Source of the DNA: Bacteroidota bacterium
GTDB lineage: Bacteria; Bacteroidota; Bacteroidia; Flavobacteriales_D; Sanyastnellaceae
NCBI GenBank assembly: GCA_027619225.1
Contig: JAQCFW010000003.1
Location: 86,834-130,856 of the forward strand
Length of the DNA: 44,023 nt
Direction of reading: 5' to 3'
A program made the translations under genes and the position numbers. The notes under the pieces are model-generated. The model worked only from the letters and a program-made list of their open reading frames with translations, had not been told where the DNA came from and did no database searches. Within the stretch, counting starts at the first letter, position 1. Each line of letters starts with the position of its first letter. Shown in pieces: positions 1 through 44,023 of this stretch.

Positions 1-2
1 AA

Positions 3-56
3 CGTTCAATTACAGGGCAAGCCATAGATATTAACGGCGGAGCATGGATGGCATAA
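3..56 (+). CDS. Short-chain dehydrogenase/reductase, C-terminal end only
   Basis: Only the last 17 codons are inside the window. They read RSITGQAIDINGGAWMA before a TAA stop. The ITGQ..xxxGG pattern followed by a short tail is the usual C-terminus of classical short-chain dehydrogenases (Rossmann-fold NAD(P)-dependent oxidoreductases), where it follows the last strand of the fold. Substrate and length cannot be told from this fragment. A strong terminator follows 24 bases after the stop, so this is probably the last gene of its transcript. Confidence 0.7.
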   Translation, partial: RSITGQAIDINGGAWMA

Positions 57-79
57 TCGCAATGTAAAAAAACAACCCC

Positions 80-113
80 ATAAGAAAGCCCCGCTTCGGC
101 GGGGCTTTCTTAT
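80..113 (+). terminator. Rho-independent terminator with UUCG tetraloop
   Basis: A perfect 15-bp inverted repeat (arms 80-94 and 99-113) closes a TTCG tetraloop, with a GC-rich core and an AT-rich base. It lies just after the dehydrogenase stop codon. The arms are symmetric enough to work in both directions. Confidence 0.85.
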
Positions 114-133
114 TAAAAAGTTTAAGACACAAA

Positions 134-157
134 AAAGCCCCGCTTTCGCAGGGCTTT
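134..157 (-). terminator. Terminator of the minus-strand Cys-rich repeat gene
   Basis: Arms AAAGCCC and GGGCTTT, extended inside by a C/A mismatch and a GC pair, close a TTTC loop. Read on the minus strand the stem is followed by six T, as expected for an intrinsic terminator of the gene whose stop lies at 180. The 27-base core differs from the neighbouring terminator at three positions. Confidence 0.75.
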
Positions 158-179
158 CTTTATATCGTTTATTCTATTC

Positions 180-3100
180 TTAGCAAATCGTACCGAACGA
201 TCCTAAGAAGATCAGAAGGTCACCAGTAGTAATCGATCCGTCACCGTTCAAGTCCGCAGGACATGGATTAGCGATATCGAATGTACAAGAACCGTCATCA
301 GAAATAGAAGTTGCATCGTAGTTAGATGCATCTGGGTAAGTACATCCCTCACAACCGGAGAATACACACTGTTCAACATCAGAGATGTTTACAGCAGCAT
401 CGTAGTTACACGCACAAGAGATATCACAACCAACAACACACTGATCACCTGATCCTACGTTGAAAGTAACAGACTCATTAGCAGCACCAGAAACCAAACC
501 TCCAAATGCTCCAAGAACAGTCCAACTCATCTCATAAGAGTACGATCCACCAACTACATCAATCGTGTAACATCCATCAGCTAGACAGTAAGAATCCGTT
601 GCAGAACTACCAATAGCGATCGTGCCTGACCCGATCTCAACTCCGTCAACAGTAGAAAGAGTGTAAACACCTCCATTCCACCCATCTCCCCATGAATCGA
701 ACATCTGTACATCTAGACAGTTGCTGTAGCAGCAAGAACCGTCATCTATCGTTGAAAGAGCATCGTAGCTACAAGAAGCAGCATCCATACATCCAGCACA
801 AGTTAAGTACTCACAAGAATTGTCCTCATCAGTTGCAAGAACGTCATAGTTACAAGCACCTGAATCAGTACATCCACAAACAGCACCTCCGACAGAGATC
901 GTCTGAGAATCTGGAGCACCTCCAGCAACAAGTACAGTACCATCTTCGATAGCAAGATTCCAAGACACCTCAGAACCCCAATCGCCAGTAGAGACAGAGA
1001 TGTTGTAACATCCAGGCTCTAGACATAGCATATCGAATCCGTACTCTGGTCCAGCATAGTTGTCATTGTCTACAAAGAACTGAGCATCATCAAGACTACC
1101 CGCGAATATAAGGTTACCAGCAAGATCAGAGATTGTGTAGCCTGCGTCATTCCAACCATCACCGAACGCATCAATCATATTTAATTGAACAGCAGTTCCA
1201 GTTTCAGTTGTACAAACACATGACCAGAAGTCACAAGTATCAGTACTTACGTTAGCTGTAGCATCAAAGTTACAAGCAGCAGAGTTCATACATCCCTCAA
1301 CTACAGTAGCACAATCAAATACTAAATCGAATGCACCAGCTGTAGCTTCAGATCCTACGAGAACGTAGTAAAGCGTGCCTACAGTAGAAATAAATTCGAA
1401 ATTCACATCGTCAGCATCATACAAAGTACATGTACCCGTTCCATCACTACTTGCAGCAGAAGCGAAACACGTAAAGTCTCCAGGCTGGTAAACAGGCTCC
1501 ATAGAGTAAGCAGCAACAGAGAATGTAGCTGTTACACCAGGAGTTGCACCACCTTCAGTTAAACCAAAGAAACCTATGACTTCACCAAGACCGTTTGTAA
1601 ATGTCGCGTTAGCGCCATTCCACCCGTCACCGTATGCATCAACCATCGTGAGTGTGTAATCGCCTTCAGCGACACAAACATTACCTGTTGTAGGAGCGCC
1701 TCCGGAAGCAACTTCTATACCAGCAGCATCAGCAAGAGACCAAGAGATTTCAGAATCCCATGATCCACCACCAATACTATAGTTGACAGTCACTAAACCT
1801 TCTCCACAAGCATCCGCAGGAGGAACATCGATTCCACCACCACCACAAGCAACATCTGCTGTGTAAATGTTAATCTTAGAATCGATATCAGATCCACAAG
1901 TGCTGATGTTATGAAGTTGTCCGTCACCCACGAATGAGTACCAAACACCTGCTCCAGGAGCAGTTTGACATCCCACAACTCCGATTGGAGAACCAAGGAT
2001 CGTAGAACCACCTGTTGAACCAACAGTTACTGTGTTACAAACCAAAGCTTCAGCAGTATCGCAAATATCGTTTGCTGGAACAACACCTGTAAAGTCACAA
2101 GTACCATCGTCAGTTGTAGCAGTAGCATCGTAGTTAGTCGCAGTAGCGTCTGTACATCCGAAGCTTACACCAGTAGTCGTGAACTCATAGTCACCACAAG
2201 TATTCAGGTCAGTAGTCCAAATCACCGCGTAGTAATTTGTATTAGGCTCTAGCGTAATGAAGGCCTCAACAGAACCAGCACATGATCCAGTAAATGAACA
2301 ACCTGCAACAGGAGCTAAAGTAGCACAATCGCCTGCGCCCATAAATCCTAATCCAAGTGCATCATTTGTAAGGTTTGTTGCATTGAAATCAAACGTATCG
2401 TAGTCCGCAGAGTTGAAAGTGAACCACACACCATATGCAGTTGAAAATCCAGCCCATGGAATATCTAGTCCTTCTTGTGAAGCACAACAAGTTGATCCTG
2501 TGTAAGTTTCTCCAGTAACTAGAGCAGTCGCATCATTGCAATCATCGTTAGATGGTACATCAGCACATTCAGCACAAGTAACAGTCACAACAAAGTCGTT
2601 TCCATTTGTAAATGCAGAGTACTCCGAAACCAAGATGTAGTAATCTAAACCTGTAGAAACGTTGAACGTAGCACTCGAAAAGAGACCAGTACCACAGCCA
2701 TCATCGTTAGAAGCCATACCAACCAAAGAACCATCTACAGCTTGTGTGTAAACGTGAAGTTTAGTATCCTGAGAGTAATCTGTACCTGCTGCGTTTGATG
2801 GAGTATCACAAGTACTTACAGTAACTTGTTGATCTGCAACAGCATTGATAACGTACCATACACCATTACTATTTACAGCATTGCCAGCAAACTCAGAACC
2901 AATTAATCCTTGATCATCTGTTGAGAACAATAGACTTCCATTCACAAACGCATCACATGCCAATGCCTCAGCATTTGCGAGTTGATTGTTTGCAGGTGGC
3001 TCTTGACAAGATCCATCATCAGTAGAAGCACTGATGTTGTAGTTAAGCGCAGAAGGGCTAGTACATCCAGAGAATGCACATGCACCCGTTAAAGTAAAGT

Positions 3101-4829
3101 CAAGAGGCCAAGTAGAACCACCACCGGTAGAACCGTAGTTCGTTCCGAATTGATCCGACATAGAAACACTCACTTCACCAGGATCAGTTCCAGCACTTAC
3201 TTGAACGTTATAGCAACCAGGTGCCAAACAAACCAAATCAGCTCCTGAAGAAAGACCATCTCCAGAGAATGCAGTATCAAGATCACCAGATAGCACAAGC
3301 GCTCCAGAAACTTGATCGTATACATAGTAAACAGCTCCGTTCCATCCGTCTCCGAATGAATCAGACATGTTTAGAGTAAGTACGAATGTACCTGGGTCAC
3401 AGTAAACACAAAGTCCACTTTCAATCGTAGCGTTAGGATCGAAGTTAGCCGCAGCTGAGTCCATACATCCTACACAAGAGAAGTCACAAGTACCGTCCTC
3501 AAATGCCGCAGTCATATCATAGTTACAAGCTCCAGCATCTGTACAACCGAATGTACAAGCTCCACCGTTGAAGTCAAGGAAATCCATACCAACACCATTA
3601 GTTACAGTAACACTAGTAGCAGTGTTAAGGTCACCCGAGAAAACATTTACACCGTCATATCCGTCGAAAGAATAAGTTGCACCATTCCATCCGTCACCAT
3701 ATGCATCAATCATACCAAATTGATAACATCCAGCTTCAAGACATAGCGCCTGAGAAGAAGGAGCTCCACCTGAAGCAACTTCAACACCATAAAAAGCTAA
3801 AGACCAGCTAATCTCAGAATCCCAAGTACCACCACCTACAGTAAGTGTACCAGCAAATGCACCTTCACAGTAAGCACAACAATCAACACACATGATCGTA
3901 GCAGCTGCGTCATAGTTCGTCGCAGTAGCATCCATACAACCGATACAAGAATAATCACAAGATGTGTCAGCTAGAGTAGCAGTATCATCGTAGTTACAAG
4001 CAGTAGGGTCTGTACAACCTGCACATGACAAGAAATCACAAGATCCATCATTTACATTGGCAGCAGGGGCGAAGTTACAAGAAGCTTCAACAGTACACCC
4101 AGCAACAATACAAGCAGGATCAGAAGAGAAGAACAAGTCTGTACTCGCACCACTTCCAGTAGCAACAAGAGCACCGTTAACTAAAACCTCCCAAGAAGCT
4201 TCACCAGCGTATTGGTCAAGTGTAAGAGTTCCATTGTAACATCCAGGCGCTAGACAGAAGTCTAAAGACAAAGAAGATCCAGCTAAGAATTCATAGAATA
4301 CACCAGAAAACTCCAATCCACCAACTACACCAGCCCAAGACCATCCGTCTCCGAATGAGTCATATAAGTTAATAGTTACCAAATCGTCAAAGCAACAAGT
4401 ACCATCATCTACAGTTGCCGCATCGTTGTAGTTAGATGCAGTAGAATCTGTACATCCTGGTACGTCAGCACTTACTGAAAGGACAACAGATCCAGATGAG
4501 CCTTCAACAGCTAAAGATCCGATTACGATACCTCCACTTGTAAATGTTGCGGTAGCACCGTTCCATCCGTCTCCGTATGAATCAGAACCGATAAAGGTGT
4601 AATCACCAGCGGGCAAACACCATTGACCACTAATAGGAGCTCCTCCGTTAAATACCGAAGCACCGGCATCGTCATTAAGAGTCCAAGAAATTTCAGAGGC
4701 ATAAGAGCCTCCAGTAATAGCATAGTCTACAGCTATTTCGCCTTCCGCGCATTGCGACCAGGCTCCAGTTGAAAAAAGAAGTGCAAACGCTGCGAAAGCA
4801 GTCGTTATCTTCGAGTAATTGTTAAACAT
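180..4829 (-). CDS. Large exported Cys-rich repeat protein with dockerin-like C-terminus
   Basis: A 1549-residue exported protein of unknown function. Residues 1-25 form a Sec signal peptide (hydrophobic AFAAFALLF, then TGAWS). The mature part mixes three module types. There are 13 short units of about 21 residues with the pattern GCxDxxAxNYDxxAxxDDGxC. There are seven units around a GDGW(N)GA motif, several preceded by SEISWxL and GGAP. There are three modules that start like PANDxCxxAxAL. The last 27 residues hold DLNGDGSITTGDLLIFL, an EF-hand-like calcium loop resembling half a dockerin, bounded by Cys. Neither a T9SS type A nor a type B domain is seen. Paired Cys and many Asp suggest a disulfide-bonded, calcium-binding surface protein. 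It is likely monocistronic, with its own terminator. Adhesion or a surface-layer role is inference only. Confidence 0.85.
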   Translation of the reverse strand: MFNNYSKITTAFAAFALLFSTGAWSQCAEGEIAVDYAITGGSYASEISWTLNDDAGASVFNGGAPISGQWCLPAGDYTFIGSDSYGDGWNGATATFTSGGIVIGSLAVEGSSGSVVLSVSADVPGCTDSTASNYNDAATVDDGTCCFDDLVTINLYDSFGDGWSWAGVVGGLEFSGVFYEFLAGSSLSLDFCLAPGCYNGTLTLDQYAGEASWEVLVNGALVATGSGASTDLFFSSDPACIVAGCTVEASCNFAPAANVNDGSCDFLSCAGCTDPTACNYDDTATLADTSCDYSCIGCMDATATNYDAAATIMCVDCCAYCEGAFAGTLTVGGGTWDSEISWSLAFYGVEVASGGAPSSQALCLEAGCYQFGMIDAYGDGWNGATYSFDGYDGVNVFSGDLNTATSVTVTNGVGMDFLDFNGGACTFGCTDAGACNYDMTAAFEDGTCDFSCVGCMDSAAANFDPNATIESGLCVYCDPGTFVLTLNMSDSFGDGWNGAVYYVYDQVSGALVLSGDLDTAFSGDGLSSGADLVCLAPGCYNVQVSAGTDPGEVSVSMSDQFGTNYGSTGGGSTWPLDFTLTGACAFSGCTSPSALNYNISASTDDGSCQEPPANNQLANAEALACDAFVNGSLLFSTDDQGLIGSEFAGNAVNSNGVWYVINAVADQQVTVSTCDTPSNAAGTDYSQDTKLHVYTQAVDGSLVGMASNDDGCGTGLFSSATFNVSTGLDYYILVSEYSAFTNGNDFVVTVTCAECADVPSNDDCNDATALVTGETYTGSTCCASQEGLDIPWAGFSTAYGVWFTFNSADYDTFDFNATNLTNDALGLGFMGAGDCATLAPVAGCSFTGSCAGSVEAFITLEPNTNYYAVIWTTDLNTCGDYEFTTTGVSFGCTDATATNYDATATTDDGTCDFTGVVPANDICDTAEALVCNTVTVGSTGGSTILGSPIGVVGCQTAPGAGVWYSFVGDGQLHNISTCGSDIDSKINIYTADVACGGGGIDVPPADACGEGLVTVNYSIGGGSWDSEISWSLADAAGIEVASGGAPTTGNVCVAEGDYTLTMVDAYGDGWNGANATFTNGLGEVIGFFGLTEGGATPGVTATFSVAAYSMEPVYQPGDFTCFASAASSDGTGTCTLYDADDVNFEFISTVGTLYYVLVGSEATAGAFDLVFDCATVVEGCMNSAACNFDATANVSTDTCDFWSCVCTTETGTAVQLNMIDAFGDGWNDAGYTISDLAGNLIFAGSLDDAQFFVDNDNYAGPEYGFDMLCLEPGCYNISVSTGDWGSEVSWNLAIEDGTVLVAGGAPDSQTISVGGAVCGCTDSGACNYDVLATDEDNSCEYLTCAGCMDAASCSYDALSTIDDGSCCYSNCLDVQMFDSWGDGWNGGVYTLSTVDGVEIGSGTIAIGSSATDSYCLADGCYTIDVVGGSYSYEMSWTVLGAFGGLVSGAANESVTFNVGSGDQCVVGCDISCACNYDAAVNISDVEQCVFSGCEGCTYPDASNYDATSISDDGSCTFDIANPCPADLNGDGSITTGDLLIFLGSFGTIC

Positions 4830-4867
4830 GTGAACAGGATTAAAGATTAAATCAAAAAAATTATTTA

Positions 4868-4894
4868 CAAAATTGAAAACTCATAATAGTCAAA
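4868..4894 (-). promoter_or_regulatory. Candidate promoter of the Cys-rich repeat gene
   Basis: On the minus strand TTTG (4894-4891) is followed after 15 bases by CAATTTTG (4875-4868), one mismatch from the Bacteroidota -7 consensus TAnnTTTG. The spacer is shorter than usual, so this is weak. The rest of 4830-5081 is AT-rich and shows no other structure I can name. Confidence 0.25.
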
Positions 4895-5081
4895 CTGACG
4901 TACAAAAAGTAGCAACAGTCAACTCTTCAGAGTGCATCCATGACTTTAAATTAACATAAAAAGACATTTCAACGCGTTAAAATTAGGTGATTCAGGCTAA
5001 CAAACCAAAAAAAATATAAAAAATTCGTTGGTATTAAATCGAGTTACGTAGAAATAAAACAGCAATTGGACGAATAAAATG

Positions 5082-5585
5082 TCACAATAAGCGTGAATAC
5101 CAACTTTGTAAAAAAGGTTGAATCATTGACTCTCGAGCCTCTTTAACAACAGAAACTGTCGTATTTAATGTTTGAACGTTCTCGGCTAAGTTTCCGTTTT
5201 TAATAAGTGAAATAAAGTCCTCTAATTTATGGACCAACCAATCTGAGGTGAAATCATTTTGATTTGCGCTTCTATATAAAACTTGATGACGATTAAACCA
5301 ATCAACTCCAGAAGCAACCCCTTCGGATTTAATAAAGTTCGTCAAAGAATCAACTGAACACCCTGAAGCAATCGAACTGCTTTCATCTACAGCAATAAAT
5401 AAAACACGGTTTGCGATCAAGACAGAGTCGGCGTTTAATTGAGAACCGTGAGATGACCAAGTTGAGAGAAATTTGTTTAATCTCGACATTAAACTTTGAG
5501 AGGACATTGGATCAAGGGTTACATCTGATGTAAAAACCAATAGTTTTGACGATGCTGGCATGTTGGGGAAAACAGGGAAGTTCAT
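5082..5585 (-). CDS. Conserved Bacteroidota hypothetical protein
   Basis: A 167-residue soluble protein without signal peptide or membrane segment. The centre, LFIAVDESSSIASGCSVDSL, matches from memory a small Bacteroidota family (about 150-160 residues) whose members share an AVDE...ASGCSID core. Members are often labelled 'ABC transporter ATPase' in databases. No Walker A, Walker B or ABC signature is present here, so that label is not supported. Function is unknown. It is transcribed away from the T9SS protein gene and lies upstream of the Cys-rich repeat gene on the same strand, 252 bases apart, so it probably has its own transcript. Confidence 0.75.
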   Translation of the reverse strand: MNFPVFPNMPASSKLLVFTSDVTLDPMSSQSLMSRLNKFLSTWSSHGSQLNADSVLIANRVLFIAVDESSSIASGCSVDSLTNFIKSEGVASGVDWFNRHQVLYRSANQNDFTSDWLVHKLEDFISLIKNGNLAENVQTLNTTVSVVKEARESMIQPFLQSWYSRLL

Positions 5586-5589
5586 CTGA

Positions 5590-5597
5590 CAAAATTA
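5590..5597 (-). promoter_or_regulatory. -7 element TAATTTTG of the conserved hypothetical gene
   Basis: Minus-strand TAATTTTG is an exact match to the Bacteroidota -7 consensus TAnnTTTG and ends only four bases before the ATG at 5585. If used, transcription would start at or next to the start codon. No clear -33 TTG is seen at the usual distance. Confidence 0.45.
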
Positions 5598-5684
5598 AGA
5601 TATACTATAAGGTATAAAGAATCCGTTGCTAATAATAATTTCCATGAAGCTAATAGTGGGCTTTAGGTGTTGTAATTTTAAGGC

Positions 5685-7859
5685 ATGAAGCAAATTCTAC
5701 TTTTTATTCTTGTTGCATATGCATTTTCTTCAAATACTGAGATGTATGCTCAGCCAAATTTAACGCATGTTAATAACGTTAATGCTGCGGGGAATGCAAC
5801 ATTGTACTGGGATGTGTTTTCTTCTGTTGGGGGTGAGGAGTTTGTTCGGAATGAAATTCAGGTGTATGATATTCCTGGAGTGCTTCTTAGTCCGTCTCCA
5901 CATTTAGTGGGTCCAAATACAGAAACAGGTGTGTTGCCAACTGGATGGGTAATGCCATCATTTTTGTATAACGCAAATGCTGCAGCTCATTGTTTTACTG
6001 CTGTACAGATCACGTCGATGGATGGGGGGACTACAAATGACAATTCCCCGACTTCTCCTACATTATGCACTATTCATGTAAACGCGAGCGTTGGGGCGGG
6101 GGTGGATGAAGTTTATCTTGTTTGGAATAGTCCATATGCGGTGTCAGGCGAAAGTGCGGGGGGAGATTTTGAATTAGAAAGACTGAATGAATTCACTGCG
6201 GTTTGGGACAATATCGCAACAATTACCGACTCACAAACCGGAGGGTCATTTACAGACAACCCAGGCCCCTGCGTGTCAGTTAATATATACAGGGTAAGAC
6301 AAACTGCATCGAATGGGATTGATGTACACGTGAGCAACGCAACAGATTTAGTTGTGGGCAGTGTGAATGGAGAGTTGCCTATCACCACTCATGTCGATGT
6401 CGACCCAGCCACTGGATTAGCTGAAGTCTTCTTTGATTACACTGTTACACCTGAGACTCTTGGGTATATTATATATAAATGTTCTGGCGCTGGGTCTGCG
6501 GAGGTATTGCAACTAGACAACCCCAACGCCACTTCAGCTTTAATTCCTACTTCACTTGCTTCATCGCAACCAGAGAGTTACAGAGTTTCTGCTTTTGAAT
6601 GCATTAATGATGATGGATCGCCCAATCCCAATGCTGCAGGAGCTTGTACAACTTCAATATTTACGGTTGCATCTCAGTTACCTTGTACCTATAGCGCTCA
6701 AATAAGCTGGAATACTCCATTTGGGATAGAGGGTGGAGTGGACCACTATTCCGTGCAGGTAAGTATGTATGATGAAGCGTTATCTAATTACGGCCCTTGG
6801 ATCACTCTTGATGATGTAGGGCCTGGTTTCAGCACTTACCTCCACGAAGGCGACAACACTGAAAGTACAAATAAGTATAGAGTCTTGGCTGAATCAACAA
6901 CTGGCAATGTCGCTCGCTCAAGTGAATTTGAACTTAACTTTTCATATCCCGAATCGGCAAATGCTCCTGTTGTAAAGAGAGCGTCAGTTTTACCTGACGG
7001 CAGTGTAGAGATTTTTATTGAAACGGACCCTACAGCTGTTGAGGCAAGTTTATATCAACTTGAAAAGCTCGTTGAAGAAGATGGTGTTTGGCTACCTGTT
7101 TTTGAACCAGAACCAAGTTCCCTTGGGTTTCCAATCACTTTTGTGGACTCAAATGTTAATACCGATTCTAAGAGTTATACTTATAGGTGCTCTGCGTACA
7201 ATGTTTGTGAAGCAGCAACGTCTACCTCTAATATCGCATCAACTATTCTACTAAAAGGTTGGCAGAGTATGGGTGAAGCTGATTTTGAGAATAGTTTAAT
7301 TTGGTCTGAGTACGTAGAGTTTCCAGAGGGAGTTAGCTCTTACGAATTGTTAAGAGCCCCGACACGACTGTCCGCAAACAGCCCGCTAACCACTTTTTCA
7401 TCCGATGAGTTTCACTCTGAAGACTACGTGGGAGATTTAACCCATTTACCTGGTGATTTTTGCTACACCATTATCGCAATCGACAATGATATGACTGACG
7501 GGCTGAATGGAGCGAGCTCAAATAGGGTTTGCTTAACTGAAGATCCGCTGTTGTGGATACCAGGTGCATTTACTCCGAACGGAGACCTTATTAACGATTG
7601 GTTTCCTTGGAATCCAGGTGAATCATCGCTCGGTTTTGTTTCTGCAGTTTCTGCTGAAAACGAAAGCATTTACAAACTCACTATTTTGTCGAGATGGGGT
7701 GATGTTATTTTTGAGTCTGAAAACCCTGACGAATGTTGGGATGGGATAAATGAAAACGAGATGGTCCCAGATGGTTTTTATGCAGTTATTGCTCAAGTTT
7801 TAGACGGATCCGGCAAATGGCACATGATCTCTAAAAGTGTGCAAGTTCTTCGGCCTTAA
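5685..7859 (+). CDS. Secreted T9SS type B (gliding motility-associated C-terminal domain) protein
   Basis: 724 residues. Residues 1-23 are a Sec signal peptide ending MYAQ. The middle (about 25-610) looks like several beta-sandwich, fibronectin III-like repeats, seen as recurring YxVxA, W-rich and YRV..xxxN patterns. The last about 105 residues start with WIPGAFTPNGDLINDWF and contain RWGDVIFES, CWDG and VPDGFYAVIAQVLDG. These are the hallmarks of the CHU_C / type B sorting domain that directs export through the type IX system and often attachment to the cell surface. The fibronectin-like reading of the middle is less certain than the C-terminal call. It stands alone, followed by the guaB promoter. 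Confidence 0.88.
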   Translation: MKQILLFILVAYAFSSNTEMYAQPNLTHVNNVNAAGNATLYWDVFSSVGGEEFVRNEIQVYDIPGVLLSPSPHLVGPNTETGVLPTGWVMPSFLYNANAAAHCFTAVQITSMDGGTTNDNSPTSPTLCTIHVNASVGAGVDEVYLVWNSPYAVSGESAGGDFELERLNEFTAVWDNIATITDSQTGGSFTDNPGPCVSVNIYRVRQTASNGIDVHVSNATDLVVGSVNGELPITTHVDVDPATGLAEVFFDYTVTPETLGYIIYKCSGAGSAEVLQLDNPNATSALIPTSLASSQPESYRVSAFECINDDGSPNPNAAGACTTSIFTVASQLPCTYSAQISWNTPFGIEGGVDHYSVQVSMYDEALSNYGPWITLDDVGPGFSTYLHEGDNTESTNKYRVLAESTTGNVARSSEFELNFSYPESANAPVVKRASVLPDGSVEIFIETDPTAVEASLYQLEKLVEEDGVWLPVFEPEPSSLGFPITFVDSNVNTDSKSYTYRCSAYNVCEAATSTSNIASTILLKGWQSMGEADFENSLIWSEYVEFPEGVSSYELLRAPTRLSANSPLTTFSSDEFHSEDYVGDLTHLPGDFCYTIIAIDNDMTDGLNGASSNRVCLTEDPLLWIPGAFTPNGDLINDWFPWNPGESSLGFVSAVSAENESIYKLTILSRWGDVIFESENPDECWDGINENEMVPDGFYAVIAQVLDGSGKWHMISKSVQVLRP

Positions 7860-7865
7860 ATTAAG

Positions 7866-7873
7866 TACCTTTG
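7866..7873 (+). promoter_or_regulatory. -7 element TACCTTTG upstream of guaB
   Basis: Exact match to the Bacteroidota TAnnTTTG -7 element, just after the stop of the preceding gene. It would give a leader of about 50 bases before the guaB ATG. The -33 region is not well conserved. Confidence 0.55.
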
Positions 7874-7929
7874 CGCGAATCGTTATCCGACATGTTGGAC
7901 AGCGAATAAAACGATTCAATTAATTAAGC

Positions 7930-9405
7930 ATGCCTATTAAAGAGTCTAAGTTTTTTGGAGATGGACTAACATACGATGATGTATTGCTTGTCCCAGCCTA
8001 CTCGGAAGTGCTTCCCCGCGATACGCAACTAAAAACTAAATTTACAAGGAAAATTGAGCTAAAAGTACCCATTATTTCCGCGGCAATGGATACTGTAACT
8101 GAAAGCGCGATGGCCATAGCTATTGCAAGAGAAGGAGGAATAGGTGTGATTCATAAAAACATGACTATCGAGCAGCAGGCAGCTGAAGTTTTGATGGTAA
8201 AGCGCTCTGAGAACGGTATGATTCAAGACCCCATCACACTTAACCGTGATGCAACTGTTCAAGATGCGATAAAAATAATGCGAGAGAGGAGAATTGGTGG
8301 GATTCCCATCGTAGATCCTTCAAATATTCTACTCGGAATTGTCACAAATCGAGATTTGAGATTTGAAAATAGCTCTAACAGACCTATTTCTGAGGTGATG
8401 ACAAGTGAGAATTTAATTGTAACTTCTAACGGAGCTGATTTTGACAATGCCGCTGAAATTCTACGCGAGCATAAAATTGAAAAACTTCCGGTTGTAAATA
8501 GTGACAACAAACTAATAGGTTTAATTACCTATAGAGATATTATCAAACTTACTGAGTTCCCTAATTCTTGTAAGGATGGATTCGGGAGGCTACGTGTTGC
8601 CGCAGCAGTAGGCGTGACTGTTGACATTTTAGAGAGAATTTCCGCTCTCGTCGAAGCTGATGTAGATGCGGTAATAATAGATACAGCACATGGGCACAGC
8701 AAAGGAGTAATCGATGTTGTAAGAGAGGTAAAGAAAAAATTCTCCGACCTGGAAATTGTTTGCGGAAATATTGCAACAGCATCTGCTGCTCTTGCTTTAG
8801 TCGAAGCTGGAGCTGACGCTGTCAAAGTGGGTGTAGGGCCAGGCTCTATTTGCACAACAAGAATTATTGCAGGTGTAGGTGTCCCTCAACTTTCGGCTAT
8901 TATGAATGTTGCAAAAGCATTAGAAGGTACTGGAGTGCCTGTAATTGCTGATGGTGGTGTACGATATACTGGGGATATCGTCAAAGCTTTAGCAGGTGGT
9001 GGAGACAGCGTAATGGTTGGATCAATGCTTGCTGGTACCGGCGAAAGCCCCGGTGCCACTTTTATGTATGAAGGACGTAGGTTTAAAGGATATAGAGGCA
9101 TGGGGTCCATTGAAGCTATGGAGAAAGGATCTAAAGACAGATATTTCCAAGATGCGGAAGACGATGTGAAAAAACTTGTTCCAGAAGGAATTAGCGGAAG
9201 AGTCCCTTATAAAGGATCTGTTCAGGATGTGATGTACCAAATTGTTGGCGGATTAAGGGCTGGACTTGGATATTGTGGTGCGAAGGACTTGCCAGCTTTA
9301 AAATCTGATGCTCAATTCATCCGAATAACAAGCGCAAGCATGAAGGAAAGCCACCCACATGATGTTATGATTTCAAGAGAAGCTCCCAATTATAGTATTA
9401 GATAA
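7930..9405 (+). CDS. guaB: Inosine-5'-monophosphate dehydrogenase
   Basis: 491 residues, the usual bacterial length. It oxidises IMP to XMP with NAD+, the first committed step to GTP. The TIM-barrel starts with [19 protein letters not shown] and is interrupted by two CBS domains (about 95-205). The catalytic loop GPGSICTT places the nucleophilic cysteine at about residue 308. The phosphate-binding segment [14 protein letters not shown] and the flap region [10 protein letters not shown] are intact. The tail EAPNYSIR is typical. The PPIase gene follows after seven bases, so guaB and the folding-factor genes may share a transcript. CBS domains in this family bind adenine and guanine nucleotides, and GTP or (p)ppGpp control is known in other bacteria. 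Confidence 0.97.
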
Positions 9406-9412
9406 AAAAAAC

Positions 9413-11434
9413 ATGATGAATAAAATTATTGCCCTTTTCGGGGTCGCATTTTTAGGCCTAAATATTAGTATCACAGCCCAAACCAAAGAAGAAAACACTT
9501 CGGACAATTCAGTTATTTTAACTGTAGGATCAGAGGTTGTAAGCCTTGCCGATTTTAAATATATTTACAGTAAAAACAACCGAGACAGCGTAATAACTTC
9601 GGAGGGATTAGATGAATACATGGAGTTATTTGTCAAGTTTAAGCTCAAAGTCATGGAGGCTGAAGCTCTTGGAATGGATACCGTCGAAGCGTTTACAAAA
9701 GAGTTAGCAGGTTACCGCAAACAACTAACACGCCCCTACCTGGTTGATATGGAACTGCTTGATGAATTGGTTCTTGAAGCCCACAATAGAAAACAAGAGG
9801 AAATTCACGCCAGACACATCCTTGTAAGTATCAAGCCAGAGGCATCCCCTTCAGACACACTACGTGCATGGAATAGAATTTCAAAGCTTAGAAATAGAGT
9901 AAATGCAGGTGAAGACTTTACAACCGTAGCGAAAAGCAAGGGAGGTAGTGATGATCCATCTGTTGTTGATAATGGAGGAGATTTGGGTTGGTTTACCGCA
10001 TTCCAAATGGTTTATGCATTTGAGGACGCCGCTTACAACACTTCAGTGGGAGAACTTAGTGAGATCGTACGCACAAGGTTTGGTTACCACTTCTTAGAAA
10101 TTGACGGCAGAAGAGAAGCACGAGGAGAGATTCAAGTTGCTCATATTATGGTGAGGGTAAATGACGCATCTAAAAAAGAAATGGTGCAAAGCGCGAAGTC
10201 TACGATTGACGCAGTGGCTTCATTTCTTAAGAGTGGGGAGATGTTTGAGTCACTTGCTCTGAAGTATAGTGATGATGCCACAACGGCAAGCAAGGGAGGC
10301 GTGCTACCGTGGTTTGGAACAGGCAAAATGGTTGAAGAGTTTGAAAACGCTTCTTTTAACCTTGAAAACAATGGCGATGTCAGTGAGCCTTTTTTAACAA
10401 CTTATGGTTGGCACATCGTGAAGAGAGTGGGATTTAAACCACTTGAGACATTTGACAATGATGAGCGCCAACTCAGAAAAAAAGTGAGTCGAGATTCAAG
10501 AGCTGATGTTACTCGTTCATCATTCTTAAATAAACTCAAAAAAGAATACGACTTCAAATTAGACAAAAAGCGTGTCTCATATTTGGCATCAATCGCAACA
10601 GGAATTGACAGCGTATTCTATAAAGGTCATCCTATCGAAAACGTTAAAAAATCTGAACTTAGTCGAGTTTTATTTTCAATTCAAGAAAACGTAACTACAG
10701 TAGCTGACTTTCTTGCATACGCAAACGCACAAAAGCCACGAGGACTTATTCGCACTCCTAAGGCCATACTAGAAGGAATGATCGATTCTATGATAGAGGA
10801 GGAATTACTTGCTTTTGAAGATGCCCGATTAGAAGATAAACACAACGAATTCAGAATGTTAATCGAGGAGTATCACGATGGTATTCTTTTGTTTGAATTA
10901 ACCGATGAATTGGTTTGGTCTAAAGCTGTGAGAGATACATCTGGATTGGAACGATACCATGAATTAAATAACGACCTATTTATGTGGCAAGAACGCTTAG
11001 AATTAGGCATTTACACCTGTGAAGATGAGGGGGTGTCGAAAGTGGTGAAGAAAGCTGTGAAGAAAGGACATGATCTGGTGGCTGTAAGGCGTGAACTTAT
11101 AGTGGAAAGGCCTTTGGCGCTTAAAATGGAAGAAGGGCTATTTTCTATGGGCGACAACAACTGGGCTGACTCTGTATTTACGGCGATTTCAAATAAAACA
11201 TTAAGTCTGGATTCTAAATCTCCAAGATTTATGACTTTAAACAGTGGTGACAACGGGGTAATATTAATTGAGGTTGTAGACATGAATGCACCAACGCATA
11301 AAACACTTGATGAAGCTCGTGGTCAAGTAATAGCAAGTTATCAAGATTTCTTAGAGAATGAGTGGATCGATGGCTTAAGATTGAAATATCCCGTTTCTAT
11401 TAAGAAGGATGTTTTATACGAGTTAATCGATTAA
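9413..11434 (+). CDS. Periplasmic peptidyl-prolyl isomerase with two parvulin domains
   Basis: 673 residues with a Sec signal peptide (IIALFGVAFLGLNISITAQ). A SurA-like N-region is followed by parvulin domain one (about 129-236, HARHILV ... GGDLGWF ... FGYHFLEI). Parvulin domain two follows (about 240-341, VAHIMV ... GGVLPWFGTGKM ... YGWHIVKR). A long C-terminal part (about 345-673) has no domain I recognise. The role is cis/trans isomerisation of prolyl bonds and chaperoning of outer-membrane or secreted proteins in the periplasm. It is the first of three neighbouring folding-factor genes, and the next starts one base after its stop. The start ATG is one of two adjacent ATG codons. Confidence 0.92.
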   Translation: MMNKIIALFGVAFLGLNISITAQTKEENTSDNSVILTVGSEVVSLADFKYIYSKNNRDSVITSEGLDEYMELFVKFKLKVMEAEALGMDTVEAFTKELAGYRKQLTRPYLVDMELLDELVLEAHNRKQEEIHARHILVSIKPEASPSDTLRAWNRISKLRNRVNAGEDFTTVAKSKGGSDDPSVVDNGGDLGWFTAFQMVYAFEDAAYNTSVGELSEIVRTRFGYHFLEIDGRREARGEIQVAHIMVRVNDASKKEMVQSAKSTIDAVASFLKSGEMFESLALKYSDDATTASKGGVLPWFGTGKMVEEFENASFNLENNGDVSEPFLTTYGWHIVKRVGFKPLETFDNDERQLRKKVSRDSRADVTRSSFLNKLKKEYDFKLDKKRVSYLASIATGIDSVFYKGHPIENVKKSELSRVLFSIQENVTTVADFLAYANAQKPRGLIRTPKAILEGMIDSMIEEELLAFEDARLEDKHNEFRMLIEEYHDGILLFELTDELVWSKAVRDTSGLERYHELNNDLFMWQERLELGIYTCEDEGVSKVVKKAVKKGHDLVAVRRELIVERPLALKMEEGLFSMGDNNWADSVFTAISNKTLSLDSKSPRFMTLNSGDNGVILIEVVDMNAPTHKTLDEARGQVIASYQDFLENEWIDGLRLKYPVSIKKDVLYELID

Positions 11435-11435
11435 A

Positions 11436-12302
11436 ATGCTGAAAAGAGAGGGCTTTATTCTATTCATTGCACTAGTCTCTCTTAACGCATGTGCTTTTTT
11501 TAGTGATCAAACAATTGAGGATAAAGTGGTGGTTTCTGCTTTCGGTAAAAACCTATTATTAGATAGCCTTTGCTCAAGAATCCCAAATGAATTGTCGTTT
11601 GAAGACAGCACACTGCTAAGCGAACGTATTGTTGAGGGTTGGGTTAGAGAGAATGTGCTGCTCGCTCAAGCGGAGAAGAATATCGACGAATTTTCCTCAG
11701 AATTTGAAGCTTCAATCAGGTCATATAGAAATGCATTACTCGTAACTCAATTCGAAAGGGAATTTATCGCATCAAGAGTAGATACTCAGGTTCAAGATGA
11801 AGAAATCGAGAAGTTTCACTCTGAGTACCCCGAGCTTTTTCAACTTAAGGAACATGTTTTAAGAGCTGTGTTTTTTGAAATAAATACGGAAGAAGAACTG
11901 TTAGACTCTGCTCGGGTTTGGCTTACAAAAGCTGACTCAAGTAGCGTGCCTAAATTAGAACAATGGTCTATCGAGCATGGAGCTCACTTCGCTTTAGATG
12001 TTGATTATTGGTGGTTTTTAAGTGATTTATTAGAAACCGTTCCCATGCAGGTTTACCGCATCGAAGACCAATTGCGAGACAGGAGGTTAATTGAATTCAC
12101 CGATGGCGAGTCCAGGTATTTATTGCGCATTCTAGAGCATCGATTAAAGGACCTCCCCTCCCCTATTTCTATTGCACGAAAAAGAATCGTCGATTTAATT
12201 ATTCAGGAAAGAAGGCGTAGTATTTTAGAGAATTTAAGGGATGACCTGGTAAGTGATGCTTGGGCAAATGGAGAAATTATTCGAGATAGTATCCTTAATT
12301 AA
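11436..12302 (+). CDS. Lipoprotein related to parvulin/SurA chaperones
   Basis: 288 residues. The N-terminus has a lipoprotein signal with lipobox LNAC (Cys19), so the protein should be membrane-anchored in the periplasm. The body is mostly helical and charged, with long segments resembling SurA N-domains (for example VDTQVQDEEIEKFHSEYPE and a helical C-terminus rich in Arg and Glu). The parvulin signatures GGDLGWF and FGYH are absent, so it is probably a chaperone-like relative and not an active isomerase. It sits between two PPIase genes, one base after the first and 24 bases before the next, so co-transcription is likely. Confidence 0.75.
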   Translation: MLKREGFILFIALVSLNACAFFSDQTIEDKVVVSAFGKNLLLDSLCSRIPNELSFEDSTLLSERIVEGWVRENVLLAQAEKNIDEFSSEFEASIRSYRNALLVTQFEREFIASRVDTQVQDEEIEKFHSEYPELFQLKEHVLRAVFFEINTEEELLDSARVWLTKADSSSVPKLEQWSIEHGAHFALDVDYWWFLSDLLETVPMQVYRIEDQLRDRRLIEFTDGESRYLLRILEHRLKDLPSPISIARKRIVDLIIQERRRSILENLRDDLVSDAWANGEIIRDSILN

Positions 12303-12326
12303 TCTTAGCAGTTTACCTTAGCAGTC

Positions 12327-13697
12327 ATGCCACGAATAACACTTTTATTTGCTTTTTTTCTGACATCGTCCGTTGTGACTTTTGCTCAACCTGGAAATTC
12401 GACAACCTTCATTGAAAAGTTTCAATTAATAGATGGGATTATTGCTGTTGTGGGTGACGAAATTGTCCTGAATAGCTCAATTGAAGATCGAGCCCTACAA
12501 GAGAGGCTTCAGGGAAAGGAGTCCGACGAGAACGATCGTTGCAAGTTCATTGAAGAACTTCTATTCGAAAAGCTTTTACTCCACAATGCAAAAATTGACA
12601 GCTTAGAGGTAACAGATGGTCAAATCATGGATGAAATAGACCGTCGATTGGCCTATTACGTTCAGATGCTTGGCTCAGTAGAGGCATTTGAGGCTGAATA
12701 TGGGAAAACTGTTTCTGAGTGGAAGGCTGATTTTACTGAGCCGATTAAGGAGCAGCTCTTAGCCCAAAGCATGCAGCAGTCCATCTCCCAAGAAGTACGC
12801 GCCACCCCAGCAGAAGTTATTGAGTATTTTGAAAATACCCCAGTAGATTCACTGCCTCTTATTCCTGAAGAAATCAGTTACAGCGAAATCGTACTTCAAC
12901 CTGAAATTTCTGAAGTACAAAAACAAGCGGTCAGAACAACACTGGACTCAATAAGAAACTTAGTTGCTTCTGGAAAGCTCTCGATGACATTAGCTGCGAC
13001 AAGATATTCTGAAGATCCGGGATCTAAATACAAAGGAGGTTGTTATGAGAACATTAGCCGTGGAGCATTCGTTGCGGAATTTGAGGCTGCTGTATTCGAC
13101 ACTCCTCTCAATGGGTATTCTACTGTTTTCGAAACCGATTTTGGATATCATTTCTTGAGAGTTACAGATAAAAGAGGCGATAAGTTTAGCGCATGTCACG
13201 TGCTTATGAAAGCTAAGGTGGAACTCTTGGCCTTAGAAAATATGAAGTCTAAAATAGACTCGCTTCACGCAGCACTTGAATCTGGAGGCATCTCCTTCGA
13301 CTCGGCTGTTTTATTTAACTCGACAAGAACTAAATCTAAAAATTCAAAAGGCCAAGTAGTAAACACCAGAGATGGTGGTGTTATGTTTGGCGTAGATGAG
13401 TTAGACCCGAATATTTACTTCCTTTTAGAACCTTTAGTAGAAGGGGGGGTGAGCATTCCAGTACAATTACTTGATGAAGATGACAATGGGTACTGGACCA
13501 TCCTCAAACTAGACGGAAGAAGGGTGGCCCACAGAGCAAACCCCAAAGATGACTACGCACTTTTTCAATCTCAAGTAGAAAACAACATGCGATCTAAGGA
13601 GATGAATGAATGGATAGAACAACATATTTCCGATACTTACATTCGAATCACACCCTCATTCGAAGATTGCCTCTATAATATGGATTGGGTAAAGTAA
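12327..13697 (+). CDS. surA: SurA-like periplasmic peptidyl-prolyl isomerase
   Basis: 456 residues, close to the SurA family length. Signal peptide 1-20 (LLFAFFLTSSVVTFAQ). The start of the mature part, IDGIIAVVGDEIVLNSSIE, is the classic SurA N-domain opening. A first parvulin domain (about 180-290) has EISYSEIVLQPE, YSEDPGSKYKGG and FGYHFLRV. A second, more divergent one (about 290-410) contains CHVLMKAK and GGVMFG. The expected role is escort of unfolded outer-membrane beta-barrels to the BAM complex. The MoxR gene follows four bases after its stop. The symbol rests on family resemblance, and orthology to Escherichia coli SurA is not proven. Confidence 0.88.
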   Translation: MPRITLLFAFFLTSSVVTFAQPGNSTTFIEKFQLIDGIIAVVGDEIVLNSSIEDRALQERLQGKESDENDRCKFIEELLFEKLLLHNAKIDSLEVTDGQIMDEIDRRLAYYVQMLGSVEAFEAEYGKTVSEWKADFTEPIKEQLLAQSMQQSISQEVRATPAEVIEYFENTPVDSLPLIPEEISYSEIVLQPEISEVQKQAVRTTLDSIRNLVASGKLSMTLAATRYSEDPGSKYKGGCYENISRGAFVAEFEAAVFDTPLNGYSTVFETDFGYHFLRVTDKRGDKFSACHVLMKAKVELLALENMKSKIDSLHAALESGGISFDSAVLFNSTRTKSKNSKGQVVNTRDGGVMFGVDELDPNIYFLLEPLVEGGVSIPVQLLDEDDNGYWTILKLDGRRVAHRANPKDDYALFQSQVENNMRSKEMNEWIEQHISDTYIRITPSFEDCLYNMDWVK

Positions 13698-13701
13698 GTT
13701 G

Positions 13702-14676
13702 ATGATGTCTGAATTAAATAACATGAACGATAAAGAAGCTCTAATTAATCTTAGGGAAAAGCACACGAAACTCATCGATGAGGTTTCAAAGGTTATTATA
13801 GGCCAAAATCAAGTAGTTCGCGAGGTAACAATGGCAGTCCTCGCTGGTGGACATTGCCTACTTGTAGGAGTTCCCGGGCTTGCAAAAACTCTTCTTGTAA
13901 ATACAGTAGCACAAGCTTTGGGACTGTCTTTTAACCGAATACAATTCACTCCAGACCTGATGCCATCAGACATCACAGGTTCTGAAATCCTGAATGACGA
14001 AAGGAAGTTTGAGTTCATTAAGGGGCCATTGTTCGCGAACATCGTTTTAGCTGATGAGATTAACCGAACACCGCCTAAAACGCAAGCTGCATTACTTGAA
14101 GCTATGCAGGAAAAATCTGTTACAGTAAATGGAAAGGGCTATGCATTGCCTTCTCCTTTTTTCGTTTTGGCTACTCAGAACCCCATCGAACAAGAGGGAA
14201 CCTACCCCCTGCCTGAAGCTCAATTGGATAGATTTATGTTCAATACCTGGGTCGATTACCCAACCTTTGAAGAAGAGCTCAACGTAGTAAAACAAACCAC
14301 AGGAAACATAAGTGAAACGATTTCACCTATCATGTCTGGAGAAGAGATCTTAAGCTATCAAAAACTCATTCGCAGCATGCCCGTTGCAGATAACGTTTTA
14401 AACTACGCTGTCAATCTTGCATGTAAAACACGTCCTGGAAGAGATAAAGCGACACCAGACGTAAACAAATATCTGAGTTGGGGAGCTGGACCACGTGCCT
14501 CGCAATTTCTAATTGTCGGAGCTAAAGTTCATGCTGCGTTAGAAGGGAAATACAGTCCAGATATTGAAGATGTAAAAGCTGTCGCGCTGCCCATATTAAG
14601 ACATAGAATAGTTACCAATTACAAGGCTGAAGCAGATGGAATTACCGTTAGTCAACTTATATCAGATCTGACATAA
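13702..14676 (+). CDS. MoxR-family AAA+ ATPase
   Basis: 324 residues from the first ATG; an in-frame TTG lies one codon upstream at 13699 and a second ATG at 13705. Walker A GVPGLAKT, Walker B VLADEINRTPPKTQAA and the sensor region ATQNPIEQEGTYPLPEAQ are complete, followed by the C-terminal lid domain (LACKTRPGRD). MoxR ATPases work as chaperone-like remodellers, usually with a DUF58 or VWA partner next door. None is present here, since the next gene is wecB. The spacing of four bases to the SurA-like gene suggests one operon for envelope protein maturation. Confidence 0.92.
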   Translation: MMSELNNMNDKEALINLREKHTKLIDEVSKVIIGQNQVVREVTMAVLAGGHCLLVGVPGLAKTLLVNTVAQALGLSFNRIQFTPDLMPSDITGSEILNDERKFEFIKGPLFANIVLADEINRTPPKTQAALLEAMQEKSVTVNGKGYALPSPFFVLATQNPIEQEGTYPLPEAQLDRFMFNTWVDYPTFEEELNVVKQTTGNISETISPIMSGEEILSYQKLIRSMPVADNVLNYAVNLACKTRPGRDKATPDVNKYLSWGAGPRASQFLIVGAKVHAALEGKYSPDIEDVKAVALPILRHRIVTNYKAEADGITVSQLISDLT

Positions 14677-14683
14677 CAGGTAC

Positions 14684-15766
14684 ATGAAGCTGTTAATTGT
14701 AATCGGAACACGCCCTAATTTTATAAAAGTTACTCGTTTTAAAGAAGTGGCAGAAAACCTGGACGATTTCAACGTTGAAATCGTCCACACTGGCCAACAT
14801 TACGACAGGAAAATGTCTGGTGTGTTTTTCGATCAATTTAAACTGCGCCCAGATCATTTTCTTTCTCTGAGAGGTGAAACTGCTGCAAGCCATTTCGGGA
14901 ATATGATTGTCGATTTAGGTCAGCTAATTGCAGACATTAAACCCGATATCGTACTCGTTCCAGGTGATGTGAATTCTTCTTTAGCCGGTGCTTTAGCTGC
15001 CCACAGATGTGGTGTTTCCATCGCACATCTAGAATCTGGACTTCGCAGTAGGGATAGAACGATGCCTGAAGAAGTAAATAGGATTCTTATAGACCAAATC
15101 TCCGATTTTCACTTCGTAACAGAAGAATCTGGAATGAATAATCTGTGCGAGGAAGGATTGATTTCCTCTACCGAGGATTCCAAAGTTTTTGTGGGCAACA
15201 CCATGATTGACACCCTAGTTAAACATGGCTCGGAGATAGAATCAAGTAGCATTTTATCGGATTTAGAAATTAGCGATAAAAAGTACTGCCTTTGTACCAT
15301 GCATAGGCCCTCAAATGTAGATAATATGGAGGGTGTGAAATTTATTTTAAGCATGCTTGAGGAGCTTGTGAAAAAATGTATTGTTGTTTTCCCTATTCAT
15401 CCAAGGTCGCGCTTAAAAATTGAGTCGATTGGGCTTTGGGGGGAATTAACAAAAATAGATGGAGTCGTGATTACTGAACCTTTGGGGTACTTTGATTTCC
15501 AAAAACTCATTAATAACTCAGAGTTCGTGATCACCGATTCAGGAGGTATTCAGGAAGAAACTACTTTTTGTAATATACCGTGCATAACAATACGAGAAAA
15601 CACTGAAAGACCTGTTACAATAGAAAAAGGCACCAACCACTTGGTAGGATGTGATTTACCGGCGATCTTACATGCTGTAGAAAACCCCAAAACTTGTGAG
15701 GCGCCTAAGTTGTGGGACGGATATACTACTGAGAGGGTTGTGGCGACTTTACGCAACAGAGGTTAA
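14684..15766 (+). CDS. wecB: UDP-N-acetylglucosamine 2-epimerase (non-hydrolysing)
   Basis: 360 residues, the typical family length. It interconverts UDP-GlcNAc and UDP-ManNAc in the cytosol, supplying ManNAc-type sugars for surface polysaccharides. The N-terminus IVIGTRPNFIK, the segments HTGQHYDRKMS, VPGDVNSSLAGALAA, AHLESGLRSRDRTMPEE and NR near residue 130, and the C-terminal SGGIQEE all match the family. It follows the MoxR gene by seven bases and converges on fumarylacetoacetase with only 11 bases between stops. No other polysaccharide gene is nearby, so its end product cannot be deduced. Confidence 0.95.
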   Translation: MKLLIVIGTRPNFIKVTRFKEVAENLDDFNVEIVHTGQHYDRKMSGVFFDQFKLRPDHFLSLRGETAASHFGNMIVDLGQLIADIKPDIVLVPGDVNSSLAGALAAHRCGVSIAHLESGLRSRDRTMPEEVNRILIDQISDFHFVTEESGMNNLCEEGLISSTEDSKVFVGNTMIDTLVKHGSEIESSSILSDLEISDKKYCLCTMHRPSNVDNMEGVKFILSMLEELVKKCIVVFPIHPRSRLKIESIGLWGELTKIDGVVITEPLGYFDFQKLINNSEFVITDSGGIQEETTFCNIPCITIRENTERPVTIEKGTNHLVGCDLPAILHAVENPKTCEAPKLWDGYTTERVVATLRNRG

Positions 15767-15777
15767 AAAGGTGCGTG

Positions 15778-17061
15778 TTAGTTCGCTGGCAGTAATGTTC
15801 CCGAGACTTCACCGAAACCGATTGAGATTCCTGTGGTGGATTCTTTAGACCCGCGCATCGTTACTGTATCGCCATCGTTGATGAACCGTCGCTCGGTGCC
15901 GTCAGGCATAGAAAGCGGCTTGGTCCCTTTCCAAGAAATTTCAAGCATAGAACCGAAAGACCCTTCGTCAGGGCCTGAAATAGTGCCTGATGCAATCATA
16001 TCTCCACCGCGAATATTACATCCGTTGACCGTATGATGAGCTAGTTGTTGGCGCATATTCCAATACATGTGTTTGAAATTAGATCGGCACACTATTTTCG
16101 AATCACCATTCGGAGTGGCAATTTCCACTTCAAGATCGATGTCATAATGAGAATTTCCTGAATACTCTAGGTAGGGAAGAACTTTAGGATCTTGAATCGG
16201 GCCAGAGACGCGATATGGTTCGAGGGCGTCAAGGGTGACTATCCATGGTGAAATGCTAGATGCGAAATTTTTACCTAGGAAGGGGCCGAGTGGGATATAC
16301 TCCCACTTTTGGATATCGCGGGCTGACCAGTCATTGAAAAGGACGAGGCCGAAGATATAGTCGTCAGCCTCTTCCGTTGTAATCGGCAGGCCAAGAGATT
16401 TTCCAGGGTGGGTAATGAACGCCATCTCGAGTTCGAAATCTAGGAGGCGGGATGGCCCATAAATTGGGGGCTCACCCTCTGAAGGCTTGAGCTGACCGTG
16501 AGGGCGCGTAATGGGAGTTTCACTAACGACAATTGAAGAGGCACGTCCATGATAAGCAACCGGCATGTGCTTCCAATTGGGTAGAAGTGCATTTTCTGGG
16601 TCGCGGAACATCTTCCCAACGTTACGTGCGTGATCCTCTGAAGAGTAGCAATCTGTGTAGTCACCCACATTTACGGGCAGATGCATTGTTACTGAGGAGA
16701 GGTCTATGATACACGCTGAATGAGAATCCGTGGCGACTCGCAACTCTGATGAGTCAGCACTTAGAAGCGTACTGATTCGAGAACGGAGCAATCGAGTTGC
16801 TGCTTTCCCATGATTAATTATGGGGTTTAGAGTTGAAGCCGAGAAATCAGACTCCGTGAAAGGAAGTTCATTTGAAGTGTTGAGAAATCCAGCAGAAAAG
16901 AGTGCTGATAGATTGAGAACATGATCTCCTATCGCAACTCCTACCCTAGCAGAAAGTGAAGATGTAGAGAAAATTCCGAATGGTAAATTTTGGATTGGGA
17001 AATCGGAATTTGCAGGAATTTCTAGCCAAGATATAAGGGATGGGTTGTTTGCTTCAATCAT
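15778..17061 (-). CDS. fahA: Fumarylacetoacetase
   Basis: 427 residues, matching the eukaryote-like FAH family. It hydrolyses fumarylacetoacetate to fumarate and acetoacetate, the last step of tyrosine and homogentisate breakdown. Clear motifs are HARNVGKMFRD, YHGRASSIVVS (with the catalytic His), the metal ligands in ELEMAF, and FNDWSARDIQ with PLGPFLGKNFA. The N-terminal SH3-like domain (about 1-115) precedes the hydrolase domain. No homogentisate dioxygenase gene is close by, so the pathway genes are dispersed. A near-consensus -7 element, TAATTTCG, lies at 17073-17066 on the minus strand, five bases before the ATG. Confidence 0.96.
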   Translation of the reverse strand: MIEANNPSLISWLEIPANSDFPIQNLPFGIFSTSSLSARVGVAIGDHVLNLSALFSAGFLNTSNELPFTESDFSASTLNPIINHGKAATRLLRSRISTLLSADSSELRVATDSHSACIIDLSSVTMHLPVNVGDYTDCYSSEDHARNVGKMFRDPENALLPNWKHMPVAYHGRASSIVVSETPITRPHGQLKPSEGEPPIYGPSRLLDFELEMAFITHPGKSLGLPITTEEADDYIFGLVLFNDWSARDIQKWEYIPLGPFLGKNFASSISPWIVTLDALEPYRVSGPIQDPKVLPYLEYSGNSHYDIDLEVEIATPNGDSKIVCRSNFKHMYWNMRQQLAHHTVNGCNIRGGDMIASGTISGPDEGSFGSMLEISWKGTKPLSMPDGTERRFINDGDTVTMRGSKESTTGISIGFGEVSGTLLPAN

Positions 17062-17109
17062 AGTGCGAAATTACCTCAAGAAAGGCTGATAAACGAAGGA
17101 AGGATTCAG

Positions 17110-17117
17110 TAGATTTG
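17110..17117 (+). promoter_or_regulatory. -7 element TAGATTTG upstream of rel/spoT
   Basis: Exact TAnnTTTG match, ending 18 bases before the rel/spoT ATG, implying a leader of roughly 13 bases. It lies in the 74-base divergent gap to fumarylacetoacetase. No clear -33 TTG is seen. Confidence 0.5.
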
Positions 17118-17135
17118 GGTTAAGGAAAAAGCACA

Positions 17136-19352
17136 ATGGAAATTAACCCTGAAGAAGAGAGCAAAGAGATCCTGAGAAGGTATAGAGGGTTGTTGCGTGC
17201 TGCGAACAATAGCAAGAGTAAAGAGGATAGGAAGAAGATTCGCAAGGCCTTCGATCTCGCACTTGATCTTCATTCAGAGCAGAGACGGAAAAGTGGAGAG
17301 CCTTATATATACCATCCAATTAGCGTAGCGAAAGTGGTGGCGGGAGAATTGGGGTTAGATACTACATCTATCGTCTGTGCACTTCTACACGATACGGTGG
17401 AGGATACAAATTTAACTTTGGAGAAGGTAGAGGATCTGTTTGGCGAAAAGGAGAGAGATATCGTCGATGGGCTGACTAAGATGAGTGACGTTTTCGAACC
17501 TGGAACTAGTGCACAGGCTGAGAATTTTAGGAAAATGTTGCTGACTTTGAGCAGCGATGTGAGAGTCATCTTAATCAAGCTTGCAGATAGGCTGGACAAT
17601 ATGAGAACTCTTGCGCACATGAGCCCAGATAAGCAGCAAAAGATAGCTAGTGAGACGCTCTACATGTATGCTCCGCTTGCTCATAGATTGGGATTGCACG
17701 CAATAAAAAGTGAGCTTGAGGATCTTTCGCTAAAGTATAAAGAGGCTGAAGAATACGATTTAATACAATCCCGACTTAGAAAAACCAAGGCGGTAAGGGC
17801 GAGATTTATTCGAAGCTTTTGCGCTCCCATTAAAAGGGAACTCGATGAGGCGGGAATTAAATATGAGATAAAAGGCAGACCAAAGTCGATTTTTAGTATT
17901 TGGTCTAAAATGGAGAAGCAAAAAGTATCCTTCGAAGAGGTTTATGATGTGTTTGCTGTAAGAATAGTTATAAATACTGAGAGGGCTAAGGAAAAAATGG
18001 AAATCTGGAGGGCCTACTCCATTGTAACGGATTTTTACCAACCTAACCCAGACAGATTGAGAGATTGGATAAGTTTACCCAAGGGCAATGGATACGAATC
18101 GCTTCATACAACAGTCATGTCGCCGACTGGAAAGTGGGTGGAAATACAGATTCGCAGTGAAAGAATGGATGAAGTTGCGGAAAAGGGCTTCGCGGCCCAT
18201 TGGAAATATAAGGAGGGGAAGGGTGAGAAGGCTGGTGGTTCGCAGATTGACAATTGGTTAGGCCAAATAAGAGAAATTTTAGAAAGCGGGGACGGCGACG
18301 CGCTGGCATTCATAGATGACTTCAAAATGGACTTGAAGACGAAAGACATCTACGTGTTTACCCCCAACGGCGATATGAAAACCCTCCCGAAAGGTGCTAC
18401 TACACTTGATTTTGCGTTTCTCATACACTCTAGAGTGGGTTCGGAGTGTATCGGAGGTAAGGTGAATCACAAACTTGTTCCACTGAGTTATGAGCTCAAG
18501 AGTGGAGACCAAATCGAGATCATTACTTCTCGCAAGCAAACTCCAAAAGAAGATTGGCTTGGATATGTTGTCACCACAAACGCGAAGCAAAAAATACGAC
18601 ACAGTCTCAAAGAAGTTGAACGTTCACAAGCTTTAAATGGAAGAGAAATCTTCAGCAAATGGGCGAAAAAAAATGGGCTTCTTCTCAACGAAGGCAACGT
18701 AGAATCACTATTCAGGAAGCACAAATTTGATTCTGCACAGGAGATGTACTTTAGAATATCTATAGGGATGTTGGAATTGGATAAATTGAAGGGTTTTAAA
18801 ATACTACAGGGGAAATTTGTTTGGGCGAAAGGGCCTGAACCAAATACATCTAAGAAGACAGTTGTAAGCGAAAAATTCGTCCCAAATGCGAAAGAGGACA
18901 CATTGCTCATCGGGGAAAGCTTGCAGAAGCTCGACTACACGCTAGCAAATTGCTGTAATCCTATTGCTGGAGATAATGTATTTGGATTTATAACTGTCAG
19001 TGGTGGAATTAAGGTGCATAGGAAGAACTGCCCCAATGCAACTAATATGCTCTCGAGGTATGCATATCGGATGATGAAAGCAAGATGGTCCAGTATGGCG
19101 GCAACTCAGTTTGAGGTGAAAATTGCGTTTACGGGGATTGACAATGTGGGACTTGTAAATCAGCTTACTACAGTCATTTCAGACAATATGAAAGTAAATA
19201 TGAAATCGATTAGTATGGAATCAAGAGATGGTATTTTTGAGGGTTCGATTAAAGCTCTGGTAACAAATACTTCACATTTGAAAGATTTAATAACAAAGTT
19301 GAAAAATGTTTCAGGAGTTCACTCAGTTGAGAGGGTAGACGAAGAGGTATAG
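17136..19352 (+). CDS. spoT: Bifunctional (p)ppGpp synthetase/hydrolase, RelA/SpoT type
   Basis: 738 residues, full-length long RSH enzyme. It makes and degrades the alarmone (p)ppGpp. The hydrolase HD domain keeps YIYHPISVA, HDTVEDT (H85, D86) and KLADRLDNMRTL, so hydrolysis should be intact. The synthetase domain has RPKSIFSIWSKM and GNGYESLHTTV. A TGS domain (about 400-465, DIYVFTPNGDMKTLPKGAT), a Cys/His zinc-finger-like segment (NCCNPIAGDNVFGF ... HRKNCPNA) and a C-terminal ACT domain follow. Single RSH proteins in Bacteroidota are often annotated rel or spoT, and the symbol is a convention. It is followed 27 bases later by a Fur-family gene and then purA, whose product is a known (p)ppGpp target in other bacteria. 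Confidence 0.96.
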   Translation: MEINPEEESKEILRRYRGLLRAANNSKSKEDRKKIRKAFDLALDLHSEQRRKSGEPYIYHPISVAKVVAGELGLDTTSIVCALLHDTVEDTNLTLEKVEDLFGEKERDIVDGLTKMSDVFEPGTSAQAENFRKMLLTLSSDVRVILIKLADRLDNMRTLAHMSPDKQQKIASETLYMYAPLAHRLGLHAIKSELEDLSLKYKEAEEYDLIQSRLRKTKAVRARFIRSFCAPIKRELDEAGIKYEIKGRPKSIFSIWSKMEKQKVSFEEVYDVFAVRIVINTERAKEKMEIWRAYSIVTDFYQPNPDRLRDWISLPKGNGYESLHTTVMSPTGKWVEIQIRSERMDEVAEKGFAAHWKYKEGKGEKAGGSQIDNWLGQIREILESGDGDALAFIDDFKMDLKTKDIYVFTPNGDMKTLPKGATTLDFAFLIHSRVGSECIGGKVNHKLVPLSYELKSGDQIEIITSRKQTPKEDWLGYVVTTNAKQKIRHSLKEVERSQALNGREIFSKWAKKNGLLLNEGNVESLFRKHKFDSAQEMYFRISIGMLELDKLKGFKILQGKFVWAKGPEPNTSKKTVVSEKFVPNAKEDTLLIGESLQKLDYTLANCCNPIAGDNVFGFITVSGGIKVHRKNCPNATNMLSRYAYRMMKARWSSMAATQFEVKIAFTGIDNVGLVNQLTTVISDNMKVNMKSISMESRDGIFEGSIKALVTNTSHLKDLITKLKNVSGVHSVERVDEEV

Positions 19353-19354
19353 AC

Positions 19355-19362
19355 TACATTTG
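19355..19362 (+). promoter_or_regulatory. -7 element TACATTTG upstream of the Fur-family gene
   Basis: Exact TAnnTTTG match directly after the rel/spoT stop codon, 17 bases before the Fur ATG. A TTG at 19327-19329 could be the -33 element, but the 25-base spacer is long. This suggests that fur-purA can be transcribed apart from rel/spoT. Confidence 0.5.
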
Positions 19363-19379
19363 CGACTTGCTATAAGCTG

Positions 19380-19832
19380 ATGTCAAGCGACGAAATATTT
19401 ATACAAGCAAAAGATATTTTCGAGGTGTACCTCGAACAAAATGGGCACCGAAAAACGCCTGAGCGCTTTGCCATACTTGAAGAAATTTATACTTTACAAG
19501 GTCATTTCGCTGTTGAAACTCTATACGATAAAATGCAAAATGGGGAGTGTCGTGTTTCTAGAGCCACCCTTTACAACACGATGGAGCTTCTTCTTGATTG
19601 CAACTTGGTGCGAAAGCATCAGTTTGGAGAGAAAATTGCACAGTATGAGAAGTGTCACAGAGTAAGACAACACGACCACGTGATTATTGCAGATACAGGC
19701 GAGGTTATTGAGTTTTGCGACCCGAGAATTCAACAAATTAAAGCGACTTTAGAAGAGCACTTCGGAATTGAAGTGCTCCATCACTCTTTGAATATTTATG
19801 CGCGCAAGCGAAAAACAAAAACTGAAGCATGA
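19380..19832 (+). CDS. Fur-family transcriptional regulator lacking the CxxC zinc motif
   Basis: 150 residues. The winged-helix N-domain shows GHRKTPERFAILEEIY and RVSRATLYNTMELLLDCNLV, the Fur DNA-recognition helix. The dimerisation domain keeps QHDHVII, GEVIEFCDPRI and HHSLNIYARK. Where Escherichia coli Fur has CLDCG after the HDH motif, this protein has IADTG, so both structural-zinc cysteines are missing, and there is no C-terminal Cys pair. Metal sensed and targets are unknown. The stop overlaps the purA start by four bases (ATGA), implying translational coupling. I recall the same gene order and the same Cys loss in other Bacteroidota, so this is probably a lineage form of Fur. Confidence 0.9.
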   Translation: MSSDEIFIQAKDIFEVYLEQNGHRKTPERFAILEEIYTLQGHFAVETLYDKMQNGECRVSRATLYNTMELLLDCNLVRKHQFGEKIAQYEKCHRVRQHDHVIIADTGEVIEFCDPRIQQIKATLEEHFGIEVLHHSLNIYARKRKTKTEA

Positions 19833-21121
19833 AAGCGGATGTACTCTTAGGCCTCCAGTGGGGCGATGAAGGAAAAGGTAAGATAGTAGATGTTCTGACA
19901 CCAAAATACGGAGTGATTGCTCGATTTCAAGGAGGACCTAATGCAGGACACACCATAATTTTTGACGGTAAAAAGCACGTTCTGCATACGATTCCTAGTG
20001 GGATTTTTCGTGATGATATATTAAACGTAGTCGGAAATGGTGTCGTGGTAGATCCTGTTATTTTTAAAAAGGAAATCGAAGGATTGCTTGAGAGCGGAGT
20101 GAGTCCATTCGATTCTCTCGTAATTTCTCGCAAAGCTCATTTAATTATGCCTACTCACGGACTTTTAGATGCTGCATCTGAAATGGCCAAAGGCAAGTTA
20201 AAGATCGGCTCCACATTAAAGGGAATTGGTCCTGCTTACATGGATAAAACGGGGCGCAACGGGTTGAGAATTGGAGATATTGAAAGTGCACATTTCTTAG
20301 AACGGTATGCCTTATTGCGGGATAAACACGTTCATATGCTCGTGCAATTTAAAGATTACAAATACGACTTATCGAAAGCGGAATCTGATTGGCTAGAAGC
20401 AATTGAATATCTTAAGAAATTTAAGTTTATAGATAGCGAACACATCCTTAATAAGGAGCTTAAAGAAGGGCGAGGGATTCTTGCAGAAGGTGCTCAAGGA
20501 ACGATGCTTGATATAGATTTCGGAACCTATCCATTTGTAACTTCATCAAACACAATTACAGCAGGAGCTTGTACCGGACTGGGAATACCTCCTAATAAAA
20601 TAGGAGAAGTATTCGGAATTTTCAAGGCGTATTGCACGAGGGTTGGTTCAGGTCCATTTCCTACTGAACTTCTTGAAGAAACAGGTGAAAAACTAAGAGC
20701 TGCAGGGTTTGAATTCGGAGCAACTACTGGCAGACCTCGACGGTGTGGATGGCTAGATCTACCTCAGCTGAAGTATGCTGTTATGGTCAATGGCGTGACA
20801 CAGTTATGCATGATGAAGGCAGACGTTCTTGGAGAGTTTGATGAGATTGAGGTATGTACTCACTACATGCATAAGGGCGAAAAAATCGACTATCTCCCAT
20901 ATGACATTAGGCCAGATGAAGTACAGCCCATCTACAAGACAATTGAGTGTTGGCCTGGAGATCTGACTAGATTGCGTGATGTAGCAGATATTCCAGCTTC
21001 GCTTAACGCTTACATTAAGATGATAGAAGATGAAACTGGTGTACCTATCTCAATCTTAAGTGTAGGTCCTGATAGAGAGCAGACGTTAATTTTGAAAAGC
21101 GATTTAAGAAACGATACCTAA
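19829..21121 (+). CDS. purA: Adenylosuccinate synthetase
   Basis: 430 residues, typical length. It joins IMP and aspartate using GTP to give adenylosuccinate, the first step from IMP to AMP. The P-loop region GLQWGDEGKGKIVD, the IMP loop GPNAGHTI, KGIGPAYMDK, GAQGTMLDIDFGTYPFVTSS, TTGRPRRCGWLD and the C-terminal SVGPDREQTL are all present. The start ATG overlaps the Fur-family stop by four bases. A 60-base gap separates it from the sulfate-activation genes. Confidence 0.97.
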   Translation: MKADVLLGLQWGDEGKGKIVDVLTPKYGVIARFQGGPNAGHTIIFDGKKHVLHTIPSGIFRDDILNVVGNGVVVDPVIFKKEIEGLLESGVSPFDSLVISRKAHLIMPTHGLLDAASEMAKGKLKIGSTLKGIGPAYMDKTGRNGLRIGDIESAHFLERYALLRDKHVHMLVQFKDYKYDLSKAESDWLEAIEYLKKFKFIDSEHILNKELKEGRGILAEGAQGTMLDIDFGTYPFVTSSNTITAGACTGLGIPPNKIGEVFGIFKAYCTRVGSGPFPTELLEETGEKLRAAGFEFGATTGRPRRCGWLDLPQLKYAVMVNGVTQLCMMKADVLGEFDEIEVCTHYMHKGEKIDYLPYDIRPDEVQPIYKTIECWPGDLTRLRDVADIPASLNAYIKMIEDETGVPISILSVGPDREQTLILKSDLRNDT

Positions 21122-21181
21122 TATCATTTATTCTTTATACTTTAGCTAAGGTTCTTAAAATTTACAACAAATTTATTGCAG

Positions 21182-21982
21182 ATGATTTATTGGTTTACTG
21201 GTCAGCCCGGTCATGGTAAAACAACTTTAGCAAAGGCTTTAATCGCGCAACTTAAAAGAGGAGGGTACAAACCATATCACATTGATGGTGATGACCTTAG
21301 AAGTCTCACCACAAATAATGATTACTCTCGTGTTGGACGTGAAGCAAATATTCGAAAAGCTCAAAACATTGCTCATTATCTTCACACGCAAGGGGAGATC
21401 GTAGTCGTTTCACTTGTTTCACCATATCGCGAACTGAGGGAAGGACTAAAAGCAACAACGAAAGTCTGTGAAATTTTTGTTCACACTGAAGAAATTCGAG
21501 GTAGAGAAGATAGACACGTAGAAGATTTTGAAATACCGATCTCTAATTTCATAGATATTGATACCACCGACTTGTGCTTAGAGGATAGTATTTCTAAAAT
21601 TCTTAACACATCACCAGTACCTTCTAAAGAGCTAAAAACTTTAGATAAAAGAAAAACTTTAGCCGTTGATTTTGACGGAGTTATACACAGATATAGCAAA
21701 GGTTTTCAGGGATTAGAGAATGCATATGACCCACCTATGGAAGGAGCAATAGAAGTCCTTCAAAGATTCAAGGACAAAGGCTATGTTCTTAAAATAATGA
21801 GTTCTAGACCTGCATTGGTTATTGAGGAATGGCTCGAAAAGTATGAAATGTCTGGGTTGTTCGATGCGGTAAGTAACAGCAAGTTTGCAGCGACTGTTTA
21901 TCTTGACGATAGAGGGTTCCATTTCACGAACTGGGAATCAGTTGAAGAAGAATTGGCCGCCCATCCCAAATTTACTCAATAA
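21182..21982 (+). CDS. cysC: APS-kinase-like protein fused to a HAD phosphatase domain
   Basis: 266 residues from the ATG at 21182. Residues 1 to about 150 are an adenylylsulfate-kinase-like P-loop domain: Walker A GQPGHGKTT (7-15), DGDDLRSL, NIRKAQNIAHYL and VSLVSPYRELREG. The usual lid segment (in Escherichia coli CysC a GLYKKAR...FTGI stretch) is missing and replaced by a shorter REDRHVEDFEIPISNF. Residues about 158-266 form a compact HAD domain with all four motifs: D163/D165 (DFDGVIH), S207 (SSRP), K234 and D242-D243 (YLDDRG). The domain order resembles phage T4 polynucleotide kinase-phosphatase. Position before DUF2061, cysD and cysN supports a role in sulfate activation. APS as kinase substrate is likely but not certain; the phosphatase substrate is unknown. 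Confidence 0.85.
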   Translation: MIYWFTGQPGHGKTTLAKALIAQLKRGGYKPYHIDGDDLRSLTTNNDYSRVGREANIRKAQNIAHYLHTQGEIVVVSLVSPYRELREGLKATTKVCEIFVHTEEIRGREDRHVEDFEIPISNFIDIDTTDLCLEDSISKILNTSPVPSKELKTLDKRKTLAVDFDGVIHRYSKGFQGLENAYDPPMEGAIEVLQRFKDKGYVLKIMSSRPALVIEEWLEKYEMSGLFDAVSNSKFAATVYLDDRGFHFTNWESVEEELAAHPKFTQ

Positions 21983-21995
21983 TTATTTAATTTTA

Positions 21996-22217
21996 ATGGA
22001 CAATCAGATTTCTAAATTAAGGCACATTGCTAAAACCATAACTTGGAGAATTATCGCATCCTTAACAACGTTTGCCTTAGCCTATCTATTCTTTGGTGAT
22101 ATTACTAAGGCTACAGGATTGATGGCGGTAGAAGTTGTTCTTAAAATGGCGCTTTATTATTTTCACGAAAGAGTGTGGTTTAATTACAGCAAGCTTGGCA
22201 GAAAGAAAAAACATTAA
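21996..22217 (+). CDS. DUF2061 small membrane protein
   Basis: 73 residues. It opens with a basic stretch (KLRHIAKTITWRIIAS) and has a hydrophobic segment (LTTFALAYLFFG) followed by a second one (GLMAVEVVLKMALYYF). It then has HERVWFNY and a Lys/Arg-rich tail. TITWRIIAS and FHERVW are family hallmarks of DUF2061. Members often sit beside cysD/cysN or cysC genes, but no biochemical role is known to me. The start lies 13 bases after the kinase-phosphatase stop, and the stop overlaps the cysD ATG by one base (TAATG). Confidence 0.85.
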   Translation: MDNQISKLRHIAKTITWRIIASLTTFALAYLFFGDITKATGLMAVEVVLKMALYYFHERVWFNYSKLGRKKKH

Positions 22218-23125
22218 TGACTGAATTATACAATCTCGACCACCTTACTGAACTCGAGGCAGAATCTATTTTTGTAATAAGAGAAGTCGCGGCTCAGTTT
22301 GACAGGCCTGCGATTCTTTTTAGTGGCGGAAAAGACAGCATTGTAGTAACACACATAGCTAAGAAAGCCTTTGCTCCGGCAAGGATACCTATGCCACTGG
22401 TTCACATCGACACAGGTCACAACTTCCTTGAAACAATAGCTTTTAGAGACAATCTTATACAGGATATGGGAGTTAACCTTATCGTAGGTAGTGTTCAGGA
22501 TACGATTAATCAGGGGAAGGTTCAAGAAGAGACAGGGAATAACGCTTCTAGGAATAAGCTTCAAACAACAACACTGATCGACACCATCGAAGAAAACAGG
22601 TTCGACGCCTGCGTAGGTGGAGCTCGCAGAGACGAGGAGAAATCTCGTGCGAAAGAACGGTTTTTCTCTCACAGAGATGATTTCAGCCAGTGGGATCCTA
22701 AAAACCAAAGACCAGAGCTTTGGAATTTATTTAATGGAATGCATGCTCCGGGTGAGCATTTTAGAGTTTTCCCATTGAATAACTGGACAGAACTTGATGT
22801 TTGGAATTACATCCTGAAAGAGAAAATAGAACTTCCGAGTCTTTACTTCTCACACGAAAGAGAATGCATCAGACGTGAAGGCCAAATTCTTGCCATGTCT
22901 GAATTCCTCAATCTCAGAGAAGGTGAAAAGCCAGAAATGATACGCATTCGGTTCAGAACTCTTGGTGATTTGACGATCACTGGCGCATTTGAAAGTGAGG
23001 CGGACACTTTAGAGAAAATAATAGAAGAGGTTGCGGCAACACGAATTACAGAGAGAGGGGGAAGAATGGATGACAAGAGGAGTTCGAGTGCTATGGAGGA
23101 TAGAAAAAAAGACGGATACTTTTAG
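22217..23125 (+). CDS. cysD: Sulfate adenylyltransferase subunit 2
   Basis: 302 residues, the usual CysD length. This is the catalytic ATP pyrophosphatase-type subunit that makes APS from sulfate and ATP. PP-loop AILFSGGKDSIVV, HIDTGHNFLE, GGARRDEEKSRAKERFFSHR and NWTELDVWNYI are intact, and the C-terminus ends RKKDGYF as in the family. The ATG overlaps the DUF2061 stop by one base and cysN follows after 12 bases, so the two subunits should be made together. Confidence 0.97.
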   Translation: MTELYNLDHLTELEAESIFVIREVAAQFDRPAILFSGGKDSIVVTHIAKKAFAPARIPMPLVHIDTGHNFLETIAFRDNLIQDMGVNLIVGSVQDTINQGKVQEETGNNASRNKLQTTTLIDTIEENRFDACVGGARRDEEKSRAKERFFSHRDDFSQWDPKNQRPELWNLFNGMHAPGEHFRVFPLNNWTELDVWNYILKEKIELPSLYFSHERECIRREGQILAMSEFLNLREGEKPEMIRIRFRTLGDLTITGAFESEADTLEKIIEEVAATRITERGGRMDDKRSSSAMEDRKKDGYF

Positions 23126-23137
23126 AGAACAAGAACG

Positions 23138-24397
23138 ATGAGCGAAACAACAACTAACGGACTTCTCCGCTTTACAACAGCGGGGAGTGTGGATGATGGC
23201 AAGAGTACTCTTATTGGTCGTCTACTTTACGATTCTAAAAGTATTTTTGAAGACCAACTCGAAGCAATTAAAGAGGCTTCAACCCAAAAAGGAATTAATG
23301 GACCTGACCTAAGTCTTCTCACTGACGGACTCAGAGCTGAGCGTGAGCAAGGGATTACAATTGATGTAGCCTATAGATATTTTGCTACACCACGTAGAAA
23401 GTTCATTATCGCGGACACTCCTGGACATATTCAGTATACAAGAAATATGGTGACAGGAGCGTCAACCGCTGACCTTGCGATAATATTAATAGATGCCCGC
23501 CATGGGCTCCTAGAGCAAACGAACAGACATAGCTTTATTGCTTCATTACTAGGTCTAAGACATTTGGTGGTTTGTGTCAATAAAATGGACCTCGTAGATT
23601 TTGATGAGGCGAGATACAGAGAAATAGTCCAGGAATACAAGAGCTTTAGTTCACGCCTTGATATCACAGACATTACATTCATTCCTATAAGCGCTCTTTT
23701 AGGTGACAACGTAGTCGACAAGTCAAAAAACATGAGTTGGTATGGGGGCTCGACACTTCTTCACCATCTAGAAAATGTTCATGTTGGCTCAGACAGAAAC
23801 CTTCAAGACTGCCGCTTTCCAATTCAATATGTTGTCAGGCCTCAAACCGATGAGCATCGAGATTTCCGTGGATATGCGGGGCGAATCGCTTCAGGAGTAT
23901 TCAAACCTGGAGACAAAATCCTAGCTTTACCTAGTGGAAAAGAGTCAACCATTAAAGAAATTACCCTGGGGGACGAAAAGCTTGAAAAAGCCTTCCCTCC
24001 TCTTAGCGTCACAATGACTATTGAAGATGACATAGATATTTCACGGGGCGATATGCTTGTGAGGATGAACAATCAGCCTGATGTAGTCACGCTTTTAGAC
24101 GCAAAAATTTGTTGGCTGGGAGAAAAGCCTCTCAACACTTCTTCACGATTTATTCTTAGACACCTCACCAATGAAGTGCCGGCAAAAGTCACGGAAATCC
24201 TTTACTGTATTGACATTAACACCCTTCATAGAAATGAGGAAAATACGATGGTTTCTACAAATGATATCGCGAGAATTAAAATTAAAACAGCTTCACCAGT
24301 TTTAACTGACAGCTATCGCAAGAATCGTACGACTGGTGCGTTTATCTTAGTGGATCCCAGCACACATTTAACAGTAGCGGCCGGAGTCGTTGGATGA
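23138..24397 (+). CDS. cysN: Sulfate adenylyltransferase subunit 1 (GTPase)
   Basis: 419 residues. This is the elongation-factor-like GTPase that drives APS synthesis by CysD. G1 GSVDDGKSTLIGRLLYDSK, the switch II region DTPGHIQYTRNM and G4 NKMD are present, followed by EF-Tu-like beta-barrel domains 2 and 3. There is no C-terminal CysC fusion as in CysNC proteins, in keeping with the separate kinase-like gene upstream. The TGA stop overlaps the ATG of the OstA-like gene by four bases. Confidence 0.97.
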   Translation: MSETTTNGLLRFTTAGSVDDGKSTLIGRLLYDSKSIFEDQLEAIKEASTQKGINGPDLSLLTDGLRAEREQGITIDVAYRYFATPRRKFIIADTPGHIQYTRNMVTGASTADLAIILIDARHGLLEQTNRHSFIASLLGLRHLVVCVNKMDLVDFDEARYREIVQEYKSFSSRLDITDITFIPISALLGDNVVDKSKNMSWYGGSTLLHHLENVHVGSDRNLQDCRFPIQYVVRPQTDEHRDFRGYAGRIASGVFKPGDKILALPSGKESTIKEITLGDEKLEKAFPPLSVTMTIEDDIDISRGDMLVRMNNQPDVVTLLDAKICWLGEKPLNTSSRFILRHLTNEVPAKVTEILYCIDINTLHRNEENTMVSTNDIARIKIKTASPVLTDSYRKNRTTGAFILVDPSTHLTVAAGVVG

Positions 24398-25902
24398 AAA
24401 TAAAGCTATACAAAGCCTATGCTCACAAACTCCTTTTTAAGGCGTGCGTATTCGTTTTGCTGATTATTTTATCTTCTACTTCTCCTGCAGCCCAAACAGA
24501 TTCTACCTCCACAGCCAAATCCGAAAAGACTAGAATAAATATTTTAGGGGCATCGGTGATAGAACGCAACCCTAAAATTTCCGACGCTTCTAGACTTATC
24601 GGTGATGTTAAACTCGCTTTCGATGATGCAATTCTCACTTGCGATAGTGCGTATCGGTTTGACGATGGACGATTTGAGGTCTTTGGACACGTGGTCATAT
24701 CACAAGATCCATCCACAAAACTTAGAGCTGATTATGGTGTTCTCGATCCCGATACAGGTTCTGTGTACATCAATGGTGGCGTAACATTTAATCATGAAGA
24801 GTTGAATATTTCCTGCCCATCTCTAACCTACAACCTGGACACAAAACTTGTTTCATACTACGAAAGGGCCACAATCATAGAGGGAGATAGGCATTTATCT
24901 AGTAATCTCGGAGTTTACAGCTCTACAACAAATAGATTATATGCTGGAGACAACGTTGAAATTTTAGAACTCGAAGATGTTATTCAGTCTGACTCACTTT
25001 CTATCGATAGAAATAGCAAAACGTTGCGGCTTTACAAATCATCTTATCTTGAAATTAATGGCGCTATTATTAATTGTGAAAAGGGAGAATTTAACGGCAA
25101 TACTGGCAAAGGTTGGTTTTCTGGCGGGGCATCAATGATGGATGACCAAGGTCTGTTAGCTGGAGATAGCATTGTGGTCAATAGAGATAAGAACGAGGGT
25201 ATGGCTTGGGGCAACGTCATGATAAGTGACAGTAGTAGATCTATGAACGTGAAGGGCTCCTTCGCTTCCCGCGATGAAAAGTCTGATTTAGTTACAGGGT
25301 TTTCTGATAATTTAGTCCAAATCGTGAATATTGAAGGATCTGACACTCTGAAAATGAACACTCTCAGACTTGAACGACGAGAAGAAATGTTATATGCATC
25401 GGGTGAGGTTGTGTTTAAACAGGGTGCATTCTCTGGAAGCGGGGATTCGCTTTCTTGGGATAGGAGTGTTGATGAAATGTGGCTGTTGGGAAAACCTGTT
25501 GTTTGGTCTGAAGAAGACGAAATGACAGGAGACACGGTGAAAATGAACCTAAAGGAAAATAGGCCAAACAACATGCAATTGATGGGGAATGCAAATGTCT
25601 TAAGCCCGGCAAATGACTCTCTAGACCACGTAATATCAGGCCGAGATTTGTTCGCCCATTTTTCGAAGGGGAAACTGTCAAGTGTTGACATCATCGGCAA
25701 CGGAAGAGCACTTTACTACGCAACAGATGATTTGGATAACCTCAGTTTAAATAGAGCGACTTGCTCCCAAATCCAAATGCTCTTCTCAAAAGGAAAGGTG
25801 ACTAGAATAACCCTCTTAGGTTTACCTGATGGGAAATTCAATCCATTAGACGATGTCGGAAATGAGAATCTTCAAGCAAGGAGAATTAAACCTCAATTAT
25901 AG
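24394..25902 (+). CDS. OstA/LptA-like periplasmic protein
   Basis: 502 residues. An N-terminal hydrophobic segment (about 12-28, ending SSTSPAA) looks like a signal peptide or anchor. The rest is a long run of OstA-type beta-jellyroll repeats, with recurring patterns such as ILTCDSAYRF, FEVFGHVVISQ, LRADYGVLD, YINGGVTF and GDSIVV. This fits the Bacteroidota OstA-like family, related to LptA and the N-domain of LptD, which carry LPS across the periplasm. It has no LptD barrel. The start overlaps cysN by four bases, so its expression is tied to the sulfate-activation genes. A 13-bp tandem repeat begins right after its stop. Confidence 0.85.
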   Translation: MKIKLYKAYAHKLLFKACVFVLLIILSSTSPAAQTDSTSTAKSEKTRINILGASVIERNPKISDASRLIGDVKLAFDDAILTCDSAYRFDDGRFEVFGHVVISQDPSTKLRADYGVLDPDTGSVYINGGVTFNHEELNISCPSLTYNLDTKLVSYYERATIIEGDRHLSSNLGVYSSTTNRLYAGDNVEILELEDVIQSDSLSIDRNSKTLRLYKSSYLEINGAIINCEKGEFNGNTGKGWFSGGASMMDDQGLLAGDSIVVNRDKNEGMAWGNVMISDSSRSMNVKGSFASRDEKSDLVTGFSDNLVQIVNIEGSDTLKMNTLRLERREEMLYASGEVVFKQGAFSGSGDSLSWDRSVDEMWLLGKPVVWSEEDEMTGDTVKMNLKENRPNNMQLMGNANVLSPANDSLDHVISGRDLFAHFSKGKLSSVDIIGNGRALYYATDDLDNLSLNRATCSQIQMLFSKGKVTRITLLGLPDGKFNPLDDVGNENLQARRIKPQL

Positions 25903-25985
25903 CTCACTTTCTTAACTTACTTTCTTAACTTACTTTCTTAACTTACTTTCTTAACTTACTTTCTTAACTTACTTTCTTAACTTAC
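25903..25985. repeat. 13-bp tandem repeat, about 6.4 copies, between convergent genes
   Basis: The unit is CTTACTTTCTTAA. Copy one has a single change (CTC for CTT), copies two to six are identical, and a five-base partial copy follows. The array starts on the base after the OstA-like stop and extends into the end of glyA, giving that gene its stop and the bases of its last two codons. The unit has no internal hairpin, so this is not a standard terminator. Because 13 is not a multiple of three and each unit carries TAA on both strands, the array stops translation in every frame. Confidence 0.95.
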
Positions 25986-27257
25986 TAGTGGGAAAGTTGA
26001 CATCTTAGCCCTCACCTCCATTCCGATTTTTGCAAGAACCGCATCATCTTCATGGTTCACTATCGCCTCGTCCATCCAAGCTACGAGTTGTTCCATATCC
26101 GACTCCACAAGTCCACGGGTTGTTACGGCAGGAGTACCCACACGCATTCCTGAAGTGACAAAAGGTGAGCGAGTATCAAATGGAACCATGTTTTTATTGA
26201 CGGTGATATCCGCTTTTCCCAAAGCAATTTCAGCGGCCTTTCCAGTGATGTCCTTGTTGCGAAGGTCGATCAGCATAAGGTGGTTGTCTGTGCCTCCAGA
26301 AATAAGGTGATAACCACGAGAAACAAAAGCTGAAGCCATTGTTTGTGCATTTTTCACAACCTGAACACAGTACTCACGATACGATGGCTTCAGGGCTTCG
26401 CCAAAAGCAACAGCTTTTGCTGCTATGACATGTTCGAGAGGGCCGCCTTGCATTCCAGGGAAAACTCCGCTATCGAGGATAGACGACATAGGGCGTACAA
26501 TACCTTTCATTGTTTTGCGTCCCCATGGATTTGGAAAGTCTTGGCCCATCATAATCACTCCTCCTCGCGGTCCACGCAAGGTTTTGTGAGTGGTCGTTGT
26601 CACAACGTGACAGTGAGGCATAGGATCTACTAGTAATTTCGCAGCAATGAGACCGGCCGGATGTGAAATATCTGCGAGTAAGATGGCACCTATGCTATCG
26701 GCAATTCCTCGGAATTTAGCGTAATCCCAATCACGGGCATAAGCAGATGCTCCACAAATAATCATTTTAGGCTGTTCGCGTTCTGCCACCTCTGCTACCT
26801 GATTCATATCTACTCTACCTGTCTTCTCATCAACTCCATAAAAAACAGGGTTATAAAGCTTCCCACTATAGTTTACAGAAGATCCGTGCGTAAGGTGACC
26901 ACCATGGGAAAGGTCGAAACCTAGAATCGTATCACCAGGTGAAAGACAAGCGAGCATAACTGCAGCATTTGCTGAGGCTCCAGAATGTGGTTGAACGTTA
27001 GCCCAAACAGCACCAAACAACTCACAAATTCTATCAATAGCTAGTTGTTCGACTCCATCTACAAACTCACAGCCGCCGTAATATCGCTTCTTCGGCAATC
27101 CCTCAGCATACTTATTTGTAAGGATGGATCCTTGAGCTTCCATTACGCTTTCGCTGGTGAAGTTTTCTGAAGCGATCAGTTCTGCTCCCTCTATTTGTCG
27201 ATTAGCCTCACTTTTAATGAGAGAGAAAATTGCAGGATCAGTTAATTTTAATGGCAT
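25977..27257 (-). CDS. glyA: Serine hydroxymethyltransferase
   Basis: 426 residues from the ATG at 27257. It transfers the serine hydroxymethyl group to tetrahydrofolate using PLP, giving glycine and methylene-THF. [48 protein letters not shown] (with the PLP lysine) and [12 protein letters not shown] match the family. An in-frame ATG 36 bases upstream would add 12 residues, but a promoter element falls inside that extension and PLKLTD is the expected N-terminus, so the shorter form is chosen. The last codons and the stop lie in the tandem repeat. Confidence 0.97.
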
Positions 27258-27276
27258 GGCTTTAATATTATTTGCG

Positions 27277-27284
27277 CAAATGTA
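27277..27284 (-). promoter_or_regulatory. -7 element TACATTTG upstream of glyA
   Basis: Exact minus-strand TAnnTTTG match 20 bases before the chosen glyA ATG, giving a leader of about 15 bases. It falls inside the possible N-terminal extension and so argues for the start at 27257. Confidence 0.55.
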
Positions 27285-27330
27285 GTGATGCACAAATCTT
27301 TTTTAACTCAATAAGTACTAAATTGGCTTT

Positions 27331-27714
27331 ATGAAAAATCAAATATTTGTTTTAGGTCTCTCGATGGCAATGATTGTTTCAATTTTTGCTTTCAACACCC
27401 CTTCGCCTTCCTATGAATACATGGCATTTACGACTATTGAATCTATTGTTCCAGGAGGTGCAGGGCGTAGCAGAATGCTGATAGATGCAGGAGATGGAAC
27501 TCTCGATGAACAGAAAATGAAGAACCTTTATTCTATGATGGGGATTAAGATGGAGAACATCTTTGAAAATGATCAAGATGTGGTCTCTAAATTAAATGAC
27601 CTCAGCAATGAAGGTTGGGAACTTGCATTTGCAAATACCGGCGTTCAATCTCCTACTGACGCAGGTTCATCAGGGATTTACTGCACCAGATACATCCTAC
27701 GCCGAGTTAAATAA
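27331..27714 (+). CDS. Small exported protein, DUF4177-like
   Basis: 127 residues with a signal peptide (about 1-21, FVLGLSMAMIVSIFA). The mature part opens with YEYMAF and contains LNDLSNEGWELAF followed by a final RYILRR. This order (YEY strand, LN..GWEL helix-strand, closing basic strand) recalls DUF4177-type small domains. The assignment is by pattern only and function is unknown. It is divergent from glyA, with 73 bases between the starts, and 15 bases upstream of the thioredoxin-fold lipoprotein gene, with which it may be co-transcribed. Confidence 0.75.
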   Translation: MKNQIFVLGLSMAMIVSIFAFNTPSPSYEYMAFTTIESIVPGGAGRSRMLIDAGDGTLDEQKMKNLYSMMGIKMENIFENDQDVVSKLNDLSNEGWELAFANTGVQSPTDAGSSGIYCTRYILRRVK

Positions 27715-27729
27715 GCTTCTTAAAATTTA

Positions 27730-29955
27730 ATGCGCTTATCATCCTTAGTATCTGTATTCACTGCATTTATAGCTTTCAGTTCGTGTTCAAATTCTATGGC
27801 TCCCATGAGTGACACTACTCTGTTTAAACATACGAACGAGCTTATAAACTCATCAAGTCCATACCTACAACAACACGCACATAATCCAGTTGACTGGATG
27901 CCGTGGGGAGATAAAGCTGTTGAAAAAGCTGAGAAAGAGGGGAAGCTTTTATTTATAAGTGTTGGCTATAGTGCTTGCCATTGGTGCCACGTTATGGAAC
28001 ACGAAACTTTTGAGAATGAAGAGGCTGCTGATTATATCAACGAACACTTTGTGAGTATTAAGGTCGACAGAGAAGAAAGGCCTGATGTTGATGCAGTGTA
28101 TATGAATGCCGTGCAGTTGATGACCGGAAGAGGAGGTTGGCCATTGAACTGTGTGGCTCTTCCTGATGGCAGACCTGTATTCGGTGGAACTTATTTCCCA
28201 AAAGCTACATTTATTGAAAGGCTACAAAGTATTGTCAATCTAAAGGAGAATAACATTCAAAAGTTAGAGCAATATGCGGCTCAGCTTTCAGAAGGGGTAG
28301 CATCTTCTGATTTACTTATTGCGCCAATTGAAGGTTTAGCGAAGGATGCTGCTGGGTTTGTTTGGTCTAAAAGTGAGAGAAATAAATTCGGAGCTGAAAT
28401 AGATGTGAAAGTAGATAACTGGAGGAGGTCTTGGGACAGGGACAAAGGGCTTTCAAAAGGGGCGCCCAAATTTCCAATTCCGACCAATTTAGATTTCCTT
28501 TTACATTATGGAACAGTTAGGGACGACAAGGATGCCCTGGCTCAAGTGAAGCTAACTCTGGACAATATGGCAAGAGGCGGAATCTATGATCAGGCTGGTG
28601 GTGGGTTTGCTCGGTACAGCACTGATGCAGATTGGAAAATCCCTCATTTTGAAAAAATGCTGTATGACAACGCGCAGCTTTTAACCACATATTCTAATGC
28701 CTTTAGGGTCTTTGCTGAGCCAAGGTATAAAGACGTGGCTCTGGGGATTATAGACTTTATAAATCAAGAACTTGATGATCCTTCTGGAGGATTCAGAAGT
28801 GCCTTAGACGCTGACAGTGATGGGGTTGAAGGCAAGTATTATGTTTGGGATGAGGAGGTGTTGGCGCTTGCTCTTACACCTGAGGATTTAAAGATTGCAT
28901 TAATTGCCTATGACATTCATGGAAAATCTTATTGGGAACATGAGAACAGTGTTTTAATGAGTTGGGAAAGTGACGAAAATCTCGCAGATGCTGTTGGGTT
29001 GAGTTCTCAAGAGTTTCGAGATCGGCTTAATATCATTAATCATGTTTTATCAAACTACAGAGATGGGAAAAACGCTTTGGGAGAAGCGGATCACGTCCCG
29101 AGGATAAAACCTGGGTTAGATGATAAAGTGTTAATTTCTTGGACAGCTCTTACTGTTAGTGGATTGTGTGATGCTTATAGAACTTTTGGCAATGAAGAGC
29201 ACATCCATAGAGCAGCAAAAGCACTGAATTTTATTTTAAAAACTGCTCGAAAAACAGACGGTTCACTATTTCATGTTTATCACGAAAAAGACGGGGCGCA
29301 TATCAATGCTTTTTTAGAGGATTATGCCTTCACAATTGCAGCTTGTATAGATATGTATGAAGCTACTTTTAATCCCAAATGGTTAATTGAAGCAAGGGAA
29401 TTAATGCTCATCAGTTTCGATAAATTTTACGATACAAACACAGGTGTGTTTTGGTATACCTCAAATGAGGAAAAAGAGCTTTTTGCAAAAAAACAAGAAA
29501 ATGACGACAGCGTTATCCCTGCTTCAAATTCCACGATGGCAGACAACCTTTTCCGGTTGGGTAGATATGATACAAAATTTAATTGGATAGAACGCTCAGA
29601 TAGAATGCTCCTGTCAGCTTGGGGAAACAGCGACAACATTAGAAGGTCTACAAACTGGGCTCAGGTTTTACTGAAGCGCACACTGCCTTTTTATGAAATC
29701 GCTATTTCTGAAAGTGTTCCTGAGGAAATTATAAATACTAGAAAAAAATTAGATGTAAAATATTACCCTCAAATAATCTTGGCAGGCGGCATGGATTTAC
29801 CTGGCCAACCAGAGTTTTTGAAAGGGAAATATCCATCTGGGAATGCACCTAAATCACCTACCCTGTTTTTTATTTGCGAAGAGGGCTCATGCAAACTACC
29901 CGTGGAATCACTTATTGAAGTTAATAACTTGCTCAAGGTCGGACACCGGGATTGA
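27730..29955 (+). CDS. Thioredoxin-fold DUF255 (YyaL/SPATA20-like) protein with lipoprotein signal
   Basis: 741 residues. A thioredoxin-like domain (about 35-200) carries [19 protein letters not shown], the CHWC pair (C83, C86) and MEHETFEN, then [14 protein letters not shown] and GRGGWPLN. The rest is an alpha/alpha-barrel related to glycosyl-hydrolase-type toroids ([49 protein letters not shown]). This matches the SPATA20/YyaL family, whose activity is poorly known. The N-terminus has a lipobox, AFSSC (Cys19), suggesting export and lipid anchoring, whereas many relatives appear cytosolic. The deo operon starts 24 bases after its stop. Confidence 0.92.
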
Positions 29956-29979
29956 TTTGTGTGTTAACTTGGGCTTTGT

Positions 29980-30798
29980 ATGATTAATCATGTTTCATTC
30001 TGTGCTAACATAATTAAGCTTAAGTCTTCTGGCTTTGTTCCAGAAGTGGGGTTAATATTAGGATCCGGATTAGGATCCTTCGCACAGCAGGTTGAAGTTA
30101 CCTCAAAAATTTCATTTGAAGAGTTGTCTGGATTTCCAAAAGCTGGAGTAGGTGGGCATGCCGGCCAATTGATATTAGGACATATTGAAGGCACAAAAGT
30201 AGCTATTCTACAAGGTCGCGCTCATTATTACGAGCATGGAAAAGCTGATGCAATGTCTGTAGCTATTAGAACATTAAAAGAAATCGGCTGCGAATCTCTC
30301 GTTTTAACAAATGCTGCTGGAGCGATAAATAAGAACGTAAATCCAGGTGATTTAATGCTGATCACGGATCACATAAATATGACAGGAGTCTCACCGCTTT
30401 TTGGAGAGACTGGCAACGATAGGTTCGTCGATATGTGTGATGCATATAACGCGGAGCTGTCCGATAAAATGCGCTCAGCAGCTGACGAGAATAACATTAA
30501 CATCACAGAAGGTGTGTATGCTTGGTGGTGCGGCCCTCAATTTGAGACGCCCGCTGAGATTAAAGCACTTGGAATTCTCGGAGCAGATGCCGTTGGGATG
30601 TCAACTGTGCCAGAGGTTATCGTAGCTCGATATGCTCGAATTCCACTTTGTGCATTGTCAATCTTAACAAATTATGCTGCTGGAATCGGTGATGTTACTC
30701 TTTCCCATGAACAAACCCTGCTTATTGCAAAGCAAGCTGAGCAGTCTGTTACATTCATACTTCGTTCTTACTTAAAATCATTTTCTCATGAAGATTGA
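29980..30798 (+). CDS. punA: Purine nucleoside phosphorylase (trimeric type)
   Basis: 272 residues, the length of class I trimeric PNP. It splits purine (deoxy)nucleosides with phosphate to a base and (deoxy)ribose-1-phosphate. LILGSGLGSFA (phosphate loop), GRAHYYEHG, LTNAAGAIN, GDLMLITDHIN, GPQFETPAEIK and GADAVGMSTVPEVIVA are present. The segment before GPQFETP reads YAWWC, which I do not recall from other PNPs. It overlaps deoC by 11 bases and opens the deoxynucleoside operon. The symbol follows usage for this class (punA or deoD are both applied). Confidence 0.94.
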   Translation: MINHVSFCANIIKLKSSGFVPEVGLILGSGLGSFAQQVEVTSKISFEELSGFPKAGVGGHAGQLILGHIEGTKVAILQGRAHYYEHGKADAMSVAIRTLKEIGCESLVLTNAAGAINKNVNPGDLMLITDHINMTGVSPLFGETGNDRFVDMCDAYNAELSDKMRSAADENNINITEGVYAWWCGPQFETPAEIKALGILGADAVGMSTVPEVIVARYARIPLCALSILTNYAAGIGDVTLSHEQTLLIAKQAEQSVTFILRSYLKSFSHED

Positions 30799-31750
30799 TA
30801 AATTAGAAAGAAATCCTGGCGTAGATTTTCAACTAGAATTATTCTGCGATATTAAAATTAACCGCAGTTCAGTGGAACAGCGATGTGCTGAATACGGTAA
30901 GAGACGTAGTATAAAAAAAGACAAGCAGGCTGCCTGGCTTTTGAAGGTCTTAACTTTAATTGACCTTACAACACTCTCAGGTGATGACACGAATGCGAGA
31001 GTACGCAGACTGTGCCGCAAAGCGTTAGATCCTATCAACAGCGTTTTAAAATCTAGACTTTCAATTGACTCTCTAAACATAAAAACAGCGGCAGTATGTG
31101 TTTATCATGAGATGCTCAGTGAAGCTTCAAAGCAATTAAAATCTTCTGGAGTTCATTTGGCGGCTGTTTCCACAGGTTTCCCCGCAGGGCTATCCCCACT
31201 TCCACTTAGAATAGAAGAAATAAAATACTCTGTTGCAGCAGGGGCTGATGAAATTGATATTGTTATTTCACGTCGCCATGTTTTGGAAGGCAATTGGAAA
31301 GCGCTATATGATGAGGTTAAGTTATTTAGAGAGGCTTGTGGGGATGCTCACCTTAAAACAATACTGGCTACAGGTGAATTGGGCAACCTGACCAATATCG
31401 CCAAGGCCTCGCAGGTTTGCATGATGGCTGGTGCTGATTTTATTAAAACATCTACTGGAAAGGAACCTACTAACGCAACGCTCCCAGTGAGTTTAGTCAT
31501 GGTTAGAATGATACGAGATTATCACGAAAAAACCGGCTATAAAATTGGGTTCAAGCCAGCAGGTGGAATTAGTGACACAAAAACTGCCTTACAGTTTATG
31601 ACTTTAATGCAGGAAGAATTAGGGCGTAGATGGTTAGAGCCAGATCTATTTAGATTCGGAGCTTCAAGTCTTTTAGGAGATATTGAACGCCAACTTGACC
31701 ATTTTACAAGTGGATATTATTCTGCCGCCTATAGACATCCAATATCTTAA
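30788..31750 (+). CDS. deoC: Deoxyribose-phosphate aldolase, long form
   Basis: 320 residues, longer than Escherichia coli DeoC (about 260) and close to human DERA. It cleaves 2-deoxyribose-5-phosphate to glyceraldehyde-3-phosphate and acetaldehyde. The Schiff-base lysine is K220 in DFIKTSTGKEP, and the second active lysine is K256 in GFKPAGGISDTK. LIDLTTLSGDD and HLKTILATGELGN also match. It overlaps PNP by 11 bases and the aldehyde dehydrogenase starts 16 bases later. Confidence 0.96.
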   Translation: MKIDKLERNPGVDFQLELFCDIKINRSSVEQRCAEYGKRRSIKKDKQAAWLLKVLTLIDLTTLSGDDTNARVRRLCRKALDPINSVLKSRLSIDSLNIKTAAVCVYHEMLSEASKQLKSSGVHLAAVSTGFPAGLSPLPLRIEEIKYSVAAGADEIDIVISRRHVLEGNWKALYDEVKLFREACGDAHLKTILATGELGNLTNIAKASQVCMMAGADFIKTSTGKEPTNATLPVSLVMVRMIRDYHEKTGYKIGFKPAGGISDTKTALQFMTLMQEELGRRWLEPDLFRFGASSLLGDIERQLDHFTSGYYSAAYRHPIS

Positions 31751-31766
31751 CCTTGAGCAACAGATA

Positions 31767-34130
31767 ATGAAATTAGAAAAATCATTCGAAAAACTAGAGT
31801 ATAGTAAAGCCCTAGAAAGCGATAAAGAAGCCTTGCAATGGCTTACAAAAAACAACAATAAGTTTGGGCAATTTGTGGGAGGGGAATTTATTTCAAAAAA
31901 GGATGCTGAGACAATAACTGTTGTGAATCCCGCTGACAATAGCACGTTAGCTCACATCGAGATTGCTGACAAGAAACTTGTAGATCTGGCAGTTAAATCC
32001 GCAGGCGAAGCTCAAGAAAAGTGGTATAAATCTGGTGGTCACGCTAGGGCGAAAGTCCTGTATGCATTGGCTAGACTTATTCAAAAAAATGCACGGGTGA
32101 TTTCTGTTTTAGAGACCTTAGACAATGGCAAGCCTATTCGTGAGTCACGAGATGCTGATATTCCACTTGCGGTAAGACATTTTTACTACCATGCAGGTTG
32201 GGCTCAACTTCAGGAGTCAGAATTAAAAAACTCAGAACCCGTTGGTGTAGTGGCCCAAATAATACCTTGGAACTTCCCTTTCTTAATGCTTGCCTGGAAA
32301 ATTTCACCCGCCTTAGCAATGGGAAATTCCATTGTATTGAAGCCAGCAGAAAACACGCCACTTACCGCAATGTTTTTTGCTGGGCTTTGTGAAGAGGCTG
32401 GAGTTCCTGATGGAGTAATAAACATCATCAATGGTGCAGGAGAAACTGGAGCTGCTTTGGCCGCACATCCAAATGTAAATAAAGTTGCTTTCACAGGTTC
32501 TACAGCTGTGGGTCGTGCTATTCGTAAATCGACTGCAGGCCAAGGGAAAAAGCTGACGCTAGAACTTGGTGGGAAATCCGCTTTTGTCGTTTTCGAAGAT
32601 GCTGATTTAGATTCTGTTGTCGAAGGTGTCGTTGATGCAATATGGTACAATCAAGGGGAGGTTTGTTGTGCTGGATCTAGACTTTTAGTGCAAGCTGGAG
32701 TTGAAGAAACTCTTGTGAAAAAGCTGAAGGCAAGAATGGCCAATTTAAGGTTTGGCAATCCTTTAGATAAATCAATAGATGTTGGATCTTTAGTAAGTTC
32801 CGAGCAGTTTGATCAGGTATCAAAAATAGTAAAAGAGGGGTTGAAAAGTGGCGGTGAATTGTTTTCACATGAAAAACCTGATTCGACATGCAATTACTAT
32901 CCCCCGAGTATTGTGACAGACGTTGACTCTTCTCACCCTTTAGTGCAGGAGGAGATTTTCGGACCCGTGCTTGTTGTAAGTAGCTTTAGAACTCAGGATG
33001 AAGCTATTAAACTGGCAAACAACACAAGATATGGTCTTGCTGCAAGTGTCTGGAGTGAGAATATAAATCGTGCTATGCACGTTGCTCCGGGACTTATTGC
33101 AGGGGTGGTTTGGATTAATTGCCACAATAAATTTGATGCTTCCTGTGGATTTGGTGGAGTGAAGGAATCCGGTTACGGAAGAGAGGGTGGAAAAGAGGGT
33201 CTTTTTGAATACCTGAAACCAGTAAAATCAGAACACCACAGTTCTATTATACCTGTTCGTCCTAACGGCTTAGCTTCAAAACAAGAAATAGACAAAACAC
33301 TCAAGTTTTACATCGGAGGAAAGCAAACAAGACCTGATGGAGGAAACAGCTCCAAGGTTCTCAATGCTGATGGAAGTACTTCCGCATTTGTTGGATTTGG
33401 AAATCGAAAAGACATTAGAAATGCGGTAAGCGCAGCAAAAAAAGCGCAAAGTTGGAGTGGGAAATCAGGTCACTTAAGAGCCCAAATACTTTACTTTTTT
33501 GCGGAAAACCTGTCAAATAGAAAAGATGAATTTGTGATGCGCCTTCAAACAAGTTGTGGCAGCTCTAAAAAGGAAGCAACATCTGAATTTGACGAGACAA
33601 TATCTCGACTATTCAGCTATGCTGCTTGGGCGGACAAATACGATGGAGCCGCTCACAACGCCCCATATAGAGGGGTTACGCTTGCACTTCCTGAAGCGAT
33701 AGGGGTAATTGGAATGATCGCACCTGATGAACAACCGTTGTTAAACGCTATTTCCTTAATTGCTCCTGCTGTTGCAATGGGAAACTGCGTGGTATTTGTC
33801 GCTGGAGAGCGCCACTCAAACATTGTGCTTGAGTTGGTGTCCGTCATGGAAACTTCTGATATACCGGGCGGAGTGATTAACATCATCGCAGGCGAAGTGA
33901 AGGAGTTGGCTCCTCATTTGGCTGGACACGGTGAAGTGGGGTCTGTTTGGGCTTGGGCAAATAAGGATGTCATTAAAGAGGTTGAAACCCTAAGCGCTGA
34001 AAACTTGAAACGCACGTGGTGCCATGAGAACAACGATAGAAATTGGATGAAAACTCAGGAGTGTGAAGGACTCGAGTTTATAAGACAGGCAACTCAGGTG
34101 AAAAATATTTGGACCCCCTATGGAGATTGA
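31767..34130 (+). CDS. Two-domain aldehyde dehydrogenase, ALDH16 type
   Basis: 787 residues from the ATG at 31767; an in-frame ATG at 31683 lies inside deoC and is unlikely. The N-terminal domain (about 30-490) is a complete NAD-dependent ALDH: IIPWNFPFLMLAWK, FTGSTAVGR, LELGGKSAFVV with the general-base Glu, NQGEVCCAGSR with the nucleophile at C300, and EEIFGPVLVV. The C-terminal part (about 515-787) repeats the start of an ALDH fold (FYIGGKQTRP ... GVIGMIAPDEQPLLN ... VAMGNCVVFVAGE). It ends before any catalytic-Cys region, so it is a pseudo-domain. This is the arrangement of the ALDH16 family. In this operon the natural substrate is acetaldehyde from DeoC (inference). Confidence 0.9.
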   Translation: MKLEKSFEKLEYSKALESDKEALQWLTKNNNKFGQFVGGEFISKKDAETITVVNPADNSTLAHIEIADKKLVDLAVKSAGEAQEKWYKSGGHARAKVLYALARLIQKNARVISVLETLDNGKPIRESRDADIPLAVRHFYYHAGWAQLQESELKNSEPVGVVAQIIPWNFPFLMLAWKISPALAMGNSIVLKPAENTPLTAMFFAGLCEEAGVPDGVINIINGAGETGAALAAHPNVNKVAFTGSTAVGRAIRKSTAGQGKKLTLELGGKSAFVVFEDADLDSVVEGVVDAIWYNQGEVCCAGSRLLVQAGVEETLVKKLKARMANLRFGNPLDKSIDVGSLVSSEQFDQVSKIVKEGLKSGGELFSHEKPDSTCNYYPPSIVTDVDSSHPLVQEEIFGPVLVVSSFRTQDEAIKLANNTRYGLAASVWSENINRAMHVAPGLIAGVVWINCHNKFDASCGFGGVKESGYGREGGKEGLFEYLKPVKSEHHSSIIPVRPNGLASKQEIDKTLKFYIGGKQTRPDGGNSSKVLNADGSTSAFVGFGNRKDIRNAVSAAKKAQSWSGKSGHLRAQILYFFAENLSNRKDEFVMRLQTSCGSSKKEATSEFDETISRLFSYAAWADKYDGAAHNAPYRGVTLALPEAIGVIGMIAPDEQPLLNAISLIAPAVAMGNCVVFVAGERHSNIVLELVSVMETSDIPGGVINIIAGEVKELAPHLAGHGEVGSVWAWANKDVIKEVETLSAENLKRTWCHENNDRNWMKTQECEGLEFIRQATQVKNIWTPYGD

Positions 34131-34133
34131 TTG

Positions 34134-35468
34134 ATGGCATTATTAAAATATTTACCTCAGGAGTTAATTCGCAAGAAACGCGACGGAAAAACGCTTACAA
34201 ATTCTGAAATAGAATGTATTGTTAAAGGCATGACTGACATGAGCTTTACCGATTCTCAGCTCGCCGCCTTTGCTATGGCGGTTTACTTAAACGGTTTAAA
34301 CATGGAGGAGAGGGTCAGTTTAACACTGAATATGATGAACTCTGGAGATGTTTTGTCTTGGAATGATCTTGACTTAAATGGTCCAGTAGTAGATAAGCAC
34401 TCTACTGGAGGTGTTGGCGATAAAGTGAGTCTAATGCTAGCCCCAATTGTTGCCGCTTGCGGGGGATATGTCCCCATGATTTCTGGCAGAGGGTTAGGTC
34501 ACACCGGAGGGACTTTAGATAAGCTTGAGAGTATTCCAGGTTACAACGCTATGCCGGATTATGACCTCTTTAGGAACACGGTTAAAACTGTGGGTTGCGC
34601 TATCATAGGCCAAACTGCACGATTTGCTCCCGCAGATCAACGGTTCTACTCGATCAGAGATATCACAGCTACAATAGAATCTGTAGACATGATTACCGCT
34701 TCAATATTATCTAAAAAATTAGCTTCTGGGTTAGATGCTTTAATCATGGATGTGAAAACCGGAAACGGAGCCTTTTGCGCTACGTATGAAATGGCTCAAG
34801 ACGTCGCAAAAAGCATAGCAACTGTAGCTTCTAATGCAGGAGTCCCAACTCGGTGCTTAATCACAGATATGAATCAAGTGCTAGGCACAACGGTGGGCAA
34901 TTCAGTAGAAATGCACGAATGCATAGCGTTTCTCACAAATCCTTCTCAAGCTGATAAAAGACTGTTGAAAATCACATTAGACCTTGCAGCTCATATGCTT
35001 GAAATAAGTGGCATTTCGCCCAATCTTGAATCTGGATTTAAGAAAGCCGAAAAAGCACTTGCAGACGGTTCTGCAGCCGAAGTATTCGAAATGATGGTGA
35101 GCACACTGGGAGGTCCCAATGATTTAATCACTTCACCTCACAAACATCTTGCAACAACCTCTATTTCCAAACCTATTGTTGCTGAAAAATCAGGGGTAAT
35201 ATCCTCTATGGATGTAAGAGAAATAGGCCTTAGTATGGTCGCTATTAAAGCTGGACGGATAAAATCAACTGATGCAATCGACCACTCTGTGGGCCTTACA
35301 GAATTCGTGCAAATTGGAGATCACATTTCAAAAGGAGATACAATAGCCATGGCACATGTAAGAAGTAATACAGATTATGAAATGCTTCAGACAAGATTGT
35401 CGAAATCGGTAGTTATTGGGGAAACAGCATCTGAATCACCTCTTACGTATCAGATTCTAAGCGTTTAA
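34134..35468 (+). CDS. deoA: Thymidine / pyrimidine-nucleoside phosphorylase
   Basis: 444 residues. It splits thymidine (or pyrimidine nucleosides) with phosphate to a base and deoxyribose-1-phosphate. KHSTGGVGDKVSLMLAP, MISGRGLGHTGGTLDKLE, IRDITATIESVDMITASI, SKKLASGLDALIMDVKTGNG and the C-terminal GRIKSTDAIDHSVGL are intact. The ATG lies three bases after the aldehyde dehydrogenase stop; the upstream in-frame TTG at 34131 is less likely. Whether it is strict for thymidine or also uses uridine cannot be read with confidence. Confidence 0.95.
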   Translation: MALLKYLPQELIRKKRDGKTLTNSEIECIVKGMTDMSFTDSQLAAFAMAVYLNGLNMEERVSLTLNMMNSGDVLSWNDLDLNGPVVDKHSTGGVGDKVSLMLAPIVAACGGYVPMISGRGLGHTGGTLDKLESIPGYNAMPDYDLFRNTVKTVGCAIIGQTARFAPADQRFYSIRDITATIESVDMITASILSKKLASGLDALIMDVKTGNGAFCATYEMAQDVAKSIATVASNAGVPTRCLITDMNQVLGTTVGNSVEMHECIAFLTNPSQADKRLLKITLDLAAHMLEISGISPNLESGFKKAEKALADGSAAEVFEMMVSTLGGPNDLITSPHKHLATTSISKPIVAEKSGVISSMDVREIGLSMVAIKAGRIKSTDAIDHSVGLTEFVQIGDHISKGDTIAMAHVRSNTDYEMLQTRLSKSVVIGETASESPLTYQILSV

Positions 35469-35479
35469 CTTTAAAAGTG

Positions 35480-36730
35480 ATGGATGAAATAAGAACAAAT
35501 CAGAAACAACGTGCCATCATTGTTGTTCTGGACTCTTTGGGAATAGGTTCCAGCAAAGATGCAGTTAACTATGGTGATGAAGGTGCTGACACATTGGGTC
35601 ATATCGCAGAATTGTGCGCTGCTGGAAAAGCAAATAGCAGTGTCCGATTGCAATCAGGACCGTTACACATTCCTAACTTGGCAAGATTAGGCCTTGCTGA
35701 AGCAGCAAAAGAAAGCAGAGGGAAACCCATTCCATATTCAGGTAAACCAAGTGTAATTGATGGCGTATTTGGCTATGCCCAAGAAATCTCATCTGGCAAG
35801 GACACACCATCAGGGCATTGGGAAATATGTGGTTTACCCGTCCTGTTCGATTGGGGGATGTTTCCTAACACGCCCAACTGTTTCCCCAAAAGCCTTCTTG
35901 AGGAAATAATTTCAAAGGCAAACATCCCAGGTAGCCTAGCCAATTGTCACGCTTCCGGAACAAAAGTGCTCGAAGATTTCGGGGAGGAGCATATGAAAAC
36001 AGGCAAGCCGATATTCTACACATCTGCTGATTCTGTTTTTCAAATTGCAGCTCATGAAAGAACGTTTGGCATAGAAAAGCTGTATGACCTGTGTGAAATT
36101 GTACGAAAAACAATTGATCCTTTGAACATTGGCAGAGTCATCGCGAGGCCATTTCTCGGGGATTCTGCATCAGATTTCTTTCGTACATCGAACCGCCGAG
36201 ACCTTACCACGCCACCTCACGAGCCTACATTACTCGATCACATTTCCGAAGCTGGGCTTCCTGTTATATCCATTGGCAAAATCAGCGACATCTTTGCTGG
36301 CAAAGGGATTTCTAAGAGCGTCAAAGCACCTAACAACGATGGGATAATTAACCAGCTCATAGACCAAATGAAGATTGTTGATGAAGGGTTAATTTTCGCA
36401 AATCTCGTGGATTTCGACAGCAAATTTGGACATCGAAGGGATGTTCCTGGTTATGCAAATGCGATAGAAGAGTTCGACAAGCGACTTCCGGAAATTCTCA
36501 AGCTCACAGGGGACAATGACTTGCTACTTATCACAGCTGACCATGGCTGTGATCCAACTTGGAAGGGGACAGATCATACGCGAGAACATGTACCTGCACT
36601 GTTCTTCTCTAAAAAAACGCCTTCAAAAAACTTGGGGTTTTTATCATCATTTGCTGATATGGGTGCTACAATATCAAATCATCTAAAAACACCTGCTCTT
36701 AAAAAAGGAGTTGTTTGCAACTTGTGGTGA
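35480..36730 (+). CDS. deoB: Phosphopentomutase
   Basis: 416 residues from the ATG; a GTG lies one codon upstream. It moves phosphate from C1 to C5 of (deoxy)ribose, linking the two phosphorylases to DeoC. The alkaline-phosphatase-superfamily metal sites are visible in IVVLDSLGIGSSKDA, DEGADTLGHI, DFDSKFGHRRD and ITADHGCDPTW with GTDHTREHVP. The Thr in GKDTPSGHWE is the conserved phospho-acceptor. It follows deoA after 11 bases and closes the operon. Confidence 0.96.
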   Translation: MDEIRTNQKQRAIIVVLDSLGIGSSKDAVNYGDEGADTLGHIAELCAAGKANSSVRLQSGPLHIPNLARLGLAEAAKESRGKPIPYSGKPSVIDGVFGYAQEISSGKDTPSGHWEICGLPVLFDWGMFPNTPNCFPKSLLEEIISKANIPGSLANCHASGTKVLEDFGEEHMKTGKPIFYTSADSVFQIAAHERTFGIEKLYDLCEIVRKTIDPLNIGRVIARPFLGDSASDFFRTSNRRDLTTPPHEPTLLDHISEAGLPVISIGKISDIFAGKGISKSVKAPNNDGIINQLIDQMKIVDEGLIFANLVDFDSKFGHRRDVPGYANAIEEFDKRLPEILKLTGDNDLLLITADHGCDPTWKGTDHTREHVPALFFSKKTPSKNLGFLSSFADMGATISNHLKTPALKKGVVCNLW

Positions 36731-36814
36731 AACTACACTAATATATATCCTTAAAACCACAACTAAAAAACAGACTATATATACAATTAAATCTGTTGAT
36801 TTAAAACAAAAATT

Positions 36815-36822
36815 TATCTTTG
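36815..36822 (+). promoter_or_regulatory. -7 element TATCTTTG upstream of the TonB-dependent receptor gene
   Basis: Exact TAnnTTTG match in the 212-base gap after deoB. A TTG at 36796-36798 may be the -33 element with a 16-base spacer, slightly short. It predicts a leader of about 115 bases, longer than elsewhere in the window. I see no clear terminator for deoB in this gap. Confidence 0.5.
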
Positions 36823-36942
36823 TATTAAGTCTAATTACACTGTAAAAAAAGTAGTTGAAATTACCGTTTCACATTTTTTCACATCCATGAATAAAACCTT
36901 ATATTTACGCCTTCTATTGAACTGCCTGTAATACAACTGCGA

Positions 36943-39900
36943 ATGATTCGGTTTACCACATTTATTTTTGCCATTTTGCTTTTCGCAAGCACTGGTCTTG
37001 CTCAAGTCGGCTCTGGCACATTGAAAGGAAAAGTCAGTGATTTCGACACTGGGGAACCTTTACCCTTTGCTAGTGTCGTACTATTTCTCAACGGAAACCA
37101 GGTTGCTGGTACGAACACTAATTTCGATGGTGAATACACCATAAAGCCTATTTCTCCAGGTACCTATGAGGTGCTTTTAAGTTTCGTTGGGTACCAGCCG
37201 AAGAAAATCACAGGAGTTAAAATCAACGCTAACAAAATACATTTTGTAAACGCTGAAATCTCTGCAGGAGTTATGGTACAAGAAGCTGAGGTAGTTGAAT
37301 ATGCTGTACCTCTAATCGATAAAGATGGTGGTGCTTCAGGTGGTACTGTGAGTAGAGAAGATATTGATAAACTACCTGGTCGTTCCGCTACTTCAATAGC
37401 TACAACAGTTGCTGGGGCTAGTACTGCGGGAACTGGTGGTGGTATCTCAATCCGTGGAGCTCGTACTTCTTCTACTTGGATTTACATCGATGGAATTAAA
37501 GTTCGCGGATCATCTGCTCTTCCAAAATCTGCCATTGAAGAAGTGCAAGTTGTAACAGGAGGAATCCCTGCGAATATCGGAGACGCTACCGGTGGTGTTA
37601 TAAATATCTCACTTCGTTCTTCAAGCCGCAATTGGTTTGGTGGCGGTGAGGTTATCACATCAGGCGTTCCAATAGGGGAAACCGCTATTGGTTTAGATAA
37701 ATTTGGTTACAACCTCGCTGAGGGAGTTGCTTCTGGTCCTATTCTTTTCCGAAAGGATGAGAACGGTGAAAAGACAGATCCGCTATTAGGTCTATTTTTA
37801 GCTGGTAACATCACATATCAAAAGGATCCACGTCCAACATTCGGCGGAGTTTACAGAATTACAGATGCAGCTCGTGACTCACTTATCGCTAATCCTTTAA
37901 GACAGAATGTTAGCGCTTCAGGAGTAATAAATGGAGCTCTTTATAATGCTGACTTCTTGTCCGGAGATGATTTCACGAAAGTTGACACTCGAATGAATGT
38001 CGGAACAACAAGTGCGAATATCGTAGCTAAATTTGACATTAACACAAATGAAACAACTACATTAACATTTGGAGGAACTGCTTCAGGAGGGCGCAGTAAC
38101 AACTTTAGTTACTCTGGATCTTTAATGAATTGGGATAACAATGCTCTCACTACTAGCTACGATTGGAGAGCATATGCTAAGTTCAGCCAACGTTTCGTTA
38201 ATGAGCAAGGTGAAAACGCAAGCAACCGAAGTAATGTTTTCTACCAGATAATGGTTGATTACAGCCAAAGCTATTATAATTCACAGGATGCAAACCACCG
38301 TGACGACTTCTTTAAATATGGTCACGTAGGGACGTTTAATGTGTACAATAGAAATTCTTACGATTATAATCCAATAACAGGTAGATTCGTTCACAACGGT
38401 TGGGAAGACACTCTAGTAACATTCGAAGCTTCTCAATTCAATCCGGAACTTTCTGCTATAAATAATCAATATTTCTCGCTTTTTGAACAAAAGCCTTATA
38501 ACCGATTTGAAGACGGGCCTTACGAAAGTCTTTTAGAAGTTCAAAATGGAAATGCTTTGCTAAATGGTCAAAGTCCGTCATCTACCTATGGCTTATATAG
38601 CTATTTAGGTACTCAAAGTGATTCATACTACACATCTAACAATACTCAATTCCGTGTAAGCGCTGCTGGTTCTGCTGACATTGGCGACCACGCTCTTCAG
38701 ATGGGATTTGAGTACGAGCAACGTAAAGATGCTTTTTTCTCTCTAGCACCAACAGGACTTTGGACACTTGGTCGCTTACTTACTAACTCGCATATCAAGG
38801 AGTTAAATGTTAATGATTCTACGATCACTAACATAGGAACCGAATACTACGTTACTTATGGAAGGTTGATTGGTGACAATCAATTTCTATTCGATAGAAA
38901 CCTCAGACGCGCTTTAGAACTTAATCCATTTGGCAACGACCTAATCAATATTGACGGGATTGATCCTGACTTCTTCACACTAGATATGTTTGGAGCAGAC
39001 GACCTACTTAATCAGGGAAGTAACCTAGTAAATTACTCTGGGTATGATCCATACGGTAATAAACTTTCTGGAAGACCGACAATTGAAGACTTCTTTAATG
39101 ACACAAATGAAGAAGGATTCAATACAAGGCCTATCGGAGCCTATGAACCTATATATATATCTGGATATATTATGGATAAGTTCACCTTCGATGATATCAT
39201 CTTTAATTTAGGTGTACGTATTGATCGATTTGACGCTAACCAAAAAGTGCTAAAAGATCCTTATGTAATATCAGATGCCTATACTCTCGGTGATGTAACA
39301 AGTGAATTAATTGACCTTGAAATTGATGGAGAAGTCATTATCCCATCAAACATCGGAGACGATTTCATTGTGTATGTTGATGATTTAGATAACCCTAATG
39401 CTATTGTTGGTTACCGTGATGGAGACACTTGGTACAATTCAGTAGGAACTGAAATTACTGACCCAGATATTCTCGCGGTAAATGAGCCATATCCTGCACC
39501 TTGGTTAGTTGAGGGTCCTGATGCAGAGTTAAATGGAAGTGCCTTTAAAGATTTCGTTCCTGCGGTAAACATTATGCCACGGATTTCATTCTCATTTAAC
39601 ATCTCAGACGAGGCTGTTTTCTTTGCTCATTATGATGTGCTAACACAGCGACCTACTTCAAATAACCGCTTTTCACCTATTGATTACTTATTTATTGAAA
39701 GTAGGAACTCTCTGATTTCAAATCCAGATTTGAAGCCAGAAAAAACGATTGATTACGAATTGGGTTTCCAGCAAGTACTTTCAAAGACTTCTAGTCTTAA
39801 AATTTCTGCTTACTATAAGGAAATGCGTGATATGATCCAGGTGAGGAATTTCACTGGAGCTTACCCGCGTCCATATAGAGCATTCGGCAATCTTGACTTC

Positions 39901-40632
39901 GGTACAGTGAAAGGTTTCACGATGGGATATGATATGCGTCGTACTGGCAATGTTAGAATTAATGCCAACTATACTTTGCAATTTGCTGATGGTACTGGAT
40001 CATCAACAGAGACTGCACTCGCTCTCATTAATGCTGGACTTCCAAATCTTAGATCTATAAGTCCACTTACTTATGACCAACGTCATAGATTTGTTGCAAA
40101 CGTAGACTACAGATATGGTGCTGGTGAAAGCTATGATGGTCCTGTTGCTAATTTCGGAGGAAAAGAAAGACAACTATTCGCTGAAATGGGATTCAATCTA
40201 ATTGCGAACTTGGGGTCTGGTACACCTTATACAGCGTCAACAATTGCAACTCCTATAACTGGTGAAATAAGCCCCTCAACTGAAGGTTCTATTAACGGTT
40301 CTCGCCTTCCATGGCAGTTCAATATGGACATGAACATTGACAAGAACTTTACGTTGAACTTTGGAGGAGAAGGAGAAGCTGCAAAATCCGTTAACCTGAA
40401 TGTTTATTTGTGGATAGGGAACGTATTAAACTCTCAAAACATTAATTCTGTTTACAGGTTCACTGGTGTGAGTAATGACGATGGATATCTAGCAGCGGCT
40501 CAATACCAACCTTTAATTGAGAGCCAAACGAACCCAGATTCTTTTAGAAACTACTACCAGATGTATACAAACAACCCTTTTAACTTAGGTGTTCCGCGTA
40601 CTCTACGTTTAGGTGTGAAATTTGACTTTTAA
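36943..40632 (+). CDS. TonB-dependent receptor with carboxypeptidase-regulatory-like N-domain
   Basis: 1229 residues. Signal peptide 1-20 (FAILLFASTGLAQ). Residues about 25-110 are a carboxypeptidase-regulatory-like beta-sandwich (GTLKGKVSDFDTGEPLPFAS ... FDGEYTIKPISPGTYEVLLSFVGY). The plug domain (about 125-235) has GRSATSIATTVAG, ISIRGARTSSTWIYIDGI and VQVVTGGIPANIGDATGGVI. The remainder is the outer-membrane beta-barrel, ending LRLGVKFDF. Substrate is unknown. No SusD-type lipoprotein follows. Instead the next gene encodes a huge exported protein and starts at or near its stop, so the two probably act as a pair. Confidence 0.93.
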   Translation: MIRFTTFIFAILLFASTGLAQVGSGTLKGKVSDFDTGEPLPFASVVLFLNGNQVAGTNTNFDGEYTIKPISPGTYEVLLSFVGYQPKKITGVKINANKIHFVNAEISAGVMVQEAEVVEYAVPLIDKDGGASGGTVSREDIDKLPGRSATSIATTVAGASTAGTGGGISIRGARTSSTWIYIDGIKVRGSSALPKSAIEEVQVVTGGIPANIGDATGGVINISLRSSSRNWFGGGEVITSGVPIGETAIGLDKFGYNLAEGVASGPILFRKDENGEKTDPLLGLFLAGNITYQKDPRPTFGGVYRITDAARDSLIANPLRQNVSASGVINGALYNADFLSGDDFTKVDTRMNVGTTSANIVAKFDINTNETTTLTFGGTASGGRSNNFSYSGSLMNWDNNALTTSYDWRAYAKFSQRFVNEQGENASNRSNVFYQIMVDYSQSYYNSQDANHRDDFFKYGHVGTFNVYNRNSYDYNPITGRFVHNGWEDTLVTFEASQFNPELSAINNQYFSLFEQKPYNRFEDGPYESLLEVQNGNALLNGQSPSSTYGLYSYLGTQSDSYYTSNNTQFRVSAAGSADIGDHALQMGFEYEQRKDAFFSLAPTGLWTLGRLLTNSHIKELNVNDSTITNIGTEYYVTYGRLIGDNQFLFDRNLRRALELNPFGNDLINIDGIDPDFFTLDMFGADDLLNQGSNLVNYSGYDPYGNKLSGRPTIEDFFNDTNEEGFNTRPIGAYEPIYISGYIMDKFTFDDIIFNLGVRIDRFDANQKVLKDPYVISDAYTLGDVTSELIDLEIDGEVIIPSNIGDDFIVYVDDLDNPNAIVGYRDGDTWYNSVGTEITDPDILAVNEPYPAPWLVEGPDAELNGSAFKDFVPAVNIMPRISFSFNISDEAVFFAHYDVLTQRPTSNNRFSPIDYLFIESRNSLISNPDLKPEKTIDYELGFQQVLSKTSSLKISAYYKEMRDMIQVRNFTGAYPRPYRAFGNLDFGTVKGFTMGYDMRRTGNVRINANYTLQFADGTGSSTETALALINAGLPNLRSISPLTYDQRHRFVANVDYRYGAGESYDGPVANFGGKERQLFAEMGFNLIANLGSGTPYTASTIATPITGEISPSTEGSINGSRLPWQFNMDMNIDKNFTLNFGGEGEAAKSVNLNVYLWIGNVLNSQNINSVYRFTGVSNDDGYLAAAQYQPLIESQTNPDSFRNYYQMYTNNPFNLGVPRTLRLGVKFDF

Positions 40633-40652
40633 TGTTGCATAGTAAGAAAATT

Positions 40653-43600
40653 ATGAAACGTATTCTTTCCATATTCGCTGTTGTACTAATAGCACAACCA
40701 TTATTTGCATATAAATATGTAGGGAATGGTGGCCCAGGAGCTACAGACAACTCTAACAATAACGGTTCTGTTGTGCAACCACAATTGCGTTCAGCTGCGT
40801 GTGCTCCAGCTACAGCTCTCAGAAACATTGAGTGGAACAACGTAAGGGCGCTGATTGAAACCGGCGGATCACTTTGGCAAGATCGTGCAACTTCTTCAGC
40901 TTCTTATGAAGTTCCTAAAGGTGGGGGTGTGAGTTCTTTATATGCTGGAGCTCTTTGGATGGGTGGAATTTCACCAGATCAACAATTAAAATTAGCTGCC
41001 CTTACATTTCGTAACAGAGGTAATGACTACTGGACAGGGCCTTTAACGATAGATGGATCTGCAGAAATTGATGCTTCAACTTGCCAACAATATGACAACT
41101 TCTTCGTTTCCACTAGATCTGATGCTCAACTTCATAGATCGTACTTTGATGCATTACAAACTGGAACTGCTGATGAAGAATTCCCTGATGGATACGCAAT
41201 TCCTTCTTATTTCTTCGATTATCCAGCTCACGGAAATACAGCTCTTAATCAAGATTTCTATCTTGCTCCTTTCAAGGATTATGATGGGAATGGATTCTAT
41301 GATCCTTCACAAGGTGATTATCCTTGGTATGATTTTATATCTGAGATAGATTGTGGAAGACGTTTAAGGGAAGATATCGTACCTCTTTATGGAGACCGTA
41401 ATTTCTATTGGATCTTTAACGATAAAGGAAATGTTCACTCTGAATCACAAGGTGAACCTATAGGTATGGAGATTCGCTCTCAAACATTCCAGTTTTCAAC
41501 GAATGACGAGGTGAACAATATGACATTCCATAATTATGTTCTTATTAACCAAGGCACACAGACTTTAGGGGATACATACTTTGGAGTTTGGGTTGATGCA
41601 GATGTGGGAACTGCTACTGACGATTACGTGGGTTGTGATGTACAAAGAGGTCTTGGATACGCTTATAATGGTGACGCTTACGATGAGACTTCATCTAGTT
41701 CTGCTGGTTACCTTGAAAACCCGCCTGCTGTTGGGATCGATTTCTTTGAAGGTCCATATCAGGATGCCGATGAAATTGACAACCCACTCACTACGAACTT
41801 CTCTGACGCTGTTGATTCATTAGGGATTCCTTACGCAGGAATTGGTATTGGATATGGTGATGGGGTGATCGATAATGAACGATTCGGAATGCGCCGCTTT
41901 GTGTACTACAACAACAGCGGGAGTAATTTAAATGGAGAACCTTCAACCCCTCTTCATTACTACAACTACATGAATGGTATTTGGCTTAATGGCCAAACAA
42001 TGTCACCAGGTGGTGATGGAACAACTCAATCAGAAATCCAAGCTCACTATATGTTCCCTGGAGATACTGATCCTTATAACTGGGGTACTCAAGGTATTGA
42101 TATCGAAGATTGGTCGGAGGTAGGTGAAGGCAACCCTCCAGCTGACCGAAGGTTTATTCAATCTGCTGGACCTTTTACCCTAGAACCAGGTGATTATAAT
42201 AACATTACGATGGGTGTTGTTTGGGCTAGAGGAACGAATGGAGACCCATTACAAAGTGTAAGCTTGATGAGACAAGCTGATGATAAAGCACAGGCTTTAT
42301 TTGACAACTGTTTTGAAATTGTGAGCGGCCCTGACGCGCCTGATGTTGCAATCCAAGAATTAGAGAATGAGTTGATTCTTTACCTTACTAATGAAAACTC
42401 CCTTTCAAACAACTTCCACGAAGAATATGTACAATTCGATCCCGGTATTCCGAAATTAAATATTGATGGAGAAGAGTATGATAGTCTTACACGATCATAC
42501 ACATTCCAAGGATACCAAATCTATCAACTTTCAGACAACACTGTTTCTGCAGCAGATCTTGCCAATGTGGAAATGGCAAGATTAATTTACCAATGTGATG
42601 TTGCCGATGAAATCGATGTTATCTTTAACTATGAGGAGGATGAAATTATCCCTGTTGCTGTACCTAACTTAATGGTTAACGGAGAAAACGAAGGGATTTC
42701 TCACAGCTTTAGAGTGACTACAGATGTTTTTGCACAAGGTGACAATAAGCTGGTCAACTACCGCACTTACTACTTTATGGCTCTTGCATACGGATATAAT
42801 ATGTACGCGCCATATGACTCGGGAACCGGTACCGGCCAAGACATACCCTACAAAGCTTCACGTAAAGGAGCTATAGGTTCTATCCGTGTTTACTCAGGCA
42901 CCCCTCACCTCCCTTCACCTGAATCAGGTGGTACGATCCAAAACTCTTCTTACGGAGACGGTGTGATAGTGACTCGTTTAGAGGGTAAGGGAAATGGTGA
43001 TAACATTATCGAGCTTTCTTCAGACAGTGAGACGGCTATATTAGAGAGTCCTAACGGTAGAGTATCTCAGCTTACTTACACAGGCGATGGCTCTCCGGTA
43101 AACATACGAGTTGTAGATCCACTCCGTGTTCCTGATGCTAATTTCGAGTTACAAGTTAATTCTAGTGATTCAGATCTTGAGGATGCTGATGAGTCGTACT
43201 GGATTTTAACGAACCGTACTCTTTTAGATGCTACAGGAGATTCTACAAAAGCGATCCGCAACTCTACGAAAGCTTTAAACATCCTCAACGAGGAACTGTT
43301 ACTTGATTGGGGTTTGAGTATTACTCTTCACCAGTATCAGTATCCAAATGGAGGTTCTTTCTCGGATCCATTAGAGTCTTCTATTACTTTTGACAACCCA
43401 TCTGCTCCTTGGCTGCAAGGTGTTCCTGATAAAGAAGGATTTGACCTTCTAAACTGGATACGTGCTGGAACTCAGGAGGGTGATGATGAATTAGAGGAAG
43501 AGATTGTATTTAACGACATCAAAGCTGGTAATCCGCTTGATGAGGATGAGAAATATGAGGGTATACTTGGAGGCACATGGGCTCCTTATTGTCTTGTGAG

Positions 43601-44023
43601 TTTCACCGATGATGTTACTCTTGTAACAGGAGAGACTATTCAGATTCCGAATATAGCCCCTACAGTGAAAGGACTTGAGGGTGATCTAAGTCCATTCTCA
43701 GGAATTAATGGCTTGAATAACGTGGATGTCGTGTTTACGAGTGACAAGCTTCTTTGGACGCGTTGTCCTGTACTTGAGATGCAGCCCGTAGAGGCATTGG
43801 CCCAAAAGGCTTACGATGGAGATGATCCTGAGAAAATGCGCCTGCGACGTCACCCATCGGTGGACAAGAGGGGCCGAAAACCTAGTGATGTAGGATACAA
43901 CGCTTCGGAGGCTAACCCTAACGGCGCTCAGCCTGTAGGAATGAGTTGGTTCCCGGGATATGCAATCGATGTGGGTACTGGAGAGCGTCTAAACATGGCC
44001 TTCGGAGAAGACTCATGGTTGGG
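40653..44023 (+). CDS. Very large exported protein, truncated by the window end
   Basis: At least 1123 residues, open at the right edge with no stop. The ATG at 40653 gives a signal peptide KRILSIFAVVLIAQPLFA. An in-frame ATG at 40632 overlaps the TonB receptor stop (TAATG) and would add seven residues. The mature start has YVGNGGPGA and then SLYAGALWMGGISPDQQLKL. Recurrent features are many Gly, Asp and aromatic residues, DYDGNGFYDPSQGDYP and GDGVIDNERFGMRRF. These fit a calcium-rich beta-sandwich surface protein. In this lineage such proteins commonly end in a T9SS sorting domain, but the C-terminus is outside the window. No enzyme motif recognised. Confidence 0.85.
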   Translation, partial: MKRILSIFAVVLIAQPLFAYKYVGNGGPGATDNSNNNGSVVQPQLRSAACAPATALRNIEWNNVRALIETGGSLWQDRATSSASYEVPKGGGVSSLYAGALWMGGISPDQQLKLAALTFRNRGNDYWTGPLTIDGSAEIDASTCQQYDNFFVSTRSDAQLHRSYFDALQTGTADEEFPDGYAIPSYFFDYPAHGNTALNQDFYLAPFKDYDGNGFYDPSQGDYPWYDFISEIDCGRRLREDIVPLYGDRNFYWIFNDKGNVHSESQGEPIGMEIRSQTFQFSTNDEVNNMTFHNYVLINQGTQTLGDTYFGVWVDADVGTATDDYVGCDVQRGLGYAYNGDAYDETSSSSAGYLENPPAVGIDFFEGPYQDADEIDNPLTTNFSDAVDSLGIPYAGIGIGYGDGVIDNERFGMRRFVYYNNSGSNLNGEPSTPLHYYNYMNGIWLNGQTMSPGGDGTTQSEIQAHYMFPGDTDPYNWGTQGIDIEDWSEVGEGNPPADRRFIQSAGPFTLEPGDYNNITMGVVWARGTNGDPLQSVSLMRQADDKAQALFDNCFEIVSGPDAPDVAIQELENELILYLTNENSLSNNFHEEYVQFDPGIPKLNIDGEEYDSLTRSYTFQGYQIYQLSDNTVSAADLANVEMARLIYQCDVADEIDVIFNYEEDEIIPVAVPNLMVNGENEGISHSFRVTTDVFAQGDNKLVNYRTYYFMALAYGYNMYAPYDSGTGTGQDIPYKASRKGAIGSIRVYSGTPHLPSPESGGTIQNSSYGDGVIVTRLEGKGNGDNIIELSSDSETAILESPNGRVSQLTYTGDGSPVNIRVVDPLRVPDANFELQVNSSDSDLEDADESYWILTNRTLLDATGDSTKAIRNSTKALNILNEELLLDWGLSITLHQYQYPNGGSFSDPLESSITFDNPSAPWLQGVPDKEGFDLLNWIRAGTQEGDDELEEEIVFNDIKAGNPLDEDEKYEGILGGTWAPYCLVSFTDDVTLVTGETIQIPNIAPTVKGLEGDLSPFSGINGLNNVDVVFTSDKLLWTRCPVLEMQPVEALAQKAYDGDDPEKMRLRRHPSVDKRGRKPSDVGYNASEANPNGAQPVGMSWFPGYAIDVGTGERLNMAFGEDSWL

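Follow-up and report, generated by a model that had tools for sequence, protein, structure and literature searches.

We analyzed a 44,023-nucleotide stretch of flavobacterial DNA (the window) and found in it a protein that joins a lid-less APS-kinase-like domain to a complete HAD phosphatase domain. This is a real and conserved domain fusion in a known pathway, and our searches of the open-access literature did not turn up any account of an APS kinase joined to a HAD domain. We place the probability at roughly 0.5 that the protein is a bifunctional sulfate-activation enzyme, an APS kinase combined with a HAD-type PAP 3′-phosphatase. According to this reading, CysD-CysN would make APS, the N-terminal lid-less APS kinase would phosphorylate its 3′-OH to give PAPS, sulfotransferases would consume PAPS and leave PAP, and the C-terminal HAD domain would remove the 3′-phosphate (PAP → AMP + Pi) in the place of CysQ. 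The gene itself would have arisen when a phage CysC-HAD gene gave its HAD domain to a resident kinase. We infer both catalytic activities and the substrate PAP; for the PAP phosphatase activity of the HAD domain the odds are even. The features concerned are as follows.

19829-21121, + strand: purA, upstream neighbor, kept across the genus
21182-21982, + strand: kinase-HAD fusion gene, 266 aa, ATG start
21182-21613, + strand: lid-less APS-kinase-like domain, residues 1-144 (PF01583, 4.3e-22); landmarks Walker A 7-15, DGD 35-37, R40, Y48, R53, and N56
21614-21655, + strand: interdomain linker, residues 145-158 (99% mean identity in the genus)
21656-21979, + strand: capless HAD phosphatase domain, residues 159-266 (assigned from its motifs and its nesting among phage HADs); catalytic residues D163, D165, S207, R209, K234, D242, and D243
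21996-22217, + strand: DUF2061 small protein, 73 aa from ATG (PF09834, 9.7e-18)
22217-23125, + strand: cysD, sulfate adenylyltransferase small subunit (TIGR02039, 413 bits, cut-off 396.6)
23138-24397, + strand: cysN, sulfate adenylyltransferase large subunit (TIGR02034, 560 bits, cut-off 336.1)

We counted in favor of this reading the cysD-cysN gene order, the position of the fusion as the sole APS kinase, the invariance and low dN/dS of the HAD domain, the APS-pocket residues, the tie between this HAD and APS kinases, its occurrence on two kinase backbones, the phage sulfotransferases, the absence of CysQ, and a CysQ fragment in the genome G177. Counted against it were the missing lid, a CysQ-like paralogue, a DHH protein, five unfused genomes that also lack CysQ, the incompleteness of the MAGs, an ambivalent CysH, and a HAD model without a PAP-specific structural match.

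Translation of 21182-21982 on the + strand confirmed that one 266-residue chain carries both domains, as the sequence-only reading had claimed, with Walker A at residues 7-15 (GQPGHGKTT) and D163, D165, S207, K234, D242, and D243 where that reading had put them. The addition of R209 completes an S-x-R motif II, and the domain has the HAD fold with motifs I-IV (DxD, S/T, K, DD) of HAD superfamily phosphatases. Pfam matched APS_kinase at residues 2-103 (4.3e-22) and HAD_2 at residues 167-231 (4.1e-6). The kinase half scored 79.2 against PF01583 (cut-off 21.1) and 82.6 bits against TIGR00455 (apsK, NCBIfam; cut-off 138.7). The APS_kinase match spans only positions 4-110 of the 152 in the model, as the protein lacks the lid found at the C-terminus of ordinary APS kinases. 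The gene order is relA, fur, purA, kinase-HAD, DUF2061, cysD, cysN, and an lptA/ostA-like gene, past which a serine hydroxymethyltransferase gene lies on the opposite strand.

A full-length match to the fusion was present in 13 of the 14 genomes of the genus, including that of the window (2.03 Mb, 97% complete); the 12 other proteins were 73-93% identical to the window protein, and every one of the 13 was 266 aa long. Most of the compared genomes are incomplete MAGs. An assembly artefact or chance joining of genes is ruled out by the recurrence of the fusion at the same length in 13 genomes. The genus is marine flavobacterial. Among 114 genomes of the family, no match outside the genus (E 1e-8) extended past residue 161. 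The kinase half was found without HAD, at 44-68% identity, in 33 genomes of four sister genera (one of them, G164, matched at residues 22-68 only), and a weaker match was found in five further family genomes. When each of the 13 genomes was searched with PF01583, no APS kinase other than the fusion came up, except for two matches below 20 bits.

The homologue search with listing of neighbors that the sequence-only reading had suggested gave the fusion in 13 genomes, in a cysD-cysN context. We annotated 40 loci (12 fused, G177, 18 unfused short kinases, and 9 weaker ordinary CysC). The fused loci have purA on one side and DUF2061-cysD-cysN on the other up to the contig ends, and the cysD-cysN gene order holds in the window and in 12/12 other fused loci as far as the contigs extend. 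Across the fused and short-kinase loci, the kinase occurs with DUF2061, cysD, and cysN wherever the contig reaches (the L083 contig ends at the kinase), in several gene orders. Two of the nine ordinary-CysC loci are without cysD, namely L097, which is cut near the kinase, and L101, which is uncut. In G177, the 14th genome of the genus and a 61% complete MAG, the match to the fusion is a mere 15 residues: approximately the first 14 kinase codons are joined directly to the end of cysN (L078, about 5990-6120), a deletion that takes out the entire kinase-HAD, DUF2061, cysD, and cysN block. The flanking genes are 89-94% identical to those of the window, which indicates that the block was lost recently.

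When contigs were scanned with the fused alignment, 12 MAGs showed the fusion, with matches identical to those of the genus, so that we rejected a widespread bacterial fusion within the reach of the two short patterns on which the scan relied and which distant fusions may escape; its other loci comprised 17 with the kinase alone and 10 short P-loop matches. None of 50,697 named-phage records reached 80% coverage of the fusion protein and 20 matched part of it, and 2 of 72,556 plasmid records matched the HAD domain (Leptospira, 35%).

In regards to the kinase half, alignment with ordinary CysC showed that the stretch around KGLYKKARxGEIxxFTGI is missing. The lid motifs (KGLY and a later FTG) occurred in 0/62 short kinases, and the lid motif occurred in 15/15 of the phage CysC-HAD fusions listed. 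In M. tuberculosis CysC, as described in PMC4373884, Arg559 of the lid stacks on the ATP adenine, Lys562 acts at the γ-phosphate and transition state, and Phe576 stacks on the APS adenine; the base is Asp480, and APS is bound by Arg483, Phe492, and Arg497. D37, R40, Y48, and R53 of the fusion align to these last four residues. As the three lid residues of that account, the catalytic Lys and those that stack on ATP (Arg) and on APS (Phe), are missing from the fusion, APS kinase activity is not assured. R40, Y48, R53, N56, P81, and R106 were retained in 62/62 aligned short kinases (31 bacterial and 31 viral rows, the viral ones among the matches listed, not dereplicated), as were K13 and D37; the bacterial rows were chosen by a P-loop plus DGDD pattern, so that those letters are partly selected and the former six residues are not. 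Two bacterial short kinases that fall outside the 62 by this pattern, L003 and L040, both retain R40, Y48, R53, and N56, the last of which we take to be the Asn of the APS-side active site. Walker A, the base Asp, two Arg, the aromatic residue, and the Asn are therefore present and the lid is not, so that the short kinases have kept the APS side and lost the lid. R106, R108, or H112 are candidates to take over the role of the lid. The lid-less APS kinases (L139-L155, L175, L177-L204, L206, and L207) form their own family on a long branch, and this family is common to Flavobacteriales MAGs and phages.

Since the lid motifs are found in none of the 62 sequences, the TIGR00455 score is 82.6 against a required 138.7, and the branch to the short kinases is long (2.7), the lid-less kinase may no longer be an APS kinase and may instead use another acceptor or play a structural role, with the HAD domain acting on that product. 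We regard this as unlikely, because the pocket residues R40, Y48, R53, and N56 are kept in 62/62, the genus has no other clear APS kinase, cysD and cysN accompany the gene wherever the contig reaches, and sulfotransferases occur in 18/31 of the phage loci listed.

CysQ is the usual PAP phosphatase. One copy of PF00459 was found in 12/14 genomes of the genus and more in most sister genomes. The extra copy of the sisters is a genuine CysQ (TIGR01331, 257-269 bits in the four scanned; cut-off 228.8), and the shared copy is a CysQ-like paralogue (156-174 bits in the six scanned, three of them from fused genomes). A CysQ query at a threshold of at least 60% identity matched 28/33 unfused short-kinase genomes and 0/13 fused genomes, as counted from match rows, with G152 counted on a partial match. 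The unfused short-kinase genomes without a genuine CysQ were G086, G137, G150, G153, and G166. G177 is the only member of the genus with part of a CysQ, an end of 63 residues that lies at the edge of a contig; the frame next to it reads like a GDP-mannose dehydratase. The gain of the fusion and the loss of CysQ are one event on one branch, and therefore give no statistical evidence of association. A DHH match was present in 12/13 fused genomes, 8/13 being NrnA-sized (347-376 aa) as judged by size only, and either the CysQ-like paralogue or the NrnA-sized DHH protein could clear PAP. The fusion protein matched neither PF00459 nor TIGR01331 (E 0.001) and so lies outside the CysQ family by sequence. 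The first proposal of the sequence-only reading, that the HAD part works on something made in the pathway itself, such as PAP or PAPS, is favored by context, that is, by the two kinase backbones, the cysD-cysN cluster, and the genuine CysQ that was not found; its choice of substrate is one that we infer.

The use of PAPS depends in part on CysH. The CysH of the window genome (L328:3307-4032, G000:C32) scored 244.5 against TIGR02055 (APS reductase; cut-off 235.3), and it also passed PRK02090 (260.8, cut-off 154) and TIGR00434 (170, cut-off 165.1), both of which are phosphoadenylyl-sulfate reductase models. It has the CC and CxxC cysteines, which are the [4Fe-4S] ligands of APS-reducing enzymes. 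Since it exceeds the cut-offs of both classes, the use of PAPS is not settled: if CysH reduces APS, the kinase serves sulfation, and if it reduces PAPS, reduction makes PAP too. PF13469 matches were found in 11/14 genomes of the genus and were mostly weak. A 136-aa frame upstream of CysH reads, by eye, like an Rrf2-type regulator.

The score of CysH over the APS reductase cut-off, although it is matched by scores over two PAPS reductase models, would suit an arrangement in which the HAD domain converts PAPS to APS and thereby sets the split of APS between sulfation and APS reductase. Regulation by a kinase and a phosphatase that oppose each other within a single chain is known, as in PFK-2/FBPase-2. 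Such a futile cycle would cost ATP, however, and the same HAD lies beside phage APS kinases, 7/23 of those listed with sulfotransferases, where PAP is waste. We consider this arrangement decidedly unlikely.

D163, D165, S207, R209, K234, D242, and D243 were invariant in 13/13 fused proteins, and the same seven residues were invariant in 21 aligned bacterial and phage HADs; conservation of the HAD motifs, on which the sequence-only reading had staked its case, was thus observed. Within the genus, the HAD domain (residues 159-266) averaged 89% pairwise identity, compared with 71% in the kinase and 99% in the linker (145-158). The median NG86 dN/dS was 0.038 for the HAD domain (24/78 pairs usable), 0.103 for the kinase (19/78), and 0.000 for the linker (32/78). 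These values indicate that purifying selection is stronger on the HAD part than on the kinase, and together with the conservation in 13 species they exclude a chance fusion. Part of the linker, KE(L/V)xxLDK(R/K), also occurs in several phage CysC-HAD proteins.

We scanned IMG/VR, accepting its labels as given, with the fused alignment (best 80 of 468 relatives) and with HADs alone (best 80 of 555). The matches listed in the former scan included full-length kinase-HAD proteins, standalone short kinases (47-59%), and standalone HADs. In the HAD scan, the first 22 of the best 80 (47-66% identity) all had an APS kinase, fused in one ORF in 15 and encoded in separate ORFs within approximately 2 kb in 7, and the next 58 had one in only two loci, L285 and L268 (a 111-aa frame); we placed the cut after row 22 once the pattern was seen, and the kinase profile was partly built from viral loci. 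Clustering of the best 80 at 90% identity gave 14/14 versus 2/49 with an APS kinase. No APS kinase was found with the L267 HAD (48% identity), the locus of which is cut close downstream. Among the matches listed, 4/8 separate phage kinases fit the strict lid pattern. L166, on the same contig as L246, encodes a 390-aa protein in which DUF2061, an APS kinase, and a HAD domain are joined in that order; its PF01583 match is complete (235 bits).

These data also bear on the idea of a chance joining, in which the HAD domain would be a broad housekeeping phosphatase that was retained because it stabilizes or dimerizes the protein. Small capless HADs are often promiscuous, and the genus-wide fusion amounts to one event. 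Against this, the catalytic residues are invariant, the dN/dS of the HAD domain is below that of the kinase, and the tie to APS kinases is specific to one clade (22/22 versus 2/58 among the best 80 of 555), so that we allow this idea only a small chance.

In a 40-row HAD tree, the genus (9 of its 13 rows used) formed one clade (99/98), which was united with six phage CysC-HAD rows in a starred clade (98/90) and with five more in another (98/91), the branching inside being partly open. The other members of the latter clade are phage HADs fused to lid-bearing APS kinases. The group of all CysC-linked HADs was weakly supported (84/13), and the outgroup was long-branched and did not fall on one side of a branch. 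The kinase tree had 60 rows, 8 of them from the genus. These lay with the short kinases of bacteria, grouping in one clade with g5 (95/94); the phage-fused kinases formed a clade (96/80) among the ordinary ones, and the phage short kinases formed a clade of their own (100/98); the branch to the short clade had the length of 2.7 given above. As the HAD domain is nested in phage fusions and the kinase belongs to the lid-less clade of bacteria, the histories of the two halves differ. The trees suggest that the kinase half was inherited vertically and that this resident kinase gained a phage-type HAD domain, the direction from phage to bacterium being read from the HAD nesting. One HAD clade thus appears on two APS kinase backbones. 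Acquisition of the whole fused gene from a phage was rejected because the kinase half is vertical in the tree. A HAD source in other Bacteroidota was rejected because 1 of 395 genomes of the phylum matched (E 1e-6), and that one was the window's own. A sample of 100 genomes of the order gave two weak matches to the HAD half (G073, 1.7e-6; G088, 1.6e-4).

We examined the neighbors of the phage kinases in flanks set at 5 kb around the short kinases and at 6 kb around almost all other loci, with loci not dereplicated. An HxGH nucleotidyltransferase of approximately 133 aa was found in 30/31 short-kinase loci (best 80 of 468) and, in the HAD scan (best 80 of 555), in 15/15 fused and 6/8 separate loci versus 1/57 other HAD loci, giving 51/54 of the phage APS kinase loci listed (e.g., L175:5437-5844 and L166:6664-7113). 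It matched Pfam CTP_transf_like, and its nearest NCBIfam models were NMN adenylyltransferases, far below their cut-offs. Bacteria have CysD-CysN in its place, and from this position we would guess that it is a candidate small ATP sulfurylase. DUF2061 was present in 26/31 phage short-kinase loci (best 80 of 468) and in 19/22 phage loci with HAD and kinase (best 80 of 555). In bacteria as in phages, DUF2061 adjoins APS kinases, and in some cases the two are fused (L166, L208, and L209). Sulfotransferases, sought with profiles iterated from L175 and L166 proteins (PF13469, 1.8e-16; PF03567, 1.8e-24), were found among the matches listed in 25/54 loci (18/31 short-kinase, 4/15 fused, and 3/8 separate) and in 3/57 HAD loci outside the APS-kinase group (best 80 of 555). 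Genes for a WbsX/RgpF glycosyltransferase, a nucleotide-sugar epimerase, and a WecB-like protein lie at phage APS kinase loci (L209:5761-7689, L171:3773-4723, and L171:6268-7251); such glycan genes suggest sulfated glycans.

A broader scenario can be put forward tentatively, as possible rather than probable. Phages would carry a cassette for sulfation, in which the nucleotidyltransferase would substitute for ATP sulfurylase and be accompanied by an APS kinase (lid-bearing or lid-less), DUF2061, and a HAD PAP phosphatase of a new kind, often together with sulfotransferases and glycan genes; the genus would have captured the HAD from it and could then lose CysQ.

An AlphaFold2 model of the full fusion had a pLDDT of 88.4 and a pTM of 0.57. 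In the comparison with CysC and T4 Pnkp that the sequence-only reading had called for, a Foldseek search of the PDB ranked APS kinases, alone or in bifunctional chains, at positions 1-29 and T4 Pnkp at position 30. A nucleic-acid end-healing enzyme like T4 Pnkp, the other suggestion of that reading, shares the domain order and the S-x-R motif II found in T4 Pnkp, aligns over both domains (2ia5), and is echoed by a weak PHROG polynucleotide kinase match (PHROG_505, 5.1e-7, both domains), but it lacks support and is highly improbable in view of the 29 APS kinases ahead of it, the 82.6 bits of the kinase half to apsK, the cysD-cysN sulfate-activation context, and the lack of a ligase among the window proteins scanned. 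The HAD-only model (pLDDT 85.5) had a single Foldseek match below 0.001, namely 2obb (BT_0820, an uncharacterized Bacteroides protein; 25% identity, E 3.3e-5), and the 50 VIA-align matches listed, mostly general HAD folds, had Z of 9.8-11.8. No PAP- or nucleotide-specific structural match to this model was found.

The fusion shares with CysC (PF01583, TIGR00455; M. tuberculosis CysC, PMC4373884) the P-loop, the DGD base, the APS-side Arg, and the cysD-cysN context, and differs in having no lid, a HAD domain at the C-terminus, and a score under the TIGR00455 cut-off. CysNC, PAPS synthase, and Sat-CysC are likewise APS kinases fused to an enzyme of the same pathway; their partner is ATP sulfurylase, which acts before PAPS, whereas the phosphatase here would act after PAPS use. 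T4 Pnkp has the same order of an N-terminal P-loop kinase and a C-terminal HAD phosphatase, but this is a resemblance only, as the present kinase is APS-kinase-like and lies in a sulfate-activation operon. The pAp phosphatases named in the accessible part of PMC8268124 are CysQ (FIG superfamily), NrnA (DHH Nrn proteins), and Cv1693 (amidohydrolase), with no HAD protein among them; the reaction proposed here, PAP → AMP + Pi, would be the same, and the fusion differs by its HAD fold and joined kinase. Phage cysC is known, 62 having been reported from freshwater phages (PMC10914622); these too are phage APS kinases, and the accessible part of that report mentions no HAD fusion and no nucleotidyltransferase or DUF2061 partner. 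In the open-access literature, we found nothing on a HAD PAP phosphatase, the function of DUF2061, or a phage PAPS cassette, nor an earlier biochemical description of the fusion, which the sequence-only reading had named as a ground for withdrawing its claim.

If the preferred reading, an APS kinase joined to a PAP phosphatase, is correct, the HAD superfamily would join CysQ, DHH, and amidohydrolase proteins among the named PAP phosphatases, one chain would both make the sulfate donor and remove the inhibitory by-product of that donor, and the gene would show concretely how a metabolic enzyme of a host can acquire an enzyme domain from a phage. The analysis also points to a family of lid-less APS kinases with a catalysis to be explained, and to a set of phage genes, so far little read, that comprises a kinase, a small nucleotidyltransferase, DUF2061, a HAD, and a sulfotransferase and may sulfate phage or host glycans.

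Elsewhere in the window, 36943-40632 encodes a protein that is TonB-receptor-like by eye, followed by a 1130-aa frame at 40632-44021 that runs past the right end of the window.
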